From assembly GCA_019186945.1 (NCBI GenBank), contig JABAQJ010000004.1:124001-188000 (forward strand): a stretch of 64,000 bases of DNA, read 5' to 3'. Positions 1-64,000 of this stretch are shown here, in pieces. How positions within the stretch are numbered: the first letter of the stretch is position 1; each line of letters opens with the position of its first letter. The notes beneath the pieces were generated by a model that worked only from the letters and a program-made list of their open reading frames with translations, searched no databases and had not been told where the DNA came from. The translations under genes and the position numbers were made by a program. The DNA comes from Gemmatimonadaceae bacterium (GTDB lineage Bacteria; Gemmatimonadota; Gemmatimonadetes; Gemmatimonadales; Gemmatimonadaceae).

Positions 1-446
1 TGGGAGATCTCCTGAAAACGGCGCGCGAACGTTGTGACATCGTCGTGGTCGACACGCCACCGGGCCTCGGTCCGATCGTCCAGCATGTGCTCCTGTCGTC
101 GCAGCACGCCATCGTACCGCTGCAGTGCGAGCCGCTCGCGTTGCAGACAACTCCGCAGATCCTGCGTGGTATCCAGGAGATCGTCTCTGCCAATGCCGAA
201 CTCACGCTCGACGGAATCCTGCTCACGATGTTCGATCCGGCCAACGAAGCGTCGCAACGAATCGCGCAGTACGTACGCTCGCACCTTCCGCTCAACATGG
301 TTTTCGATGTCGTGATCCCGCGTACCAATGCTGCGCTGGACGCGTTCGCCGCGGGCCAGCCGGTGGTGCTGCGATCGCCGAGCGATCCAGCATCGCAGGC
401 CTATGTGAACCTGGCGACACTACTCGCCGAGCGATTCGAGCCGTGA
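1..446 (+). CDS. ParA/Soj-family ATPase, C-terminal part (5' end outside window)
   Basis: Only the last 147 or so residues are present; reading begins in frame at base 3. The visible part carries the DIVVVDTPPGLG segment, typical of the Walker B region of deviant-Walker ParA/MinD ATPases, followed by the usual alternating beta/alpha layout (IVPLQCEPLALQ, then ILLTMFDP). ParA proteins bind DNA non-specifically as ATP dimers and move chromosomes, plasmids or protein clusters with a ParB partner. No parB follows: the next gene is a lipoprotein whose GTG start overlaps this stop. The P-loop lies upstream of the window, so chromosomal Soj cannot be told from an orphan ParA. Family call is good, exact role open. 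Confidence 0.8.
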   Translation, partial: GDLLKTARERCDIVVVDTPPGLGPIVQHVLLSSQHAIVPLQCEPLALQTTPQILRGIQEIVSANAELTLDGILLTMFDPANEASQRIAQYVRSHLPLNMVFDVVIPRTNAALDAFAAGQPVVLRSPSDPASQAYVNLATLLAERFEP

Positions 447-1210
447 GACGTCGGCGCATGACGGCCGCGGCGCTCGCCGTGTTGGCGCTGGCCGGATGTG
501 TGGACTTGACCACAGATCCCGACGAGATAGTCGCGATCGAGTTTTCGCCGTTGCCCTACCCCGCGGTAGTCCTCGGCGATACTCTGCGTGACTCGCTCGG
601 CGTCGCCGCGCCGCTGGTCGGAAAGCTCTTCAACGGGAGTGGCGACCTCGCCACGAAACCCGCACCGACGTTCGTCTCGCTCGACACGATCGTCGATGTC
701 ACCGCGACAGGAATGCTCGTAGCGCATCAGACTGTCGGGACGGCGCGCCTCATCGCAACTGGTGGCGGACTGCAGAGTGTCTCCCGCTCCGTGGAGACGA
801 CGTTGCTGCCGGACACGTTGAGCATCGAAGCCGGACCGGATACGCTGCCTCTCAGCATCCCGGACGATGCCGCATCGAACATCTCGACTGAGTTCCGGCT
901 GAAACTGCAATCCCGTGCAGGAGGCGGTGTCGTTCGATCGTGGGTCGTCGACTTCGCCCTCCGGTACCGATCTCAGGACATCGCGCCAAAAGACACGTCT
1001 CTGCTGTACCTTGCCAACGAGGTTGGACGCCCTTCGGCGGTGGATACGACCGATGGAAGCGGAGTCGTATCTCGCCGGCTGCGTTTCAAGGTAGTCGCGG
1101 GCCAGGTCCCCGTACTGGATTCCGTCATCGTCGTGGCCCGTGCCATGTACCGCGGTGCTCTGGTGCCCGGTGCGCCTGCGCGTATGGTAGTGCGCGTGAA
1201 GCCCAAGTAG
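443..1210 (+). CDS. Putative lipoprotein with bacterial Ig-like (Big2-type) character
   Basis: A GTG start at 443 overlaps the ParA stop by four bases and gives a 255-residue protein beginning with an Arg-rich n-region, a short hydrophobic stretch and the lipobox LALAGC, as expected for a signal peptidase II substrate. ATG at 458 is an alternative start. The mature part has segments such as VSLDTIVDVTATGMLVA and VGTARLIAT that resemble the core of Big2/invasin-type Ig domains (a value judged, a Gly-rich turn, then 'G-x-A-x-I-x-A'). No catalytic motif is visible. It is probably an outer-membrane or periplasmic anchored protein translated together with the ParA gene. Function unknown. Confidence 0.65.
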   Translation: MRRRRMTAAALAVLALAGCVDLTTDPDEIVAIEFSPLPYPAVVLGDTLRDSLGVAAPLVGKLFNGSGDLATKPAPTFVSLDTIVDVTATGMLVAHQTVGTARLIATGGGLQSVSRSVETTLLPDTLSIEAGPDTLPLSIPDDAASNISTEFRLKLQSRAGGGVVRSWVVDFALRYRSQDIAPKDTSLLYLANEVGRPSAVDTTDGSGVVSRRLRFKVVAGQVPVLDSVIVVARAMYRGALVPGAPARMVVRVKPK

Positions 1211-1236
1211 GTCCGCACTCACAGGGGCAGGCAATC

Positions 1237-3081
1237 GTGTCCATCGAATCCGCCACGACGTACGCACGCGGCGCCGAACCTCGGCCAGAGCCGGGTACGC
1301 TCGTCCAGGTGTTCTTCGAGGCCATCAGGCAGTTCAACAAGCCGGATGCGATGATGCATCGCGTCGATGGCGCCTGGTATCCGATCTCGCACGGCACCGT
1401 GCAGGAACGGGTGCGGCGGATCGCCCTGGGACTGCGTTCGCTGGGCATCGCCCGTGGCGATCGGGTGGCCATTCTTTCGGAGAACCGCCCCGAATGGGCA
1501 CTCGTAGACTGGGCCTGCCTGACGAGCGGGGTTCCTGATGTTCCCCTCTACGCGACCCTGCCGGCCGGACAGTTGCCGTACATGCTCAACGACTCCGGGA
1601 GCGTCGCCATTTTCGTGTCGACCGTCGCGGAGGCAGAGAAGGTGGCGCGCATCCGTACGGAGACGCCGAGCCTCAAGCTTGTGATCGCTTTCGACGAGGC
1701 CGCACGGCCGTTCGCGGACCTCACACTCGCGGACATCGAAGCCAGGGGAGCGGCAGCGGACTCACCGGAAACGAGAGAGACTTACGAACGCGAGGCACTC
1801 GCCACTCTCCCCAGCGATGTGCTCACGATCATCTACACGTCCGGCACGACGGGTCCGCCCAAGGGCGTGGTGTTGACCCACGACAACGTGCACTCCAACG
1901 TCCGCGCCTGTCGCAACCTGGTGACGATGACTCCCGCGGACGTCGGGTTGAGTTTCCTTCCGTTGTGCCATGTCTTCGAGCGGACTGGCGACTACTGGTA
2001 TTTCGACAACTGCGTCACGATCGCATACGTCGGATCGTTTGATCTGGTGCCCATCTGCATGCAGGAAGTGCGGCCGACCATGGCGATGTCTGTCCCGCGC
2101 CTGTACGAGAAGATGTATGCGCGTGTGCTCGAGAACGCTCTCTCCGGAACGACCATCAAGCGACAGATCTTCTTCTGGGCGCGGAAGGTCGCGGACCAGT
2201 GGGCGGACGTGAAGCTCGCGGGGCGTGAGCCGCGCGGAACGCTCGCACTCAAGTACGCGCTGGCTCAGAAACTCGTGTTCTCGAAGCTCAAGGCGCGCAC
2301 CGGCGGACGGCTGCGCTACTTCGTGTCAGGCGGCGCACCGCTTGCGCCGGAGATCAACAAGTTCTTCTTCGCGGCCGGATTGGTCATCCTCGAAGGATAC
2401 GGGCTCACCGAAACCTCGCCGATCATCGGCTGCAACACGCCGAGGGATTTCCGGATCGGAACCATCGGCAAGCCCATTGCAGGCGTGGAAGTCAGGATTG
2501 CGCCTGATGGAGAAATCCTGACCCGCGGCCCGCACGTCATGAAGGGATACTACAACAAGCCGGACGACACCGCCGAAGTCATGGGTGCCGACGGTTGGTT
2601 CCATACCGGGGACATCGGTGTCATCGAAGACGGCTTTCTTCGAATAACCGACCGCAAGAAGGACATTATCGTGACCGCCGGCGGCAAGAATATCGCCCCG
2701 CAACCGATCGAGAACGCGGTCAAGACGAACAAGTATGTGTCGCAGGCGGTCATGCTCGGCGACAGACGCAGGTTTCCAATTCTCCTCATCGTTCCCAACT
2801 GGGACCAGCTCGAACGCTGGGCACAGCGGCAGAACATCATCTGGACGGATCGGTCGCAGCTCCTGGCGATGCCGACCATCAGGGCAAAGATGGAGAAGGA
2901 GGTCAGATCGCGATTTCAGGGACTCGCCAGTTTCGAGACACCGAAGAAGATCGGCTTGATCGAGCACGACTTCAGCATCGATCGGGGCGAACTGACACCC
3001 ACTCTCAAGGTGAAACGGCGTGTCGTCGAGTCACGATACAAGGGAACCGTCGACGCACTGTACGCCGGAAGCGAGGATTAG
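1237..3081 (+). CDS. Long-chain fatty acid--CoA ligase (AMP-binding, FadD15-like)
   Basis: A 614-residue ANL-superfamily enzyme that would activate long-chain fatty acids to acyl-CoA with ATP through an acyl-adenylate. The phosphate-binding motif TSGTTGPPKG lies near residues 201-210, the A5 motif GYGLTETSP near 387-395, a downstream HTGDIG motif, and the hinge DRKKDIIVTAGGKNI starts near 472. This matches the membrane-associated bacterial long-chain ligases of about 600 residues, which have the 'KNIAPQPIEN' type ending. The GTG start at 1237 is preceded by AGGGGCAG at a suitable distance and begins about 25 nt after the lipoprotein stop. The 3' end overlaps the convergent next gene by four bases. 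Acyl chain preference cannot be read from sequence. Confidence 0.88.
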   Translation: MSIESATTYARGAEPRPEPGTLVQVFFEAIRQFNKPDAMMHRVDGAWYPISHGTVQERVRRIALGLRSLGIARGDRVAILSENRPEWALVDWACLTSGVPDVPLYATLPAGQLPYMLNDSGSVAIFVSTVAEAEKVARIRTETPSLKLVIAFDEAARPFADLTLADIEARGAAADSPETRETYEREALATLPSDVLTIIYTSGTTGPPKGVVLTHDNVHSNVRACRNLVTMTPADVGLSFLPLCHVFERTGDYWYFDNCVTIAYVGSFDLVPICMQEVRPTMAMSVPRLYEKMYARVLENALSGTTIKRQIFFWARKVADQWADVKLAGREPRGTLALKYALAQKLVFSKLKARTGGRLRYFVSGGAPLAPEINKFFFAAGLVILEGYGLTETSPIIGCNTPRDFRIGTIGKPIAGVEVRIAPDGEILTRGPHVMKGYYNKPDDTAEVMGADGWFHTGDIGVIEDGFLRITDRKKDIIVTAGGKNIAPQPIENAVKTNKYVSQAVMLGDRRRFPILLIVPNWDQLERWAQRQNIIWTDRSQLLAMPTIRAKMEKEVRSRFQGLASFETPKKIGLIEHDFSIDRGELTPTLKVKRRVVESRYKGTVDALYAGSED

Positions 3082-3695
3082 CGCGGTCGCGCGAGTGACA
3101 CGACAGGAGTGGCGTCAGGAAGTCGCTCGCCCACCCACGACCGCACGTCTCTAGCCATCAGGGCTATACCCGCCGGCACATCCAGCCCCGCAGCTCCGAC
3201 GACACGTCCCCCCGGGCGGAGCGCTCGGTGTACGGCATGTTGCGGTGCGCCGATCCCCAGTGCGATGCCGCGCAGAACGCCACGAGCCAGGGGAAGTGCC
3301 GTATCGACGATGAGGAGCGAGACTCCTTCCGCAGGACGTATCGAGCGCCGATCGTCGAGAACGACGCAATGCACGTCGAAGGAGAAGGCGAGCGGGATCG
3401 CGTAAGGTGCCCACTCGCGATGCAGCCCAACGAAACCACCCGGTACGCGCAGGTCGAGCATCGCCGCCAACCGGGTCACCTCGTCAGGTGTCGGATGCGC
3501 TCGATTCTCGACGGTCTCGGCAGGCGTAGCGAAGCACGCTGCGAAATCCTGTATCTCGTATGAGCGGCGACAGACTGGACACCCAAGCGTTCCGCGTTCG
3601 ACGTGGCGATCCGCCATCCGCTCGATCGCGGCCACCAGCCAGCATTCGGCATGATCCGCCGGGCACCGCAGGTGGTCGAGCAAATCGATGTGCAT
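3078..3695 (-). CDS. Trm112-like zinc-ribbon protein with methyltransferase-like C-terminus
   Basis: The 205-residue product starts MHIDLLDHLRCP and has two cysteine clusters in the first 45 residues (LRCPADHAEC and LGCPVC), the pattern of a Trm112/YcaR-type zinc ribbon. The rest contains a DTALPLARG stretch and a PGGRVV element, similar in layout to the late strands of a class-I SAM-dependent methyltransferase, but no clear glycine-rich SAM-binding loop can be seen. It ends four bases inside the convergent acyl-CoA ligase gene and lies 30 nt downstream of the SDR gene, so it is probably the last gene of a pterin-enzyme/SDR operon. Substrate unknown. Confidence 0.55.
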   Translation of the reverse strand: MHIDLLDHLRCPADHAECWLVAAIERMADRHVERGTLGCPVCRRSYEIQDFAACFATPAETVENRAHPTPDEVTRLAAMLDLRVPGGFVGLHREWAPYAIPLAFSFDVHCVVLDDRRSIRPAEGVSLLIVDTALPLARGVLRGIALGIGAPQHAVHRALRPGGRVVGAAGLDVPAGIALMARDVRSWVGERLPDATPVVSLARPR

Positions 3696-3725
3696 CTCGG
3701 TCGAGGGCGGGGGCTCGATGCGCCG

Positions 3726-4463
3726 CTACTGATGCGTGAGGCGCAGTTCGTCGACGTTGACTCGCGTGGGCTGCGTAACCACCCAGCGGACGGCCTCGGC
3801 GATGTCCGACGCCGCGAGCATCTGCTCGCGGCGCGGGAATCCCGGGCGGTTGTCGGGATCGATCGGATCCCAGATTGTCGTGTCCACCGGCCCGGGTGAG
3901 ACCAGCGAGACGCGGACGCCGCTGCCGCGCAGCTCCGTGCGCAGCACCTCGTGAAGCGCGCGCGCGCCGAACTTGCTCGATGCGTAGGCAGCGTTACCCG
4001 CATACGCTACTCGGTCGGCGACCGACCCCACGGTCACCACGTGACCGCTTCCCCGAACGCGCATGCGGGGCGCGTAGGCATGAACCAGCCGAAATGGCCC
4101 GATCAGGTTCGAGTCCAGCGTCGCGGCGAGGGCCTCGGGGGAGAACGTCCCGATGGGCGCCACATCGAACACGCCGGCGCAGCTGACGAGAATATCGGGA
4201 AGCCCCGCCCACGCCTCGATCTCCGCCAATGCGCTATGCACCGCATCCGCATCCCGCAGGTCGGCAACCACCGGGTGCGCCGCCGGGCCAAGGGACTTGG
4301 CAGCATGTGCGAGCGCGTCAGCCGTCCGGGCCACCAGCGCCACCCGAATGTTGCAACTGACTAGCGCTGATGCCACGGCGAAACCGATCCCGCGCGACGC
4401 CCCCGTGACCACCGCGGTACGCGATCCGACTCCGGCCGCGGCGCCCGCAGCTCGGCTACTCAC
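3726..4463 (-). CDS. Short-chain dehydrogenase/reductase (SDR)
   Basis: A classical SDR of 245 residues with the cofactor motif TGASRGIG, the NAG-equivalent SCAG, and the catalytic Ser/Tyr/Lys set in GSVADRVAYAGNAAYASSK (YxxxK). The region after the active site, SPGPVDT, is typical of NADPH-dependent members. GTG start; the first 8 nt overlap the end of the upstream pterin-synthase gene, so the two are probably translated together. In eukaryotes and some bacteria a 6-pyruvoyltetrahydropterin synthase works with an SDR (sepiapterin reductase) to make tetrahydrobiopterin, which makes that role worth testing. A ketoacyl-reductase-like or unrelated role is equally compatible with the motifs. Confidence 0.8.
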   Translation of the reverse strand: MSSRAAGAAAGVGSRTAVVTGASRGIGFAVASALVSCNIRVALVARTADALAHAAKSLGPAAHPVVADLRDADAVHSALAEIEAWAGLPDILVSCAGVFDVAPIGTFSPEALAATLDSNLIGPFRLVHAYAPRMRVRGSGHVVTVGSVADRVAYAGNAAYASSKFGARALHEVLRTELRGSGVRVSLVSPGPVDTTIWDPIDPDNRPGFPRREQMLAASDIAEAVRWVVTQPTRVNVDELRLTHQ

Positions 4464-4869
4464 CGTGATACTCCACGGCGTTGTTCTCTGTCTCCCAGAG
4501 TACCAACCTGGACAGGCGGGCCGGCAGGAGCGCAGGCGCCAGCGCCTTCCAGAACTCGACTACGATGTTCTCGGATGTGGGGATGACGCCCCGCATGAAA
4601 TCGACGTCGAGATTGAAGTTCTTGTGGTCGACCTTCTCGAGGACCGTTCGCGTCACGATGTCCCGCACGCGCCCGAGATCCAGCACATAACCCGTCTTCG
4701 GGTCGATCTCACCCGTCACCGATACGTCCAGTATGTAGTTGTGCCCGTGCCAGTTGGGATTGTTGCATTTCCCGAACAGGGTAGCGTTTTCATGATCGCT
4801 CAGGACCGGATTGTGGACGCGATGGGCGGCGTTGAACCGGAGGCGACGAGTAGCGGTAACGCGGGGCAT
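4456..4869 (-). CDS. 6-pyruvoyltetrahydropterin synthase / QueD family protein
   Basis: A 137-residue T-fold enzyme acting on dihydroneopterin triphosphate. The zinc-binding His in RFNAAH and the HGH pair of CNNPNWHGHNY are present, with PTSEN and the late Glu. The spacing Cys-x5-HGH is that of eukaryotic-type PTPS; bacterial QueD typically has Cys-x3-HGH. Either 6-pyruvoyltetrahydropterin (BH4 route) or 6-carboxy-tetrahydropterin (queuosine route) is therefore possible. The frame is open further upstream, but homology begins at the ATG at 4869 (MPRVTATRR), which I take as the start. It overlaps the SDR gene by 8 nt. folE, the first enzyme of both routes, is about 19 kb away. Confidence 0.8.
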   Translation of the reverse strand: MPRVTATRRLRFNAAHRVHNPVLSDHENATLFGKCNNPNWHGHNYILDVSVTGEIDPKTGYVLDLGRVRDIVTRTVLEKVDHKNFNLDVDFMRGVIPTSENIVVEFWKALAPALLPARLSRLVLWETENNAVEYHGE

Positions 4870-4950
4870 ATGACGAGCGATGGCACGAAGGCGATTGGGA
4901 GACAGGATGTCCCTGCGTACCTTACTGCCACGCCATGCCGAAAACAAAGC

Positions 4951-4970
4951 GGGGCTCCCTGCGGAGCCCC
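4951..4970 (-). terminator. Hairpin with short U-rich tail upstream of the pterin-synthase gene
   Basis: GGGGCTCC and GGAGCCCC form a perfect 8-bp stem with a 4-nt loop. Read on the minus strand it is followed by GCTTTGTTTTC, a weak intrinsic-terminator tail. On the plus strand the T run is about 20 nt too far away. No minus-strand gene ends just upstream, so it may be an attenuator or the end of a short transcript ahead of the gene starting at 4869. Confidence 0.45.
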
Positions 4971-5179
4971 ACCGAGTTCGGAACGAAGAGGTTTTTTTGA
5001 AGCCCGGACGATAGGAATAAGACCCGCACTACGCTTTCGCCTTCCCCGCACTGGGGCATGACGTCGGCCCAGCTGTTGGGCCCCTACGCAGGACTTGTTG
5101 GCTCAAAAAATCGATCTCTTCGCCCCTTTGCATGCCTAGCGGAGAATGTACCGGCGCTCCCACAACTGGTCAATTCACT

Positions 5180-5341
5180 ATGGATCTCGGAATCATTGCG
5201 GCGATTGCGATGCTCGTCCTTTGGGCGGTCGGAGCGCTCATCACCGGCGCACCCGGATGGATCAATCTCCTCTTGACGCTCGGTGTCTTTCTGCTGATCT
5301 GGCGAATCGTGGCGCTCAATGCCCGGAAACCGCAGAAATAG
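5180..5341 (+). CDS. Small two-helix membrane protein (DUF5670/lmo0937-like)
   Basis: A 53-residue protein made almost entirely of two transmembrane helices (from IIAAIAMLVLWAVGALI and from INLLLTLGVFLLIWRIVAL), joined by a short Gly/Pro turn and ending in a basic tail, NARKPQK. This matches the layout of the widespread lmo0937/DUF5670 membrane proteins, often stress-linked, whose biochemical role is unknown. The frame is open from 5132, but the ATG at 5180 starts right at the first helix, as in the family. It stands alone between two minus-strand operons. Confidence 0.65.
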   Translation: MDLGIIAAIAMLVLWAVGALITGAPGWINLLLTLGVFLLIWRIVALNARKPQK

Positions 5342-5666
5342 TACGAGCCGAGTTTCGCGTGACAGGACTGCAACTTAGACGACGCGACGTTACATGGTGT
5401 AACGGAAATGCCCGCCACGTATCGGCGTTATTCGCACTCGGAGTACCGCTGAGGTCGAGGCGAGCGACGATTCGCCCGAATCCGATGACTCGCCTTGCGC
5501 GATGTCTCCGGCTCGCACTCAGATTCATGTCCATAGGAGACGACTGGCGCCACCGTGCGTTTTTATGCATCGACTGACGCTTGTCTGACGCTGGCCGCGT
5601 CGCACGCCCGCGCCACGAGACCACCGGCAGGAACGCACCTCTACTTATCGGAATCTCGTTAGGTGA
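5342..5666. other. Gene-free stretch between small membrane protein and GNAT gene
   Basis: About 325 nt with no convincing gene on either strand. It contains the inverted repeat listed at 5388-5404 and one copy of the dispersed octamer CGTTAGGT at 5657-5664, just past the end of the GNAT gene. No hairpin with a T tail is visible. Confidence 0.5.
5388..5404. promoter_or_regulatory. 17-bp inverted repeat CGTTACA-TGG-TGTAACG
   Basis: Two perfect 7-bp arms with a 3-bp spacer. The size and short spacer resemble an operator for a dimeric regulator (TetR-like, for example) rather than a terminator. It lies 47 nt after the stop of the small membrane protein gene and about 260 nt from the end of the GNAT gene, so no obvious promoter target is apparent. 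Confidence 0.3.
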
Positions 5667-6638
5667 TCAGATTTCCCAGTTCGACAGGACCATTCCCAGT
5701 CTCGCTCCGCCCGGTTCCAGGTCGACCAGGGTCATTCGCAGATCCGTCCACCGAACGCGTCCGCCGCGTTCCACCAGCGTTCGGTACGCGTGCAGGTACT
5801 CGCCCTGAATGCGAACGGCGACGCGCCGTGTGCCAAGGCGCGCAGCTACGCCCACCAGCCCATCGGCAATGCGCGCGACATCGCGCTCGTCGGCGAGGAC
5901 CATCTTGAGGACACGCAGCTCGTCACGTGGCCTGCCCTCGATCAACGGCGCCGTGTGGAACAGCGCAAATCCGGTGAGTCGCCCCTGGTCCCACAAGAGG
6001 AGTGTGTCGCCAAGACCCAGCTCCGCGGTCAACGCAATCTCGCGTGTGAAGTCCACGCCCGGCGCGCAGGCTGTCGTGAGCCGAGCACATTGTGCGATGA
6101 CGTCGCCTCGTGACGTTTCGTGCAGTCGGCCGAGGAGCGACGCTGGCTCGGCGACCGGCGCGGCGTCCAGTGTCAGCGTTATGGTCAGCCGCTGCGGAAC
6201 GAAGCCAAGACGCGAGTAAAACCCGATGTTGTCCATCGTTCTCGGCATGGTCTCCAGGCCGATGACGCGCGCGCCCTGCGCCCGCAGCCATGCGATGCCC
6301 GCCATGACGATCCGTTTCCCTATGTTTCTGCCTTGGGCGTCGGTACGCACCGCCAGTGGACCCATCCAGCCTTCGTTTCCCGATCGGTGCGCGATGTTGA
6401 AGGCAACGATGTCGCCGCGCTCACTGCGCCATTGCATCGCCCCGTCACCGGCATCCTCGATCGCGTACCGCCAAATGGCGGGGTTAAGCTGCGGCACGCG
6501 AACGCCAACCATCCCATCCTTGCGGTAGCGTTCGGTAAAGGCGTCGGCGAACACGGCGTTCAGCTCAGAGACGTCGTTCGGGTCGATGCGCTCGGGACGG
6601 GCATCGGGCGTCGTGTCGGACGTACGTGTCGAGGTCAT
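5667..6638 (-). CDS. GNAT-family N-acetyltransferase
   Basis: A 323-residue protein whose central part carries the GNAT acetyl-CoA motif: GPLAVRTDAQGRNIGKRIV gives the V-x-x-x-x-Q/R-x-x-G-x-G/A-like motif A, followed by the motif-B-type ending NIGFYSRLGFVP. The C-terminal half (from about residue 170) looks like a second, degenerate GNAT fold, giving the two-lobed form seen in some family members. The start ATG overlaps the stop of the Rad50-like gene by four bases (ATGA), so it is the last gene of the DNA-end-processing operon. Acceptor substrate unknown; whether it serves repair or is merely co-transcribed cannot be said. Confidence 0.8.
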   Translation of the reverse strand: MTSTRTSDTTPDARPERIDPNDVSELNAVFADAFTERYRKDGMVGVRVPQLNPAIWRYAIEDAGDGAMQWRSERGDIVAFNIAHRSGNEGWMGPLAVRTDAQGRNIGKRIVMAGIAWLRAQGARVIGLETMPRTMDNIGFYSRLGFVPQRLTITLTLDAAPVAEPASLLGRLHETSRGDVIAQCARLTTACAPGVDFTREIALTAELGLGDTLLLWDQGRLTGFALFHTAPLIEGRPRDELRVLKMVLADERDVARIADGLVGVAARLGTRRVAVRIQGEYLHAYRTLVERGGRVRWTDLRMTLVDLEPGGARLGMVLSNWEI

Positions 6639-9097
6639 ACGTCCTCCGCTCCCGCGCTCTCGAATGCAGCGTCGAGGATGTCGGTTGGCGATCCGCTCGG
6701 TTCCAGCTGCTGGACGACCGCCGAACCGGAGTGCTCGTCATAGGACACCGTGATCACGCGATCGAACCCGTCCTTCACCGACTCGATATGCGTGATCATG
6801 ATGACCTGCTCGAAACGATCCTGCAGGCGGCGCAGGAGCTCGATGACGTTGTGGCGTCGCGACTCGTCGAGGGAACCGAATACTTCGTCGAGCACCAGCA
6901 GCGAGAAGGCCTGCCCGGCCCGCTCGGCGATCATTTGCGATATCGCCAGACGTAATACCAGGTTCGACAGGTCTTCCTCGCCGCCCGAGATCACCGGCTT
7001 CGGGTTACCGTCCTCCAGTACGATCACTCTGTAAAGGTCGTCCAGTTCCAGCTCTGAATACCTGCCATCTGTGAGGTCCGAGATGAAGGTACTTGCCAGA
7101 TCCGACAGCTCCGGGCGCAACTGGAAGTTGAGATCCGTTCGCAGATCCGAATACGCGCGATCGAGTTCGTCATGGAGCTTGCGGTCCCGCTCGAGAGCGC
7201 CGAATGTGGCCTGCGCCTTCTCCAGGTCGCGACCGGCGCGGGTGGCGTTCTCCACCCCCTGCGCTGCCGTCGCCTTGTCCGCCGTCGCCGACGCCAGCGC
7301 CACCGCCGTGCTGCGGGCCAGCGCCGAGGCTTGCTCGAACTCCTCGCGAAGCCGCACGTAGTCCTGTTCAGAAAAATCCGCTTCGGCGCGTCGCTCCCTG
7401 AGCGCGGCAAGATCGCTGCCGAGCCGCAGGGCTTCTTCGGCGATCCGCGACTGTTCGGCACGCAAGCCGTGTTCGCGTTCGATCACGGCTGAGAGGCGCG
7501 TCGCCCGCGCGTTCAGGGTCGCCAGGTAGTCGACACGATCGCGCAGTTCCGCGTGTCGGATCGCGTCGTAACCGCCGGGAAGTCCCGCGATATCCGCTTG
7601 CACGATCACGAGCTGTTCCTGTTTCGTCTGCAGGTCGTGCGTCAACTGGGCGAGTTCCTGGACCGCCGATTGCACCCGCGCCAACTGGCGCTGGTGCGTA
7701 TCGACCTCGGACTGCAACTGGCGACGCTGCGCCTCCAGCGACGCAACGTCGGCTGGCATCGGGTCCAACTGCTCGATCCGCGTCGCGTAGTAGCGACCAT
7801 TGTAGGCAATCGTCTCCAGCTGCTCCTCCAGCTGTTCCAGAACGGTCCGGAAGGACGCCCCCAGCGTGCGCGTGCAGGTCGGGCAGATGCCGTCTTCACC
7901 GAGCTCGACGAGCTGGTCGCGCTGGTTCTTGACGTCCTGGTACTGCGCTCGCAGCGCATCTCGCCGCGTCTCGGCCTCCTGGCGCTCGCGCACCCATTCC
8001 GTTCTCTTGGCCTCCAGGGCTCCCTGCGCCTCTTCGAGTTCGCGTCGCTTTCGCTCGTAGCGCTCGGTGACTTCTTCCTCGAGCTGCGGTGCGCGAACGA
8101 CGCGGTCGCGCCGTTCGCGCAGGCCGGATACGTCGGCGATCAGCCCGTGTTCCTGGCTCATCAGCGTCTGACGGCGACCCTCGCTGCGTGCCAGCTCCTC
8201 GAACCGCCGGAACTCATCGGCGAGGGCCGCGAGCGGGGCCAGCTCGGTCGCGAGGCCGTCGAGTTCGTCACGGGCCTCGGCCACCTCGGCGAGCTCGCGC
8301 GCAAGCCGCTCCAACTCGCGTTCGCGCGCCTGTGCCTCGCTCTCGCGCAGCCGGAGGTCCGCGATCAGCGCCTGGAGTTCGTCGCGAGATCGCTGGGCCG
8401 CCGCCCAGCGCGGCGCCACGATGCCTAACGCAGCCTCTGCGTCCCGATGCGCGACCTCCGACGCTGCACAACGCGTCTCCGCCTCGGCCAGGCGTACGCG
8501 TTGCTCATCGAGCAGACGCGCCACTGCTTCCGGGTTGGGCATCGCGGAACGCACGCCCGACAACTCGGCCACGATCAGCTTTCGCCGTTCGCGTACCAGG
8601 AGCTGCGCCGTTCGCAGCTTGTCGTAACCAAGGACGCGGGACAGGAACTGGCCTCGCTCGGCCGGTCCCAGTGCCGCCATGACGTTCAGTTCCTTCTGCC
8701 CCGTGAAGTACGTGTTGAAGAACTCCGGGCGCGTCATCCCCAGACGACGCTGCAGCAGCTCCGTCACCCCCGAGATCGAATTGGCGATCGGCTCCGGCGC
8801 GCCATCGAGAAACAGCTCGGCGCTCGAGAGACCACGGACAACGCGATAGCGATGCCCCGCCAGCTCGAAATCCAGATCGACGCGCACCGGAGCGCGCGCC
8901 GGCGCACGAGAAAAACGCAACGTCTCGCGCGTCCCGCGCGCTGCCGACTGGCCGTACAGCGCCCAAGCGATGGCCTCGAGGATAGTCGACTTCCCCGCAC
9001 CGTTCGGACCGATGATCCCGGTGAGCCCGAGGTCGAAATCGATCCGGGTGTCCGCGTGCTGACGGAAGTTGACGAGGTGGATCGAGTTCAGTCTCAC
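6635..9097 (-). CDS. sbcC: Rad50/SbcC-type SMC-like ATPase
   Basis: An 820-residue ABC/SMC-type ATPase, partner of the Mre11/SbcD nuclease in DNA double-strand end processing. The N-terminal Walker A GPNGAGKST has its Lys at 36; long coiled-coil arms rich in Glu/Arg/Ala flank a CPTC zinc hook at 405-408, almost exactly mid-protein; the ABC signature appears as ISGGEED, and Walker B is LLVLDEVFGSLDE with the catalytic Glu near 738. It is shorter than E. coli SbcC (about 1,050) and close to archaeal Rad50 length. The frame stays open far upstream through the SbcD gene; the real start is the GTG at 9097, which overlaps the SbcD stop by four bases. Confidence 0.92.
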   Translation of the reverse strand: MRLNSIHLVNFRQHADTRIDFDLGLTGIIGPNGAGKSTILEAIAWALYGQSAARGTRETLRFSRAPARAPVRVDLDFELAGHRYRVVRGLSSAELFLDGAPEPIANSISGVTELLQRRLGMTRPEFFNTYFTGQKELNVMAALGPAERGQFLSRVLGYDKLRTAQLLVRERRKLIVAELSGVRSAMPNPEAVARLLDEQRVRLAEAETRCAASEVAHRDAEAALGIVAPRWAAAQRSRDELQALIADLRLRESEAQARERELERLARELAEVAEARDELDGLATELAPLAALADEFRRFEELARSEGRRQTLMSQEHGLIADVSGLRERRDRVVRAPQLEEEVTERYERKRRELEEAQGALEAKRTEWVRERQEAETRRDALRAQYQDVKNQRDQLVELGEDGICPTCTRTLGASFRTVLEQLEEQLETIAYNGRYYATRIEQLDPMPADVASLEAQRRQLQSEVDTHQRQLARVQSAVQELAQLTHDLQTKQEQLVIVQADIAGLPGGYDAIRHAELRDRVDYLATLNARATRLSAVIEREHGLRAEQSRIAEEALRLGSDLAALRERRAEADFSEQDYVRLREEFEQASALARSTAVALASATADKATAAQGVENATRAGRDLEKAQATFGALERDRKLHDELDRAYSDLRTDLNFQLRPELSDLASTFISDLTDGRYSELELDDLYRVIVLEDGNPKPVISGGEEDLSNLVLRLAISQMIAERAGQAFSLLVLDEVFGSLDESRRHNVIELLRRLQDRFEQVIMITHIESVKDGFDRVITVSYDEHSGSAVVQQLEPSGSPTDILDAAFESAGAEDV

Positions 9098-10290
9098 TCG
9101 GACTCCGGAACAGCCAATGCATCTGACTCGGCGACGTCCGCGTGCTGCAGATACTGCAGTCCCAGCTCGACGAGCGCCTCGCGATTCACGTCCGGAGCCA
9201 GTGGGCGACTCCACAGTCTGTCGCGAACGATATCCGACAGCGAGGCACGACGACTGGCGACGCCGCTGGCGCTCGGGCGCGCGACGTCCGGCCGGCGCGT
9301 GTCCAGATGGAACTGCAGGGCACGCTTCCGGTACGCGCGAATCGCACGGTGATCCAGTTCGCGAGCCACATGCCGAGGCACATCGTAGACGAGCTGGCGG
9401 ACGATCTTGTCGTCGATGCCGCCCGGTTGCCTGCAGCCCTCGACGTTGGCGCGAATGGCAGCGTCGATCTCGGCAGCCGTCGCACTGCGGGCCCGGATTA
9501 CGGGAAGATCCACCAGCGGTCGGGCCAACGGCAGCTTGTGCATCGTCCGCTTCCCGCTCTCGAGATCGTACTCGATCATGTACTTGCCGCGAAGCTTGGC
9601 GGCCGTCTCCTCCGCCAATTCGCCCCAGATGTTCAAGCTCGCGTACTCCATGGCTCCGCTGTAATACGCGTGCGGCGCTACTTGCTTGAACACGTGGTGA
9701 TGCCCGAGTGCCACGTAAGACCACTTGTCGATGTTGAGATCCCTGACCGAGACGGACAGGGACGCCCGTTCCGAATCCGCCCATGGCTTTGGCACGAACT
9801 CCGGAAGCTCGCCATGGAACGCCAGCACGTTGAACCTGAACGCCGGATCGATCTCGAACTGCGGGCGCTGTCCGGCGACGTCGGGCACCGCCAGGATCGA
9901 AAGCGACCGGTCGGCAAATGCGATACGGCGCTCGCGAGAGTCGACGACTTCGATACCCAACGGCGAAAACAGCCTGAGGATGCAGCCAGTTTCCGCGGCA
10001 CGTGGGGTGTCGTGGTTCCCCGCCAGCATCACGACGATCGTCTCCGGCAGTTCCTGCCTGAGACGCGAGAACTGCTGGAACGCCGTCAGGATCGCCGGAT
10101 TCGATGGCCGCACGTTGTGGAACACGTCACCGGCAACGATCACCAGCTCCGGCGCGCGCTCGACAATCGCGTCGATGGTCCTCCGGAAAACGTGCGCAAT
10201 GTCCGCCTCGCGCTGGTTGATGCCCGTCGGCGTCGTCCGCTGGAACTGGCGAAAGCCCAGGTGAAGATCGGATAGGTGGATGAGCCGCAT
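9094..10290 (-). CDS. sbcD: Mre11/SbcD-type DNA exonuclease
   Basis: A 398-residue metallophosphoesterase with all the phosphodiesterase motifs in order: SDLHLG, AGDVFHN, LAGNHDTPR, FHGE and GHHH. These build the two-metal site that cuts DNA ends in complex with Rad50. The C-terminal 130 residues are Arg-rich and would form the capping and Rad50-binding parts. It begins with ATG at 10290 and ends with TGA overlapping the GTG of the Rad50 gene. A 63-nt gap separates it from the secreted-protein gene upstream, and HerA and NurA genes lie just beyond, as in archaeal resection operons. Confidence 0.93.
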   Translation of the reverse strand: MRLIHLSDLHLGFRQFQRTTPTGINQREADIAHVFRRTIDAIVERAPELVIVAGDVFHNVRPSNPAILTAFQQFSRLRQELPETIVVMLAGNHDTPRAAETGCILRLFSPLGIEVVDSRERRIAFADRSLSILAVPDVAGQRPQFEIDPAFRFNVLAFHGELPEFVPKPWADSERASLSVSVRDLNIDKWSYVALGHHHVFKQVAPHAYYSGAMEYASLNIWGELAEETAAKLRGKYMIEYDLESGKRTMHKLPLARPLVDLPVIRARSATAAEIDAAIRANVEGCRQPGGIDDKIVRQLVYDVPRHVARELDHRAIRAYRKRALQFHLDTRRPDVARPSASGVASRRASLSDIVRDRLWSRPLAPDVNREALVELGLQYLQHADVAESDALAVPESE

Positions 10291-10353
10291 GTCGCCGAAC
10301 GGTTCACGCGAGTGGACGGAGGGGCCGGGCCCACCTGAATATACCAGCGCGGG

Positions 10354-11196
10354 CTATTTCGCCCGCATCCACTGCGTGATCTTCACCCGCACCTGCATCG
10401 GCGGTTGGTCGGGCTTCTCGCCAGGGACGAGCGAGCGAACGTTGATTGTCGACCGGGCGTCGGTGATCCAACCCCGCTGACGATCCACTACCACACTCCC
10501 GGTCACCGTTCCGTTGGCCTCCACGGTCGTGGCACCGCCGGTGACGGGAGGTGCCGCGTGTCGACTGAGCCGACCGCTGACGGAAAGAAAGGCCAGATTC
10601 CCCCCGCGGCCGAGCGAGTCCAACCGAAACGTTGCGGTCATCACAGCGGTCCCGCGTGCTGCGCTCAGGGCGGACATCGGGATCTCCATCCGGCGCTCCC
10701 AACTGGAGCCTGGCGCGACTGGTTCCTTGGGCAATGAAGCCGGCAACTGGGCCAGGAACGCGCCGACATGCGGCGCCGCACCCGCACCCGGCCCCTCCAT
10801 GGAAGGCGTCCCGTCGACAGCAATGCGGAACCGGAATCGCTGTCCTTCGAGGGCCTTCGCCCAGCCGAGCAATGAGCCGCCAGGTTTTCCTGAGGTCCCT
10901 GTCAGGTGCACGCTGTCCGTCATGGCAGTTACCGTCGCCCCCGCAAGATCGGTCGCCTCGATCGCTACCCGCGTCAAGGCCACCATCGCGTGCGACTCGC
11001 TGTTCGTCAGGTCCGCGTTGCCCTTGCGGGTCGTACCTGACACCTCCACCGACTGCTCGATACGCAGTCGCAGCGTATCTCCGGCGCGCGGGCGAATCTG
11101 CAACGCGACCGCCTGCGCCCCGAGAAACACGGGGCTCAGCACGCCGAGTCCCAGGGCCGCCAGCCTGCCACCGTTCATGGGGCGGGCCTCACTCAA
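10354..11196 (-). CDS. Secreted protein of unknown function between HerA and Mre11 genes
   Basis: A 280-residue protein with an N-terminal signal peptide (hydrophobic LAALGLGVLSPVFLGAQA ending in a likely cleavage site) and a beta-rich, Thr/Val-rich mature part. No cysteine pairs or catalytic motifs are visible. Segments such as GDTLRLRIEQSVEV and a late GTVTGSVVVDRQRGWITDA resemble DUF6263-like periplasmic proteins, but I do not recognise it firmly. The ATG at 11196 overlaps the HerA stop (ATGA); ATG at 11178 would give a more standard signal peptide. A secreted protein inside a DNA-repair operon is odd and may just be co-transcribed. Confidence 0.6.
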   Translation of the reverse strand: MSEARPMNGGRLAALGLGVLSPVFLGAQAVALQIRPRAGDTLRLRIEQSVEVSGTTRKGNADLTNSESHAMVALTRVAIEATDLAGATVTAMTDSVHLTGTSGKPGGSLLGWAKALEGQRFRFRIAVDGTPSMEGPGAGAAPHVGAFLAQLPASLPKEPVAPGSSWERRMEIPMSALSAARGTAVMTATFRLDSLGRGGNLAFLSVSGRLSRHAAPPVTGGATTVEANGTVTGSVVVDRQRGWITDARSTINVRSLVPGEKPDQPPMQVRVKITQWMRAK

Positions 11197-13187
11197 CTCC
11201 CATACGGATCGTCGGCCGGCGTTGGCCGCAGACGCGGGATCTGACGCGGCTGGACTGGCATCGCCGCAACCCGTGCGCGGAACTGCGCCTTGAAGTGCTG
11301 GCGGACATTGGCCGGCCGAGCCCGCAGCGTTGCATCGCGGGCTCGCAGCACTTCGGCCTCATCGAACAGCGCCGAAGCCTCGCGTACGAAGTCGAGCGTG
11401 ATCGAGGAGTCGAGCCGGCGCAGCGCTCGAAGGACAGCGTCCTCCAGCGTCTCCTCTGCCTGCTGCGGGAATCGCTCGATTCCAACACGTCCGGACATGA
11501 CCAGCGGCCGCGGGAAGCGGACGAAGATCGGCTGCGTAAAATGCGGATGCCGCACCATCAATTGTCCCTTGTCCAGCGTCGCCAGCTTGGTCTTCGTGGC
11601 CGGGCCGAGCACCTGGTATCCAGGGGTCGCCAGTTCATCCGCATCCATTCTCCCATAGAGCGCGGTCGCCGAGTTCCCGACCACTCGACGGTGAACCTGG
11701 CTGCGAAATTGCTGCGCGCTGAACAGCACCAGTCCCAGGTAGCGTCCACGTTCGGCGATGTCGAGAAGCATCCGGCGGACGTAGGTGTCCTGCCCGTCCG
11801 CCGGCGCGTACTTGTTGAGTTCATCCACGAACACGACCAGGTGATTGACTCCGAGGTCGCGCCGTTCCAGCCGTTCGCGGAGGGCAGAGACGACGCGGGC
11901 GAAAATGAGATTCTGCGCGTCCTCTTCCAGGTTGGCGACGTCGATCACGTACACGGCCCTGTCCTCGAAGTTGCCGAACGGCAGATCGCTGACCGCGCCG
12001 GCCTCGGTAACGAGTCCCTGGCAGCGCGTGGAGAAGTTCGACAACCGATTGCGAATCTTGCGTACCGTCGCGATGTGATGCGTGCGCCAGCTTTCCTTGC
12101 CGGAATCCTCCATGTGCATCAACACGTCTCGAAACCACGCGTCCAGATCCTCGAACGTACGGATGTAGTACCGCTTGCCGCCCTGCAGCGCCGTGTCGTG
12201 GAACTCTCGCGCGACCACTCGTTCCGCGATGAAGTCGATCAGGGCGTCTGCCTTGGCGTCGACATCGTCGCGGTTGAGCAGAACCTCGGCGTAGCGGAGC
12301 ACTTCCTCCAGGCCCCAGGTGAGCGGGTAGACGTTTTGCGTGAGTTCGGGATTCGAGCGGAGCGTGTTGAGAGAGACGCCCCGAGCCGTGTAGGGGGCGT
12401 AGTACGAGACGTTGCGGAAGGGCACAGGATCGATGCCTAACGTCTTGTAGATCGCGAGGTCATCGGCATCGAGCGTTCCCGGCTGGTCGAGGAAGCACAG
12501 ATCGGGGCCTTTGACGTTGAAGCAGACGGCGGCGATCGAACCCTTCTGCCGAGGGAAGTGCGTGAACAGGGATGCGAGCAGGAACTCCACCGCGCTCGTC
12601 TTGGTCGCCAGGCCAGAGACGCCGGTGATGTTGAGATGTGCGGCTTCCGGCCCAAGCAGAAAGTCGGCATCGACGAAGATCGGGGATGCCATACCGCCCG
12701 CTCGGTACACACCGATCGGGATGGCCGTGCGGTTCTCCGCCCGCAGGTAACCGTCCATGCGCAAGGCCAGAGCGACGTCCTCGTCATTCGCGAGGTGGAC
12801 GGCGCCCATTGGGACCGGCTGCAAAGGTTCATCCGGGATCTGCCGCAGCACCGCCGCCGTGTAGAGCCGGATCTCAGATCGGATCGTCGGCGCGCTCAGG
12901 GCATCGGAAGGCGACGCGTCATTCCCGATCACGTCGTGAAGCGGCGACACGAGGTCCGTGTAGCTCAACCCGTCGGACACCACGCCGTAGATCCGGGGAA
13001 TCGACCCATTGACGGGCTGGGCGCCCTCGACACGGACGATCGTGCCGATGCCTACAGGAGAGTCCAGCGCCGTCCAGAAATGGAACTCATGCGGAGTGTT
13101 GGGTCGTTTCTCCGTCGCGACGACGCGGCCCAGCGGCGGCGGGGACAGCGGTGGTTCGTGGTTGTTCGATTCCGGTGCGTTGCTCAC
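11193..13187 (-). CDS. herA: HerA-type DNA translocase/helicase
   Basis: About 664 residues. HerA is a hexameric ATPase that pumps DNA into the NurA nuclease during end resection. The N-terminal HAS-barrel-like segment begins GRVVATEKRP; the nucleotide loop reads GVSGLATKTS (Lys near 196), where the usual Gly before Lys is Thr; Walker B is VVFVDELNKYAP; arginine-rich segments follow (RRMLLDIAERGRYLG, FSAQQFRSQV). The start is uncertain: the frame is open to 13325, inside nurA, but the GTG at 13187 sits just before the conserved N-terminus and leaves a 71-nt gap after nurA. It overlaps the next gene by ATGA. It contains one copy of the CGTTAGGC octamer. Confidence 0.85.
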   Translation of the reverse strand: MSNAPESNNHEPPLSPPPLGRVVATEKRPNTPHEFHFWTALDSPVGIGTIVRVEGAQPVNGSIPRIYGVVSDGLSYTDLVSPLHDVIGNDASPSDALSAPTIRSEIRLYTAAVLRQIPDEPLQPVPMGAVHLANDEDVALALRMDGYLRAENRTAIPIGVYRAGGMASPIFVDADFLLGPEAAHLNITGVSGLATKTSAVEFLLASLFTHFPRQKGSIAAVCFNVKGPDLCFLDQPGTLDADDLAIYKTLGIDPVPFRNVSYYAPYTARGVSLNTLRSNPELTQNVYPLTWGLEEVLRYAEVLLNRDDVDAKADALIDFIAERVVAREFHDTALQGGKRYYIRTFEDLDAWFRDVLMHMEDSGKESWRTHHIATVRKIRNRLSNFSTRCQGLVTEAGAVSDLPFGNFEDRAVYVIDVANLEEDAQNLIFARVVSALRERLERRDLGVNHLVVFVDELNKYAPADGQDTYVRRMLLDIAERGRYLGLVLFSAQQFRSQVHRRVVGNSATALYGRMDADELATPGYQVLGPATKTKLATLDKGQLMVRHPHFTQPIFVRFPRPLVMSGRVGIERFPQQAEETLEDAVLRALRRLDSSITLDFVREASALFDEAEVLRARDATLRARPANVRQHFKAQFRARVAAMPVQPRQIPRLRPTPADDPYGS

Positions 13188-13258
13188 TGCTGTGCGGTGG
13201 AAGATGGCTCGCGCCTGCGACGAAAGGTACGCGACGGCCGACGGCCTGTCAGCGTCCG

Positions 13259-14242
13259 CTAGAGTTGGAGACGCACGCGCAGATACGACTCGACATCCCG
13301 GATTCCGTACGGCATGCGATCCCACCGACCGTCAGGCAACGCGAGCGGCGAACGCTCGGCGAGGATCCATCGCGAGACCAGGTCGACGTGTTCAGTAAGG
13401 ATGGATTGCGACCCGGATGGCGGCAGCGCAATCTCGACTCTGACCAGGCCCCACAGGGGATCGCGGCCCGGCGCGGTACGCACGCGCAAGTACCAGCTGG
13501 CAACGGGATCGCTCCAAGACGAGGGGATGAGGAAGGCGGCGGTTCGCTCCCGCTCACCTAACGAGGCGATCGTTTTGATCGACCCGGTACCGACATAAAG
13601 CGTGTGGTGGCTCTTGACGACGCCGACACTCCACCGGGGCGGCCGCTGGTCCGCCGCTCGCGGCACCGGACCGTCGACGAAAAGCGGCGCCGCTCCGGAT
13701 CGAGCCCACTCCACGGCGCAGTTCCGCTCGATCAGCTCGCGGGCGTCGAGAACCGCCTGATAGGCCAACCTCGTCAACTGCAACGGATGCGGCGGCGCAT
13801 CGCCCGCGGATCCCTGGAGCGTATCGACGACCTCGAGGCCGGTGCTTTCCAACGCTTCACGCGTGCCGGCCGAAAGGTGCGAGAACGGCACGTAGAAGCG
13901 CGCACTCTCCTCGACGGATCGCCACAACGTAAGACGCCGGCCGATTCGCACCCGGATCGCAGCGGCCACCTGACCGAGCACGACCGGCACCCCTTCGTCG
14001 TAATACCAGACACGGCTTGCCTGGATGCCGTCCAGGAACGCGCCGAACCCGACCACGGGCTCGCCTGCCACACGCCGTGCCAACATCGCGGTGCCCTCCA
14101 GCAGCTCGCACGCCCGCGTGTGCGGAGGCTCGATGGGCAACTCGCTGTGCTCCAGGGTCAGGCTGTCGCTGCCGTCAGCCAGCGGCAGCCCGGGAATGGC
14201 CCGTCGTAGCTGGCGGCGAACCGAACGAAGATCCGTGGTCAT
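13259..14242 (-). CDS. nurA: NurA-domain nuclease
   Basis: A 327-residue protein directly upstream of herA. It shows the NurA layout: an early Asp in FGAFLDGIQ, a mid-protein FVDGPVPR motif that supplies a second metal-binding Asp, and a Lys-containing GVVKSHHTLYV strand. NurA is the 5'-3' single- and double-strand nuclease that works as a dimer on the HerA ring. The ATG at 14242 is preceded by a purine-rich GGTGA. The call rests on these motifs together with the herA, sbcD and sbcC neighbours; sequence conservation of NurA is low, so motif evidence alone would be weaker. Confidence 0.75.
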   Translation of the reverse strand: MTTDLRSVRRQLRRAIPGLPLADGSDSLTLEHSELPIEPPHTRACELLEGTAMLARRVAGEPVVGFGAFLDGIQASRVWYYDEGVPVVLGQVAAAIRVRIGRRLTLWRSVEESARFYVPFSHLSAGTREALESTGLEVVDTLQGSAGDAPPHPLQLTRLAYQAVLDARELIERNCAVEWARSGAAPLFVDGPVPRAADQRPPRWSVGVVKSHHTLYVGTGSIKTIASLGERERTAAFLIPSSWSDPVASWYLRVRTAPGRDPLWGLVRVEIALPPSGSQSILTEHVDLVSRWILAERSPLALPDGRWDRMPYGIRDVESYLRVRLQL

Positions 14243-14265
14243 CCGGTCACCGCGGCCGGTCAGCC

Positions 14266-14544
14266 TCAGGTCGCTCCGATGTCCCAGGCCTGTTCCACGT
14301 CCCGGCTGGAATAGGCGCGGAAGGCGGTGAGCGTCTGTGTCCGTTCGACCCCGGCCACCGCGGGAAATCGTTCGGTGACGACTTCGGCAATCTGCTGGTA
14401 TTCGGGCACTCGAACGATGGCCACCAGATCCCACTCACCGGAGACCGAGTAGACTTCCTGCACACCTTCGATGCCCGCGATCTGCCTGGCGGTGTCCGGT
14501 ATCCGCTTCGCATCCGCCTTGATGAGGACGATGGTGGTGATCAC
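14266..14544 (-). CDS. Stand-alone Lrp/AsnC ligand-binding (RAM) domain protein
   Basis: A 92-residue protein consisting only of the regulation-of-amino-acid-metabolism domain of Lrp/AsnC regulators: a first strand ITTIVLIKAD, the helix ending in IAGIEGVQEVYSVSGEWDLVA, and a final helix. No helix-turn-helix precedes it, so it cannot bind DNA alone; such proteins form beta-barrel dimers or octamers that bind amino acids, or act with full-length Lrp proteins. GTG start at 14544, with GGAGGA a few bases upstream, overlapping the previous gene by four bases. The gene lies 23 nt before nurA. Confidence 0.78.
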   Translation of the reverse strand: MITTIVLIKADAKRIPDTARQIAGIEGVQEVYSVSGEWDLVAIVRVPEYQQIAEVVTERFPAVAGVERTQTLTAFRAYSSRDVEQAWDIGAT

Positions 14545-15041
14545 GCTTCCTCCGGGAACGGTGGAACGTCGAGCAACCATACGCCGGCCAGCCGGCTTTC
14601 CGTGTCGATATCGAGCAGCACCTCGCGTGCGATACGTACGGTGCGCGTCGCGCGCCGCGGACCGAGACGGAAATGGATCGTGCGTTCCGCATGGTCCGAA
14701 TCGGCGGCCATGGCGGTATTGACCTCGACCGCGTCGACACGCAGCCCGGGGTTCGCCGGCACGACGACACTCGCGTCTTCGACCTCCTCTGGCGGCACCA
14801 GCGCAGAACGCTTCCGGACCGTCGGCCAGACTGCCACCTCGACGCCGTTGATCCGCCCGCCAGCTACATCAAGGATCAGCCACGATCCGTCACTCCCCTC
14901 GAGATCGACGGAACCACTCACGCCGGCGCTCTCGCCCCGACCGCTCAACTGCGCGGAGAGAATGTCGGTATCAGGATCCCATCGGTAGGACACCGCTGGA
15001 GCGGAACCAATGCGGGGTTCGACGAAGACGGGAATGTTCAC
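14541..15041 (-). CDS. Unknown protein with two DUF2283-like segments
   Basis: A 166-residue protein I do not recognise with certainty. Two stretches share a pattern with DUF2283 proteins: YRWDPDTDILSAQLSG followed by a Gly-Val-Glu strand, and later REVLLDIDTESRLAGVWLLD. This suggests a duplicated small beta-domain. It has no signal peptide, membrane segment or catalytic motif. Its TGA overlaps the GTG of the Lrp-domain gene, so it belongs to the same transcript, ahead of nurA and herA. The 132-nt gap from the aminotransferase gene upstream could hold the operon promoter. Confidence 0.45.
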   Translation of the reverse strand: MNIPVFVEPRIGSAPAVSYRWDPDTDILSAQLSGRGESAGVSGSVDLEGSDGSWLILDVAGGRINGVEVAVWPTVRKRSALVPPEEVEDASVVVPANPGLRVDAVEVNTAMAADSDHAERTIHFRLGPRRATRTVRIAREVLLDIDTESRLAGVWLLDVPPFPEEA

Positions 15042-15173
15042 TGCTGGCTCCTCATCGCGCTTGCGTGCCTCGATCCGGGTTCCGCGCCCGGTCGAATCGA
15101 TATCGTTCCCGGCGACTTCGCGGAAGATAGCTCGACAGCCTCACCCGATCAGTTCCGCTCGGTTGCATGCGAC

Positions 15174-16379
15174 TCAAGCCCGACGCGATGAGCGCCACAG
15201 ATCTATCGCCCGCCGGACTCCCTCGACGACGTCGTCCACACGCGCCGCGTAGGAGATGCGGACCCAGCCTGGCGTGCCGAACGCCGCTCCTGGAACGATG
15301 GCAACACCGGCTTCATCCAGCAGTCGCGTGGCGAAGTCCGTGCCGGCATCCCCGGCCTCGGGATTCGTGGCCGTAACATCGAGGTACAGGTAGAACGCCC
15401 CATCGGGCCTGACGATCCGCAGGCCAGGCTCGGAGTGCAACAGCTGAAGAGCGGCATCGCGCCGTGCATGGTACTCGGCCACCATCCGGGTCACGGCCGC
15501 GTCCGACTGCACTGTGTCGACCAGTGCCGCCACGGTAGCGTGCTGCGCCATTGTTGTTGCATTCGACGTTGTATGCGACTGCAGCGCGCTCATTGCCTTG
15601 GTCACGGCCAACGGCGCAACCGACCAGCCCACGCGCCATCCTGTCATCGCAAACGCTTTGGCCACCCCGTCGACCAGAACCAGGCGCTCGCGCGTTCGCG
15701 CCACCTGCAGCGACCCGGTAGCCGGTCCGTCGTAGGCGATGCGTCGGTAGATCTCATCGCTGATCACCCACCAGCCGCGATCCTCGGCCAGCGCGAGGAT
15801 AGCACCCAGCTCCTCTGCGGAGTACACGGCACCGGTTGGATTGCTCGGGGAGTTGAGCATCACGCCGCGAGTACGTGCAGTGGAGGCGGCACGCAGGCTA
15901 TCGACAGTGACCTTGAACCCAGCCGCTGGATCGCCAAGGACCGGAACGCAGGTCGCTCTGGCCAGTTCGACCATCTCATAGTAGCTCGTCCACGCAGGCG
16001 TCGGCACAAGTACCTCGTCGCCCTGGCCGAAGAGCGAGAAACACGCGTTGAAGAGAGCCTGCTTCGATCCCGTGGTAACCATCACTTCCGACGGCTCGAC
16101 GGGTGTCCGGCCCGGCGTCTGGGAGTTGACGTACTGCGCGATCGCCTCGCGTAGACGTGGAATCCCTTCTACCGCGGTGTACTTCGTGGCGCCCTCGTCC
16201 AAGGCGCGCTTGGCCGCATCGCGGATGAACTCCGGAGTGGCGAAATCCGGTTCCCCGGCCCCAAGGTCGATAACCGTCCGTCCCTTTGCCTTCAACGCCC
16301 GCGCCCGCTGGGAAACCGCGATCGTGGCTGACTCTTTGATACGCGAAACGTTGCCGGACGGCAAGAACTGCGTGCTCAT
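15174..16379 (-). CDS. Pyridoxal-phosphate aminotransferase, aspartate aminotransferase class Ib
   Basis: A 401-residue fold-type I aminotransferase, probably transferring amino groups from aspartate (perhaps also other amino acids) to 2-oxoglutarate. Visible landmarks are GAGEPDFATPEFI, YTAVEGIPRLREAIA, NSPSNPTGAVY for the PLP-ring side, ISDEIYRRIAYDG, and the PLP lysine at residue 241 in GVAKAFAMTGWRVGW; the substrate-carboxylate Arg is in VRISYA near the end. The frame continues upstream, but the ATG at 16379 matches the family N-terminus. It is divergent from the helicase-like gene; a 132-nt gap follows, so its link to the downstream repair operon is uncertain. Confidence 0.88.
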   Translation of the reverse strand: MSTQFLPSGNVSRIKESATIAVSQRARALKAKGRTVIDLGAGEPDFATPEFIRDAAKRALDEGATKYTAVEGIPRLREAIAQYVNSQTPGRTPVEPSEVMVTTGSKQALFNACFSLFGQGDEVLVPTPAWTSYYEMVELARATCVPVLGDPAAGFKVTVDSLRAASTARTRGVMLNSPSNPTGAVYSAEELGAILALAEDRGWWVISDEIYRRIAYDGPATGSLQVARTRERLVLVDGVAKAFAMTGWRVGWSVAPLAVTKAMSALQSHTTSNATTMAQHATVAALVDTVQSDAAVTRMVAEYHARRDAALQLLHSEPGLRIVRPDGAFYLYLDVTATNPEAGDAGTDFATRLLDEAGVAIVPGAAFGTPGWVRISYAARVDDVVEGVRRAIDLWRSSRRA

Positions 16380-16500
16380 TTCCCGGTTCGGTTGTGTGGA
16401 TTGGATGGAGCGAGGGCTTTCGATCGCGTATGTTTCGGCTCGCTCGCGACCTATTCTAATCGCCATGCGTCGTGCGCGCTCTTGACAACCCGGGGGAGCC

Positions 16501-18174
16501 GTGGAGCAGCGAGAAGGTCGTGACGAAGCGGGTGCGGGCCGCATCCCGCATGTTATTCACATTCTGCCGAGGGACGACGCCCAGGCTGCCTCGATCGTTC
16601 GCCCCTGGCTGGAGCGCACCGATCGTACTTCAGGGACGCCGCAAGCGCTGATAATTGCGCCAGACCGGGACAGCGTATTCGCGTTCGCCGCGGCGGTGAA
16701 CCTCGATGCCGCGTGGCTGGTTCCGATCACTGCCTCGCGACGCGGAGAACGGCGGCTTCAGCGCGGCGCGCCCGCGCTTTGCGCCACCGCACAGGACTTG
16801 ATGGATTTCATGTCCCGGTCGCTCCTCAAGCTTCAGGGGCTGCGTTCGGTCGCGATCGTATGGGCCGATGACCAGATGACAGACGACGTCCGCTCGGCGC
16901 TCGAGTCTGTTCTCGCGGAAATCCCGCGCGACGCGGAGCGGACGCTCCTCGTGGCCAACGTGTCCGAGCGCGTCGAGCAGTTCGCCACGGGATTCCTGTG
17001 GCGGGCACGTCGGATCCAGCACGAGACGCCGGCCGCGGCGCTGGGAGCGCCGGTGGAGTACGTCACCTGTGTGCCCGAGGCCCGCAGCCACGTCATGCGC
17101 CTGCTCCTCGAGCAGTTCGATCCGGCAACGACGGCGCTCGTCGCTTTCTCGGATGAAGGCGAACGCCATGCTCGTGCGTTGTGCGCCGCGCTAGGCTACG
17201 ACGATTCGCTGTCCGAGGAGTGCCGAGTCGTGCGAGACGTGGTGGAAGGCACACCAGACCTCGCACTGATCGTGGATATCCCTTCGGACCTGCGCGCCCT
17301 CGTGCGTGCGACGCCATCGGCGAGCCGTTCCATTGCGCTGGTGCCACCGGACCGTGTCACGGCAGTTGCCGCCGCTCTGGGGTACCGCGGTATCCCGATC
17401 GTGCCCACCCAGGCCCTTCGCGATGCGTACACCGCGCGCGACGCGTTGCGGGACGAGATTGTCGGCACGATGCGCGGTCGCCCACTCACCGGTGAGGTGC
17501 TCGCGCTCGAGCCGATCGCGGCCGAACGCGAACCGATCCTTGTTGCCGCCGCCCTCTGGCGACTGCTGGAGGCGGAGCGAAGCCGAAACCGCAAGCCGAC
17601 GTCGCCGCACTCGCCGGCCGCGCCGCCATTGACTGCAGCGCGCACTGACTTCACACAGCAGGCGGCGCCACGAGGCCGCGGCGGTACGGTGCGGCATCCG
17701 GAGCAGTCGTTTACCAGACTGTTCTTCAGTGTCGGCGAGCGCGATGGTGTGCAGCGCGGCGACCTGGTTGGAGCGATCGCTGGTGAGGCAGGCATCGCTT
17801 CGACGCAGATCGGGAAGATCGATCTGCGAGATACGCATGCGTTGGTGGAAGTGGCTGCCGACGTTGCCGAACAGGTCGTCGCGCGTCTGACCGGAGCGTC
17901 GTTGCGCGGCCGTATCGTGACGGCGCGGGTCGACGGCGGGCGCCCGACGCGGGATCGTCCGCCGGGCAGGGGGGGCGCGCGACCGCCCAGATCGGGCACG
18001 GGACCGCGACACGCGACACGCGGCGATCGCGGCGGGCCAGGGAGGGATCGCAGCGCACGTCCGCGCGGTGACGAGGGTGGCCGAACCCCGCGCGCGATGC
18101 GCGAATCCGAGGAGTGGGCGAATCGCGGCGATCGACTGCGCCACTCACGTCGTCGCCGAGACCACGATTCGTGA
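16501..18174 (+). CDS. Degenerate DEAD-box helicase-like protein with DbpA-type RNA-binding domain
   Basis: A 557-residue protein with a GTG start behind GGGGGAG. The C-terminal third holds a DbpA/CsdA-type RNA-recognition domain (from [21 protein letters not shown] to the end of its last strand), then a 90-residue Arg/Gly-rich tail. The N-terminal 380 residues follow the order of a DEAD-box core, but no GxTGxGKT loop exists; the DEAD position reads WADDQM; the SAT position reads VAN; the HRxGRxxR motif is absent. It is therefore probably not an ATPase, but an RNA-binding protein derived from a helicase, perhaps acting on 23S rRNA or mRNA. Its TGA overlaps the GTG at 18171 just before tdk. 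Confidence 0.7.
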
Positions 18175-18176
18175 TC

Positions 18177-18788
18177 ATGCTGCAACTGACCGGTGGCTGG
18201 ATCGAGGTCATCGCTGGCGTGATGTTCAGCGGCAAGTCCGAGGAACTGATGCGGCGCGTACGGCGCGCCGTGATCGCCCGCCGGAAGGTCCAGGTTTTCA
18301 AGTCGCACCTGGACGACCGGTATCAGGGGTTGCTTGCCGTCTCGAGCCATGACGGTCGATCGGTCGCCGCCGTCCCCGTCGACTCCTCGACGCAGATCGC
18401 CACCCGCGTGGATCCGACGGCGCATGTGATCGCCATCGACGAAGCGCAGTTCCTTGACGCCGGGATCGTAGCGCTCGCGACCTCTTTCGCCCAGCGCGGG
18501 CGTCGCGTGATTCTGGCCGGTACCGATACCGACTTCCGCGGCGAGCCATTCGGCCCCATGCCAGAACTCATGGCGGTTGCCGAAGTCGTCGACAAGCTCC
18601 ATGCGATCTGCGTGTTGTGTGGCGCTCCAGCCTGCCGAAACCAACGCCTGATCGACGGCGAACCGGCGGCCTGGGATTCGCCATTGATCATGGTCGGCGG
18701 TAGCGAGACATACGAAGCGCGGTGCCGCGCGTGCCACATCGTCCGACGGCGGGATGAAGCGCAGCGGTCGCTGGCGATCGGCTGCTGA
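18177..18788 (+). CDS. tdk: Thymidine kinase
   Basis: A 203-residue type-II thymidine kinase, which phosphorylates thymidine with ATP in nucleoside salvage. It has the P-loop [11 protein letters not shown], the IDEAQFLD motif with the catalytic Glu, the substrate loop [12 protein letters not shown], and four zinc cysteines as CVLC and CRAC with the lasso region between them. An in-frame GTG at 18171 overlaps the previous stop and may be the true, coupled start; ATG at 18177 is two codons later. It is co-directional with the helicase-like gene. Confidence 0.93.
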
Positions 18789-18790
18789 GC

Positions 18791-18888
18791 GGTCGCACCT
18801 GCCACCGCGGCGGCGATTCGTCTCCCGAGCGTCCGACGGACAATCGCGCCAGATCTACGGCTCCTTGCTCGATGGCAGCCGTGCGACC
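18791..18888. other. 98-nt inverted-repeat element between tdk and the pilin operon
   Basis: Arms 18791-18804 and 18873-18888 pair over 14 bp with a 2-nt bulge. Inside, GCGATT (18813) pairs with AATCGC (18842), and GTCC/GGAC close a small hairpin at 18831-18841. The element fills most of the gap between two convergent genes. It could be a bulky bidirectional terminator or a structured RNA; there is no T tail. Confidence 0.35.
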
Positions 18889-18922
18889 TGACGCGATTGA
18901 CGACCCCGTGATAGCCCCGAGC

Positions 18923-21034
18923 CTAGCCCGATTGCAGCCGCCGATAGAAGTTGCCGACTCCGATCATGTTGAAGGTGTTGGGGTCGATCTCGTAGAACTC
19001 GTTGTCCTTGTACCGTCCGGTCAGCGGGAAGTACGGCGGTGAGTCGACATCGAGGCAGGCATCCTTGACGCGGTTCTCGGCGAAGCCGGTGTAACCACCG
19101 GAGAAGGTAGCCGTGATCCGACGCTCGATGACGCCGCCCGCCTGGTTGATGCAGCCGCCGGACGTCTGCGCGCTGTATGGCGGAACCGGCGTACACAGTC
19201 GACCGATACTCGGCCCCCCGGAGTAGTTTTCCACGCCAAACGTCGCCGTGGTCTTGCTCACGCCGTTCAGCGTGACGGCGTGCAGGAAGAAGTCCTGATC
19301 GTCGTCGAAGAAGCGTGTATTTGCGACGCCCGTGCCGTCGACGTTGCGTGGCCGGTTGAGGTCTGTGTCCGAGATATAGAGATCGTTGCCGGTGATGATC
19401 CCCAGCAGATTCTGGCAGATGGGGAGCGATGCGGGGTTCGTGACATACGTGAGGTCGTCGATCAGCTTCACCGTTCCCGCTGCGTAGAGTGTCGCCCGCC
19501 CGCGGAACTTGCCGCTCAACCAGACCGTGCCGTTGATGTAAATGACACCCCGTGAGTTGAGGTTCTGCGTACGATGTACTGGCCACAGGTACGGCTCTTC
19601 GATAGCCTGGCGCCGCGTAACGCCGGGCGTAAAGAACCCGCCGCCGAATCCCGGCCATGGCCGCCAGGATCCTGTCCGCGTGGTGACCGTAAACGTGGTA
19701 TCCGATCCGCCACGCCGGTCCTGCGCCGCCAGCTGATCGTTAGGCGCGGCGCCGATCGGTCCGATTCGTTCCGTTGGCATCAGGTGCGGATCGCCAGCGG
19801 GATAGCAGCGTGCGCCACTCGACTTGGCCAGCGCAACCTTGCTCGCCAGGACTCCACTGCCCCAGGCGTGCGAGCGCGTACGCGCTGCGGCAAGGCCACC
19901 CCAGTTCCCTGCCTGCGCCTCGAGCGAATCCTTGAACCATTTGAACCGGGCTTTCACGGAATCGTGGACCGCGAATGGAATGAACGTCGTGTCGTCCCGC
20001 ATCCCCGAGCCCTGCAAGTCGAACACGTAGTTCAGTCCGCACTGGTTCTCGATGACGCTTCGGTTGACCGATGCGGCCCCGTTGATGAACGCGTCGAGTC
20101 GAACGTTGTACGGCGTGCTCATGCGCGTGAAGAGGCTGTCGGTGCCAGCGCCGGCGGCCACGTACGGGTTGTTTCCGGCAGCCGAGTTGGCATCGAAGAC
20201 GCGGAAGTATCCCTCGGCGGGTCCGGTGAGAGTACCGTCGCCATCCAGATCGACCGCCACGAACTCGACGCGTGTGCCGCCACGAGTTCCCGCAAATGGA
20301 GTGGGCGTGAGGTTCAGATTGGCGATCGATGCGTAGCCAGGCATGAATGCCAGCCTGGCCACCGTGGGAAACCTTATCATGTTGGACGTGGGGAGCTTCG
20401 CCGATTGGTACTGTGCAGTGCCGGAGATCGTCGTCACGGCGCTGACCGTGTCCGTGTACACCGGGCCCGGTGCGCCGCCGCAAGACACCCAGTTCTGGTT
20501 GCTGTGGGCGCGTCCGCGCACGATTTCTCCTGTCGCGTAACACACGCCCGGCCACTGATCCGTGAACATCGCGTAGCGCGCGAAGTTCTCCGCCTGCAGC
20601 TGGAGCCGCCTTACGTGTCGTGCGCCGCCGTTATCGAAGGCCACGGCCACCAGTTCCACGAACTGTCCGTACTCGCCGGTCGAACTGCCACCGATACCGG
20701 CGTAAAGGTCGACCTTCACTTTCGGGACCGGCGTTCCGCCCGCGTCGATGACTCCCTGCGAGGTCATCAGCTGCACGTAACCGGAGTCCGGCAGATGCAA
20801 CGACGTGTCCTTGACGATCTGCGACTTTCCGACGGAAAGGGCCCATTCGGCCGCATACCGGTAGTCGCGCTCGCGATCGTACAGTTTGGAGAGCATTGTG
20901 GTGCTCCCCGACATGTAGATCGCGGAGATAGCCAGCCCTCCCATTGCGAACGTGAAGACCATCGTCAGCATGAGCGCCGATCCGCGGCGGTTGTCGGCCA
21001 GACGGCGTATTCTCTGTCGAAATGCAGCAAGCAT
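18923..21034 (-). CDS. PilX-like type IV pilus assembly protein
   Basis: A 703-residue protein starting MLAAFRQRIRRLADNRRGSALMLTMVFTF: a basic n-region, then Gly and a single hydrophobic helix, the PilX_N-type leader of pilus-tip assembly proteins, although the usual Glu at +5 is missing. The rest is a large secreted beta-rich part with many Gly/Asn/Thr residues and repeats of the 'RGVIYINGTVWLSG' kind, resembling DUF4900-type domains. The ATG at 21034 is preceded by AAGGAG and lies 14 nt after pilW. It is the last of four minor-pilin genes. It would help prime pilus assembly or carry the adhesive tip. It contains one CGTTAGGC octamer, here read as Pro-Asn. Confidence 0.7.
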   Translation of the reverse strand: MLAAFRQRIRRLADNRRGSALMLTMVFTFAMGGLAISAIYMSGSTTMLSKLYDRERDYRYAAEWALSVGKSQIVKDTSLHLPDSGYVQLMTSQGVIDAGGTPVPKVKVDLYAGIGGSSTGEYGQFVELVAVAFDNGGARHVRRLQLQAENFARYAMFTDQWPGVCYATGEIVRGRAHSNQNWVSCGGAPGPVYTDTVSAVTTISGTAQYQSAKLPTSNMIRFPTVARLAFMPGYASIANLNLTPTPFAGTRGGTRVEFVAVDLDGDGTLTGPAEGYFRVFDANSAAGNNPYVAAGAGTDSLFTRMSTPYNVRLDAFINGAASVNRSVIENQCGLNYVFDLQGSGMRDDTTFIPFAVHDSVKARFKWFKDSLEAQAGNWGGLAAARTRSHAWGSGVLASKVALAKSSGARCYPAGDPHLMPTERIGPIGAAPNDQLAAQDRRGGSDTTFTVTTRTGSWRPWPGFGGGFFTPGVTRRQAIEEPYLWPVHRTQNLNSRGVIYINGTVWLSGKFRGRATLYAAGTVKLIDDLTYVTNPASLPICQNLLGIITGNDLYISDTDLNRPRNVDGTGVANTRFFDDDQDFFLHAVTLNGVSKTTATFGVENYSGGPSIGRLCTPVPPYSAQTSGGCINQAGGVIERRITATFSGGYTGFAENRVKDACLDVDSPPYFPLTGRYKDNEFYEIDPNTFNMIGVGNFYRRLQSG

Positions 21035-21048
21035 GGGAACTCCTTCGT

Positions 21049-22227
21049 CTAGTGCAGGATCGGGGAACTGACCCGGATCGATGAATTCGCTGGTGAGCAG
21101 TCCTGTGCGGCAACGCCGTATTCCATCTGCACGCCAGGCTGCAGGTCGAAATCGTCCCAGGTGTAGGTGGCCCCGCCCTTGCCGACGACAGCGACCGGGT
21201 CGACGAACTGGTTCCCCACGATGCGCCGGAACAACGCGTAGCGCTCCACGTCCTTCTCGCCGGCAGCCTCGTCCGGCGATGCCGTCCAGCTTACCACGAC
21301 GTGATTGTTCACACCGCCTACGGTCACCATCGTGAGTGTCGGAACACCGGGGTTGAGTGGCAGATCGCCACACGATCGCAGTTGCATCAGGCCGATGTTG
21401 GCCAGAGACGTCTGCGAGTTCACCGTGCGCCGCATGGTCAGGGTGTCATTATGGATGTTGCGCCCGTGGAAGATGCCGACGAGGTTGACCGTCACCGTGC
21501 GGATCGAGTCCGCCCACGAGTTGGCCGCATCCCAGAAGACCGGCAGTTTGGCGTTCGACACGGGAACGATTCGGGCAGCGCTGTCGACCCGGTTGTAACT
21601 GAACAGCGACTGGCCGGCGGGGATCTGGATTCCCCGAGCCACTACACCAACCGGGCCGTCGTTCACCCGACGGAACAGGACGTATTCGTCGCTCTTGCCC
21701 GATGTGGAATCGACGGACGCCCAGTAGCTCACGGTTTCCGAGAAACTCCGCGAACCGTCGCTGTAGCGGTACGTCAGGTCCGGGTAGTACTTGGAACTCA
21801 GCGGCAGTTTGACCTGCGTCGACACGTCCAGCGCGACAGTCAGCGACGTTGGCACGTTCGGGTCGACGTAGACGGCCTGGACGTCGGAAGTATCGTTGGC
21901 GACGAGGTCGGTGTTGAACGTGACAGCGAACCGGTCGGCCTGGACGATCTTGGGTTGTGGCCGAGTTATGCCCAGCGCGGGTACCATCGGCGAAACTGCG
22001 ATGCCGATGTTCCGGAGTTCGCGGTCCACTGTATTCTGCGCGAAGCGCGCCGTCATCTGCGCATCCGTCCGACCCAGATCGGCACTCAGCCCGCGCAGTT
22101 GGAACGTGAAGAACGGCACCGCGGCGCCAAAGACCAGGATCGTGATCGTCAGCGCCAGCATCAGTTCGCCGACCGAGTATCCTGACCGTCGGCGGCGGAG
22201 CGCGGTGCGTTTCGAGGTTGGTGGCAT
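21049..22227 (-). CDS. PilW-like minor pilin (prepilin) with C-terminal fibronectin-like part
   Basis: A 392-residue prepilin. The leader is basic (KRTALRRRRSG), cleaved after Gly before YSVGELMLALTI, with the conserved Glu at mature position 5 and a long hydrophobic helix, as required for PilD processing and pilus assembly. The large globular part ends with a stretch of about 90 residues (VTVGGVNNHVVVSWTASPDE to YTWDDFD) that looks like a fibronectin type III fold. Between pilV (7-nt gap) and the PilX-like gene (14-nt gap), it fits the fimT-pilV-pilW-pilX order of minor-pilin operons. Confidence 0.75.
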   Translation of the reverse strand: MPPTSKRTALRRRRSGYSVGELMLALTITILVFGAAVPFFTFQLRGLSADLGRTDAQMTARFAQNTVDRELRNIGIAVSPMVPALGITRPQPKIVQADRFAVTFNTDLVANDTSDVQAVYVDPNVPTSLTVALDVSTQVKLPLSSKYYPDLTYRYSDGSRSFSETVSYWASVDSTSGKSDEYVLFRRVNDGPVGVVARGIQIPAGQSLFSYNRVDSAARIVPVSNAKLPVFWDAANSWADSIRTVTVNLVGIFHGRNIHNDTLTMRRTVNSQTSLANIGLMQLRSCGDLPLNPGVPTLTMVTVGGVNNHVVVSWTASPDEAAGEKDVERYALFRRIVGNQFVDPVAVVGKGGATYTWDDFDLQPGVQMEYGVAAQDCSPANSSIRVSSPILH

Positions 22228-22234
22228 GGGGCTC

Positions 22235-22624
22235 CTAGAACTGGGCGATCGCGGTCGTCTTCTTGACCGTGACCGCGAGCGAGCTGTGGGTCACCGCCAC
22301 GGTCACGGTCTTGTAGTCCATGGCTCCGGTGAGCGTGCGAACGATCGTCGTCACCCGTCTGAACATCGGGTAACCGGGGATCACCGTTTCCGTCACGGCC
22401 AGCGTGTCCATCGACGTGTAGTTTCGCTCGGCCTTGACTCGCTCGACGCGAGCGGTCGCCAGATCGATGGCCTGGTTCATCACGGACGAACTGGCGTTGG
22501 TTCTCGAATAGCGACGGCCGTACTCGGCCATGCCGATCAGCGACGCCGCCAGGATCGACAGCGCCACCACCACCTCAAGGATCGTCATGCCGCGCCGCAC
22601 GCTGGGTTGCATCTGGCGAATCAT
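22235..22624 (-). CDS. PilV-like minor pilin
   Basis: A 129-residue prepilin. The leader MIRQMQPSVRRG is followed by MTILEVVVALSILAASLIGM, giving Glu at position 5 of the mature protein and the hydrophobic assembly helix. The small globular part ends in Val/Thr-rich strands. The ATG at 22624 shares one base with the TGA of the FimT-like gene (TGATG), so translation is coupled. The frame is open further upstream inside the previous gene, but only this start yields a proper prepilin leader. Confidence 0.75.
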   Translation of the reverse strand: MIRQMQPSVRRGMTILEVVVALSILAASLIGMAEYGRRYSRTNASSSVMNQAIDLATARVERVKAERNYTSMDTLAVTETVIPGYPMFRRVTTIVRTLTGAMDYKTVTVAVTHSSLAVTVKKTTAIAQF

Positions 22625-23217
22625 CAGTTGTACCTCGTCCACGAAGACCCGTCGGAACGGTAGGACTCGGCGCGCCCGCTTGCCTGAATCACGCGAACCA
22701 GGCGGTAGTCCTCGGGCAGGCCACGCGAAGACGTGACGTAAATGTCCGCATCCGTGCTGGCGGCGCCGTCGCGAAGGAACTGGACCGCCGGGTAGCCGTT
22801 CATCGTGCACAGGTTCGGCCCGCTTACCGCGGTGCTCGGAGCGGTCGCAGGATAGGGCGACGCCGGAAGACCAAATCGCGCTCCGTCCTCCAGTGGCCGC
22901 GACGTCAAACGCTCGCCGCCGTCCAGAACGCAGTTGTTGTTGGCGTCCTCGAGGATCTCCATCCGGCGGTTTGCCTCGTCGAAGTTCACCACGATGTTCG
23001 TCTGCCGCATGATCGCGTTCCGCTCCGCACCCTGGAGCACCGTCTTCACGCTCCTCATCGCGGCGTCGGCGCGATACCTCTCGTAGTTGAGACGCGGAAT
23101 CGCCATCGCGGCGATGATGCTGACCAGCGTGAGCGCTACCGTCAGCTCGATAATCGAAAAGCCGCTACGCGCAGGACCGGCGTTGCGACTGGCGGACCGA
23201 CACCGTCTCTGTATCAT
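22624..23217 (-). CDS. GspH/FimT-family pseudopilin
   Basis: A 197-residue prepilin, first gene of the minor-pilin operon. A basic leader ends in ARSG before FSIIELTVALTLVSIIAAMA, with Glu at mature position 5. The mature part has the GspH/FimT layout: a long helix with RSVKTVLQGAERNAIMRQ, then beta strands. Some family members bind DNA during natural transformation; that cannot be judged here. The ATG at 23217 is the family-consistent start. A 294-nt gap to folE upstream probably holds the operon promoter. Confidence 0.75.
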   Translation of the reverse strand: MIQRRCRSASRNAGPARSGFSIIELTVALTLVSIIAAMAIPRLNYERYRADAAMRSVKTVLQGAERNAIMRQTNIVVNFDEANRRMEILEDANNNCVLDGGERLTSRPLEDGARFGLPASPYPATAPSTAVSGPNLCTMNGYPAVQFLRDGAASTDADIYVTSSRGLPEDYRLVRVIQASGRAESYRSDGSSWTRYN

Positions 23218-23511
23218 GCGCGCTGCGACTCCTGCGTTGTGCCGGCCACGATCGCCGGCCCGTCGGTGACTCGGGACAGGGGTTGGAGGCGAGCAAAATG
23301 CAGCCCTCCCCTCCCGTCATCCTGACGAAGCGCATCGCGGAAACGTCACGCACGGCGTCGCGCGAACCGATACTTGCCGCCCGCGTACGAAAAATGCGTG
23401 ATGCAGATCGCGCCACCAGCCTCGCCGGCAGCTATTGACGCGTCAACGGGTTGACTCGCGAACGGCACAGGCGCCGTGCAGACCCGGCGCGGCGCGTGTG
23501 CCGCCCGAACA
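23218..23511. other. Gene-free leader region of the minor-pilin operon with a 12-bp palindrome
   Basis: No gene is convincing here. At 23435-23446 there is a perfect palindrome TTGACGCGTCAA, with another TTGAC half-site at 23451. It lies about 220 nt upstream of the FimT-like start and could be an operator. I see no clear -10 box at the right spacing and no terminator after folE. Confidence 0.35.
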
Positions 23512-24162
23512 TCACGGCGAGTACGCCAGGCGCAGAAATTCGTCGCGCGTCTTGGCATCGCTCCGGAAGTTCCCCAGCAGCGCGGACGTGATCGTCTTCG
23601 AGTTCTGCTTCTCCACACCGCGCATCATCATGCACAGATGATACGCTTCGATCACAACTCCCACTCCAAGGGGATCGAGCACTTCCTGGATCGCATCGGC
23701 CAGCTGCGACGTCAGCCTCTCCTGCACCTGCAGGCGTCGCGCGAACATGTCCACCAGGCGCGCAATCTTCGACAAACCCACGATTCGACCGTGAGGGATA
23801 TAGGCGACGTGCGCCTTGCCGAAGAATGGCAGCATGTGGTGCTCGCATAACGAGTACAGCTCGATGTCCCGCACCATGATCATGTTCTCCTGCTCGTCGG
23901 AGAATATTCCCTCGCCCACGACGGTTCGGACATCCAGGTCGTATCCCCGCGTGAGCCACGCCATGGAGGCGGCCACGCGCTTCGGCGTCCGCAGCAGGCC
24001 CTCGCGGTTGGGATCCTCGCCGATGAGCTCCAGCTGGCGCTGGACGAGTACCTCGTACTCATCGAGTCGCATGGTCTCGGGATCGACGCCGCGGAAGACC
24101 ATGTCGTGCGGCTCGGCGAGCGGCAAATGATGTGCGTGATCGGTCATTGGCAATTCCGGCAT
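23512..24162 (-). CDS. folE: GTP cyclohydrolase I
   Basis: A 216-residue T-fold enzyme that opens GTP to dihydroneopterin triphosphate, the first step of folate, and also of queuosine or biopterin synthesis. The zinc-site motif [12 protein letters not shown], the [13 protein letters not shown] loop, QVQERLT, and the second zinc Cys in [14 protein letters not shown] are all present. Length and C-terminus match the type IA enzyme. ATG at 24162 is chosen; ATG at 24147 is five codons later. A possible structured leader lies 20 nt upstream. Together with the pterin-synthase gene at 4.5 kb it could feed more than folate. Confidence 0.94.
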
Positions 24163-24182
24163 CGAACGTCGTTCAATCGAAT

Positions 24183-24241
24183 AGTAGTCATCGCGCCTCA
24201 GGCATACATTACCCTTTCGGGCGAGCCACCTGATGACTACT
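24183..24241 (-). ncRNA. Candidate structured leader RNA upstream of folE (three-way junction)
   Basis: On the minus strand a 10-bp closing stem (24241-24232 with 24192-24183, AGTAGTCATC/GATGACTACT) encloses two small hairpins, CCC-GAAA-GGG (GNRA loop, 24221-24212) and GCC-TGA-GGC (24203-24195). It ends 20 nt before the folE ATG, the layout of a cis-regulatory aptamer. No known riboswitch consensus is recognised with confidence. The repeat could instead be an operator pair for folE and the divergent coaE. Confidence 0.35.
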
Positions 24242-24291
24242 GACGGGACACGTTGGCGTGCTCCCGGCCTCCATGGAGGACAATCCGGTCC

Positions 24292-24915
24292 ATGCTCGTG
24301 GTCGGACTCACTGGCAACATCGCGAGCGGCAAGAGCACGGTGGCACGGCTGCTCGTCGAGCGTGGCGCCCAACTGATCGACTCCGACGTCCTCGCGCGTC
24401 GCGCCGTCGAACCGGGAACGCCAGCGCTCGAACGGATCGTCAAACGCTGGGGACCGGGAGTGCAACGCGCCGATGGCACCCTTGACCGGGCCGCGCTGAG
24501 GCGCATCGTTTTCAGCGACCCCGCCGAACTGCGGGCCCTCGATGCGATCGTGCACCCGGAAGTGGAGCGGCTGCGCCAGCGTGACCTTTCCGAAGCCCGC
24601 GCAGCCGGCGTTGGGGTGACCGTCTGCGATATCCCGCTCCTGTTCGAGGCCGGACTCGAGAGCTCGGTGGATTGCATCGTCCTGGTCGATGCTCCTGCCC
24701 ACGTGCGACTCGATCGCCTGGTCAACTTGCGGCGGATTTCGCCGGACGAGGCGCAGGCGATGATGGACGCACAACTCCCCGCCGAATCCAAGCGAAAACG
24801 GGCCCATTTCGTGGTCGAGAACGACGGATCGCTCGAATCCCTGCGCGAGCGAACGCACGCACTCTGGGACTCGCTTACGCGCCAGGCATCTGCATTCACC
24901 CGAGCCAGTGTTTGA
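24292..24915 (+). CDS. coaE: Dephospho-CoA kinase
   Basis: A 207-residue P-loop kinase for the last step of CoA synthesis (3'-phosphorylation of dephospho-CoA). [16 protein letters not shown] gives the P-loop at the very N-terminus, followed by LIDSDVLAR (the conserved Asp of the family), LDAIVHPEV, and the lid-type segment [19 protein letters not shown] with its arginines. GGAGGA lies about 11 nt before the ATG. It is divergent from folE, and its stop codon lies within the -35 box proposed for gcvH. Confidence 0.93.
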
Positions 24916-24941
24916 CAACGAGTTTCGCGCGCGATTAGCTT
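24912..24941 (+). promoter_or_regulatory. Sigma-70-type promoter of gcvH
   Basis: TTGACA at 24912-24917, a 17-bp spacer, then TTAGCT at 24935-24940 (TAGCTT with an 18-bp spacer is the alternative). The -35 box is a perfect consensus and covers the coaE stop codon; the -10 is weak. Transcription would begin about 24 nt before the GTG start of gcvH. Confidence 0.5.
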
Positions 24942-24971
24942 CGCGCCACCATCCTTCTCCGGTACAGAATT

Positions 24972-25361
24972 GTGGCGAACATACCTTCTGACCTCAGTTA
25001 CACCGCCGATCACGAGTACGTGAAAGCCACCGACGATCCGAACGTCGTGGTCATCGGCGTCACCGACTACGCGCAGGATCAGCTGGGCGACGTCGTGTAC
25101 CTGGACCTGCCGAAGGTCGGCGCGCATATCGACGCGCATGGGACGTTCGGAACCATCGAAGCCGTGAAGGCCGTCTCGGAGCTGTACAGTCCGATCGCCG
25201 GCGAGGTCATCGAGGTCAACGCGCGTCTGGATGGCGAGCCGGCGCTGGTCAACAGCGATCCGTACGGCGAGGGCTGGATGATCCGCGTGAGGATGTCCGA
25301 TCCTTCGCAACGGTCGACCCTCATGGACAGCGCCGGCTACGCCAAGCACATCGGACAGTAG
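24972..25361 (+). CDS. gcvH: Glycine cleavage system H protein
   Basis: A 129-residue lipoyl carrier that shuttles the aminomethyl group from the P protein to the T protein. The lipoylated Lys is residue 66 in [12 protein letters not shown], and DHEYVK near the N-terminus and GEGWMIRV near the C-terminus are typical. GTG start. A strong hairpin terminator follows, between this gene and the convergent gcvP. gcvT is not in the window. Lipoate for this protein would come from the LipM-like, LipA and LipB proteins encoded nearby. Confidence 0.95.
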
Positions 25362-25380
25362 CGTTTCGAAGCTCGTTACT

Positions 25381-25413
25381 CGAAGGCCGTGACCGGCTCG
25401 ATCACGGCCTTCG
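25381..25413. terminator. Bidirectional terminator between gcvH and gcvP
   Basis: CGAAGGCCGTGA and TCACGGCCTTCG form a perfect 12-bp stem with a 9-nt loop. It sits 19 nt after the gcvH stop and 23 nt after the gcvP stop on the other strand. T tails are poor on both sides. Confidence 0.7.
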
Positions 25414-25436
25414 CCATTTCCGATCGCTCGGATACG

Positions 25437-28301
25437 TCAGCTCATGTACATCTCGATCGGCGGGCAGGCGCACATCAGGTTTCGATCGCCATACACGTTG
25501 TCGACGCGCGACACGGCTGGCCAGAACTTCCGTTCGCGCACCCAGGCCGCCGGAAAGGCTGCCTTCTCCCGTGAGTAGCCGCGATCCCATGAGTCGCTGA
25601 TCACGACGTCCTGCGTGTGAGGCGCGTTCTTGAGCGGGTTGTCGCTCTTGTGCATGATCCCCGCTTCGATTTCGGCGATCTCGCCGCGAATGGCAATCAG
25701 CGCATCGCAGAAACGATCCAGTTCCGCCTTGCATTCGCTCTCCGTCGGCTCGATCATCAGCGTGCCAGCCACCGGGAACGAGACGGTGGGCGCGTGATAA
25801 CCGAAGTCCATCAGGCGTTTTGCGATGTCTTCCACGTCCACGCCGCTCTGCGCCTTGAGCAGTCGGGGATCGACGATGCACTCGTGTGCGACCCGGTCGT
25901 TGCGCCCCTTGTACAGCACGGGAAAGTGCGGTTCCAAGCGGTGCGCCACGTAGTTGGCGTTCAGGATGGCGATCTTCGTGGCGTAGGCGAGCCCTTCACC
26001 GCCCATCAGCTTGATGTAGACCCAGGAAATTGGGAGGATGCTTGCGCTCCCCCACGGAGCGGCGGCAACGGCACCTAACGACTCACGACCCGGCTGGGGT
26101 ACCACGACGTGTCCGGGAAGGTGCGGGGCAAGGTGCGAGGCCACGCCGATCGGTCCTACGCCGGGACCGCCACCACCGTGCGGGATGCAGAACGTCTTGT
26201 GCAGGTTGAGGTGACAGACGTCGGCCCCAATGTCTCCGGGACGCGCGATACCGACCATGGCGTTCATGTTCGCCCCGTCCATGTAGACCTGCCCACCCTT
26301 GTCGTGGACGATCTGGCAGATCTCCCGGATCCCCTCTTCGAAGACGCCGTGCGTTGAGGGATACGTGACCATCAACGCCGCCAGGCGATCTCCATGCTCC
26401 GCCGCCTTGGCGCGCAGGTCCGCAATGTCGATGTCGCCGTTTGCTGACGTCTTCACAACGACCACCCGCATGTTGGCCATCGCCGCACTCGCCGGGTTGG
26501 TGCCGTGTGCGCTTTGCGGGATCAGGCAAACGTTACGGTGACCCTGACCACGCGCCTCGTGGTATCGGCGGATCACCAGCAATCCGGCGTACTCTCCCTG
26601 TGACCCGGCATTCGGCTGCAACGAGACGCTGTGGAACCCGGTGATCTCCGCAAGATCCTTTTCCAGCGAGGAGAACAGTGCGGCATACCCTTCGCTCTGA
26701 TCGGACGGCACGAACGGATGGATACGACCGAACTCCGGCCACGTGATCGGCATCATCTCCGCAGTGGCATTGAGCTTCATCGTGCACGATCCCAGCGAAA
26801 TCATCGAGTGCACGAGCGAGAGATCCTTCGCCTCCAGCTTCCGGATGTAGCGCAGCATCTCGTGCTCGGCGTAATAGCGATGAAAGATCGGGTGCTCGAG
26901 GAATGGGCTCGTACGGGCGAATCGCTCGTCGTAGCGCGGGTCGATGGCTGCGCCAAGCTCGTCGAGCCGCGGCACGCGCTTCCCCGCAGCAAGTGCCGCC
27001 AGCACATCGGCCACGTCCGCGTCGGTTACTGTCTCGTCCAGCGCTACCACGACGCTCGCCGCGTCGAACCGGCGCAGGTTGATGCCACGCTCCAGTGCCG
27101 CTGCCATCACCGCGTCTGCCGTCGTTCCGTCGAGAACGATGCGCACGGTATCGAAGTACACGTCGTTCGGCACGATATGGCCAAGCTTCTCCGCGCCGGC
27201 AGCGAGCAGCGCAGCGTGGCGATGCACGCGTCGAGCGATCCGAGTCAGTCCGCCCGGCCCGTGCCACACTGCGTACATCCCGGCGATCACGGCCAACAGC
27301 ACTTGCGCAGTGCAGATGTTGCTCGTGGCCTTCTCCCGCCGGATGTGCTGCTCCCTCGTCCCGAGCGCCATCCGCAAAGCCATCCTGCCTTCGGCGTCCT
27401 TTGACACGCCGATCAAACGCCCCGGAAGCAGGCGCTTGTATTCGTCCTTCGTCGCCATGAATGCGGCGTGCGGGCCACCAAAGCCCAGCGGAACGCCAAA
27501 GCGCTGGGAATTGCCGACCACCACGTCAGCGCCCCACTCACCCGGTGGCACCAGCAACGTCAGCGCCAGCAGGTCGCTCGCCGCAACCAGCAGCGCACCG
27601 GCGGCATGGGTCCGCTCGGCGACATCGCGATAATCCACGACGGCGCCGTCCGTCGTCGGATACTGGACGATCACGCAGAAAACGTCCTCACCGAACGTAG
27701 CAGTCCGCGCATCGCCCACGACCACCGTCAGCTGCGATGCCCAGGCTCGCGTGCGAACGATATCGATCGTCTGCGGGTGACAGCCCGCATCGATGAACAC
27801 GGTCTCCTTCCCGTCCTTGCCTTTCACCCCGTACGCCATGTGCACCGCTTCAGCTGCCGCGGTCCCTTCGTCCAGCATCGAAGCGTTGGCAATCTCCATT
27901 CCCGTCAGATCGATCACGACAGTCTGGTAGTTGAGCAGCGCCTCCAGGCGGCCCTGTGCAATCTCCGACTGATACGGCGTGTAGGCCGTGTACCATCCGG
28001 GGTTTTCCAGGATGTTGCGCTGTACGACCGGCGGCACCAGCGTATCGTGGTAGCCCATGCCGATATAGGAGCGCAGGATGCGATTCCGGTTTGCCAGAAG
28101 GCGTATCTCGGAAAGCACATCGTGCTCGGTCCGGGCCGGACCGATCGCCAGAGTGCGCCGGAGCCGGATACTCTCGGGCACGGTGGCATCTATGAACGCG
28201 TCTAGCGAGTCATAGCCCAGCGCGTCGAGCATGGCGGCGACGTCAGCGGACGAGGGGGCGACATGCCGTCGCACGAAGGTGTCTGTTGTGTCGTTCTGCA
28301 C
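25437..28301 (-). CDS. gcvP: Glycine dehydrogenase (decarboxylating), P protein
   Basis: A single-chain P protein of 954 residues, the PLP enzyme that decarboxylates glycine and loads the aminomethyl group onto lipoyl-GcvH. Both halves of the fused (alpha plus beta) form are present; the PLP lysine is Lys 702 in [18 protein letters not shown], with the Gly-rich loop after it. Other landmarks: [32 protein letters not shown] and GTNPASAAM. The frame can be extended to a TTG at 28328, but the GTG at 28301 (VQNDTTDTF) is the likelier start. It converges on gcvH and contains one CGTTAGGT octamer. Confidence 0.95.
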
Positions 28302-28413
28302 GGTCAGTAGCGGAAACAGGAAGGTCAACGCGCCCGCGGGCGCAGCGCGTGAAAGCTAGCGCGGCACGCCACCCCCCGCGAATCGCACACACACGATACA
28401 TTCTTCGCCGTCA

Positions 28414-29217
28414 ATGCCATCTGCCAGAGAGAGCACCGACTTCTTCAGACGTCAGTCGTGGCGGCTCCTGAACACCGGGCCCGAGCCCGGCCCAACGAAC
28501 ATGGCCATTGATGAGGCGCTTCTGCATCGTGCCTCGCGCTCCGGCGAAGCTGTTCTTCGCGTGTATTCCTGGTGCACACCGACGCTTTCCATCGGACGAC
28601 ATCAACGCGCCACCGGCGCGTACGACGCGGACCATGCGCGAGCGCTTGGCATCTCGCTCGTGCGCCGCATCACCGGTGGCCGCTCCCTTCTCCATTGGCG
28701 CGAGGTGACCTATAGCGTGACGGCGCCGATCGGGACGGAGAACCTCGCGCAAAGCTATGGAGCAATCAACGAAGTGCTGGTCGCTGCACTGCAATCGCTC
28801 GACGTCCCTGTGACAATCGCCGAGCGATCGGGAAGGCAGCCGGGCCCGGCAAGCGCTCCGTGCTTCGAGTTCCCTGCCGCGGGAGAAATCCTGTTCGATG
28901 GAAAAAAGCTTGTCGGCAGCGCGCAATTTCGAAATGAGGCCGCCCTGCTGCAGCACGGCTCCATACTCCTTGCCGACGATCAACCCCTGGTTACGGAGAT
29001 AGCCACCGAGCCGGTTGGCGACGTCGCTGCCGCTGCGACTCTGACCGATGCCTTGGGTGCGACGCCGGCTTTGGGGGACGTCGCCGCCGCACTCCGCGAT
29101 GCACTCGCGTTTCGAACAGGCAGCGCGCCATTGCCACTCGATCCGAACGAGATTGCTGATGATGTTGCGCGGCTCCGGGAGCACTACGCCAGCGACGCGT
29201 GGACCTGGCAGCGGTAG
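28414..29217 (+). CDS. LplA/LipM-family lipoyl or octanoyl transferase
   Basis: A 267-residue BPL/LplA/LipB-fold protein. The segment APCFEFPAAGEILFDGKKLV puts a Cys at residue 150 where LipM octanoyltransferases have their catalytic Cys, followed by GSAQFRNEAALLQHGSILL, the usual Lys/Gln/Arg-rich end of the site. RRITGGRSLLH near residue 90 corresponds to the ligand-binding 'RRxxGGG' motif. LipM moves octanoate from acyl carrier protein to GcvH; a lipoate ligase role is less likely because the C-terminal accessory domain of LplA is missing. Divergent from gcvP, close to gcvH, so glycine cleavage lipoylation is the probable job. Confidence 0.75.
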   Translation: MPSARESTDFFRRQSWRLLNTGPEPGPTNMAIDEALLHRASRSGEAVLRVYSWCTPTLSIGRHQRATGAYDADHARALGISLVRRITGGRSLLHWREVTYSVTAPIGTENLAQSYGAINEVLVAALQSLDVPVTIAERSGRQPGPASAPCFEFPAAGEILFDGKKLVGSAQFRNEAALLQHGSILLADDQPLVTEIATEPVGDVAAAATLTDALGATPALGDVAAALRDALAFRTGSAPLPLDPNEIADDVARLREHYASDAWTWQR

Positions 29218-29268
29218 AACCGCTTGTGCTCGCCGCCATCCCGCGCCGGTGGTACACTTACCGCCGCG

Positions 29269-30240
29269 ATGGCGGGCTTCCTCCTAAGGCGTGCCGCTCA
29301 GAGCGTTGCCGTCCTCTTTGCGGTCGCGACCCTCACGTTCTTTCTGCTCCACCTGGCGCCTGGCGATCCACTCGATGCCATCGCGTCCGACGCCCGCATT
29401 CCTTCTGACGTGCGGGACTCGCTCCGCGTGCGGTTCGGTTTGGACCAGCCGCTGGCGATCCAGTACGCCAGACACCTGACCGGGATCGTACAAGGAGAGT
29501 TCGGATATTCCACTTCGCAGCATCGCCCGGTTGGCGACGTCATGGCAGACGTCATCCCGAACACACTCCTTCTCATGGGAGCGGCCATGTTCCTGGCTTT
29601 CGCTGGCGGGATCGTGCTGGGTGCGTTGCAGGGCGGTCGGGCCGATTCCCGCTTCGACCGTATCGCGAGCGCGCTCACCACGACTATGGCCACGCTTCCC
29701 GACTTCTGGCTGGCCAGCGGCGTCTCGCTGGTGTTCGCGCACAAGCTGCGGTGGCTGCCAATCGCAGGGAAAGTCGACCCCGCGATGCACATGCTGCTGT
29801 CGCCGGGCGCGCAGATTCTGGATGTGCTGCGCCACATGGCGTTGCCGGTGTTTTCGCTCGTCGTAATCGCCGGTAGCGTCGTGGCGAGGTACCAGCGCGC
29901 GGCGTTGCTGGACATCTGGTCCGAAGACTACGTACGCACGGCTCTTGCAGCGGGTGTGCCGTGGCGAAGGCGACTCTACCACCACGCCCTGCGGAACGCT
30001 CTGCTCCCCATCATAACGATCTTCGGCTTGTCGCTTCCGTCGCTCGTTGGCGGCGCCGTTTTCGTCGAGACTGTCTTCGCGTGGCCGGGAATCGGTCGTT
30101 TGGCAGTCGAGGGACTGTTGCTCCGCGATTACGCACTGGTGCTCGGCGTCGTGATCGTGACCAGCGCATTGGTTGCGCTTGGCAGCCTGCTGGCGGATGT
30201 CCTTCATGGGGTGGCAGACCCGAGGATGCGCAATGGCTGA
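29269..30240 (+). CDS. ABC transporter permease, OppB/DppB type
   Basis: A 323-residue inner-membrane permease. It starts FLLRRAAQSVAVLFAVATLTFF, the usual first helix of DppB/OppB, followed by HLAPGDPL and the FGLDQPL motif, further hydrophobic helices, and the cytoplasmic EAA loop RTALAAGVPWRRRLYHHALRNAL that docks on the ATPase. First gene of a four-gene peptide/nickel-type uptake operon; it overlaps oppC by 8 nt. The ATG at 29269 is chosen because earlier in-frame starts add a non-homologous stretch. No solute-binding protein gene is adjacent. Confidence 0.88.
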   Translation: MAGFLLRRAAQSVAVLFAVATLTFFLLHLAPGDPLDAIASDARIPSDVRDSLRVRFGLDQPLAIQYARHLTGIVQGEFGYSTSQHRPVGDVMADVIPNTLLLMGAAMFLAFAGGIVLGALQGGRADSRFDRIASALTTTMATLPDFWLASGVSLVFAHKLRWLPIAGKVDPAMHMLLSPGAQILDVLRHMALPVFSLVVIAGSVVARYQRAALLDIWSEDYVRTALAAGVPWRRRLYHHALRNALLPIITIFGLSLPSLVGGAVFVETVFAWPGIGRLAVEGLLLRDYALVLGVVIVTSALVALGSLLADVLHGVADPRMRNG

Positions 30241-31153
30241 CGTGACGCCAGCCTCGGTAGCCGCGTTCGCGGACTATGCGCCGCCAGTCACGTCGTTACC
30301 GCCTGCCCAACCCGCGACCCTGTGGAAGACGCTGCGACGGGACCGGACATTTCGATCCGCACTGGCCGTGCTCGGCGTGATCGTTGGCGCGGCGATCTTC
30401 GCTCCACTGCTCGCGCCCTACGATCCAGCAGCGCAGTTCGATCTGACGACTCGACTCCAGGCACCGTCCGCCGCGCACTGGTTCGGCACGGACCCAGTGA
30501 CCCGGGATGTCCTCAGCCGAGTCGTGTTCGGTGCGCGAATCTCGCTGACGATCGCGTTCCTGGCCGTAGCGCTGTCGCTCACCATCGGCACCGTCGTCGG
30601 CGCCGCCGCAGGGTTCGTTGGAGGCAGCTTCGACGCGTTCGTGGCACGGTCGATCGACGCTCTGCTGTCGATCCCTCGCGTCCTTCTGCTCCTGAGCGTG
30701 CTGTCGCTGTGGGGAGAGTTGTCCACAAGGGCGCTGGTGGTGCTGATCGGGACGACCGGATGGTTCGGTGTCGCGCGTCTGGTACGGGGAGAAGTCGCGG
30801 CGCTCCGACAGCGCGACTTCGTGACCGCCAGTCGGGCGCTCGGCGCGCGCGGGATGCGGGTACTTGTTAGGCATGTGGTGCCGCATCTGGCGTCGCCGAT
30901 CCTCGTGGCCGCCACGCTCGGGGTTGGCCACATGATCGTGGTCGAAGCAGGTCTGTCGTTTCTCGGGTTCGGCGTCCCGCAGCCCGATGCCAGCTGGGGG
31001 AGCATCATCCGCGACGGGCGCGAGTTCATGCAGACGGCATGGTGGCTCACGGCCTTCCCTGGCCTCGCGCTCGTGCTGACCGTCCTGGCTGTGAATGTCG
31101 TCTCTGACCGCTTGCGCGCAGCGCTGAGTCCGCGTCAGCTTCCGGCCCCATGA
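30233..31153 (+). CDS. ABC transporter permease, OppC/DppC type
   Basis: A 306-residue permease, partner of the OppB-like protein. A cytoplasmic N-terminus leads into [20 protein letters not shown], then [20 protein letters not shown], the signature region of DppC/OppC, and the EAA loop [20 protein letters not shown] before the final helices with [16 protein letters not shown]. It starts 8 nt inside the oppB-like gene and ends in an ATGA overlap with the ATPase gene. Substrate could be di- or oligopeptides, or nickel, from family membership alone. Confidence 0.88.
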
Positions 31154-32169
31154 ACGAGCGCAATACGCTGCTGGCGGTGGAGAACCTCCGCACATCCTAT
31201 CGCACGACGCACGGAACAGCGCGCGCGGTGGATAACGTCAGCTTCAACATCGACGCGGGGGAAATCCTCGGGATCGTCGGCGAATCCGGCTGCGGGAAGA
31301 CCGCGACTGCGCTCTCGGTGCTCCGGTTGATCGATCCGCCTGGGCGCATCGAAGCCGGTTCGCATCTCTGGTTCGAGGGACACGACCTCCTCACGCTGGA
31401 CGAGGAAGCGATCCGGCAGGTGCGCGGGCGCCGTATCGCGATGGTCTTCCAGGAACCGATGACTGCGCTCAATCCCGTGTTCACCGTAGGTGACCAGGTT
31501 GCGGAGGTGGTCCGCGTCCACACGAGCGCCACGCGACGGGAAGCATGGGCTCGCGCTGTGGCCATGCTCGATCGCGTGGGGATACCGGAGCCAGCCATCA
31601 GGGCCCGCAGCTACCCCCACCAGCTCTCCGGTGGCCTGCGCCAACGGGTGCTGATCGCCATGGCGCTCGTTATGCGCCCTGCCCTCCTGATCGCCGACGA
31701 ACCGACGACCGCCCTCGACGTGACGATCCAGGCCCAGATCCTCGAACTGCTGCAGGAACTGCAACGGGAAATGGGCATGGCCGTCATGCTGATCACACAC
31801 GACCTCGGAGTCGTCGCCGAAGTCGCGCAACGGGTGATCGTTATGTACGCGGGGCAGGTCGTGGAAGAAGCGGGCGTACAGGACCTCTTTTCCTCACCGC
31901 GCCATCCCTACACGCGTGGCCTGCTCCGCGCCATGCCAAGGGCACGCCGCGCAGCAGAACGACTGCAGACCATCCCGGGAACCGTGCCGTCACCCACGGC
32001 GTGGCCCGCGGGCTGCCGGTTCCGGGATCGCTGCGCCGACGCGTTCGAGCCATGCGGGAACCCGCCGGACTTGTTCGACCTTGGTGGAGGGCACCGAGCA
32101 CGGTGTTTCCTGACGCAGGTGACCGCTGCGACCGCGCCCACCGAGCCTTCCATGCCGTCGCGAATATGA
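31150..32169 (+). CDS. Peptide ABC transporter ATP-binding protein, OppD/DppD type
   Basis: A 339-residue ABC ATPase. Walker A is GESGCGKT, the Q-loop [11 protein letters not shown], the signature LSGGLRQR, Walker [13 protein letters not shown], and the H-loop His in ITHDLG. The C-terminal oligopeptide-transporter extension has the four-Cys iron-sulphur-like signature region ([12 protein letters not shown] with further Cys downstream) seen in OppD/OppF. It overlaps both neighbours by four bases and contains the Arg-rich tail [10 protein letters not shown] ahead of the extension. Confidence 0.92.
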
Positions 32170-33254
32170 CGGGCAACCAGTCCGCGGCCGACCCGCCACC
32201 GCTTCTCGAGGTACGAAATCTCGTCAAGCACTTCCCCGTCCACACCGGCTTGCTGGGACGAAAGACGGCGGTCGTACGTGCTGTCGACGGCGTCTCGTTC
32301 GCGATTTCTGCGGGCGAAACTCTCGGCGTCGTCGGCGAGTCCGGCTGTGGCAAGACGACCCTCGGCCGAGCCATCCTCCGATTGATCGAACCAACCTCCG
32401 GCGAGATCCTCGTGGAAGGCGCCGACTTCCGAGCCGTCCGTGGAAAGAAACTCCGCGCCATGCGGCGCCACTTGCAGATCGTTTTCCAGGATCCGTTCTC
32501 ATCGCTCAATCCTCGCATGACGATTGGCGACGCGGTGCGCGAGGGCATCGTCATCCATCGCCTTGCAGAAGGGGCAGAGGCCGACCGACGCGTACGGCAC
32601 TTGCTCGAAGAAGTCGGCCTCCATGGCGAAATCGCGAACCGCTATCCCCATGAGTTCTCGGGTGGCCAGCGGCAGCGTATCGGCATCGCACGCGCGCTGG
32701 CCGTCCAGCCGCAGTTCATCGTCTGCGACGAACCCGTGTCCGCACTGGACGTGTCCGTCCAGGCTCAGGTCGTCAATCTGTTGCTGGACTTGCAGCGCGA
32801 TCGGAGACTGGCGTACCTGTTCATCTCGCATGACCTGCGCGTCGTCGAACAGGTGGCCACGCGCGTCGCCGTGATGTACCTGGGTCGTGTGGTGGAGCTG
32901 GCAACCGCCGACGCATTGTACCGGGAGCCGCTGATGCCGTATTCCCAGGCGCTGCTGTCCGCAATCCCGGTTCCCGATCCGGTTACGAGACGCGAACGGA
33001 TCGTGCTGTCTGGCGACGTACCTTCGCCAGCGAACCCGCCGACCGGGTGCCACTTCCATCCGCGATGCCACCACCCCGGACGGGATGCTGCCTGCGCCCG
33101 GATCTCCCCTCCACTCGAGGAGAAAGCCCCGGGACACTGGGTGGCCTGCATCAAACAGCCGCCCACCACCGTGCCATGGGATGTACAGCTCCAACACGGT
33201 GCGACCAACCCGCCCTCACGCTACTTGCCGGATCTGACGGCGATCCGTGCCTGA
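32166..33254 (+). CDS. Peptide ABC transporter ATP-binding protein, OppF/DppF type
   Basis: A 362-residue second ATPase of the transporter. Walker [10 protein letters not shown]-loop [13 protein letters not shown], signature FSGGQRQR, Walker [12 protein letters not shown] and SHDL are all present, and the OppF-type C-terminus has [12 protein letters not shown] with further cysteines. The ATG at 32166 overlaps the OppD-like stop (ATGA); the frame is open much further upstream in that gene without homology. It ends 21 nt before the POT transporter gene, so all five genes are probably one transcript. Confidence 0.92.
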
Positions 33255-33275
33255 CGCTCACCCAGGGAGCCCATC

Positions 33276-34796
33276 GTGACCGCCTCTGCCGCTTCGCTCG
33301 CGCCGTCGGAAAACCCCGTCTTCGATGACAAGGCGCTCCTGGGTCAGCCTAGAGGCCTTGGTCTCCTGTTCCTCACGGAGATGTGGGAGCGCTTCTCGTA
33401 CTACGGCATGCGAGCTCTCCTGGTACTGTACCTGGTCAACGAACTGCAGTGGTCGGACGCGGACGCGACCCGATTGTACGGCACGTACACGGGACTGGTC
33501 TGGCTGACTCCGATCTTCGGTGGGTATCTCGCCGATCGCTTCATCGGCACACGCCGATCGCTCGTCCTCGGGGCCTGCGTGATCGCCGCCGGGCACTTTG
33601 TTCTGGCCCTGCAGTCGATGTCGACGTTCTACCTCGGTCTCGCCCTGGTCATCATCGGCACCGGCTTCTTCAAGCCAAACGTCTCGACCATGGTCGGACA
33701 GATCTACCGCGCCGGTGACCACCGCCGTGACGCCGGGTTCACGGTGTTTTACATGGGCATCAACACGGGCGCATTCATCGCACCCTTCATCTGCGGGACA
33801 CTCGGGCAGCGCGTCGGCTGGCACTACGGCTTTGGCGCCGCCGGCGTCGGGATGCTGATCGGACTTCTGGGCTACTTGTGGGGCCGCGACCGATACCTTC
33901 CGGGCATCGGCGTCGAGCCCACACAACCTCGGCGATCCGTTGCACCAGTCGAGGGGCCCGGGGCGCCAGTAAACGCGATGCATGGCGTCATTGGCGGTGC
34001 GGTCGGTCTCGTGCTTGGCTGGTTCGGATCCGGCGGGAATTGGTTCGGCATCCTCATGGGCGTCACCGTCGGTGCCGCACTGGGCCTCTCCGTACTTGGC
34101 ACGCACGGTGAAGAGCGCAAACGGGTGATCGCTCTCTTCATCGTCGTCTTCTTCGTCATCTTCTTCTGGATGGCCTACGAGCAGGCGGGGAGTTCGATGA
34201 ACATCTTCGCCGATCGATACACTGACTTGCAGGTCGGTTCGTTCGCCATCCCGTCAAGCTGGTTCCAATCCGCGTCACCCCTGTTCGTGCTGCTGTTGTC
34301 GCTGCCGGTCGCGGGCCTATGGCGGATGCTCGACAGGCGCGGGAAGGAACCGTCGACGCCAATGAAGATGGTGTGGGGACTTGCCATCCTGGGTGGTAGT
34401 TTCGCGTTGATGTATCTGGCGGGACGATCGGCCGATGCCTGCATCGCGCAGGTTGGCGCCGAGCAGGCGCGTAGCCAATGCCACGTAGCGTCTCCGCTCT
34501 TCCTGGTCATGACGTACGCGGGAAACGTCATGGGGGAACTCTTCATTTCCCCAATAGGGTTGTCGTACGTCACGAAAGTCGCGCCTGCCCGGTTTGGTTC
34601 GCTCCTCATGGGCGCCTTCTTCCTCTCCAACTCCGCCGCATCGAAGATCGGCGGCTATGTGGCGGGCTTGACCGATCGCATTCCGTCGCAGGCGACGTTC
34701 TGGTCGATTTTTATCGTCACATCGCTGGGAGCCGCGATCGCCATGCTGCTGCTCGTCCCCACGCTCAAGCGACTCACTTCGTCCGTGAAGGCGTAG
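33276..34796 (+). CDS. POT/PTR2-family proton-dependent peptide transporter
   Basis: A 506-residue major-facilitator protein of the POT family that imports di- and tripeptides with protons. LFLTEMWERFSYYGMRALLV is the ExxERFxYYG motif on helix 1 (Glu and Arg couple protons), and GTGFFKPNVSTMVG followed by FYMGINTGAFI matches the PTR2 signatures 1 and 2. Around 12-14 helices are visible. GTG start with AGGGAG seven bases upstream. The pairing with an Opp-type ABC system suggests strong investment in peptide use. It converges on the Omp85 gene with only 8 nt between, and no terminator is visible there. Confidence 0.92.
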   Translation: MTASAASLAPSENPVFDDKALLGQPRGLGLLFLTEMWERFSYYGMRALLVLYLVNELQWSDADATRLYGTYTGLVWLTPIFGGYLADRFIGTRRSLVLGACVIAAGHFVLALQSMSTFYLGLALVIIGTGFFKPNVSTMVGQIYRAGDHRRDAGFTVFYMGINTGAFIAPFICGTLGQRVGWHYGFGAAGVGMLIGLLGYLWGRDRYLPGIGVEPTQPRRSVAPVEGPGAPVNAMHGVIGGAVGLVLGWFGSGGNWFGILMGVTVGAALGLSVLGTHGEERKRVIALFIVVFFVIFFWMAYEQAGSSMNIFADRYTDLQVGSFAIPSSWFQSASPLFVLLLSLPVAGLWRMLDRRGKEPSTPMKMVWGLAILGGSFALMYLAGRSADACIAQVGAEQARSQCHVASPLFLVMTYAGNVMGELFISPIGLSYVTKVAPARFGSLLMGAFFLSNSAASKIGGYVAGLTDRIPSQATFWSIFIVTSLGAAIAMLLLVPTLKRLTSSVKA

Positions 34797-34804
34797 GAAT
34801 CACG

Positions 34805-36499
34805 TCACGGCCACTGGAATACGCTCGCCGGAATCGAACGCTCGCGATTCCGGCGGATGTCGTTCGGCTCCCTCCAGAAGGTCCGCGTCCGATCCTCGTT
34901 CGTGAAGCGAAGCTCCCAGCGTGCCCCATAAGTACGGCGGAGCGGCAGAGCGATGTCCAATCGCCACATGCGTTGCGACCGCGGCGGAATTGCCGCCAGC
35001 AAGCCCACGCCGATGGATCCCAGCCAAGGCGTGTCCATCCCAAGCGGTGCGTCGCCTGACCACAGGCGCCCCAGGTCGCCAAAGACCGCCACTCCACCGT
35101 CCGCCGTCCCACGAAAGCTCCCAACCCGCCACCGCTCCTCCAACCGGCCGACGACCCGCCGTCCACCTCCCACGTCCGCGTGCTCGTACCCGCGTACGCC
35201 GCCGCGACGGTCCGCCAGCGACAGCTGAAACGGCGTCAATTGCCGCCTCCCGCTCGCCCACTGGATGTCCGCCAGAATCGTGTGCCGCGGATGCGGCCGA
35301 AGGTACCAGGCGAAACGCCCACCCATCAGAAGTCCATCCCAGACCTCCGTACTATCCATGCGTCGTCCTTCGATTCGTGCCTGCACGGCTGCGAACGATC
35401 GCGGTGAACCCAAGCCGCCATACACGTCGAGCGAGCCATACATTCGCTCTCCTGCCGGTGACCCATCGGGGATCCCGGCGCCGATTGTCGTGCCAATCTG
35501 GACGCCGGTTCGCACGTCCTGTCTTCCCGTCAGCGCGTCGAAGCCGTTGACTTCCATGAACTGCACGGAGCGAAAACCAAGGAGCAGGTTCAACCGGTTG
35601 GCGTTGTGCTCTCCGTATGTGTTCACCAGCGCGGAGTCGGAATCCGGTCGCAGCCCGCTATCGGTGACGAATACGGGGACGGAGTTCGCCGCCATCCGAT
35701 CGGTCGAGATGGACGCACCCACGAGCCCCAGGCGCCCGCGACGACCGACTCGGACTACGCCTCCAACGTCGCCGAAAATGCGGCGCGAACCTAACGAGGA
35801 CCGTTCGCGGCCCGGAGCGCGGAAGCCCACGAGTTCGAGACTCGACCCCACGGCCATCTGCCATGCGAACCGCTGCCCGTCGGTGAAGTACGGGTAGGTC
35901 AGGGACGTTTCCCATTCGTGTCCCAGATCCCGGCGCACACCGCGAAACTCGTACAAGTACGGCGCGCCGAACATCTGGTGATTCGCATAGTCCACCTGAT
36001 ACGTGTCTCGATAGTGGAAGCCCGCGCGCCATCCCACGACAGCGTACACACCCTTCCCCGCCACGTTTGCGTTTCCGGCCGTCACCGACGTCAGGTATGG
36101 CGAGTCGCCGCGTACGCCCAGCGACGCCACCGCCGAGGGTTCGTCTATCGTCACTACCTCGATGCGAACGCCAGATCCGTCCGGATACGCAGTCACGCTG
36201 GCATCGGCGAGAAACGGCTGCGCGCGCAGCACGCGTTCGGTCTCGTAGCGCTGCACCGGGCTGCATGCCTCGCCCTTCTTCAGCAGCACGAAATGCTCGA
36301 TGACCTCCGGCGCCGTCGTCACATGAAGGACGTCGATCAAGTGCGACGTAAGCTGCGAACGTGCGAACCAGCCGCCAAAGCTGGGAGCCTGCGAACGCAC
36401 GATGATCTCGGTGATCGGTTGCCCATTACAGGCGACCTGCGTCCTGACACCCTGGCCCTCAACGGCGCTGGCGGCGCCGCAGCAGCAAGCCGCGATCAC
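34805..36499 (-). CDS. Omp85/BamA-type outer-membrane protein with one POTRA-like domain
   Basis: A 564-residue outer-membrane protein. After a signal-peptide-like start (CCCGAASAVEGQG) a POTRA-like domain covers about residues 25-120 (ITEIIVRSQAP to VRIEVVTIDE), then a beta-barrel with VRGY in GGVRGYEHADV, the conserved Omp85 motif inside the barrel. The end, ASVFQWP, does not have the classical terminal Phe. The start is uncertain: the open frame begins right after the TAG of the coiled-coil gene, in the same frame; GTG 36499 gives a short n-region, and CTG codons at 36526 and 36523 would give a fuller signal peptide. Cargo unknown. It contains one CGTTAGGT octamer. Confidence 0.72.
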   Translation of the reverse strand: MIAACCCGAASAVEGQGVRTQVACNGQPITEIIVRSQAPSFGGWFARSQLTSHLIDVLHVTTAPEVIEHFVLLKKGEACSPVQRYETERVLRAQPFLADASVTAYPDGSGVRIEVVTIDEPSAVASLGVRGDSPYLTSVTAGNANVAGKGVYAVVGWRAGFHYRDTYQVDYANHQMFGAPYLYEFRGVRRDLGHEWETSLTYPYFTDGQRFAWQMAVGSSLELVGFRAPGRERSSLGSRRIFGDVGGVVRVGRRGRLGLVGASISTDRMAANSVPVFVTDSGLRPDSDSALVNTYGEHNANRLNLLLGFRSVQFMEVNGFDALTGRQDVRTGVQIGTTIGAGIPDGSPAGERMYGSLDVYGGLGSPRSFAAVQARIEGRRMDSTEVWDGLLMGGRFAWYLRPHPRHTILADIQWASGRRQLTPFQLSLADRRGGVRGYEHADVGGGRRVVGRLEERWRVGSFRGTADGGVAVFGDLGRLWSGDAPLGMDTPWLGSIGVGLLAAIPPRSQRMWRLDIALPLRRTYGARWELRFTNEDRTRTFWREPNDIRRNRERSIPASVFQWP

Positions 36500-36529
36500 G
36501 ACACTTCGAGCCGGAACGGACAGCAGACG

Positions 36530-37084
36530 CTATATCCCCATTCGGCGCTTCAGCTCGGCCAAGCGCGCATCCGCATCGGCATCCTGGGCGCTCCTTCGCT
36601 GTGCACGTCGAACCTCATCCAGTTCCTGCTCCAGAGTTGAAGCCGAATCTGAATGGTGCGGCGGCACACCGGACTCGCCGGACCTCAGCCCCGATCCCAC
36701 GCCCAGCGAGGCTGACTTGAGCTGTTCAGACATCTCGGCAACCTCGCGCTCCACGATCGCCAGCTCGGCTTCTTCACCCTCCAGCTTCTTTTCCAGGGCT
36801 GATGCTCGTTCGCCATGCTGGATCTCGAATCGCGCGGCGATGGCCGCCGTCTCGGTATCGTTGATCCCTTCCGCCAGCGCGCGGCGCCGACGGACGACCT
36901 CGAGTTCGTGGAGCTCGTGTTGGAGCCGCCTTCGGGTCGTTGCCGTGCCGTCGCGAATCTCGTCCAGCGCGACGCGAGCTCGCACCAGCGATTCTTTCAT
37001 CGCGTGCACAAGCGCACGCCGGTCCTCGGGCGGCACGCGTCCAGACACTAGATCTCGAATCGCGTCCCTGATGTCTTCAAACAC
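36530..37084 (-). CDS. Coiled-coil protein of unknown function
   Basis: A 184-residue, highly charged protein rich in Glu, Arg, Leu and Ala with heptad-like spacing (RRRLQHELHELEVVRRRRALA, then EKKLEGEEAELAIVEREVAEM), so a long coiled coil is likely. No signal peptide or membrane segment. GTG at 37084 is proposed because the earlier frame looks non-coding. The stop TAG lies immediately before, and in frame with, the Omp85 gene, so the pair probably form one transcript. I do not recognise a family; PspA-like proteins share the composition but no motif is decisive. Confidence 0.55.
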   Translation of the reverse strand: MFEDIRDAIRDLVSGRVPPEDRRALVHAMKESLVRARVALDEIRDGTATTRRRLQHELHELEVVRRRRALAEGINDTETAAIAARFEIQHGERASALEKKLEGEEAELAIVEREVAEMSEQLKSASLGVGSGLRSGESGVPPHHSDSASTLEQELDEVRRAQRRSAQDADADARLAELKRRMGI

Positions 37085-37242
37085 GGCGTCGTCAGGTCGA
37101 GGGTTCGGCTGGCAGGTGCGCCAGCCACCACGGTAGGATACGGGTGTCGTATCCACGTGAGCAACCGCTCGGGGGACCGGGCGCCGCCACCAGCCACTTC
37201 CACTACGTTCCTCATCGCGATTCCCCGGATCCCACCTCACGC

Positions 37243-37995
37243 ATGCGACCGATCGTTGCCGTCAGCGCCACATCACGTCCGACCGAAGGGGCCGAACGGG
37301 TCCGCCTCAATGAAGCCTACGTCAGCGCCCTCCATCAGGCCGGGGTCATTCCGCTGATCCTGCCACCACTGGACGACACGGCCGCTGTGGCGCAAGTACT
37401 CGGCGTTGTCGATGGGCTCGTCCTGAGCGGCGGAGAAGATATCGACCCGATCGTGTACGGGGCCGAGCGCCACCCGGCCACAGGGGCCGCACACGAATCG
37501 CGAGACAACTGCGAACTTGCCCTTGCCCGGACGGCACGGGCGATGGGCCTGCCGACTTTGGCGATCTGTCGCGGGATTCAGGTTCTCAATGTGGCCCTGG
37601 GGGGAACGCTGATCCAGGATATTCCCTCGCAGGTTGGCGGAGCCCAGACCCACGATGGCACCGCAGCGCGAACGGACCGGGTCCATCGTGTGTCCATTTT
37701 CCCCGGCACTCGCCTCGCCGGTGCGCTCGAATCCCACGACATCGCCGTAAACTCCGTTCATCACCAGGCGCTCGACCGCGTCGCGGCCGACCTCCGCGTA
37801 AGCGCTCGTGCTGACGACGGTGTGATCGAAGGCGTGGAATCGTGCGACCCCCGGTGGTTCGCGTTAGGTGTCCAGTGGCATCCGGAAGAACTCACGCGAG
37901 ACGCGGAAGCCTGGGACCGCCGCCTTTTCTCCGCCTTTGCCGCCGCGTGCCGCGAGCGCGCGGCATCCCGGAAAGAGAACCAGCCTCTTCGTTAG
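37243..37995 (+). CDS. Class-I glutamine amidotransferase-like hydrolase (peptidase C26, PuuD-like)
   Basis: A 250-residue gamma-glutamyl hydrolase-like protein that cleaves gamma-glutamyl amides such as gamma-glutamyl-GABA. The catalytic Cys is residue 109 in AICRGIQVLN, and the His/Glu pair is QWHPE at 212-215. SGGEDIDPIVYG near residue 65 and VNSVHHQALD are typical of the family. The ATG at 37243 is chosen over upstream in-frame starts that overlap non-conserved sequence. The C-terminal codon CGT and stop TAG are part of a CGTTAGGT octamer, and a second copy occurs at 37862, just before the QWHPE codons. Confidence 0.87.
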   Translation: MRPIVAVSATSRPTEGAERVRLNEAYVSALHQAGVIPLILPPLDDTAAVAQVLGVVDGLVLSGGEDIDPIVYGAERHPATGAAHESRDNCELALARTARAMGLPTLAICRGIQVLNVALGGTLIQDIPSQVGGAQTHDGTAARTDRVHRVSIFPGTRLAGALESHDIAVNSVHHQALDRVAADLRVSARADDGVIEGVESCDPRWFALGVQWHPEELTRDAEAWDRRLFSAFAAACRERAASRKENQPLR

Positions 37996-38002
37996 GTCTC
38001 GA

Positions 38003-38731
38003 TCAGGCGGTACGCCAGCGCGCACCGTCGGCTACCTGTCGGAGCAGCTTGTCAGGCGAATGCACGTGCGGAAACAGGAACCGGTCACTGACACGGTTCA
38101 ACGCGAGCCGCAGCTGTGGAAAGCGCTCGGCAACGGCGGCGTACAGCTCGCGCATTCCATATCGCGACGCCAGGCGATGCTCAGCCGCCAACTCGTACCC
38201 CCTCTTCCCCATGTCCTCGTAGTAGCCCAGATCCGGCCCGCCGTGCCGGTGCTTGCGGGACTCGATGTAGTCAGGAAAGACACCGCTGAGCCAGAGCGCG
38301 TAGTTGCCCAGGTGTGCACGAACCAGGAAGGCACGCGTCGGATCGCTCACGTCCACATCGCGAAGCAGCGCAGCCAACGTGTCGTAGACTTCGTCGTCGT
38401 ACAGGGCGACGCGACGCGCGCGCCCGCCCAACCCGAAGTGCATCAGGACCGACGTCACGTAGTCGGCGAGGCCGCGATCCGTCTCCCCAGTACTACACAG
38501 AGCCTGGCGAACCATGACATACGCCAGGAGGGGCAATGACGCGTGAGCTCCCTGCCGCCGCTCCAGGAGCGCGGGCAACAGCCTTGGATCGTCGAGGAGT
38601 TCGTCCATCCCCCCATCGCGCAACATCGCCTCTCCACGACGCTGCTCTTCGTGCGAACCGGCTGCGATGAGTTGAAGGACCAGTTGTGCGTCGTCCCTCG
38701 TCAGGCGACGCCTGGTGTCAGCGACAATCAT
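38003..38731 (-). CDS. Conserved-looking hypothetical protein
   Basis: A 242-residue soluble, mainly helical protein with no recognised domain. The distinctive part is HLGNYALWLSGVFPDYIESR, followed by HGGPDLGYYEDMGKRGYELA, dense in aromatic and charged residues, suggesting a folded helical bundle rather than low-complexity sequence. No cysteines are arranged for metal binding and no signal peptide is present. It starts close to the region upstream of the glycosyltransferase genes, on the opposite strand, and converges on the amidotransferase gene with a 7-nt gap. Coding status is supported by ATG, length and codon composition. Confidence 0.5.
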   Translation of the reverse strand: MIVADTRRRLTRDDAQLVLQLIAAGSHEEQRRGEAMLRDGGMDELLDDPRLLPALLERRQGAHASLPLLAYVMVRQALCSTGETDRGLADYVTSVLMHFGLGGRARRVALYDDEVYDTLAALLRDVDVSDPTRAFLVRAHLGNYALWLSGVFPDYIESRKHRHGGPDLGYYEDMGKRGYELAAEHRLASRYGMRELYAAVAERFPQLRLALNRVSDRFLFPHVHSPDKLLRQVADGARWRTA

Positions 38732-38879
38732 GTTGTTCCTCCCTCATGACCAGCCCTGCATACACCATTGCCCTCATTTCAGGTATCGTCGCATCGAGCG
38801 CGAGTGTGAAGCGCGTGCACAACGATGTCCTGACGTCGCGACTGGCCGCGGACGAGCTGGACAGCGATCTTCCGGCGCG

Positions 38880-39983
38880 ATGCCTGGACTTCGCATTCTT
38901 CACGTCGACAGTGGGCGCGAGTGGCGCGGTGGTCAGCGACAGGTGCTGTTGCTCGCACGCTACCTCCGTGAACACGGACACGAGCCACTCGTCGTCGCAT
39001 ACCCGGACGCTCCGCTCATCAAGCGGGTGCGCGCTGCCGGCCTGGCGGCGAGCGCGATGCGGACGCGCGGAGATTGGGATCTGGCTGCTGTCCGGAGGCT
39101 CCGCGCGCTGGTGCATACGTGGCGTCCAAACATCGTGCATGCCCACGACGCCCGCTCGCATGCCATCGCGCTCGCTGCACTGCTCGGACGATCCGATCCC
39201 CCTCCACTCGTCGTGACGCGCCGGGTCCCTTTCGTACCGCGCGGTCGCTTGAAATACGGACCACGGGTCACGCGCTTCATCGCGATATCGCAGGCCGTGC
39301 GGCACGCGCTGCTAGCCGGCCGCGTCCCCGACGACAAGATCGACGTCGTGTACTCGGGCGTCCCGTCACCGGAGCTTCGAACGCCCCGCGATTGGCGCGC
39401 CGAATCCGGGTGGGCACGTGATACCGTCGTGTGTGGCGTGGTTGGTGCAATGACCGCGGAGAAGGGCGTTCAACTACTTGCCGAAATCGCCGAGCACCTG
39501 AGCGATCAGGCTCGTCTGCGTGCCCGCATCGTTCTGCTCGGTGGCCAAGCGTCCGGAGCAGCCCGCCTGGGAGGCATTCCGGCATTCCGTGCCGGATTCG
39601 TGGACGCGGTACACGATGCGATGGCGGGCCTCGACGTACTCTGGCATCCATCGAGAGCAGAAGGCCTCGGCACCTCGGTGATCGATGCCATGGCGCTAGG
39701 CGTTCCCCCGGTCGCGTTCGCGGTGGGTGGCCTGCCCGAGCTGATCGAGCACGACATTTCCGGCGTGCTGGTTCCGCCAGGGGACGTCCCGGGTTTTGCG
39801 CGAGAAGCCTCGTCCTTGATCACCGACACCACGCGGCGAGCTCGACTGGCCGAACATGGCGCGCTGCGCGCGAACGACTTCTCCGTCGAGCGCATGGCCG
39901 CCGGGACACTCGACACCTACAACCGCGTCCTTCGCGATCACCCGGCACACGCGGCGAGAAACGGACTGGGTCGCCCTGTGTAA
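38880..39983 (+). CDS. Glycosyltransferase family 4 (GT-B fold)
   Basis: A 367-residue GT-B protein. MPGLRILHVDSGREWRGGQRQV is the N-terminal Rossmann strand with the Gly-Gly loop; VHAHDARSH follows; the C-terminal half has the sugar-nucleotide site with HPSRAEGLGTSVIDAMALGVP (the E-x7-E motif is in place as AEGLGTSVIDA) and VAFAVGGLPELI. This corresponds to family 4 enzymes that build lipopolysaccharide or other surface glycans. The ATG at 38880 fits the conserved N-terminus, though the frame opens earlier. It is followed by a GT2 gene, hinting at a small glycan-synthesis cluster. Confidence 0.85.
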   Translation: MPGLRILHVDSGREWRGGQRQVLLLARYLREHGHEPLVVAYPDAPLIKRVRAAGLAASAMRTRGDWDLAAVRRLRALVHTWRPNIVHAHDARSHAIALAALLGRSDPPPLVVTRRVPFVPRGRLKYGPRVTRFIAISQAVRHALLAGRVPDDKIDVVYSGVPSPELRTPRDWRAESGWARDTVVCGVVGAMTAEKGVQLLAEIAEHLSDQARLRARIVLLGGQASGAARLGGIPAFRAGFVDAVHDAMAGLDVLWHPSRAEGLGTSVIDAMALGVPPVAFAVGGLPELIEHDISGVLVPPGDVPGFAREASSLITDTTRRARLAEHGALRANDFSVERMAAGTLDTYNRVLRDHPAHAARNGLGRPV

Positions 39984-40053
39984 CAGCCGTAGACGCACGG
40001 GAACGCTGTCGCCTAGCTTTCTCCCTCCACAACCTCGGCCACGGGCTCGCCGC

Positions 40054-40818
40054 GTGCTTTACATCTGTATCCCCGCTTTCAATGAGGCTCCCACGATCGG
40101 CGTCCTGCTTTGGCGCATCCGCAGGACGCTCGAGGAGTTCGCCCGGGAGTACGAGCTGCTCGTCTACAACGACGGAAGCACGGATCAGACGGACGAAGTC
40201 CTGACCTCCTATTCGCAGGTGCTCCCGCTATCGGTACTCGGCGGAAAGGAACGAACAGGTTACGCGCGGGCGGTCGAAGCCCTCCTGCGGTCGGCTGCCC
40301 AGCGCACCCGCTATGCGCGACGCGACGCCATCGTAGTACTCCAAGCGGACTTTACGGACCTTCCAGAAGGCCTCCCGGAACTCATCCGCCGTTTCGAGGG
40401 CGGCGCCGACATTGTGACGACGGCCCGAACCCCGAATCCGCTGACTCCTGCACCGGAAAGGCGCCTCCGGCGCCTGGCTCCTTGGCTCCTCAAACCATTC
40501 GTGAGCATCGAAGGCGTCAAGGATCCGTGCTCGACTCTCCGTCTCTACCGTGTGGCAGTCGTGCGTGATTCGCTCAAAGCAGCCGGCAGCCGGGCGTTGA
40601 CTGATGCCGAAGGCTGGGCCGCCAACGTCGACTTTCTGCTCGAAACCCTGCCCTATGCACGGCGGGTCGAAACGGTAGAGATCGCCCCTCGCTACGACAT
40701 CCGCTCACGGACCTCCAGAATCCGGCCGCTGGCCGCCGCGCTCGACCTCTACCGACATGCTCGCCGAGTACGGCAGCGCAAGGACCGTCCGTCAGCACCA
40801 ACCATTGCCCCCGCATGA
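40054..40818 (+). CDS. Glycosyltransferase family 2 (GT-A fold)
   Basis: About 254 residues. LYICIPAFNEAPTIG is the N-terminal nucleotide-binding strand of GT2 enzymes; LVYNDGSTDQTDE gives the first Asp motif, and VVLQADFTDLPEG the metal-binding DxD-equivalent (QADF). Resembles dolichyl-phosphate-mannose-synthase-like members. The start is uncertain: GTG 40054 begins right at the first strand; the open frame reaches back to 39856 inside the GT4 gene, but that part has no homology. It ends in ATGA with the DUF3108 gene. Confidence 0.8.
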   Translation: MLYICIPAFNEAPTIGVLLWRIRRTLEEFAREYELLVYNDGSTDQTDEVLTSYSQVLPLSVLGGKERTGYARAVEALLRSAAQRTRYARRDAIVVLQADFTDLPEGLPELIRRFEGGADIVTTARTPNPLTPAPERRLRRLAPWLLKPFVSIEGVKDPCSTLRLYRVAVVRDSLKAAGSRALTDAEGWAANVDFLLETLPYARRVETVEIAPRYDIRSRTSRIRPLAAALDLYRHARRVRQRKDRPSAPTIAPA

Positions 40819-41594
40819 AAATACGTCGGTTGGCGTTGGCGCTGCTTCTGTTCGCTCTGCCGATGGTGAACGCGCTAGCCATGCAGAGCGCGTCGGGCAA
40901 TCCCGGAGCGGCCACCGCGCCGTTCCCCGTCCCATTCATGGTCGGCGAAAAGCTGGACTACAACGTGCATTTCGGACCGTTACGCGTTGGGCACGGAAGC
41001 ATGGAAGTGATGGGAATCGTCCCTGTGCGCGGACGTGATACGTGGCACACGCGGCTGCGCGTGAAAGGGGGGATTCCCCTTGCCCGCGTCGACGACCTTT
41101 TCGAGAGCTGGATTGACATGGCGAGCTTCAACTCGCTGCGCTTCGTCCAGGATCTGAGCGAACTGGGGAGGGATCGCGAGCGGCATTTCGAGTTCTTCCC
41201 CGATCGAAAGACCTTTTCCGAGAACGGCAAGCCGGAGCAACCGTCCGTCGATCAGCCTCTGGACGACGGCTCGTTCCTGTATTTCGTTCGAACCGTTCCG
41301 CTCGAGGTGGGGAAGACTTACGAGTTCAATCGCTATTTCAGGCCAGACAGGAACCCTGTTACCATCAAGGTGCTGCGTCGGGAGACGATCACGGTACCGG
41401 CCGGCACTTTCACGGCGCTCGTCCTGCAACCGGTGATCAAGACATCCAAACTGTTCGCGGATGGCGGGCAGGCACTCATCTGGCTCTCGGACGATTCGTT
41501 GCGCATCATGGTACAGATGAAGACGAAGCTTTCATTTGGCTCCCTCAGCCTGTATCTGACATCGCTCCGCCTCTCCCCAGCCGAGATCCCATAG
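40815..41594 (+). CDS. DUF3108-family secreted protein
   Basis: A 259-residue exported protein. Signal peptide MKIRRLALALLLFALPMVNALA with a clear cleavage site; mature part starts with FPVPFMVGEKLDYNVHFGPLRVGHGSMEV, the characteristic first strands of DUF3108, followed by the beta-rich WIDMASFNSLRFVQ segment and FADGGQALIWLSDD. Function of the family is unknown; it lies in the periplasm or outer membrane and often neighbours cell-envelope genes. Translation is coupled to the GT2 gene by a four-base overlap. Confidence 0.85.
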   Translation: MKIRRLALALLLFALPMVNALAMQSASGNPGAATAPFPVPFMVGEKLDYNVHFGPLRVGHGSMEVMGIVPVRGRDTWHTRLRVKGGIPLARVDDLFESWIDMASFNSLRFVQDLSELGRDRERHFEFFPDRKTFSENGKPEQPSVDQPLDDGSFLYFVRTVPLEVGKTYEFNRYFRPDRNPVTIKVLRRETITVPAGTFTALVLQPVIKTSKLFADGGQALIWLSDDSLRIMVQMKTKLSFGSLSLYLTSLRLSPAEIP

Positions 41595-41647
41595 GCACCC
41601 GCACCGAAGCCGACCTCGTGGGCGCCCGCACCGAAGCGGACTTGGCG
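41594..41647 (+). repeat. 27-bp imperfect tandem repeat at a gene start
   Basis: Units 41594-41620 and 41621-41647 both begin GGC[A/G]CCCGCACCGAAGC and differ at few positions. The period is a multiple of three and in frame with the next gene, so they read GTRTEADLV then GARTEADLA. The first unit ends with the GTG start codon of the gene at 41618; the second encodes its first residues. Confidence 0.7.
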
Positions 41648-42580
41648 CGCATTCGGACCATTCCGGTCGCTCAGCGGCCGAACAAGGTGAGTGCGCGAGA
41701 GTTCGCGCATCCGCCCGGATCGGAACGGTCTTTTCGCAGCTTTCTCGACGCACTCCCCGACGTGCTGGCCGCTCGCGACTTCCGTAGCGTCGTCGAGGCG
41801 ATCGCACGTGCGGTTTGCGGAAATCGTGCCATCGTGGCCATGGTAGGGGGGCACGTGGTAAAGACGGGCCTTTCGCCGGTCATTATCGACCTCATGAAGC
41901 GACGGGCGATCACACATTTGGCGATGAATGGATCGGCGGCCATTCACGACTATGAGATCGCCCGATTCGGCGCCACGTCCGAGGATGTCGCCGCTGGGCT
42001 CAGGGACGGGACATTCGGGATGGCCGAGGAAACCGGTCGCGGTTTCAACGAAGCGATCGTGCGCGGAATGCACGAGGGTATGGGCATGGGGGAAGCGATC
42101 GCCGTAGCGCTGGAGGGAGCGGCGCCGCTGGCATATCCCGAACTCTCTCTCCTGCTCGCGGCGCATCGGCTCGGGGTCGGTGCCACTGTCCACGCCGCGT
42201 TAGGCGCCGAGATCGTTCACCAGCACCCGGCAGCCAACGGCGCCGCGATAGGCGACACGAGCCATCGAGACTTTCGTCGCCTTGCAGCAGCTCTGCCCGC
42301 GTTGAACGGTGGGGGAGTCGTGCTCAATATCGGCAGTGCGGTCATCATGCCCGAGGTATTCCTCAAAGCGCTTACGATCGCCAGGAATCTGGAGAATGGC
42401 GTCCCCCGGGACTTCACTACCTGCGATCTCGACATGACGCGCCATTACCGCCCGCGAATGAACGTCGTGAAGCGGCCGGTACTCGCTGGCGGTGTCGGTT
42501 ACGAGATCACGGGCCACCACGAGATCATGATTCCGCTCCTGGCGTGGGCCGTCGCCGACGCCCTCGCAGATCCCGCCTGA
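41618..42580 (+). CDS. Deoxyhypusine-synthase-like protein lacking the active-site lysine
   Basis: A 320-residue protein with a GTG start. The segment VGGHVVKTGLSPVIIDLMKR, then ITHLAMNGSAAIHDYEIA, follows the pattern of the deoxyhypusine synthase/DHS-like family (a Gly-Gly strand, a dinucleotide helix, TGA-type turn and HD-E). A later LNGGGVVLNIGSAV would align with the DHS site GGGVVKH, but the catalytic Lys reads as Leu. TSEDVAAGLRDGTFGMAEETG and GYEITGHHEIMIPLL are further conserved-looking parts. No signal peptide. The family call is tentative; role unknown, and bacteria usually lack eIF5A. It contains one CGTTAGGC octamer. Confidence 0.5.
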   Translation: MGARTEADLARIRTIPVAQRPNKVSAREFAHPPGSERSFRSFLDALPDVLAARDFRSVVEAIARAVCGNRAIVAMVGGHVVKTGLSPVIIDLMKRRAITHLAMNGSAAIHDYEIARFGATSEDVAAGLRDGTFGMAEETGRGFNEAIVRGMHEGMGMGEAIAVALEGAAPLAYPELSLLLAAHRLGVGATVHAALGAEIVHQHPAANGAAIGDTSHRDFRRLAAALPALNGGGVVLNIGSAVIMPEVFLKALTIARNLENGVPRDFTTCDLDMTRHYRPRMNVVKRPVLAGGVGYEITGHHEIMIPLLAWAVADALADPA

Positions 42581-42600
42581 CGCAGCAACGAGCACAATAG

Positions 42601-42633
42601 CGAACGCGTGACCGGAGGCCGGTCACGCGTTCG
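42601..42633. terminator. Strong bidirectional hairpin terminator
   Basis: CGAACGCGTGACCGG and CCGGTCACGCGTTCG form a perfect 15-bp stem with a 3-nt loop, 20 nt after the stop of the DHS-like gene and 17 nt after the stop of the small membrane gene on the other strand. There is no T tail. Confidence 0.75.
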
Positions 42634-42650
42634 TGCTGGAGATGCGGCCT

Positions 42651-42875
42651 TCAGCTGACGTGGCCAGAAAAGCGTTCGCGCAGCCGTCGAGCCGTCTCCG
42701 GCGAGAAGATTCGCACGAGCAGATAGAGGACGCCGCCGAGGATCGCGATCCGAATCGCCCATCCGAGCAACCCGAGCAGGAGGGCGAAGAATACACCGAA
42801 CACGCCGAAGAAGACCTTCAGGAGAAACAGGCCGAGGATCGCAAACAGCCCGATCATGAATACCGTGCGGAGCAT
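42651..42875 (-). CDS. Small hydrophobic membrane protein
   Basis: A 74-residue protein with two or three near-continuous membrane helices (from VFMIGLFAILGLFLLKVFFG, then FALLLGLLGWAIRIAILGG) and a short Arg-rich cytoplasmic end, RRLRERFSG. The ATG at 42875 is preceded by TTGGAGAA at good spacing; an upstream in-frame TTG is less likely. The Phe/Leu/Gly-rich layout is common in small envelope proteins of unknown function. It converges on the DHS-like gene across the 15-bp hairpin. Confidence 0.65.
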   Translation of the reverse strand: MLRTVFMIGLFAILGLFLLKVFFGVFGVFFALLLGLLGWAIRIAILGGVLYLLVRIFSPETARRLRERFSGHVS

Positions 42876-43273
42876 TTCAACGTTCTCCAATTCGAGTCTG
42901 CACTCAGTACGCGTACGTCACGGACGCGGTTTCAGCACCATGGGTCAAGATCGCCCGTTTGGCGTCAACTGAAAAGCCTGTCGCCTGACTGCGGATGTTT
43001 GGGATGAGCGCGGGCCGCAAATCGGGCATCTCGCGCGTTACTTGCTTGAAATGCAGACTCGGAAGTCCACGGATCGTCGGAGGGACCTGGCCATCGCTGA
43101 GCCATCGGCTGGCAGCACGTTTAGCGAAATCGGATCCCTCATCGGACGATGTAGAAACCTGCTTGAGTGCCGTTTGGTGGTTATGTCTTCTGGTGACGTT
43201 CGCCGCACCTCTTAGATTGCCAAAGGCTGGAAGCTTCTTCACCCCACCACGTCCAAGGCGACCCGGCAGCCAA
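42876..43273. other. Gene-free stretch upstream of lipA
   Basis: About 400 nt. The longest opposing reading frame crosses into lipA and has no recognisable content. A TAGATT box at 43213-43218 sits 56 nt before the lipA ATG; a similar TAGATT at 51548 precedes lpdA at a comparable distance, so both may be -10 elements, but no good -35 is visible. Confidence 0.35.
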
Positions 43274-44182
43274 ATGCCTGACACCCTGTATCAGATCCTC
43301 GGAAGGCACCGCGCCGAACCGCTTCCGGAGAGGAAGCCGGAGTGGCTGAAGGTGAAAGCGCCCGGGGGCCAGAACTTCGCACGTCTTCGGCACCTGATGC
43401 GCGACCTCCGGTTGCATACGGTGTGCGAAGAGGCTCGCTGCCCGAATGTTGGCGAGTGCTGGGAGCATGGCACCGCGACCTTCATGATCCTGGGCGACGT
43501 GTGCACGCGGAATTGCGGGTACTGCGCAGTGTCTCACGGACGGCCGCCAGTCTACGATGTCGAAGAACCGGCGCGGGTGGCAGCGGCAATTGCCGAGATG
43601 CGCCTTCAGCACGCCGTGATCACGTCCGTAGATCGCGACGATCTTCCCGACTACGGCGCGTTCATCTTCGCGGAGACGATCCGTCAAATCCGCCAGCGGT
43701 TGCCGGAATGCTCGATCGAGGTTCTGGTGCCCGACTTCCAGGGTAACCGCGATTCGATCCGGGCTGTTCTTTCTGCGGGTCCGGACATCTACAATCACAA
43801 CACAGAGACCGTACCCCGGCTGTACAAGCGGGCGCGACCGGGCGGTCGGTACGAGCGCGTGCTCGACATCTTTCGCTTCGCGAAGGAAGCTGCGCCGCAG
43901 GTGCCGACGAAGAGCGGGATGATTCTGGGTCTGGGTGAGACGACCGAAGAAGTCGTCGCGACCATGCGGGACCTGCGAGCGGTGGACGTCGATATTCTGA
44001 CGCTGGGACAGTATCTCCGGCCAACAGCCGACCACCTGCCGCTCGACAGGTACTACACGCCACAGGAGTTCCGCGAGCTCCGGAAGATCGGAATGGAGCT
44101 GGGATTCCGGCATGTCGAGTCGGCTCCCTTGGTTCGTTCGAGTTACCACGCCTGGGAGCAGGTCCAGGCAGCAGGCGTTTGA
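43274..44182 (+). CDS. lipA: Lipoyl synthase
   Basis: A 302-residue radical-SAM enzyme that inserts two sulphurs into protein-bound octanoyl groups. The three cysteines of the sacrificial 4Fe-4S cluster lie in CEEARCPNVGEC near residue 50, the radical-SAM cluster in CTRNCGYC, and the C-terminal RSSYHAWEQ carries the serine ligand. GLGETTEEV and LGQYLRPT are also typical. ATG at 43274 matches the family; the open frame extends upstream without homology. It heads the lipA-pdhA-pdhB-pdhC cluster. Confidence 0.96.
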   Translation: MPDTLYQILGRHRAEPLPERKPEWLKVKAPGGQNFARLRHLMRDLRLHTVCEEARCPNVGECWEHGTATFMILGDVCTRNCGYCAVSHGRPPVYDVEEPARVAAAIAEMRLQHAVITSVDRDDLPDYGAFIFAETIRQIRQRLPECSIEVLVPDFQGNRDSIRAVLSAGPDIYNHNTETVPRLYKRARPGGRYERVLDIFRFAKEAAPQVPTKSGMILGLGETTEEVVATMRDLRAVDVDILTLGQYLRPTADHLPLDRYYTPQEFRELRKIGMELGFRHVESAPLVRSSYHAWEQVQAAGV

Positions 44183-44216
44183 CGTGGAATCGGGCACACT
44201 CATCTACGAAGATCGT

Positions 44217-45233
44217 ATGGCGAAGAAGAAGGCCGAGGCGAAGGTCGAAACATCGGGAGCGGCAGCGCCACCCGATCGCATGGCGCTGCTCACGTCGATG
44301 CTCCTGCAGCGCCGCTTCGAGGAACGGTGCGCGGAAGCGTACGCGCTTGGGCGGATCGGCGGCTTCTGCCACCTGTACATCGGTCAGGAGGCGTGCGGTA
44401 CCGGGGCGATCTCGGTCCTCCGCGACGACGACTACGTCATCACCACTTATCGTGACCACGGGCAGGCTTTGGCTCGGGGCATGTCGCCGCGGGCGGCAAT
44501 GGCGGAGTTGTTCGGACGAATCGATGGGTGTGCGCGGGGACGCGGTGGCTCCATGCACTTCTTCGACCGCAACACCAACTTCCTGGGCGGGCACGGCATC
44601 GTCGGTGGGCACGTGCCATTGGCTACCGGTGTGGGTTTCGCGATCAAATACCGTGGCGGCGATCAGGTCTGCCTCTGCTTCATGGGCGAATCGGTGGTGA
44701 ACACCGGAGCCTTCCATGAAGCATTGAACATGGCGGGTTTGTGGAAGCTGCCGGTGATTTACGTCATCGAGAACAACCGATACGGCATGGGTACGGCGCT
44801 CGAGCGCGCCTCAGCGATCCACGACATCTACCAGCGTGGCGCGGCGTATGACATGCCTCGCGGTGTCGTGGACGGACAGGATGTGTTGGCAGTGCGTGAG
44901 AAGGTTGCCGAAGCGGTTCATCGCGCCCGCACGGAGTCGCTTCCCACACTGCTCGAAGTGCGAACGTACCGCTTCATGGGTCACTCGATGTCCGACGCCG
45001 TCAGCGGCACATACCGCAGCAAGGCGGAGTTGGAGGAGTATATGAAGCGCGACCCGATCATGGTGCTGCGCATGCGCATGCAGGCCGCGGGGGAAATCGA
45101 CGACGACGGCATGGCCAAGCTCGACGCCGACGTGAAGGCCATCGTGCAGGATGCCTGGGAGTTCGCCGACGCGAGCGCAGAGCCGCCCGTCGAGAGTCTG
45201 TACGAGGATGTCTACGTCGACAGCACAACGTGA
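44217..45233 (+). CDS. pdhA: Pyruvate dehydrogenase E1 alpha subunit
   Basis: A 338-residue thiamine-diphosphate subunit that decarboxylates pyruvate (with E1 beta). RGRGGSMHFF precedes the phosphate-site segment, and GDQVCLCFMGESVVNTGAFHEALNMAGLWKLP with IENNRYGMGT is the ThDP-binding GDG...N motif (here G-E-S in the Gly-Asp position). GHSMSDAVSGTYRSKAEL is the phosphorylation-loop region. ATG 44217 is chosen; a GTG at 44184, right after lipA, is an alternative. The ThDP motif has Glu where GDG has Asp, as in several bacterial E1 alpha subunits, so I would not call it inactive. Confidence 0.92.
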   Translation: MAKKKAEAKVETSGAAAPPDRMALLTSMLLQRRFEERCAEAYALGRIGGFCHLYIGQEACGTGAISVLRDDDYVITTYRDHGQALARGMSPRAAMAELFGRIDGCARGRGGSMHFFDRNTNFLGGHGIVGGHVPLATGVGFAIKYRGGDQVCLCFMGESVVNTGAFHEALNMAGLWKLPVIYVIENNRYGMGTALERASAIHDIYQRGAAYDMPRGVVDGQDVLAVREKVAEAVHRARTESLPTLLEVRTYRFMGHSMSDAVSGTYRSKAELEEYMKRDPIMVLRMRMQAAGEIDDDGMAKLDADVKAIVQDAWEFADASAEPPVESLYEDVYVDSTT

Positions 45234-45285
45234 CGTCACTGCGCCCTTCCTTCGCGGTTTCACTTCTTTCGAATCGAATGGTACG

Positions 45286-46266
45286 ATGCCGGTCATAACG
45301 TTTCGGGATGCGCTCAACCACGCGATCCGCGAGGAGATGCAGCGCGACGACCGCGTATTCCTGATGGGGGAGGAAGTCGCCGTCTATCAGGGAGCATACA
45401 AGGTGTCGAAAGGACTGCTCCAGGAGTTCGGCGAGATGCGTATCGTCGACACGCCGATCACGGAGCTGGGGTTCGCGGGCGTGGGCGTCGGGTCGGCGAT
45501 GGTTGGATTGCGACCGATCATCGAGTTCATGACGTGGAACTTCGCCCTATTGGCACTCGATCAGGTGGTCAATTCAGCCGCCAAGATGCTGTACATGTCG
45601 GGCGGGCAGTTCAATATCCCCATCGTCTTTCGCGGTCCGAACGGCGCTGCGTTGCAACTGGCGGCACAGCATTCCCAGGCCTGGGAGTCGTGGCTGGTCC
45701 ATATCCCGGGCCTCAAGGTGGTCGCTCCCGGGACACCGTACGACGCCAAGGGCCTGCTCAAGAGCGCCGTCCGCGACGACAATCCGGTGATCGTCCTCGA
45801 AGGCGAAATGCTCTACAATACCAAGGGCGAAGTTCCGTCGGAGGAATACGTGGTGCCGATCGGTGAGGCGGACCTCAAACGCGAGGGCGACCACTGCTCG
45901 CTGATCACTTGGGGGAAGTCGGTGCTGGTGGCGTTGCAGGCCGCGGACCAGTTGGCGAAAGAAGGAATCCGCGTGGATCTGGTCGACTTGCGCTCGCTTC
46001 GCCCGATGGACGTTGCCGCAATCGTGAAGTCCGTTCGAAAGACGAATCGAGCGGTCGTTCTGGAAGAAGGCTGGGAGGTGTGCGGCGTCGGGGCGCAGGT
46101 AGTCGACTACATCCAGCGTGACTGCTTCGACGACCTCGACGCTCCGGTGCTCCGAGTCACGCAAGCCGACGTACCGATGCCCTATGCAAAGAACCTCGAA
46201 CGTGCCGCCAAGCCCGACGTCGCCAAGACGGTTGCCGCCGTCAAGCGCGTCATGTACGTGGAGTAG
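45286..46266 (+). CDS. pdhB: Pyruvate dehydrogenase E1 beta subunit
   Basis: A 326-residue transketolase-like subunit that completes the E1 heterotetramer. VFLMGEEVAVYQGAYKVSKGL carries the catalytic ThDP-activating Glu region, DTPITELGFAGVGVGSAM follows, and HSQAWESWLVHIPGLKVVAP is the typical His-containing loop. The C-terminal domain has LVDLRSLRPMD and VVLEEGWEVCGVGAQV. The ATG at 45286 is the start with homology; the frame opens within pdhA. A 91-nt gap follows before the E2 gene. Confidence 0.94.
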   Translation: MPVITFRDALNHAIREEMQRDDRVFLMGEEVAVYQGAYKVSKGLLQEFGEMRIVDTPITELGFAGVGVGSAMVGLRPIIEFMTWNFALLALDQVVNSAAKMLYMSGGQFNIPIVFRGPNGAALQLAAQHSQAWESWLVHIPGLKVVAPGTPYDAKGLLKSAVRDDNPVIVLEGEMLYNTKGEVPSEEYVVPIGEADLKREGDHCSLITWGKSVLVALQAADQLAKEGIRVDLVDLRSLRPMDVAAIVKSVRKTNRAVVLEEGWEVCGVGAQVVDYIQRDCFDDLDAPVLRVTQADVPMPYAKNLERAAKPDVAKTVAAVKRVMYVE

Positions 46267-46357
46267 GAGTCTGGTGTTGCACCGCCCGGATGGATCCCGG
46301 CGCCTGTGTGGCGCTCGGCCTGCCTGACGGCATCACTCGCGATAACGGATCTCAGAA

Positions 46358-47746
46358 ATGGCCACCAAGGTGTTCATGGAGGCGCTCTCTCCCACCATGG
46401 AAGAGGGACGTCTGGTGAAGTGGCTCCATCGGGAAGGCGATGTCGTGAAGAGCGGCGATACGCTGGCTGAGGTGGAGACGGACAAGGCGATCATGGAACT
46501 CGTCGCCCGTGGCGACGGCGTGCTCCGGAAAAGATTGCTGGGGGAAGGCGAGACGATCGCTGTCGGTTCGCTGATCGGTGTGATCGCTGCGAATGACGAA
46601 AACATCGACGCGCTGCTCGGCGGCGCGGCGTCTGCGGCGCCAATCGCCGAACCGCGGGTCGACTCCCCGCAAGCCACAACAGGACAAGGTGACGCGGGCG
46701 AACGGCTGACGGGCGGCACCGAACGAGCGACTGCCTCTCCCCGCTCCGCTGGGGCCACAACCCCAGCATCTTCCGCGCACGATCGCCCCGATGCCGTCCC
46801 TTCCATCACTCCGGCTGCCACGACCGGCGTGGAAATCGGCAGGGCGAAGACGTCACCGCTGGCCCGACGCCTTGCCAGTGAGCGCGGCATCGACCTGACG
46901 TCCCTTCAGGGGTCGGGCCCAGGCGGAAGGATCGTAAAGAGGGACATCGAGTCGGTCGTGCCATCCGAATCGCGTCCCGGTGTTCCGGCACCGTCGGTCG
47001 CAGTGCCCTCGCCCATCGCACCTCCGGCTCAGGCCGCACCGCCGATCGCGATCTCCAGTGGCGGCGATCACACGGACGTTGCGCTGACTCAGATCCGAAA
47101 AACGATCGCCCGCCGCCTCGCCGAGTCTATCGGCCCGGTCCCGACGTTCTACCTGACGGGTGAATTCGACATGGAACGCGTGGCGGACATGCGAAGCGCC
47201 ATGGCCGAGCTGGGAGATGGGTACAAGGTCTCCTTCAACGACATCGTGCTCAAGGCAGTAGCTACGGCGCTGCTGCAGCACCCGGAGTGCAACGCGCACT
47301 GGTTGGGCGATTCCATCCGGTATTTCGGTCGCGTGCACCTTGGCATGGCGGTCGCCATCCCCGACGGTCTGATCACACCCGTGATCTTCGACGCGCATGC
47401 GAAGCGCCTGAGCGAAATCGCCCGCGAGTCGCGCGACCTTGCCGCCCGCGCCCGCGACCGCCGCCTCAAGCCAAACGAGTACACGGGTTCGACGTTCTCG
47501 GTGTCGAATCTTGGCATGTTCGGCATCGACGACTTCACGGCCATCATCAATCCACCGGAAGCCGGTATCGTCGCGATCGGTGCGATCGAGCAGAAGCCGG
47601 TGGCAGTGGACGGGGCGGTCGTCGTCCGCAGACGCATGCGAATCACGATGTCGTGCGACCACAGGGTGATCGACGGTGCCTCAGGCGCGCGTTTCCTTCA
47701 GACGCTTCGTCGCCTGATCGAGAATCCGCTTCTGCTCGTCTACTAG
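46358..47746 (+). CDS. pdhC: Dihydrolipoyllysine acetyltransferase (E2)
   Basis: A 462-residue acyltransferase. Order of parts: one lipoyl domain (Lys 43 in ETDKAIMELVARGDG), an Ala/Pro/Ser linker, a peripheral-subunit-binding domain (TSPLARRLASERGIDL with SGPGGRIVKRDIE), a second linker rich in Ala/Pro, and the catalytic domain ending MSCDHRVIDGASGARFL, in which the active His and Asp are visible. One lipoyl domain is fewer than in E. coli AceF. It could serve pyruvate or another 2-oxo acid; E1 next door makes pyruvate the best guess. A hairpin terminator follows. Confidence 0.93.
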   Translation: MATKVFMEALSPTMEEGRLVKWLHREGDVVKSGDTLAEVETDKAIMELVARGDGVLRKRLLGEGETIAVGSLIGVIAANDENIDALLGGAASAAPIAEPRVDSPQATTGQGDAGERLTGGTERATASPRSAGATTPASSAHDRPDAVPSITPAATTGVEIGRAKTSPLARRLASERGIDLTSLQGSGPGGRIVKRDIESVVPSESRPGVPAPSVAVPSPIAPPAQAAPPIAISSGGDHTDVALTQIRKTIARRLAESIGPVPTFYLTGEFDMERVADMRSAMAELGDGYKVSFNDIVLKAVATALLQHPECNAHWLGDSIRYFGRVHLGMAVAIPDGLITPVIFDAHAKRLSEIARESRDLAARARDRRLKPNEYTGSTFSVSNLGMFGIDDFTAIINPPEAGIVAIGAIEQKPVAVDGAVVVRRRMRITMSCDHRVIDGASGARFLQTLRRLIENPLLLVY

Positions 47747-47788
47747 GCATCGGGAGTGCGAATCGCGTCCTGACAGGGGATGAAACAC

Positions 47789-47820
47789 GCGAGGACTGTG
47801 CGCTGGCGCACAGTCCTCGC
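47789..47820 (+). terminator. Terminator after pdhC
   Basis: GCGAGGACTGTGCG and CGCACAGTCCTCGC form a 14-bp perfect stem with a CTGG loop, 42 nt after the pdhC stop. There is no T run after it. Confidence 0.65.
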
Positions 47821-47888
47821 GCTCGGTTGCCGCGGCGATTGGGCGGGCGTCTTTCCGGTATCCGGCTCCCGTCCATTCACCGAAGAAC

Positions 47889-50800
47889 ATGCGTCACGTT
47901 TTGACGGCGCTTTTCGCGCCAGTCTCCGTCGTTATGCGCACGACGGCAGCGATGTGCGCCGCACTTGTCGCCTTGGCTGGATGCGGGAGCGATGGCAGCG
48001 GACCTACCGCGGGACCGGACTTCCCGGCCACGGGCAGTCTGACCGTCACCATCAGCGGACTTCCCGACGGCTCTGCAGCCGCGGTCACCGTCACGGGCCA
48101 AGGCATTGCTCGAACGCTGAACGCCGCGGAAACACTGACGAGTCTGTCGCCAGGGAGCTACGTCGTAAGTGCCGGACGCGTCATGCAGGGGACAGCAGCA
48201 TACGATGCCGACGCACCGGAACAAACCGTCGTCGTTGCGGCTGGCGCTACTCCGGCGACCATCGCCGTCCGCTACGCAATCCGGACTGGAGCCCTGAGTG
48301 TCGTGTTGAGCGGCCTGCCGGCGGGCGTCGAGGGAAACGTCACTGTCACCGGACCCAACGGCTACGCCACGACGATCCGTGCCAGCACCACGCTGACGGC
48401 GCTCCTCCCAGGCACTTACAACGTTGTAGCTGCTGCGGTTTCCGGTGCCGGCCACACTTATGCCCCGGCCGTTCCTTCTGGGCCCGTGGCCGTCCTTGCC
48501 GCCGCGTCCCCGGCCGGCGCCGCCGTTGCATACGCTGTCACCACTGGAGCCATCGACGTGGCAATCAGCGGCCTTCCCGACGGCGCTTCGGCGTCGGCGA
48601 CACTCGCCGGCCCCGGCGGATACGTCAAGGCGCTGACAGGAAGCGTGGTCATCACGAACCTCACGCCAGGCGCGTATTCGGTGTCGGCTGCCAGCGTGAC
48701 GGTTGGAAGCGATACGTGGAGCGTCCCTGGCGGTGCGCTCTCTCTCGTCGTGTCCGCTTCGGCGACACCGGTTGCGGCGACACTCAGCTATTCCCTCGCC
48801 ACGGGAAGACTGGAGATTGGCGCGTCGGGATTGCCGAGCGGAGCGACTCCCACCTTCACCGTCAAAGGTCCTGACGGTTCCACCCGTACGTCCTCTCCGG
48901 GTCAGACACTGACGGGCCTTGCACCAGGTACCTACACGGTCACGGGGCCCTCCGTGACCCTCGGAGCGAGCGTCTACGCGCCGTCGGTGCCGATTCAGTC
49001 GGTTCCGGTCGCCGCATCTACGTCGGCAGCACAGGCAACGTTCGTCTACGCCATCGCCAGCGGAGCGCTCTCGGTTCCGATATCGGGCCTGCCGCAATCG
49101 CTGTCCGCCACCGTGACCGTGACGGGACCCGCCGGCTACACCAAAGTGTTGTCTGCGTCGACATCGCTCCCGGGTGTACTCGCAGGTACGTATACGATCG
49201 TAGCGACGAACGCAGTAGCCGGCAGCAACATCTACGCACCGTCACCGCCATCGCAGACTGTCACCGTCACGCCAGGGGCAACAACGACCGCGACCACGAT
49301 CGCGTATGCGCTTGCGTCCGGGTCGATCTCGCTCAGCATCAATGGCCTTCCCGGCGCATCTGCCAACGTGGTCGTGACGGGCCCCGGCGGATACTCGCGG
49401 GTCGCCACAACCACTGGACTCATCCTCGGACTGACTCCCGGCAGCTACACGATCACGGCGTCGTCCGTGACCTTGCAGTCCGTAACCTACGCGCCGAATC
49501 CGTCGGTCCAGACGGTGAACGTTCCTGCGTCGCTCGCCGCGGTGCCGGTGACCGTGACTTATTCACCCGCCAGCGGATCGCTGACGCTCACGGTGTTGAA
49601 TCTGCCGGCAGGCGTCGGCGCCAACGTCAGCATCGCCGGCCCGGGTGGCTACGTTCAGCACCCGACCGCGTCGCAGACATATTCCGGCTTGCCGAGCGGT
49701 AGCTATACGATCACGGCCCAGCCCGTAACGAACGGACCGACTACATACACTCCGCTGCCACTCACGCAGACGATCGCTGTAGTTGCCGGCGCGACCGCGA
49801 GCGCAGCAGTCACCTATTCGGCAATGGGCGGTGGATTCAACCTGACGATCGATGGCGCGTACATAACGCAGTCCGTACAGGCCTATTCGGGCAGCGTCCC
49901 GCTGATCGCGAATCGCGACGGATTGCTCAGGGTGTTCGTGCGAGCATCCCAGACCAATACCGCCACGCCTGCCGTTCGGGCACGCTTCTACAGCGGGGCG
50001 ACGCTGATCAGTACTATCGATATGAGCCCTACAGTACCGTCAGTTCCAACGACTATCGACGAAGCCCAGATGTCGAAGTCATGGAACGCGACCGTGCCAC
50101 TGAGCGTTCTGCAGCCGGGCGTGAGCATGCTCGTCGACGTCGATCCGGCCAATGCGATCGTCGAGTCGGCGGAGTCCGACAACGCCTTTCCTGCGTCCGG
50201 CACTCCGCTCGCACTCGACGTCAGGGCGGTATCGCCATTCCAGATCCGCCTCGTTCCGGTCACACAAAGCGCCAATGGCCTGACAGGCAATGTCTCCGCA
50301 GCCAACAAGGATCAGTTCCTTGCACTGTTGTCGAAGCTGTACCCTGTGTCTGCCGTGGACATCGACGTGCGATCCCCATTCACGACGAGCGCGCCAGCGC
50401 TCGATGCCGGCAACAGCAACGGTGCCTGGACATCCGTCCTTTCCGAGATCAACGCACTGCGCACGGCAGACGGCAGCACGCGCTACTACTACGGCGTCGT
50501 CAAGACATCGTACAGTTCGGGAGTCGCCGGGATGGGCTACGTTCCCGGGCGGGCCGCGATCGGCTGGGACAATCTGCCCTCCGGAGCCACGGTCCTCACT
50601 CATGAAGTGGGGCACAACTTCGGGCGGTTCCATGCACCGTGCGGGGGGCCGAGTGGCGTGGACGGTTCGTATCCGTATGCCGGCGGGGCGATTGGTGTCT
50701 ACGGGTACGACATCCCCATGGCGTCAATCAAAGTCCCCACGCAACCAGACGTGATGAGCTACTGCTCCAATGTCTGGGTCAGCGATTACACCTACAAGGC

Positions 50801-51398
50801 GATCCTTTCGTATCGGCAGGCCAATCCGCTGGTGGCAGCTGGGGCAGCGCGCCCAGGATTGCTGGTATGGGGGAGCATCGTGAACGGACAAACGGTCCTG
50901 GAGCCCACCTTCGAGATCGTGGCACCGCCCAGCCTTCCGCGAGCCGCAGGACGCCACCGGCTGGAGCTGGCAGGCGACGATGGCCGCACTCTCGTCAGCC
51001 TGTCGTTCGACGGCGAGCGCGTCGCCGATGCTCCGATCGACGCCGAGACCTTTGCGTTCGTAGTGCCACTGGACCTGCTCCGCGGGCAACCCTTGGCACG
51101 AGTGCGCGTCTCCCGAGACCGGCGCGCTCACGAAGTGCGCGAACCGTCGCCTCTCAGACGTCCTCTCGTACGGGATCCAGGCGACCTCCCTCGCGTGTCA
51201 CGAATCTCCAAGGGCGTGGCCAGCATCAGTTGGAGCGACCCGAACATCCACGGCGTGCTCGTTCGCGACGCGCGCACGGGAGATATCCTGTCGTTCGCCC
51301 GCGGCCGGAGCGCCCGCGTAGCAACAGACGCCAACGAACTCGAACTGACCATCTCGAACGGCGTCCGTAGCGAACACCATCGCGTTAGCGTGCGTTAG
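47889..51398 (+). CDS. Metzincin metalloprotease lipoprotein with seven tandem beta-modules
   Basis: A 1169-residue lipoprotein. Signal peptide ends in the lipobox ALAGC (Cys 32; ATG 47934 is an alternative start). Seven modules of about 86 residues begin near residues 48, 134, 220, 305, 392, 478 and 563, each starting like GSLTVTISGLPDG and containing an L-x-PG-x-Y-x-V-x-A core; they look like PEGA/transthyretin-type beta sandwiches. A C-terminal part carries HEVGHNFGRFH (residues 905-915, zinc ligands His905, His909, His915 and catalytic Glu906) and a Met-turn PDVMSYC (Met 956). The protease would sit on the outer membrane. It lies between pdhC and lpdA; no metabolic link is evident. Confidence 0.75.
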   Translation: MRHVLTALFAPVSVVMRTTAAMCAALVALAGCGSDGSGPTAGPDFPATGSLTVTISGLPDGSAAAVTVTGQGIARTLNAAETLTSLSPGSYVVSAGRVMQGTAAYDADAPEQTVVVAAGATPATIAVRYAIRTGALSVVLSGLPAGVEGNVTVTGPNGYATTIRASTTLTALLPGTYNVVAAAVSGAGHTYAPAVPSGPVAVLAAASPAGAAVAYAVTTGAIDVAISGLPDGASASATLAGPGGYVKALTGSVVITNLTPGAYSVSAASVTVGSDTWSVPGGALSLVVSASATPVAATLSYSLATGRLEIGASGLPSGATPTFTVKGPDGSTRTSSPGQTLTGLAPGTYTVTGPSVTLGASVYAPSVPIQSVPVAASTSAAQATFVYAIASGALSVPISGLPQSLSATVTVTGPAGYTKVLSASTSLPGVLAGTYTIVATNAVAGSNIYAPSPPSQTVTVTPGATTTATTIAYALASGSISLSINGLPGASANVVVTGPGGYSRVATTTGLILGLTPGSYTITASSVTLQSVTYAPNPSVQTVNVPASLAAVPVTVTYSPASGSLTLTVLNLPAGVGANVSIAGPGGYVQHPTASQTYSGLPSGSYTITAQPVTNGPTTYTPLPLTQTIAVVAGATASAAVTYSAMGGGFNLTIDGAYITQSVQAYSGSVPLIANRDGLLRVFVRASQTNTATPAVRARFYSGATLISTIDMSPTVPSVPTTIDEAQMSKSWNATVPLSVLQPGVSMLVDVDPANAIVESAESDNAFPASGTPLALDVRAVSPFQIRLVPVTQSANGLTGNVSAANKDQFLALLSKLYPVSAVDIDVRSPFTTSAPALDAGNSNGAWTSVLSEINALRTADGSTRYYYGVVKTSYSSGVAGMGYVPGRAAIGWDNLPSGATVLTHEVGHNFGRFHAPCGGPSGVDGSYPYAGGAIGVYGYDIPMASIKVPTQPDVMSYCSNVWVSDYTYKAILSYRQANPLVAAGAARPGLLVWGSIVNGQTVLEPTFEIVAPPSLPRAAGRHRLELAGDDGRTLVSLSFDGERVADAPIDAETFAFVVPLDLLRGQPLARVRVSRDRRAHEVREPSPLRRPLVRDPGDLPRVSRISKGVASISWSDPNIHGVLVRDARTGDILSFARGRSARVATDANELELTISNGVRSEHHRVSVR

Positions 51399-51611
51399 GC
51401 GGGACCGCCGAGCATCGTTCCCCGCCCGGAACTCGTCGCAAGGGAACACGCTGGGCATAGTCCCCGCGTGCGAACCTCCTGAACCGCGGCCTGGCGCGGC
51501 GTTGCACAACTTGCCCGCCTCGCCTGTCTCGCCGAGTGCCAGCCGGCTAGATTGAAGGCACGCAGACCGCGCGTCGCACTCACCCGTTAACTCGCTATTC
51601 GACAGGATCTT

Positions 51612-53018
51612 ATGGCATCGTACGATGTGCTCTTCGTGGGCGGCGGCCCGGCCGGATATGTCGGCGCCATCCGTTGCGCTCAACTCGGCCTGTCCGTCGG
51701 TGTCGTCGAGCGCGAAGGCCTTGGCGGTACCTGCGTCCTGTGGGGTTGCATCCCCGCTAAGGCACTCCTCGAGAGCGCCTCGCTCGCCAACAAGGTTCGC
51801 CATGCCGGAGACTTCGGCGTAAGCGTCGGTGACGTTTCCTTCGATTATGGCAAGGCGATGAAGCGCTCGCGCGCCGTCAGCCTTCAGAACTCGAAAGGCG
51901 TGGAGTTCCTGTTCAAGAAGAACAAGATCGCGTGGATCAAGGGCATGGGTCGCCTTACGAGTTCCAGGGCCGTTGTCGTGACAGGTGCGGACGGGAAGGA
52001 AGAAACGCACGAGGCCCGGAAGGCAATCGTGATTGCCACCGGGTCGCGCGTCAAGGGCCTGCCCCAGGTCGGTCTGGAGTTGAACAAGTCCACGGTCATT
52101 TCCTCGGACGAAGCGATGACTCTGGAACGGGCGCCGACATCGATCGCGATCGTTGGCGCCGGAGCGGTGGGCTGCGAGTTCGCCGACGTCTTCAACGCAT
52201 TCGGGTCGAAGGTCTCGTTGATCGAAGTTCTGCCGTCTCTCCTTCCGGTCGAAGACAGTGACTGCTCGGCCGAGCTTGGGCGGGCATTCAGGAAGCGAAA
52301 GATCAACGTGCTTGCCGGCGCAAGGATCACTTCCGTTAAGGTGGGCAAGGCGTCGGTGAAGCTCTCGGTAGAGGCCGGTGGCGCGAAGGAAGACCTGGAG
52401 GTGGATGTCGTACTTGTAGCTGCCGGACGAGCTCCGAACGTGGAGGGGATGGGCCTCGAGAAAGTTGGAGTGCGGCTGACGGATCGGGGCTTCATCGAGG
52501 CAGACAAGGTTTCGTACGAAACCAGCGTCAAGGGGGTGTACGCCATCGGCGACGTGATCGGCGCGCCAATGCTGGCGCACAAGGGTCAGCGCGAGGGCTA
52601 TATCCTTGCCGAGCGACTCGCCGGAAAGCACGCTCACCCGCTCAACTACGGCAACATTCCCAACGCTACGTATTGCCACCCGGAAGTCGCGTCGATCGGT
52701 CTGACGGAAGCGCAGGCGAAGGAGAAGAAGATCGACTACACCGTCGGGAAGTTCCCTTTCTCAGCCAACGGTCGAGCGCGAACGGCCGGGGAGACTGAGG
52801 GCTTCGTAAAGATCATTCGGGATGCCAAGTACGGCGAGATCCTCGGAGCCCACATCGTTGGCGCACACGCCACCGAATTGATTCACGAACTCGCGGTCGC
52901 TCGCGAAAACGAGTTCACCGTCGAGGAAGTCGACCTCGCCATCCACGCTCATCCCACGCTTTCCGAGGCCGTTGCGGAGGCGGTGCTCGACTCGCTCGGT
53001 CGGATGATTCACGCGTAG
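51612..53018 (+). CDS. lpdA: Dihydrolipoyl dehydrogenase (E3)
   Basis: A 468-residue flavoprotein that reoxidises dihydrolipoamide with NAD. FVGGGPAGYVGAIR binds FAD, GGTCVLWGCIPAKALL holds the redox pair Cys 41 and Cys 46, VGAGAVGCEFADVF binds NAD, and the C-terminal AIHAHPTLSEA supplies the catalytic His and Glu. TGSRVKGLP and YAIGDVIGAPMLAH are typical. ATG at 51612 with AGGAT upstream. It serves the pyruvate dehydrogenase complex and probably glycine cleavage. The 213-nt gap upstream probably contains its own promoter (TAGATT at 51548). Confidence 0.96.
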   Translation: MASYDVLFVGGGPAGYVGAIRCAQLGLSVGVVEREGLGGTCVLWGCIPAKALLESASLANKVRHAGDFGVSVGDVSFDYGKAMKRSRAVSLQNSKGVEFLFKKNKIAWIKGMGRLTSSRAVVVTGADGKEETHEARKAIVIATGSRVKGLPQVGLELNKSTVISSDEAMTLERAPTSIAIVGAGAVGCEFADVFNAFGSKVSLIEVLPSLLPVEDSDCSAELGRAFRKRKINVLAGARITSVKVGKASVKLSVEAGGAKEDLEVDVVLVAAGRAPNVEGMGLEKVGVRLTDRGFIEADKVSYETSVKGVYAIGDVIGAPMLAHKGQREGYILAERLAGKHAHPLNYGNIPNATYCHPEVASIGLTEAQAKEKKIDYTVGKFPFSANGRARTAGETEGFVKIIRDAKYGEILGAHIVGAHATELIHELAVARENEFTVEEVDLAIHAHPTLSEAVAEAVLDSLGRMIHA

Positions 53019-53022
53019 TCCT

Positions 53023-53772
53023 GTGCCAGACCGCCTCCTCCACGTGGCCCGGCTCGGATGCGTCCCCTATGGTGACGCGCTCGCCCTGCAACGAGAAGTC
53101 GCCGGCCGGGTCATCGCACGGGAGATCGAGGGCGATGTGCTGCTCCTCCTGGAACATCCTCCGGTCGTCACGTTGGGCAGGTCGTCGAAGCTGGCACATC
53201 TCGTCGCATCACGCGAACTCCTCTCGGCGCGCGGCGTGGAGCTGTTCGAGGTCGAGCGCGGAGGAGACGTGACGTTTCACGGACCGGGCCAACTCGTTGG
53301 CTACCCGATCCTCGACCTCAAGGCTGCCCCTCACAGGCGCGATCTGCACTGGTACCTCAGATCGGTCGAGGAAGCGCTCATACTGGCCCTGAGGTCTGTC
53401 GGCATCCAGGGTAACCGGAGTGCCGGGCACACGGGCGTCTGGGTGGGGGCTAACGGTGGCGCACCCGATGCTCGCGGCGCGAACACGTCACGCAAGATCG
53501 CTTCGATCGGGGTACATGCGCGCGACTGGGTGACATGGCACGGATTCGCAATCAACGTCACCACGGAGTTGTCATACTTCGACCTGATCGTCCCCTGCGG
53601 CATCCAGGGAGTCACCATGACTTCGATCGCCCGAGAACGTCCGGACCAGCGCGCCGACGTAGGGTCGTTCCTCCTGCACGTCATCGAAGGCTTCGCAGAC
53701 ACGTTCAGCCTGAGCTGGACCAGCAACAACGACCTGGCACTCGATCGCTTGGGCACGTCCGCGCCGCGATAG
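53023..53772 (+). CDS. lipB: Octanoyltransferase LipB
   Basis: A 249-residue octanoyl-ACP:protein transferase, first step of lipoate synthesis. GDVLLLLEHPPVVTLGRSSK, then ERGGDVTFHGPGQLVGYPILDL, the catalytic Lys 158 in RKIASIGVHA and Cys 192 in VPCGIQGVTMTS are all present. GTG start at 53023, 4 nt after lpdA, so translation is probably coupled. A strong hairpin terminator follows. With the LipM-like protein near 28.4 kb, two octanoyl-transfer candidates exist in this window. Confidence 0.95.
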   Translation: MPDRLLHVARLGCVPYGDALALQREVAGRVIAREIEGDVLLLLEHPPVVTLGRSSKLAHLVASRELLSARGVELFEVERGGDVTFHGPGQLVGYPILDLKAAPHRRDLHWYLRSVEEALILALRSVGIQGNRSAGHTGVWVGANGGAPDARGANTSRKIASIGVHARDWVTWHGFAINVTTELSYFDLIVPCGIQGVTMTSIARERPDQRADVGSFLLHVIEGFADTFSLSWTSNNDLALDRLGTSAPR

Positions 53773-53826
53773 CGGCCCGCTGAGCCAAGGGCGCTTCCGA
53801 AGCCGTTCCGGACCGCACGGAACAGA

Positions 53827-53859
53827 CCGGGGCGGCGCACCAACTGTGCGCCGCCCCGG
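53827..53859. terminator. Bidirectional terminator after lipB
   Basis: CCGGGGCGGCGCAC and GTGCGCCGCCCCGG form a 14-bp stem with a 5-nt loop, followed by AAATTCTC. It lies between lipB and the convergent lipoprotein gene. Confidence 0.7.
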
Positions 53860-53876
53860 AAATTCTCGACGAGCGC

Positions 53877-54299
53877 TCAGTAACTGTTGATTGGAATGCC
53901 GTAGAACTTCGCAACGGTCTCCGCGTTCGCCTTCCCAACGCCACGCACCTTCCCGTCGATCAGGACCACTGGGATTACCTCGTTCTCCGGGATCGTGTCC
54001 TTCATCTTCCACTTCTCGTTGCTCGGGGAGTAGTAGACGAACTCGATCAAGCGCCCGGAAACGACGTATCGAGTTCTGCGCCACACGTTATGTAGCGTGT
54101 CGGCCTCGATCCCGCCAGCACTATCGATCACCGCGGGCTTGCCATCGCTTGCGCCAAGCAGCTTGAACGCCGAGTCCTGGTCGATGCCGACCGTGATCTC
54201 GCGGGTCCTGGCGTCGCCTTCCGTGCATGCAGCCGCAACGATAGCGGATGAAAACACTACGGCTAGAGTCAGTGCGCTCCGTGCAGCTCCTGATTTCAT
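53877..54299 (-). CDS. Small putative lipoprotein, SmpA/OmlA-like or DUF3192-like
   Basis: A 140-residue protein with a signal peptide of the lipoprotein kind (KSGAARSALTLAVVFSSAIVAAAC), Cys 25 being the lipid anchor. The mature part has a short acidic start then DSAFKLLGASDGKPAVI and VVSGRLIEFVYYSPSNE, the layout of SmpA/OmlA-like or DUF3192-type domains. The 280-nt stretch upstream carries a small 7-bp hairpin at 54344-54361 (AGACGGA/TCCGTCT). Function unknown; it could be a Bam-complex lipoprotein homologue, but homology is not firm. Confidence 0.6.
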   Translation of the reverse strand: MKSGAARSALTLAVVFSSAIVAAACTEGDARTREITVGIDQDSAFKLLGASDGKPAVIDSAGGIEADTLHNVWRRTRYVVSGRLIEFVYYSPSNEKWKMKDTIPENEVIPVVLIDGKVRGVGKANAETVAKFYGIPINSY

Positions 54300-54510
54300 T
54301 CCCTTGCTTCTCCCATACAGGTTCTCGATCGCCGTTGCATGCCAGACGGAGCTTTCCGTCTAACAAGCGGAATCTACCTTCCGACAGCGCCGGCACCAAT
54401 GCGTACGCTCTCGATCGCCTCGTGTTCCGCCGACGTTTGGCCGGCCTACCGATGCAGACCACAGCGACGGTGCGTCAGTCACAACTCCTCAACCGATAGC
54501 AGCTGACGGT

Positions 54511-54554
54511 GAGAAACCAAACGGCCCCGCTTGCGCGGGGCCGTTTGGTTTCTC
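54511..54554. terminator. Very strong bidirectional terminator
   Basis: A perfect 20-bp stem (54511-54530 with 54535-54554) with a TTGC loop. The stem itself carries an A-rich 5' side (GAGAAACCAAACGG) and T-rich 3' side (CCGTTTGGTTTCTC), so it works as an intrinsic terminator in both directions. It ends 26 nt past the stop of the large lipoprotein gene. Confidence 0.8.
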
Positions 54555-54579
54555 CGTACTCCCTTCTCGATTCAGCTGG

Positions 54580-57500
54580 TTACGGCTGGACCGTGGAGAA
54601 GAGACCGAAGCCGCTGCCGTTCACGCCCAACGCGCGGTACTGCGAGAACACCGGCGGTGTGGCGGGGATGCTCGTGAACGAGAACACCCAGTAGCGCTCC
54701 AGGCCGTTGTCGGTGCCGTTGACAGTGCCACCGCCATCGACGCAAGCCTGCGGTCCAACGTTCGGCACGATCGGTGAAGGCACCGTGCAGCGCTGGATGA
54801 ATACCCACTCGCTCGCCGCATTGAGCCCGTAGAGCTCGACGCGGGTGAACAGCGGGAGCGTAACGCTAAGCGGCTGAACGGCGCGGAAGTTACGCGTCGA
54901 ACCCGTACCGCCATCCGCACGGAAGTTGACGCCGCTGGTGACGCACAGTCCACCAGGAGCACCACCACCCGTCGGGCAGCCCGGCGGCAGAGCCGAGTAG
55001 CCCACGGTGTACAGCCCCGGCGCATCAACGGAGTTCGGAAGAATGACGTGCATGTATTCCGCCGAAACACCGGTGGCTGCACCCGCCGTCGCGTTGTAGC
55101 TCCACGAGCCGAAGACGTCACGGACCTGTGCATACAGGTTCGTCGGCTTGGTCGCTGGAACGTCGAGGGCCGAGATCGGGTCGCCGTTGACCGTGCAGCT
55201 GGCCGTCGGCGAAGCAGCACCGAGGCAGGTCTCCTGCACGTTCAGCGTGAACTTGTCGAGCGAGAGCGTGGTCACGTTCGGATCGACGATGGAGTTGTCG
55301 AACCGGAGCGCGATCGGGGAGAAGAACCCGTAGTGGTTCGTACCCGACGCCGGGCCTGAGACGAACGGACCGAGGCCAGCGGGCATGCCGTTATTCGATC
55401 CCATGAAGTTCGTGGACAACGCGTACGACCAGACCAGGCCGTTCGCCGCCGTCGCAGCAGCGTCACCCTGCGTGACGTTCGGGTACAGCGCACGCAGGCG
55501 AGCATCGATGACTTCGACGTCATCCTGCGAACCGAGCGACCACGTGGCCGGCGCATTACCCACATAGTGGGCAAACGGGCTGAGACCCGTCACGAGCGGC
55601 TGACCCGGATCATACGCCAGGTTACGGCGGATGCTCACGTTGTGGTTGGGCGCCGAACTCGTGGAGGCCGCCCAGAAGTCAGGACCACCCGTGGACAACT
55701 CGGCCGAAACGTTACCGGCGCGGTCGACCGCGGAGTAAGACGTCGTGTAGTAGCCCGGCGCAGGAGCGATCGGAACCACTACGCCATCCGTGCAAGTGAT
55801 GTGGATCTGCGGGCCAGGACGATAGCCGTCGATGTACGAAGCTCCGAAGGCACCGGCCGGGTTTGAGCATGCCGTGGCACTGACCGTACCCGTTGCACCA
55901 CCCTGCTCGAAGATGCTCTGCAGCACGACCGCACGGGAGAGCCCGGAGCGGTTGTCGAGCGCCTCAGCGCGGATGGAGTCGCCGACACCAGCGGCCGGAA
56001 TCGCCTGAATGGCGTTGTAGGTCGTGGAGTCGAGAACCGTACCCGAGCCGCCGCCAGTGTAGATCGACGGGAAGTCGGACGGAGCACCAGCCTGACCGGG
56101 ATTCGAGCTGTAGCGAATCGCCGGAGCGGTCTGGTCGTCGCCGAACGCGTGCGTCACCACAGAGTTCGACGCGTTGGCGAGCAGGTCGGTCGCGGACGCA
56201 ATGGCGTTGTAGCCGTCGCAACCGGCGCCGACGCAGTTCTGGTTCGTTTCAGGCAGGTCTGCCCCGGTGGTGATCGGCGTGGGGAACGTCGTGGAAGAAC
56301 CGCCCTGTGCCGACGCGAACGCGGCCCAGGAGCTTTCCAGCGGACCAACGCCCAAGTCCGAAACCTTTACGCCACTCGGCATGAAGGGCCAGGTCGCATT
56401 GACCCAGTAGTACGACGGGTTTTCCCAACCGCCAACCTGCGGCGGGGCTACGCCGTTCGGACCAACGTAGTCGAGACGCAGCGAGTCCGGCGTGGCGCCG
56501 AAGACGGTGCTGTTGGCGATCAAGGTCGTGTTCGGGTTCGCCGGTGGCGGCAGCAGCGAAGGCGTGCCAACCAGCGTGAACGGGTTGTTGGTGCCGTCGA
56601 TCGCGGCCGTGATCACAATGTTGTCGCGAATGACCGACCCGTTCTCGTAACCGCACCCGGTCTGACCGGAGGTGCCGTAAGTCTGCGTGAACGGCAGGGC
56701 GGTCTGTGTGACGAGACCGCAGGTGCCGGCGCCGCCAACAGAGGGCGAGCCGACTGTCCACGTGACCGTAGAAATGCAACCCGTGCCGTCGCCGAGCTGG
56801 TTCGAGCAGCGGTTGAGCGCCGAGCCGGAGGCGAACGAGGGGTTGTTGTTGTACATGACGGCGTAGATCTCGGCCGTCGTCACGTCAGCTGCATCCGGGC
56901 CGCCCCAGTAGGTGGCGCCCGCATTGGCAACCGTGCTGACCGCCGAACGGGCCGGCTTCGCGATATCGGCCGCCCAACCGTCCAGGTTGTTCAGGACGAG
57001 CTGGTACGGAGCGGCGCAGGTCGGGTCGCCCGGAGACGTCGAGCAGTTCACCGCGCTACCGGCGGTGGTGCCCTTCGGGAAGACCTGGGCCATGATCGTG
57101 GTCTGACCGTTCCAGTAGTCGACATCAGCCGTGCCGGCCGCGGCGTTCTTCTCGAAGCTGGCGGTGTTGATGGACAGCGTGAGAATACCGGCTGCTGGGA
57201 CCGCGGCGCCGAAGTTCTGCTTCGCGGCGCGCTTGAACTCCGTGCCGCCACCAACCTTGGGCTGCTGGATGCTGACGACGACCGAGTCGATCGCCAAGCC
57301 ATTCGGCTGGAAGTTCAGGTTGACGTCGATCTGACCAGCAACGTTGCTGATCTGGACCGGCACGCCACCGGCCGTGATGCTGTTGATGGAGATCTGCGGA
57401 ACGATGACCGTAACCGCGATCGTTGCCTGGATCGAGACCGTCTGCAGGTTCGTGCCCGAACCAGTCGCGGTCACCGTAACGACGCACGAGCCGCTGCCGA

Positions 57501-58341
57501 CCGTCGTGATGGTCGTGGCACCGGTCTGCGGATCCGTCGAAGCACTGGCGACGCCCGGGCATCCCGAGGCCGCGCTCGCAGCGTTGTTGCTGAAGGCAAC
57601 CGTCGCACCCGGAGCAGCCGCCACAACCGCCGTCACCTGGCGCGAATCACCGGACCCGAGGGTCACCGTGTTCGGCGTCAGCGTCAGCGCGGTGATCGCC
57701 GCCGACTGCGCGGTGACCGTGAGGGCCAGCGAGGCCGACTTGGTGGGATCCGCATCGGACGTCGCCGTGATGACGACTGTACCGACCGAAACCGCATTGA
57801 TCGTGATCGGGTCGCTCGTTGCCGCCGATGTGGAAACCGTGGCGATCGAGGTGTTGGATGACGACCACTTCACCGCGGCGCTTACGCCTGCATCGCGGTT
57901 CACAGTGGCCGTTGCGGTCAGCGAAGTCCCTGCTACCGCGCTGGCAGCGTTCGGCGTCACGGAAATGCTCTGGACGCCCGGAGCAACGACCGTCACGGTA
58001 CCGGAACCAAAGACCGACGTGTTCGCGGCCGAGGTGGCCTTGACCGACGTCGAGCCGACTGCCTTACCGGTGACGACGCCGTTCGCGTCGACAGTGGCAA
58101 CGGTGGGGTTCACCGTGGACCACGTCACGCTCGTGTTGGCCACCGTACCATTGGTCTGAACGGACGCGCTGAACGCCGACGTCTCGTTGACCTTGATCGT
58201 CACTGCCCCCGGGGCCACGGTAACTCCCGTGACCGTCGGCGTCGGCGGCGGCGTTGGTGGTGTGACCGTGACGTCATCACCGCAAGCAGCGAGGCCAATG
58301 ACCGCGCCGAGTGCGAGTAACGACCTAGTCAGTTTTTGCAT
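54580..58341 (-). CDS. Large lipoprotein with three Big2-type Ig domains
   Basis: A 1253-residue protein with lipobox LAAC (Cys 20), then a Pro/Thr-rich linker and three Big2-type Ig domains at about residues 37-118, 122-215 and 218-315 (landmarks VTWSTVNPTVATVDANGVV, VKWSSSNTSIATVS, and QVTAVVAAAPG). The remaining 900 residues, rich in Gly, Asn, Ser and Thr, form an unrecognised secreted domain with scattered Cys that could make disulphides. Start ATG 58341 has GGGGGA upstream, tandem promoters (58556-58611) and a 200-nt leader, which suggests high expression. Surface or adhesion role is inferred only from the Ig domains. Confidence 0.7.
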   Translation of the reverse strand: MQKLTRSLLALGAVIGLAACGDDVTVTPPTPPPTPTVTGVTVAPGAVTIKVNETSAFSASVQTNGTVANTSVTWSTVNPTVATVDANGVVTGKAVGSTSVKATSAANTSVFGSGTVTVVAPGVQSISVTPNAASAVAGTSLTATATVNRDAGVSAAVKWSSSNTSIATVSTSAATSDPITINAVSVGTVVITATSDADPTKSASLALTVTAQSAAITALTLTPNTVTLGSGDSRQVTAVVAAAPGATVAFSNNAASAASGCPGVASASTDPQTGATTITTVGSGSCVVTVTATGSGTNLQTVSIQATIAVTVIVPQISINSITAGGVPVQISNVAGQIDVNLNFQPNGLAIDSVVVSIQQPKVGGGTEFKRAAKQNFGAAVPAAGILTLSINTASFEKNAAAGTADVDYWNGQTTIMAQVFPKGTTAGSAVNCSTSPGDPTCAAPYQLVLNNLDGWAADIAKPARSAVSTVANAGATYWGGPDAADVTTAEIYAVMYNNNPSFASGSALNRCSNQLGDGTGCISTVTWTVGSPSVGGAGTCGLVTQTALPFTQTYGTSGQTGCGYENGSVIRDNIVITAAIDGTNNPFTLVGTPSLLPPPANPNTTLIANSTVFGATPDSLRLDYVGPNGVAPPQVGGWENPSYYWVNATWPFMPSGVKVSDLGVGPLESSWAAFASAQGGSSTTFPTPITTGADLPETNQNCVGAGCDGYNAIASATDLLANASNSVVTHAFGDDQTAPAIRYSSNPGQAGAPSDFPSIYTGGGSGTVLDSTTYNAIQAIPAAGVGDSIRAEALDNRSGLSRAVVLQSIFEQGGATGTVSATACSNPAGAFGASYIDGYRPGPQIHITCTDGVVVPIAPAPGYYTTSYSAVDRAGNVSAELSTGGPDFWAASTSSAPNHNVSIRRNLAYDPGQPLVTGLSPFAHYVGNAPATWSLGSQDDVEVIDARLRALYPNVTQGDAAATAANGLVWSYALSTNFMGSNNGMPAGLGPFVSGPASGTNHYGFFSPIALRFDNSIVDPNVTTLSLDKFTLNVQETCLGAASPTASCTVNGDPISALDVPATKPTNLYAQVRDVFGSWSYNATAGAATGVSAEYMHVILPNSVDAPGLYTVGYSALPPGCPTGGGAPGGLCVTSGVNFRADGGTGSTRNFRAVQPLSVTLPLFTRVELYGLNAASEWVFIQRCTVPSPIVPNVGPQACVDGGGTVNGTDNGLERYWVFSFTSIPATPPVFSQYRALGVNGSGFGLFSTVQP

Positions 58342-58792
58342 TCGTTTCCCCCTTCAACAGGTGAAGTTTGAATCCTGCCTGAACCCTTCTGTACAGCCCT
58401 GCGACTGAGACTGCCTTACCTCTTGTCTGGCGCCTCCAACTGTCTCACGCCCACGAAAGCGCCGACAAAGAACGCAATGCGGCCTTTGTCTCACGACAGC
58501 AGACCCCACCTCGCTCAGAGCCGTCACTTTTCCGCGAACTGCATGTCCCCGAGCCACATAACCGCTGGTCGAAGAGCCGGTCAAACTACCGCTCAAGTGA
58601 CTATCGGTCAAGCTGACTCGCGCTTCGACGACCAGGAGACGTCAGGGTAACCGCCATGCTGGTTAGGCACGGCCGCGCCTTGTGATCCAGCCCACATTCT
58701 TCATCCCAGCCCGACGACTGACCGAAGAGCGAAGAAAAACCGGCATGCCGACGCCGATTCCTTATATTCCCCTCCGCATTCAGCCGAACCAC
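58342..58792. other. Gene-free stretch upstream of the helicase gene
   Basis: About 450 nt between two divergent genes. Apart from the tandem promoters, it holds a possible -10 box TATATT at 58763-58768, about 25 nt before the helicase ATG, and GGTTAGGC at 58661, one base off the dispersed octamer. No small gene is convincing. Confidence 0.4.
58556..58611 (-). promoter_or_regulatory. Two overlapping tandem sigma-70-type promoters of the large lipoprotein gene
   Basis: On the minus strand, P1 is TTGACC (58611-58606), 17 bp, TAGTTT (58588-58583); P2 is TTGACC (58584-58579), 17 bp, TTATGT (58561-58556). The -10 of P1 overlaps the -35 of P2. Both -35 boxes differ from consensus by one base. Start sites would lie roughly 200 nt before the ATG at 58341. 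Confidence 0.5.
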
Positions 58793-60901
58793 ATGCCAGA
58801 ACCCGCCCCCACCCAAGCCTTGCTCTACAGCCGGTCAACGGCAGCGCCGGCGGGCTCCCGCAACCTCCTGGCTGAACTCAATCCGGAGCAGGCTGCCGCT
58901 GCCTCGTTCTCCGACGGCCCTCTCCTGGTCGTGGCCGGCGCCGGCACAGGCAAGACGCGAACTCTCATCTATAGAGTCGCGCACCTCCTCGACCGAGGCG
59001 TCCCGCCCGAGCGCCTTCTCCTCCTGACGTTCACCCGTCGTGCCGCCCAGGAGATGCTCGGCCGCGCCGAGCGCCTGGTCGGAAGCCGGAGCCGCCAAGT
59101 CCACGGCGGGACGTTCCACGGAACGGCCCACCGGCTGCTGCGGCGCTTCGGTCACCTCGCCGGCCTCCCGTCCGACTTCACGATCATGGACCAGGGAGAC
59201 GCCGAGGATCTGTTGCAGCTCTCGCGCGCGCAGCTCGGCCTTGCCGAGACGAAAAAGCGCCGGTTCCCGAAGAAGGAAACGCTTCACTACATCTACTCGC
59301 GTCACGTCAACACGGACATCGCGTTGGCCGACATCGTCGCCGACGAGTTCCCCCAGTTTGCAGACGAGCTGCCGCAGATCGAGCGCGTCCTCGCCGACTA
59401 CACGCGGCGCAAGGCCGAGCGGAACCTCGTCGATTACGACGATCTGCTGCTGTTCTGGGATGCGATGGTGGGGATAGATTCGCCGGTGGCGGATCGTATC
59501 GCCAGCCAGTACGACCACCTGCTGGTCGACGAGTATCAGGACACGAATGCGCTGCAGGCGCGAATCCTCCGGGGCATGTGCCGCCGCCACCGGAACCTGA
59601 CGGTCGTCGGCGATGATGCCCAGAGCATTTACGCATTCCGCGGCGCATCGCACCGAAACATCCTCGAGTTCCCTTCACGGTTCCCAGGCACGACGATCGT
59701 CACGCTCGAACAGAACTACCGTTCGACGCAACCGATACTCGACGTGACCAACACGTTGATCTCGCGTGCGACCGAGCGATTCACGAAGAACCTGTGGACG
59801 CGGCGTGAGGGAGGAGAGCGTCCCTGGCTGGTGACGACACAGGAGGAGCAGCACCAAACGCGCTTCGTCGTCGAGCGGATTCTGGAACTGCACGAGGAGG
59901 GAACGCCACTTCGCGAGATCGCGGTCCTGTTCCGCGCCGGCTACATGTCCGCCGACCTGGAGATTGAGCTAACGAATCGCAGGATTCCGTTCGAGAAGTG
60001 GGGCGGGCTCAAGTTCCTGGAAGCGGCGCATATCAAAGACGTACTGGCGTTCCTGCGGATCCTGGAGAACCCGCGCGACGAGGTCAGTTGGTACCGCATC
60101 CTGTTGCTGCTGCCGGGAATCGGCGATGCCACGGCGCGTTCGGCGATCGCCGCCATGGCCGACCTGGCATGGCATTCCACGGCCTTCGGCAGGTTCGTGC
60201 CTCCACCACGGGCGCGTCCGGCGCATGCGGCGCTGGTCGCCTTGCTGGATCAGATGCGGAATGCCTCGGAGATCACCGGCGCGGTCACCAGCGATATCGC
60301 CCGCGTCCGGGTTCTCTACGACGATGTGCTGCGGCAGAAGTACGACCGCGTCGAGCCGCGGCTCGCGGACCTGGATCAGCTCCAGACCATCGCCAGCGGC
60401 TATCCGTCGCGGTCAGCGTTCCTGTCCTCGCTCGCCCTGGAACCGCCGCAAGGGACGCAGGATCTTGCCGGCGCTGCCACCGACGAACAGGATGCTCTGG
60501 TCCTGAGCACGGTGCACTCGGCGAAAGGGAAGGAATGGGATGCGGTATTCCTGATCTGGGCGGTCGACGGGTGGTTCCCACTCGCGCGTTCGTTAGGTAC
60601 CGAAGGCGAGATCGAAGAAGAGCGCCGCCTGATGTACGTTGCTCTGACGCGCGCGCGGAACCGGCTGGCGGTCACCTACCCGCTGAACAGCTACGCGACG
60701 CGGCGCAGCGCCGACTACGTCATCGACCAGCTGTCGCGTTTCCTCGACCGCGGCGTGCGCGACCTGATGGACACGGTGGTGCTGAAGCCCGAGCAGGCGC
60801 AACACGGGGCGACTGCGCCCGAGCCGGTGCCCGCAATCGATTTGCGCGCCATGATGCAAAGGCGATTCGGCTCACCCGACCGAGATTCGCCGTCCCACTG
60901 A
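58793..60901 (+). CDS. UvrD/PcrA-like superfamily-1 DNA helicase
   Basis: A 702-residue SF1A helicase. Walker A is AGAGTGKT (Lys 54) in motif I, LLTFTRRAAQEML is motif Ia, GTFHGTAHRLLRR motif Ib, LLVDEYQDTNALQ motif II, VVGDDAQSIYAFRGA motif III, LEQNYRST motif IV, LSTVHSAKGKEWDAVFL motif V, and RLMYVALTRARNRL motif VI. It unwinds DNA in excision repair, mismatch repair or replication restart. At about 700 residues it matches PcrA/UvrD in length. ATG at 58793 fits family N-termini. It contains one CGTTAGGT octamer just before motif VI. Confidence 0.92.
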   Translation: MPEPAPTQALLYSRSTAAPAGSRNLLAELNPEQAAAASFSDGPLLVVAGAGTGKTRTLIYRVAHLLDRGVPPERLLLLTFTRRAAQEMLGRAERLVGSRSRQVHGGTFHGTAHRLLRRFGHLAGLPSDFTIMDQGDAEDLLQLSRAQLGLAETKKRRFPKKETLHYIYSRHVNTDIALADIVADEFPQFADELPQIERVLADYTRRKAERNLVDYDDLLLFWDAMVGIDSPVADRIASQYDHLLVDEYQDTNALQARILRGMCRRHRNLTVVGDDAQSIYAFRGASHRNILEFPSRFPGTTIVTLEQNYRSTQPILDVTNTLISRATERFTKNLWTRREGGERPWLVTTQEEQHQTRFVVERILELHEEGTPLREIAVLFRAGYMSADLEIELTNRRIPFEKWGGLKFLEAAHIKDVLAFLRILENPRDEVSWYRILLLLPGIGDATARSAIAAMADLAWHSTAFGRFVPPPRARPAHAALVALLDQMRNASEITGAVTSDIARVRVLYDDVLRQKYDRVEPRLADLDQLQTIASGYPSRSAFLSSLALEPPQGTQDLAGAATDEQDALVLSTVHSAKGKEWDAVFLIWAVDGWFPLARSLGTEGEIEEERRLMYVALTRARNRLAVTYPLNSYATRRSADYVIDQLSRFLDRGVRDLMDTVVLKPEQAQHGATAPEPVPAIDLRAMMQRRFGSPDRDSPSH

Positions 60902-60933
60902 CCGACCGCAGGCGGCGCACGCCGCCACGCACG

Positions 60934-62406
60934 TTACTTCCCCGAGAACAGCTTGGCGATGAATCGGCGAATCCGCATCCTGAGCGTTGGCTCAGTGGGA
61001 TCGTGCCCCCACCTCGGCGGTTGCTGTTCCTTCACCCAGGCAGCGTAGGCACGTTGCATCCCGGCCAGAACCCGTCCGTTGGCCGACGACACGTCGCGCC
61101 GCTCGCCGATATCGGCCGCCAGATCAAACAACGCCGGGGAGCCCTTCTCCGTTACCACGAGCTTCCACTGCCCCATGCGTGCGGCGCTCGCCGACCCGAT
61201 GCGCCAGAACAGCGATGCGTGCGGCTCGCCGCGACCAGCCGTTGCCGACAGGTAGGGAAGCAGGTTGACGCCGTCGACCGACCCGGGCTCGGGCTCCCGC
61301 CCGGCCGCGGCGGTGACGGTCGGCACGATATCGAGCGCGCTGATCGGCTTCGTGTAGGTCGCCCCGGCGGTCACGTGCCCGGGCCAGCGAACGAAGAACG
61401 GCACGCGAATTCCGCCTTCGTACAGTTGCCCCTTCCGCCCCCGGAGAGGTGCGTTGCTCGCCGCCTTGAGATCGAGGTCGCCACCGTTGTCGCTGACGAA
61501 TAGCACGAGCGTGTTTGCTGCCTGCCCGGTCTCGTCCAGCGCATCGAGGACGCGCCCAACTGCATCGTCCATCGCGGCCAGCACGCCAACATACGTCCGC
61601 CGCACACCCTCTGGCACCGACTTTTCCGCCCGCGCCAGATGGGGGGGATCCGCGTACAGCGGACCGTGCATCGCACTGAACGCCAGGTAGAGGAAGAACG
61701 GTCGCCGGTCCTTCGCGCGGACGAAGCGCTCGGCCTCGATGCCAAGGACGTCCGTGAGGTAGCCGGAGTCCGGGATCACCGTGCCATTCCGCATGAGCTT
61801 CTCGCCGACGTCGAGCAGCTGGTTCCGGTCGTAGCGGTGCGACGGCCCCATGAACCCGAAGAACTCGTCGAACCCGCGTGCGTTGGGCGCCTGCTGCGAC
61901 ACGAACCCGAGATGCCACTTGCCTACCAGCCCCGTCCGATAGCCTAACGACTTCAGGCGTTCAGCGAGTGTGGGGACGTCACGCGGTATCCCGAATGTCG
62001 AATCGTCCGACCGAGGTGGGTTGAACTCGTGTCCCCACCGCTGCGGATAACGTCCGGTCAACATACCGGCGCGCGATGGCGCGCACAGCGACGACACCAT
62101 GTAGGCATCGGAAAAACGCACCCCCTGACGGGCTACCGCATCGATATTCGGGGTGCGGACATCGGTCGCACCCTGCACGCCAAGATCGGCGTAGCCGAGA
62201 TCGTCAGCTACGATCAGCAGGACGTTGGGCGGGGTGGCCGCGGGCGCTCCCGCGGCCGCCGCACGCCGTGCCGAAGGCGCACGCCGGCTCTGGGCGTGGA
62301 TCGGCGCGACGAATATCCAGACCAGCGCGATCGACGCCAGTGGCCATCGGACGGTCAGCTTCCGGCATCCCCAGCGCCTGGTACGCGGCAAATCGCAGTT
62401 AGGCAA
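60934..62406 (-). CDS. Exported sulfatase
   Basis: A 490-residue arylsulfatase-type enzyme. A signal-peptide-like stretch (WPLASIALVWIFVAPIHAQ) follows a basic, Arg-rich n-region; PPNVLLIVADDLGYADLG is the metal-binding N-terminal motif, and SSLCAPSRAGMLTGRYPQR holds Cys 108 in the C-x-P-S-R motif, converted to formylglycine by a maturase. VSDNGGDL and GKWHLGF are typical further on. Start TTG at 62406. Substrates could be sulphated polysaccharides. It is 18 nt from the next, related sulfatase. One CGTTAGGC octamer lies inside. Confidence 0.88.
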   Translation of the reverse strand: MPNCDLPRTRRWGCRKLTVRWPLASIALVWIFVAPIHAQSRRAPSARRAAAAGAPAATPPNVLLIVADDLGYADLGVQGATDVRTPNIDAVARQGVRFSDAYMVSSLCAPSRAGMLTGRYPQRWGHEFNPPRSDDSTFGIPRDVPTLAERLKSLGYRTGLVGKWHLGFVSQQAPNARGFDEFFGFMGPSHRYDRNQLLDVGEKLMRNGTVIPDSGYLTDVLGIEAERFVRAKDRRPFFLYLAFSAMHGPLYADPPHLARAEKSVPEGVRRTYVGVLAAMDDAVGRVLDALDETGQAANTLVLFVSDNGGDLDLKAASNAPLRGRKGQLYEGGIRVPFFVRWPGHVTAGATYTKPISALDIVPTVTAAAGREPEPGSVDGVNLLPYLSATAGRGEPHASLFWRIGSASAARMGQWKLVVTEKGSPALFDLAADIGERRDVSSANGRVLAGMQRAYAAWVKEQQPPRWGHDPTEPTLRMRIRRFIAKLFSGK

Positions 62407-62424
62407 GCGACCTCGCCATTGGCG

Positions 62425-63798
62425 TCAGGTTTCCGGTGTGAGCACTCCCATCCACCCTTCCTTGCCCCATTTGGGCGGCTGCATCCGTGACGACCAGCGC
62501 TCCCATTCCTTGCGCAACGCCGCTACGACATCCCGACGCTTCGCCGCGAGGTCGTGACGCTCGGCGACGTCGGTGGACAAGTCGTAGAGGCGAGGCGAAC
62601 CATCATTGAACTTGATCAGCTTCCAGCTCCCCTTGCGAATCGCCCACGTCGTGCCGACGCGCCAGTACAACGTACGCTCCGGCGAACCGGCAGACGACCC
62701 GCGCACGACTGGAGCAAGATCGACACCGTCGAAAGATGGTCCGACAGCCGGCACGCCCGCCAACGCCGTCACTGTCGGCGCCACGTCCAGCGCGCTGACG
62801 GTTGCCTGCACGGCCGTCCCCGGCTTCACTGTGCCCGGCCAGCGAACGAGGAACGGCACGCGCACGCCGCCTTCGAGCAGCTGACCCTTGACTCCGCTCA
62901 GTGCCCCGTTCGACGACTTCGTACTCAGCGCCGCCCCACCGTTGTCGCTTGCGAAGAGCACGATCGTCCGCCCAGTCAGCCGCTCCTTGTCCAGCACAGA
63001 CAGCACCGCGCCGATCGCTTCGTCCATGGCGACGACCGTAGCGGCATAGCGTCGACGCTCCGGATCCTTGATGCTGGACATCCTTCCGAGACGCGGCGCA
63101 TCCGGCATGAGCGGGACGTGTACGGCATTGAACGCCAGATACAGGAAGAACGGCTTGGTGGCGTTCGCCTTCACGAACGAGACGGCCTCGCGCGCGAAGG
63201 CATCGGTGATATCGAGACTCTCGGACACCAGCTTCGTCCCACGCACCATCGGACCCATCCGCTGGTCGCCATCGGAACGGTAACGGTGAGTGGCGCCAAG
63301 GAAGCCGTAGAACTCATCGAAGCCGCGATACGTGGGCGTCGTCTGCGCGCGGTATCCAAGATGCCATTTTCCGACCAGCCCTGTCGTGTACCCGACTGCC
63401 TTCAGGCGCTCGGCGAGCGTCGGTTCGGTCGAGGGCAGACCGAAGGCGGAGTCGGACTTCGTGGGACCCGGGTTGAACTCGTGACCCCAGCGCTGTGGAT
63501 AACGACCGGTGAGGAGACCCGCCCGCGATGGAGAACACAAGGGCGACGCCGCATACGCGTTGGTGAACCTGGCGCCTTCGCGGGCGATTCGGTCGATGTT
63601 GGGCGTTGGGATGTCCTTTGCGCCTTGCACGCCGACGTCCGCATAGCCGAGGTCATCGGCAGTAATGAGAACGATGTTGGGGCGCGAGATCGCCTGAGAC
63701 AGACCGGTACGATTCGCTGGCGTAGATCTTTGAGACCGGGCTGTCGCGTGCGGGAGCGCGAATGCGATGCTCAGGACGGCGGGAATGAGACGATGCAT
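62425..63798 (-). CDS. Exported sulfatase
   Basis: A 457-residue sulfatase closely similar to its downstream neighbour. Signal peptide MHRLIPAVLSIAFALPHATA with an A-x-A-like cleavage site; SRPNIVLITADDLGYADVG, and SPLCSPSRAGLLTGRYPQR with Cys 88 in the CxPSR motif; GKWHLGY and FASDNGGAA are also in place. ATG 63798 starts right at the signal peptide, whereas the longer open frame begins at 63909 without sense. The gene pair shares the segment LTGRYPQRWGHEFNP, which suggests tandem duplication followed by divergence. Confidence 0.9.
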   Translation of the reverse strand: MHRLIPAVLSIAFALPHATARSQRSTPANRTGLSQAISRPNIVLITADDLGYADVGVQGAKDIPTPNIDRIAREGARFTNAYAASPLCSPSRAGLLTGRYPQRWGHEFNPGPTKSDSAFGLPSTEPTLAERLKAVGYTTGLVGKWHLGYRAQTTPTYRGFDEFYGFLGATHRYRSDGDQRMGPMVRGTKLVSESLDITDAFAREAVSFVKANATKPFFLYLAFNAVHVPLMPDAPRLGRMSSIKDPERRRYAATVVAMDEAIGAVLSVLDKERLTGRTIVLFASDNGGAALSTKSSNGALSGVKGQLLEGGVRVPFLVRWPGTVKPGTAVQATVSALDVAPTVTALAGVPAVGPSFDGVDLAPVVRGSSAGSPERTLYWRVGTTWAIRKGSWKLIKFNDGSPRLYDLSTDVAERHDLAAKRRDVVAALRKEWERWSSRMQPPKWGKEGWMGVLTPET

Positions 63799-63889
63799 GT
63801 GATTCCGCTGGCAAACCGATGACGGCCTTGGCGCTCCGGCGCCATTTCGAAGCAAGATGCGCACCAGCAGTGTGTCGGCGATTCCCCGT

Positions 63890-64000
63890 TCAGTCGGCGT
63901 ATTTGACACGGAGCCATTGCTGGATCATGCCGAGATATCCCGGCAGGAGCCCATTCGGCCTTCGCATGCCACGGTTCCACTCGGCGTAGGCACGTTCCAT
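63890..64000 (-). CDS. C-terminal end of a third tandem sulfatase (cut by window edge)
   Basis: The last 36 codons of a minus-strand gene whose stop is at 63890. The visible MERAYAEWNRGM resembles MQRAYAAWVKEQ at the same place of the sulfatase at 60934-62406, so the gene is probably another sulfatase. The rest lies beyond the window. Confidence 0.5.
   Translation of the reverse strand: MERAYAEWNRGMRRPNGLLPGYLGMIQQWLRVKYAD

Follow-up and report, generated by a model that had tools for sequence, protein, structure and literature searches.

Archaea trim broken DNA ends for repair with Mre11, Rad50, HerA and NurA, and structures of archaeal HerA and NurA have been published. The four functions are encoded in one archaeal operon, nurA-herA-mre11-rad50 (PMC2288612, PMC5448004), and the same four genes lie together as nurA-hepA-sbcD-sbcC in the bacterium Oceanithermus profundus (PMC5448004). 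HerA-NurA has been described in few bacteria, mainly Deinococcus-Thermus, and its role is disputed; in D. radiodurans, deletion of nurA or herA has a modest, even beneficial effect on damage tolerance (PMC9960219).

Here we have analyzed a locus of a Gemmatimonadaceae bacterium, located in a 64,000-nucleotide stretch of DNA that we call the window. We consider it likely that this locus is a chromosomal, vertically inherited HerA-NurA and Mre11-Rad50 DNA-end-resection operon of Gemmatimonadota. The first-pass annotation had presented the locus as an archaeal-style operon in a bacterial genome. The published O. profundus cluster, together with a second version in other Gemmatimonadota families, shows that bacteria already had such an arrangement on record. 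Since the four-protein core has this bacterial precedent, the operon is a widespread, slightly unusual version of a known kind rather than a surprise. O. profundus belongs to another phylum, and the passage on its cluster mentions neither a GNAT nor a DUF6263 gene. Compared with the archaeal operon, the locus has HerA and NurA of the bacterial type and additionally encodes a tandem GNAT and, as a member that may be missing, a secreted DUF6263 protein. D. radiodurans NurA-HerA (7F6D; PMC9960219) shares the HerA Walker A type G-x-SG-x-ATKTS, the RNase H-like NurA fold and probably a conserved lysine, whereas the sequences are remote (the structural alignment gives about 18% identity for NurA) and, in our locus, the genes form an operon with mre11, rad50 and GNAT.

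The operon and its four core proteins

The genes nurA, herA, DUF6263, mre11, rad50 and GNAT follow one another on the minus strand in a tightly packed operon, and all six frames are open (Table 1). The junctions HerA/DUF6263, Mre11/Rad50 and Rad50/GNAT are 4-base overlaps, and 63 bases separate DUF6263 from Mre11. The places and order initially given for the six genes, on the minus strand with overlaps or short gaps, were therefore correct, and so were the identities given for the four core proteins. All four carry their active-site motifs, those of NurA being putative.

Table 1. Features of the operon and its upstream neighbours (positions in the window)
Feature	Position	Strand	Evidence
Tandem GNAT N-acetyltransferase, 323 aa	5667..6638	-	PF00583 2.7e-11, N-terminal half
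rad50 (sbcC), SMC-like ATPase, 820 aa, GTG start	6635..9097	-	PRK03918 1.5e-60
mre11 (sbcD), calcineurin-type nuclease	9094..10290	-	PF00149 2.6e-9; TIGR00619 sbcd 1.9e-20
Secreted DUF6263 protein	10354..11196	-	PF19777 E=9.1e-7, above cut-off
herA, FtsK-HerA superfamily hexameric ATPase, about 664 aa	11193..~13187	-	profile + motifs
nurA, RNase H-like nuclease, bacterial NurA kind, 327 aa	13259..14242	-	profile + predicted fold
Lrp/AsnC ligand-binding-domain protein, stand-alone	14266..14580	-	PF01037 2.4e-15
DUF2283-like protein	14541..15041	-	PF10049 1.9e-4, slightly under cut-off

The GTG start of herA was placed by comparison with relatives, and the open frame extends to 13325 (710 aa). 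Using a profile of 21 homologues, we obtained a match to DrHerA (7f6d_B, total E=2.9e-52) in two stretches (profile 5-287 and 401-573) that cover the HAS-barrel/N-terminal and RecA parts. In the 710-aa frame, the Walker A motif GVSGLATKTS lies at 235 and the Walker B motif is VFVDELNKYAP, with DELNKYAP at 501. Among 75 homologues, GVSGLATKTS is found in 72, DELNKYAP in 71 and DELNKY in all. The Walker A residues K175/T176 and Walker B residues D487/E488 of DrHerA (PMC9960219) have their counterparts in GVSGLATKTS and DELNKY. HerA gave no Pfam match, and its best NCBIfam match (E=0.0016) was far under the curated cut-off. In view of the strong match to the solved DrHerA, we read the protein as a probable remote family member that lies below the sensitivity of the Pfam and NCBIfam models.

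Regarding NurA, a profile of 24 homologues matched DrNurA (7f6d_H) with E=1.9e-5. The AlphaFold model (pLDDT 90.8) gave DrNurA (7f6d_G, 9.7e-13) and TmNurA (1zup_A, 2.5e-10) as the top Foldseek matches, while the next fold class, Argonaute, reached 2.7e-3; according to this structure search, the product fits no other nuclease fold. The columns D71-G72, Q74, D190, K210, H212, R268, E270, D304, R306 and W307 are invariant in 69 sequences. In the profile alignment K210 pairs with K201, a residue mutated in DrNurA (PMC9960219), assuming a 20-aa N-terminal tag on the 369-aa PDB chain, and the motif context, rather than an alignment, suggests that D71 corresponds to DrNurA D53. No Pfam or NCBIfam match of NurA exceeded the cut-off; with PF09376, also under its cut-off, one of the 24 homologues reaches E=0.0075. 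NurA thus appears to be a remote PF09376 member beneath model sensitivity. Pfam, NCBIfam and PADLOC were by themselves insufficient to annotate NurA and HerA; it took family profiles and structure to identify the two.

Mre11 contains the motifs SDLHLG, AGDVFH, GNHD, AFHGE and GHHH, and among solved chains it is closest to Mre11 of archaea (3auz/4tug, 2e-13). Rad50 matches the archaeal model listed in Table 1 with 205 bits, compared with 4.5e-27 for TIGR00618 sbcc, and its nearest solved chains are archaeal Rad50 (3qku and 3aux, about 1e-30). It presents Walker A GPNGAGKS, the zinc hook CPTC, the signature SGGE and Walker B LVLDE; a CPxC hook and SGGE occur in 55/55 homologues. A search of the genome for further Rad50/SbcC proteins found the operon copy as the sole one. 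The label 'archaeal-style' of the first-pass annotation therefore suits Mre11 and Rad50, which are most archaeal-like, and does not suit HerA and NurA, which are of the bacterial Deinococcus kind: in the PDB, 7f6d was the only entry that the HerA profile matched up to E=0.1 and the only NurA chain that the NurA profile matched up to E=10.

The tandem GNAT beside Rad50

The GNAT and the secreted protein had both been considered additions to the archaeal set. This stands for the DUF6263 protein, an optional member of the operon: its gene sits between herA and mre11 in 48/73 loci and is absent in 25/73. The protein has a signal-peptide-like N-terminus, with a TTG start at 11196 and an ATG at 11178. 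The GNAT is a conserved member rather than an incidental gene: each of the 54 loci that allow the test has it immediately after rad50. Its start codon overlaps the rad50 stop (ATGA), it shows 52-63% identity to relatives, and it stays with mre11-rad50 where nurA-herA is gone.

Genetically, the GNAT is a stable companion of Mre11-Rad50. It may be an acetyltransferase of proteins or of N-termini whose target could be the complex or a repair-linked substrate; any such role is a guess from gene linkage. One could also argue that the gene has a metabolic role unrelated to repair and that translational coupling and operon inertia are all that keep it in place. This explanation, which is limited to the GNAT and leaves the resection reading untouched, has a chance a little short of even: the model (pLDDT 92.2) matches tandem-GNAT folds only broadly, small-molecule enzymes such as mycothiol synthase among them, and the gene is missing from genomes of families f4 and f9 with the same HerA, NurA, Mre11 and Rad50, although its position in every testable locus, its persistence where nurA-herA are missing and its conservation argue for a closer tie. 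A bolder reading, which we hold rather unlikely, makes the tandem GNAT a modifier dedicated to Mre11-Rad50(-HerA-NurA): throughout a bacterial order, end resection would be under the control of acetylation by this enzyme, whose gene belongs to the rad50 operon and is translationally coupled to it. Our literature search for a GNAT linked to Rad50/SbcC returned nothing relevant. The locus suggests that Rad50 has an acetyltransferase as its constant genetic companion, and this can be tested directly.

Other resection genes in the genome and the phylum

A domain search of the genome (UvrD plus PDDEXK_1 helicase-nuclease), run by family and by protein on an assembly rated 100% complete and with no separate search for RecC, detected no RecBCD, AddAB or AdnAB. 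This agrees with the initial proposal that the organism may resect breaks by a HerA-NurA route. At strict E, PF12705 (PDDEXK_1) gave no match in the E. coli control; its sole match in the genome, considered as an AddB candidate, turned out to be a Cas4g/Cas1g fusion. None of the three UvrD-type helicases carries a PDDEXK_1 nuclease. Two are UvrD/Rep-type (one at 58682-60901 of the window), and the third, a long protein on contig C1 considered as AddA/RecB, is a UvrD helicase with a DEDDh exonuclease domain. RecO, RecJ and Ku-LigD are present in the genome; with RecJ and RecO available, HerA-NurA need not be the sole resection route.

Judging from the homologues of D. radiodurans and archaea, Mre11-Rad50 would bind a double-strand break and open or clean the DNA end. 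A HerA hexamer would then translocate on the duplex and feed a NurA dimer, which would degrade the 5' strand and leave a 3' overhang for RecA. Because RecBCD, AddAB and AdnAB were undetected while RecO and RecJ are present, HerA-NurA most likely shares this pre-synaptic work with a RecFOR/RecJ-type route.

Genomes that host the operon mostly lack AddAB, and standard family models miss HerA-NurA. Phylum-wide, an AddAB-like nuclease is rare in HerA-positive genomes (25/158 vs 108/140), a contrast confounded by phylogeny. Within the family, HerA loss is not matched by AddAB gain (13/86 vs 3/17), so some genomes can do without HerA-NurA although they have no obvious replacement, and we do not claim that it causally replaces AddAB. 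Families f5-f7 have AddAB plus another HerA-NurA-SbcCD operon. In operons of other Gemmatimonadota families (L200-L203) the same four functions are clustered, whereas HerA is divergent (about 200 bits vs >1000), NurA is divergent too, Mre11/Rad50 matches are weak, nurA is often at the opposite end, no GNAT was found and the genome has an AddAB-like nuclease.

Conservation of the operon and alternative readings

Among Gemmatimonadota loci with enough upstream DNA, nurA lies upstream of herA in 72/74, and in each of the 73 loci that extend far enough mre11 comes after herA. The gene order, which close relatives had been expected to share, is thus conserved far beyond chance, and in two families of the phylum HerA-NurA and mre11-rad50 are joined, near-universally and in synteny, in one operon. 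NurA and HerA co-occur in 146/158 genomes, and NurA without HerA was never found. This provides many mesophilic species in which the role of bacterial HerA-NurA can be tested.

A different reading takes Mre11-Rad50 and GNAT as the true repair core, together with RecJ/RecFOR, and HerA-NurA as an accessory module that has a different task, for example degrading foreign or displaced DNA or mobilising DNA, and happens to share the operon. In line with it, several relatives (L156-L159, L163, L167, L168 and others) cleanly lack NurA-HerA at the same site and keep AAT/AsnC-Mre11-Rad50-GNAT, RecJ and RecO occur beside Mre11-Rad50, HepA affects DNA mobilisation in Thermus (PMC5448004), the Deinococcus knock-out phenotype is mild (PMC9960219), and PADLOC HerA-type and Mad models match weakly. 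We nevertheless find this reading improbable, as most f1 and f2 genomes have NurA-HerA next to mre11-rad50 and other families have a divergent version of this arrangement, a physical interaction of HerA with Mre11 is reported for archaea (PMC2288612), and the locus is inherited beside housekeeping neighbours and not in a variable defence island. An anti-phage system based on HerA and SMC-like ATPases is very improbable: the PADLOC models that match the operon ATPases (mad3, mad8, LmuB and HerA) do so weakly and were rejected as generic ATPase matches given the Rad50 score, there is no defence effector at the locus, the locus is near-universal within the taxonomic order with fixed, non-island synteny, and in a HerA defence complex already described the ATPase has a different nuclease as its partner (PMC11291478).

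Scanning for promoters, terminators and Rfam families yielded no signal that exceeded chance. The AsnC-ligand-domain gene, 23 bases upstream of nurA, is also upstream in most relatives at varying distances and is a probable operon or regulatory neighbour. The DUF2283 gene overlaps it and is kept as an upstream neighbour in many relatives. Because these two genes abut nurA, the true start of the resection operon is probably further upstream.

Identity and layout of the operon products

Rad50 and Mre11 are clearly identified: both have the complete motif set and strong family matches, the Rad50 zinc hook is CPTC (a hook was found in 55 of 55 homologues), and their closest solved structures, in a PDB comparison that reaches solved relatives only, are archaeal Rad50 and Mre11. 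HerA and NurA gave nothing above Pfam or NCBIfam cut-offs. Using profiles made from relatives, HerA matched the Deinococcus radiodurans complex at 2.9e-52 across two long stretches, and NurA, with a profile drawn from one phylum, matched it at 1.9e-5. The AlphaFold model of NurA (pLDDT 90.8, 69-sequence alignment) matches the fold of D. radiodurans NurA (DrNurA, 9.7e-13) and Thermotoga NurA (2.5e-10), with moderate full-length TM-scores (0.53-0.62) that fit remote kinship; other nuclease families gave no match of comparable significance in this structure search. The first-pass annotation's naming of the nurA product therefore held. Besides, K201, among the residues mutated in DrNurA, aligns with our invariant K210, provided that the PDB chain carries a 20-residue tag, and the HerA Walker motifs are counterparts of those named in the same study (PMC9960219). 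According to these profile matches, fold, lysine and motifs, the pair is, as judged from sequence and model, a NurA-HerA of the bacterial kind.

The host genome, of Gemmatimonadaceae type, is rated 100% complete at 3.95 Mb in 20 contigs. Read towards lower coordinates, the genes are nurA, herA, DUF6263, mre11, rad50 and GNAT, with 4-base stop/start overlaps at three junctions and 63 bases between DUF6263 and mre11; the overlaps suggest a single transcription unit. As HerA in relatives mostly starts shortly upstream of a conserved GRVVATE, we place its start at the GTG at 13187 and not at the open-frame start, 13325.

Features of the operon and other genes in the window
Feature	Position	Strand	Remark
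nurA	14242-13259	minus	
herA	~13187-11193	minus	predicted start
secreted DUF6263 protein	11196-10354	minus	
mre11	10290-9094	minus	
rad50	9097-6635	minus	
tandem GNAT	6638-5667	minus	
AsnC/Lrp and DUF2283-like genes	14266-15041		directly upstream of nurA
QueD-like and SDR genes	3726-4947		downstream of operon
UvrD/Rep-type helicase	58682-60901	plus	

The stand-alone AsnC/Lrp ligand-binding-domain protein and the overlapping DUF2283-like gene are kept in many relatives, and could be a sensor or regulator of the operon. Many relatives also have the 6-pyruvoyl-tetrahydropterin synthase (QueD-like) and SDR genes downstream in this same order, with a spacing that varies.

Conservation in the phylum

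Of 59 genomes sampled from the host's family, 51 have HerA; in its strong form it is present in 158 of 298 sampled Gemmatimonadota genomes. Among 80 loci with flanks, gene order is conserved in relatives, a point on which the first-pass annotation's reading depended: nurA precedes herA in 72 of the 74 loci open to this test, Mre11 lies downstream in all 73 long enough to reach it (DUF6263 intervening in 48), and GNAT follows Rad50 in 54/54, nearly always with an overlap or few-base gap.

NurA and HerA occur together in 146 of 158 genomes, and no sampled phylum genome has strong NurA without HerA. In HerA-negative genomes of the host's family and family f3, NurA is gone too, and Mre11-Rad50-GNAT is kept at the same site with the same neighbours. 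Loci L156-L159, L162, L163 and L165-L169, from the same family and order, jointly lack nurA and herA with AAT/AsnC-(DUF6263)-mre11-rad50-GNAT in place, which suggests that the pair was lost repeatedly as a unit. Families f4 and f9 have the same HerA without GNAT, and NurA or Mre11-Rad50 is located elsewhere in some of their genomes.

Families f5-f7 have another operon of greater divergence, in which NurA stands at one or the other end of HerA-SbcD-SbcC (4/4 genomes examined). Loci L200, L201, L202 and L203 (f5 and f7) carry this second type, L202 in the order NurA-HerA-SbcD-SbcC, and their genomes also have AddAB-like nucleases.

Known systems and proposed mechanism

The operon is a variation on known systems: nurA-herA-mre11-rad50 operons are well known in archaea (PMC2288612), a nurA-hepA-sbcD-sbcC cluster is reported in the bacterium Oceanithermus profundus (PMC5448004), and the D. 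radiodurans complex has a solved structure and demonstrated end resection (PMC9960219). We found neither a description of the Gemmatimonadota version nor a report of a Rad50-linked GNAT in the open-licence literature. The earlier label 'archaeal-style' suits Mre11-Rad50, which are archaeal-like, but not HerA-NurA. With the four-gene core already known, what is new is the combination of bacterial HerA-NurA, archaeal-like Mre11-Rad50 and a fixed tandem GNAT.

The sequences establish which proteins these are, how the operon is laid out, that its genes are inherited together and that nurA and herA are absent jointly. By analogy with homologues, Mre11-Rad50 would act first at the break (archaeal work as summarised in PMC5448004), and a HerA hexamer, as duplex translocase, would feed DNA to a NurA dimer degrading the 5' strand while translocation proceeds (PMC9960219). 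Judged by linkage only, GNAT may belong functionally with Mre11-Rad50. Its modelled fold is a tandem GNAT. Among the closest structural matches are small-molecule enzymes as well as uncharacterised ones; a protein substrate is thus possible, but the fold does not point to it.

Other break-processing enzymes

As for recBCD/addAB, raised in the first-pass annotation, a PDDEXK_1 and UvrD_C search found no AddAB, RecBCD or AdnAB in the host genome: the sole PDDEXK_1 match is a Cas4g/Cas1g protein, and the three UvrD-type proteins, one of them inside the window, are without this nuclease. The genome carries RecO, RecJ, Ku with LigD, and one Rad50 copy only.

Across the phylum sample, with kinship ignored, an AddAB-like nuclease occurs in 25 of 158 strong-HerA genomes versus 108 of 140 others; within the host's family, again ignoring kinship, the values are 13/86 with HerA and 3/17 without, giving no contrast. 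Counting the divergent-HerA f5-f7 genomes as HerA-positive weakens the phylum contrast, because they have both HerA and an AddAB-like nuclease.

Elsewhere in the host genome, L153:5027-12563 (contig C1) encodes, next to Ku and LigD, a UvrD-like helicase that has a DEDDh (DnaQ-type) exonuclease domain embedded in it and may be an end-processing enzyme for end joining. CRISPR-Cas genes lie at L154:4354-10949 (contig C7), where the Cas4g/Cas1g fusion (715 bits, NF049935) adjoins cas-like genes.
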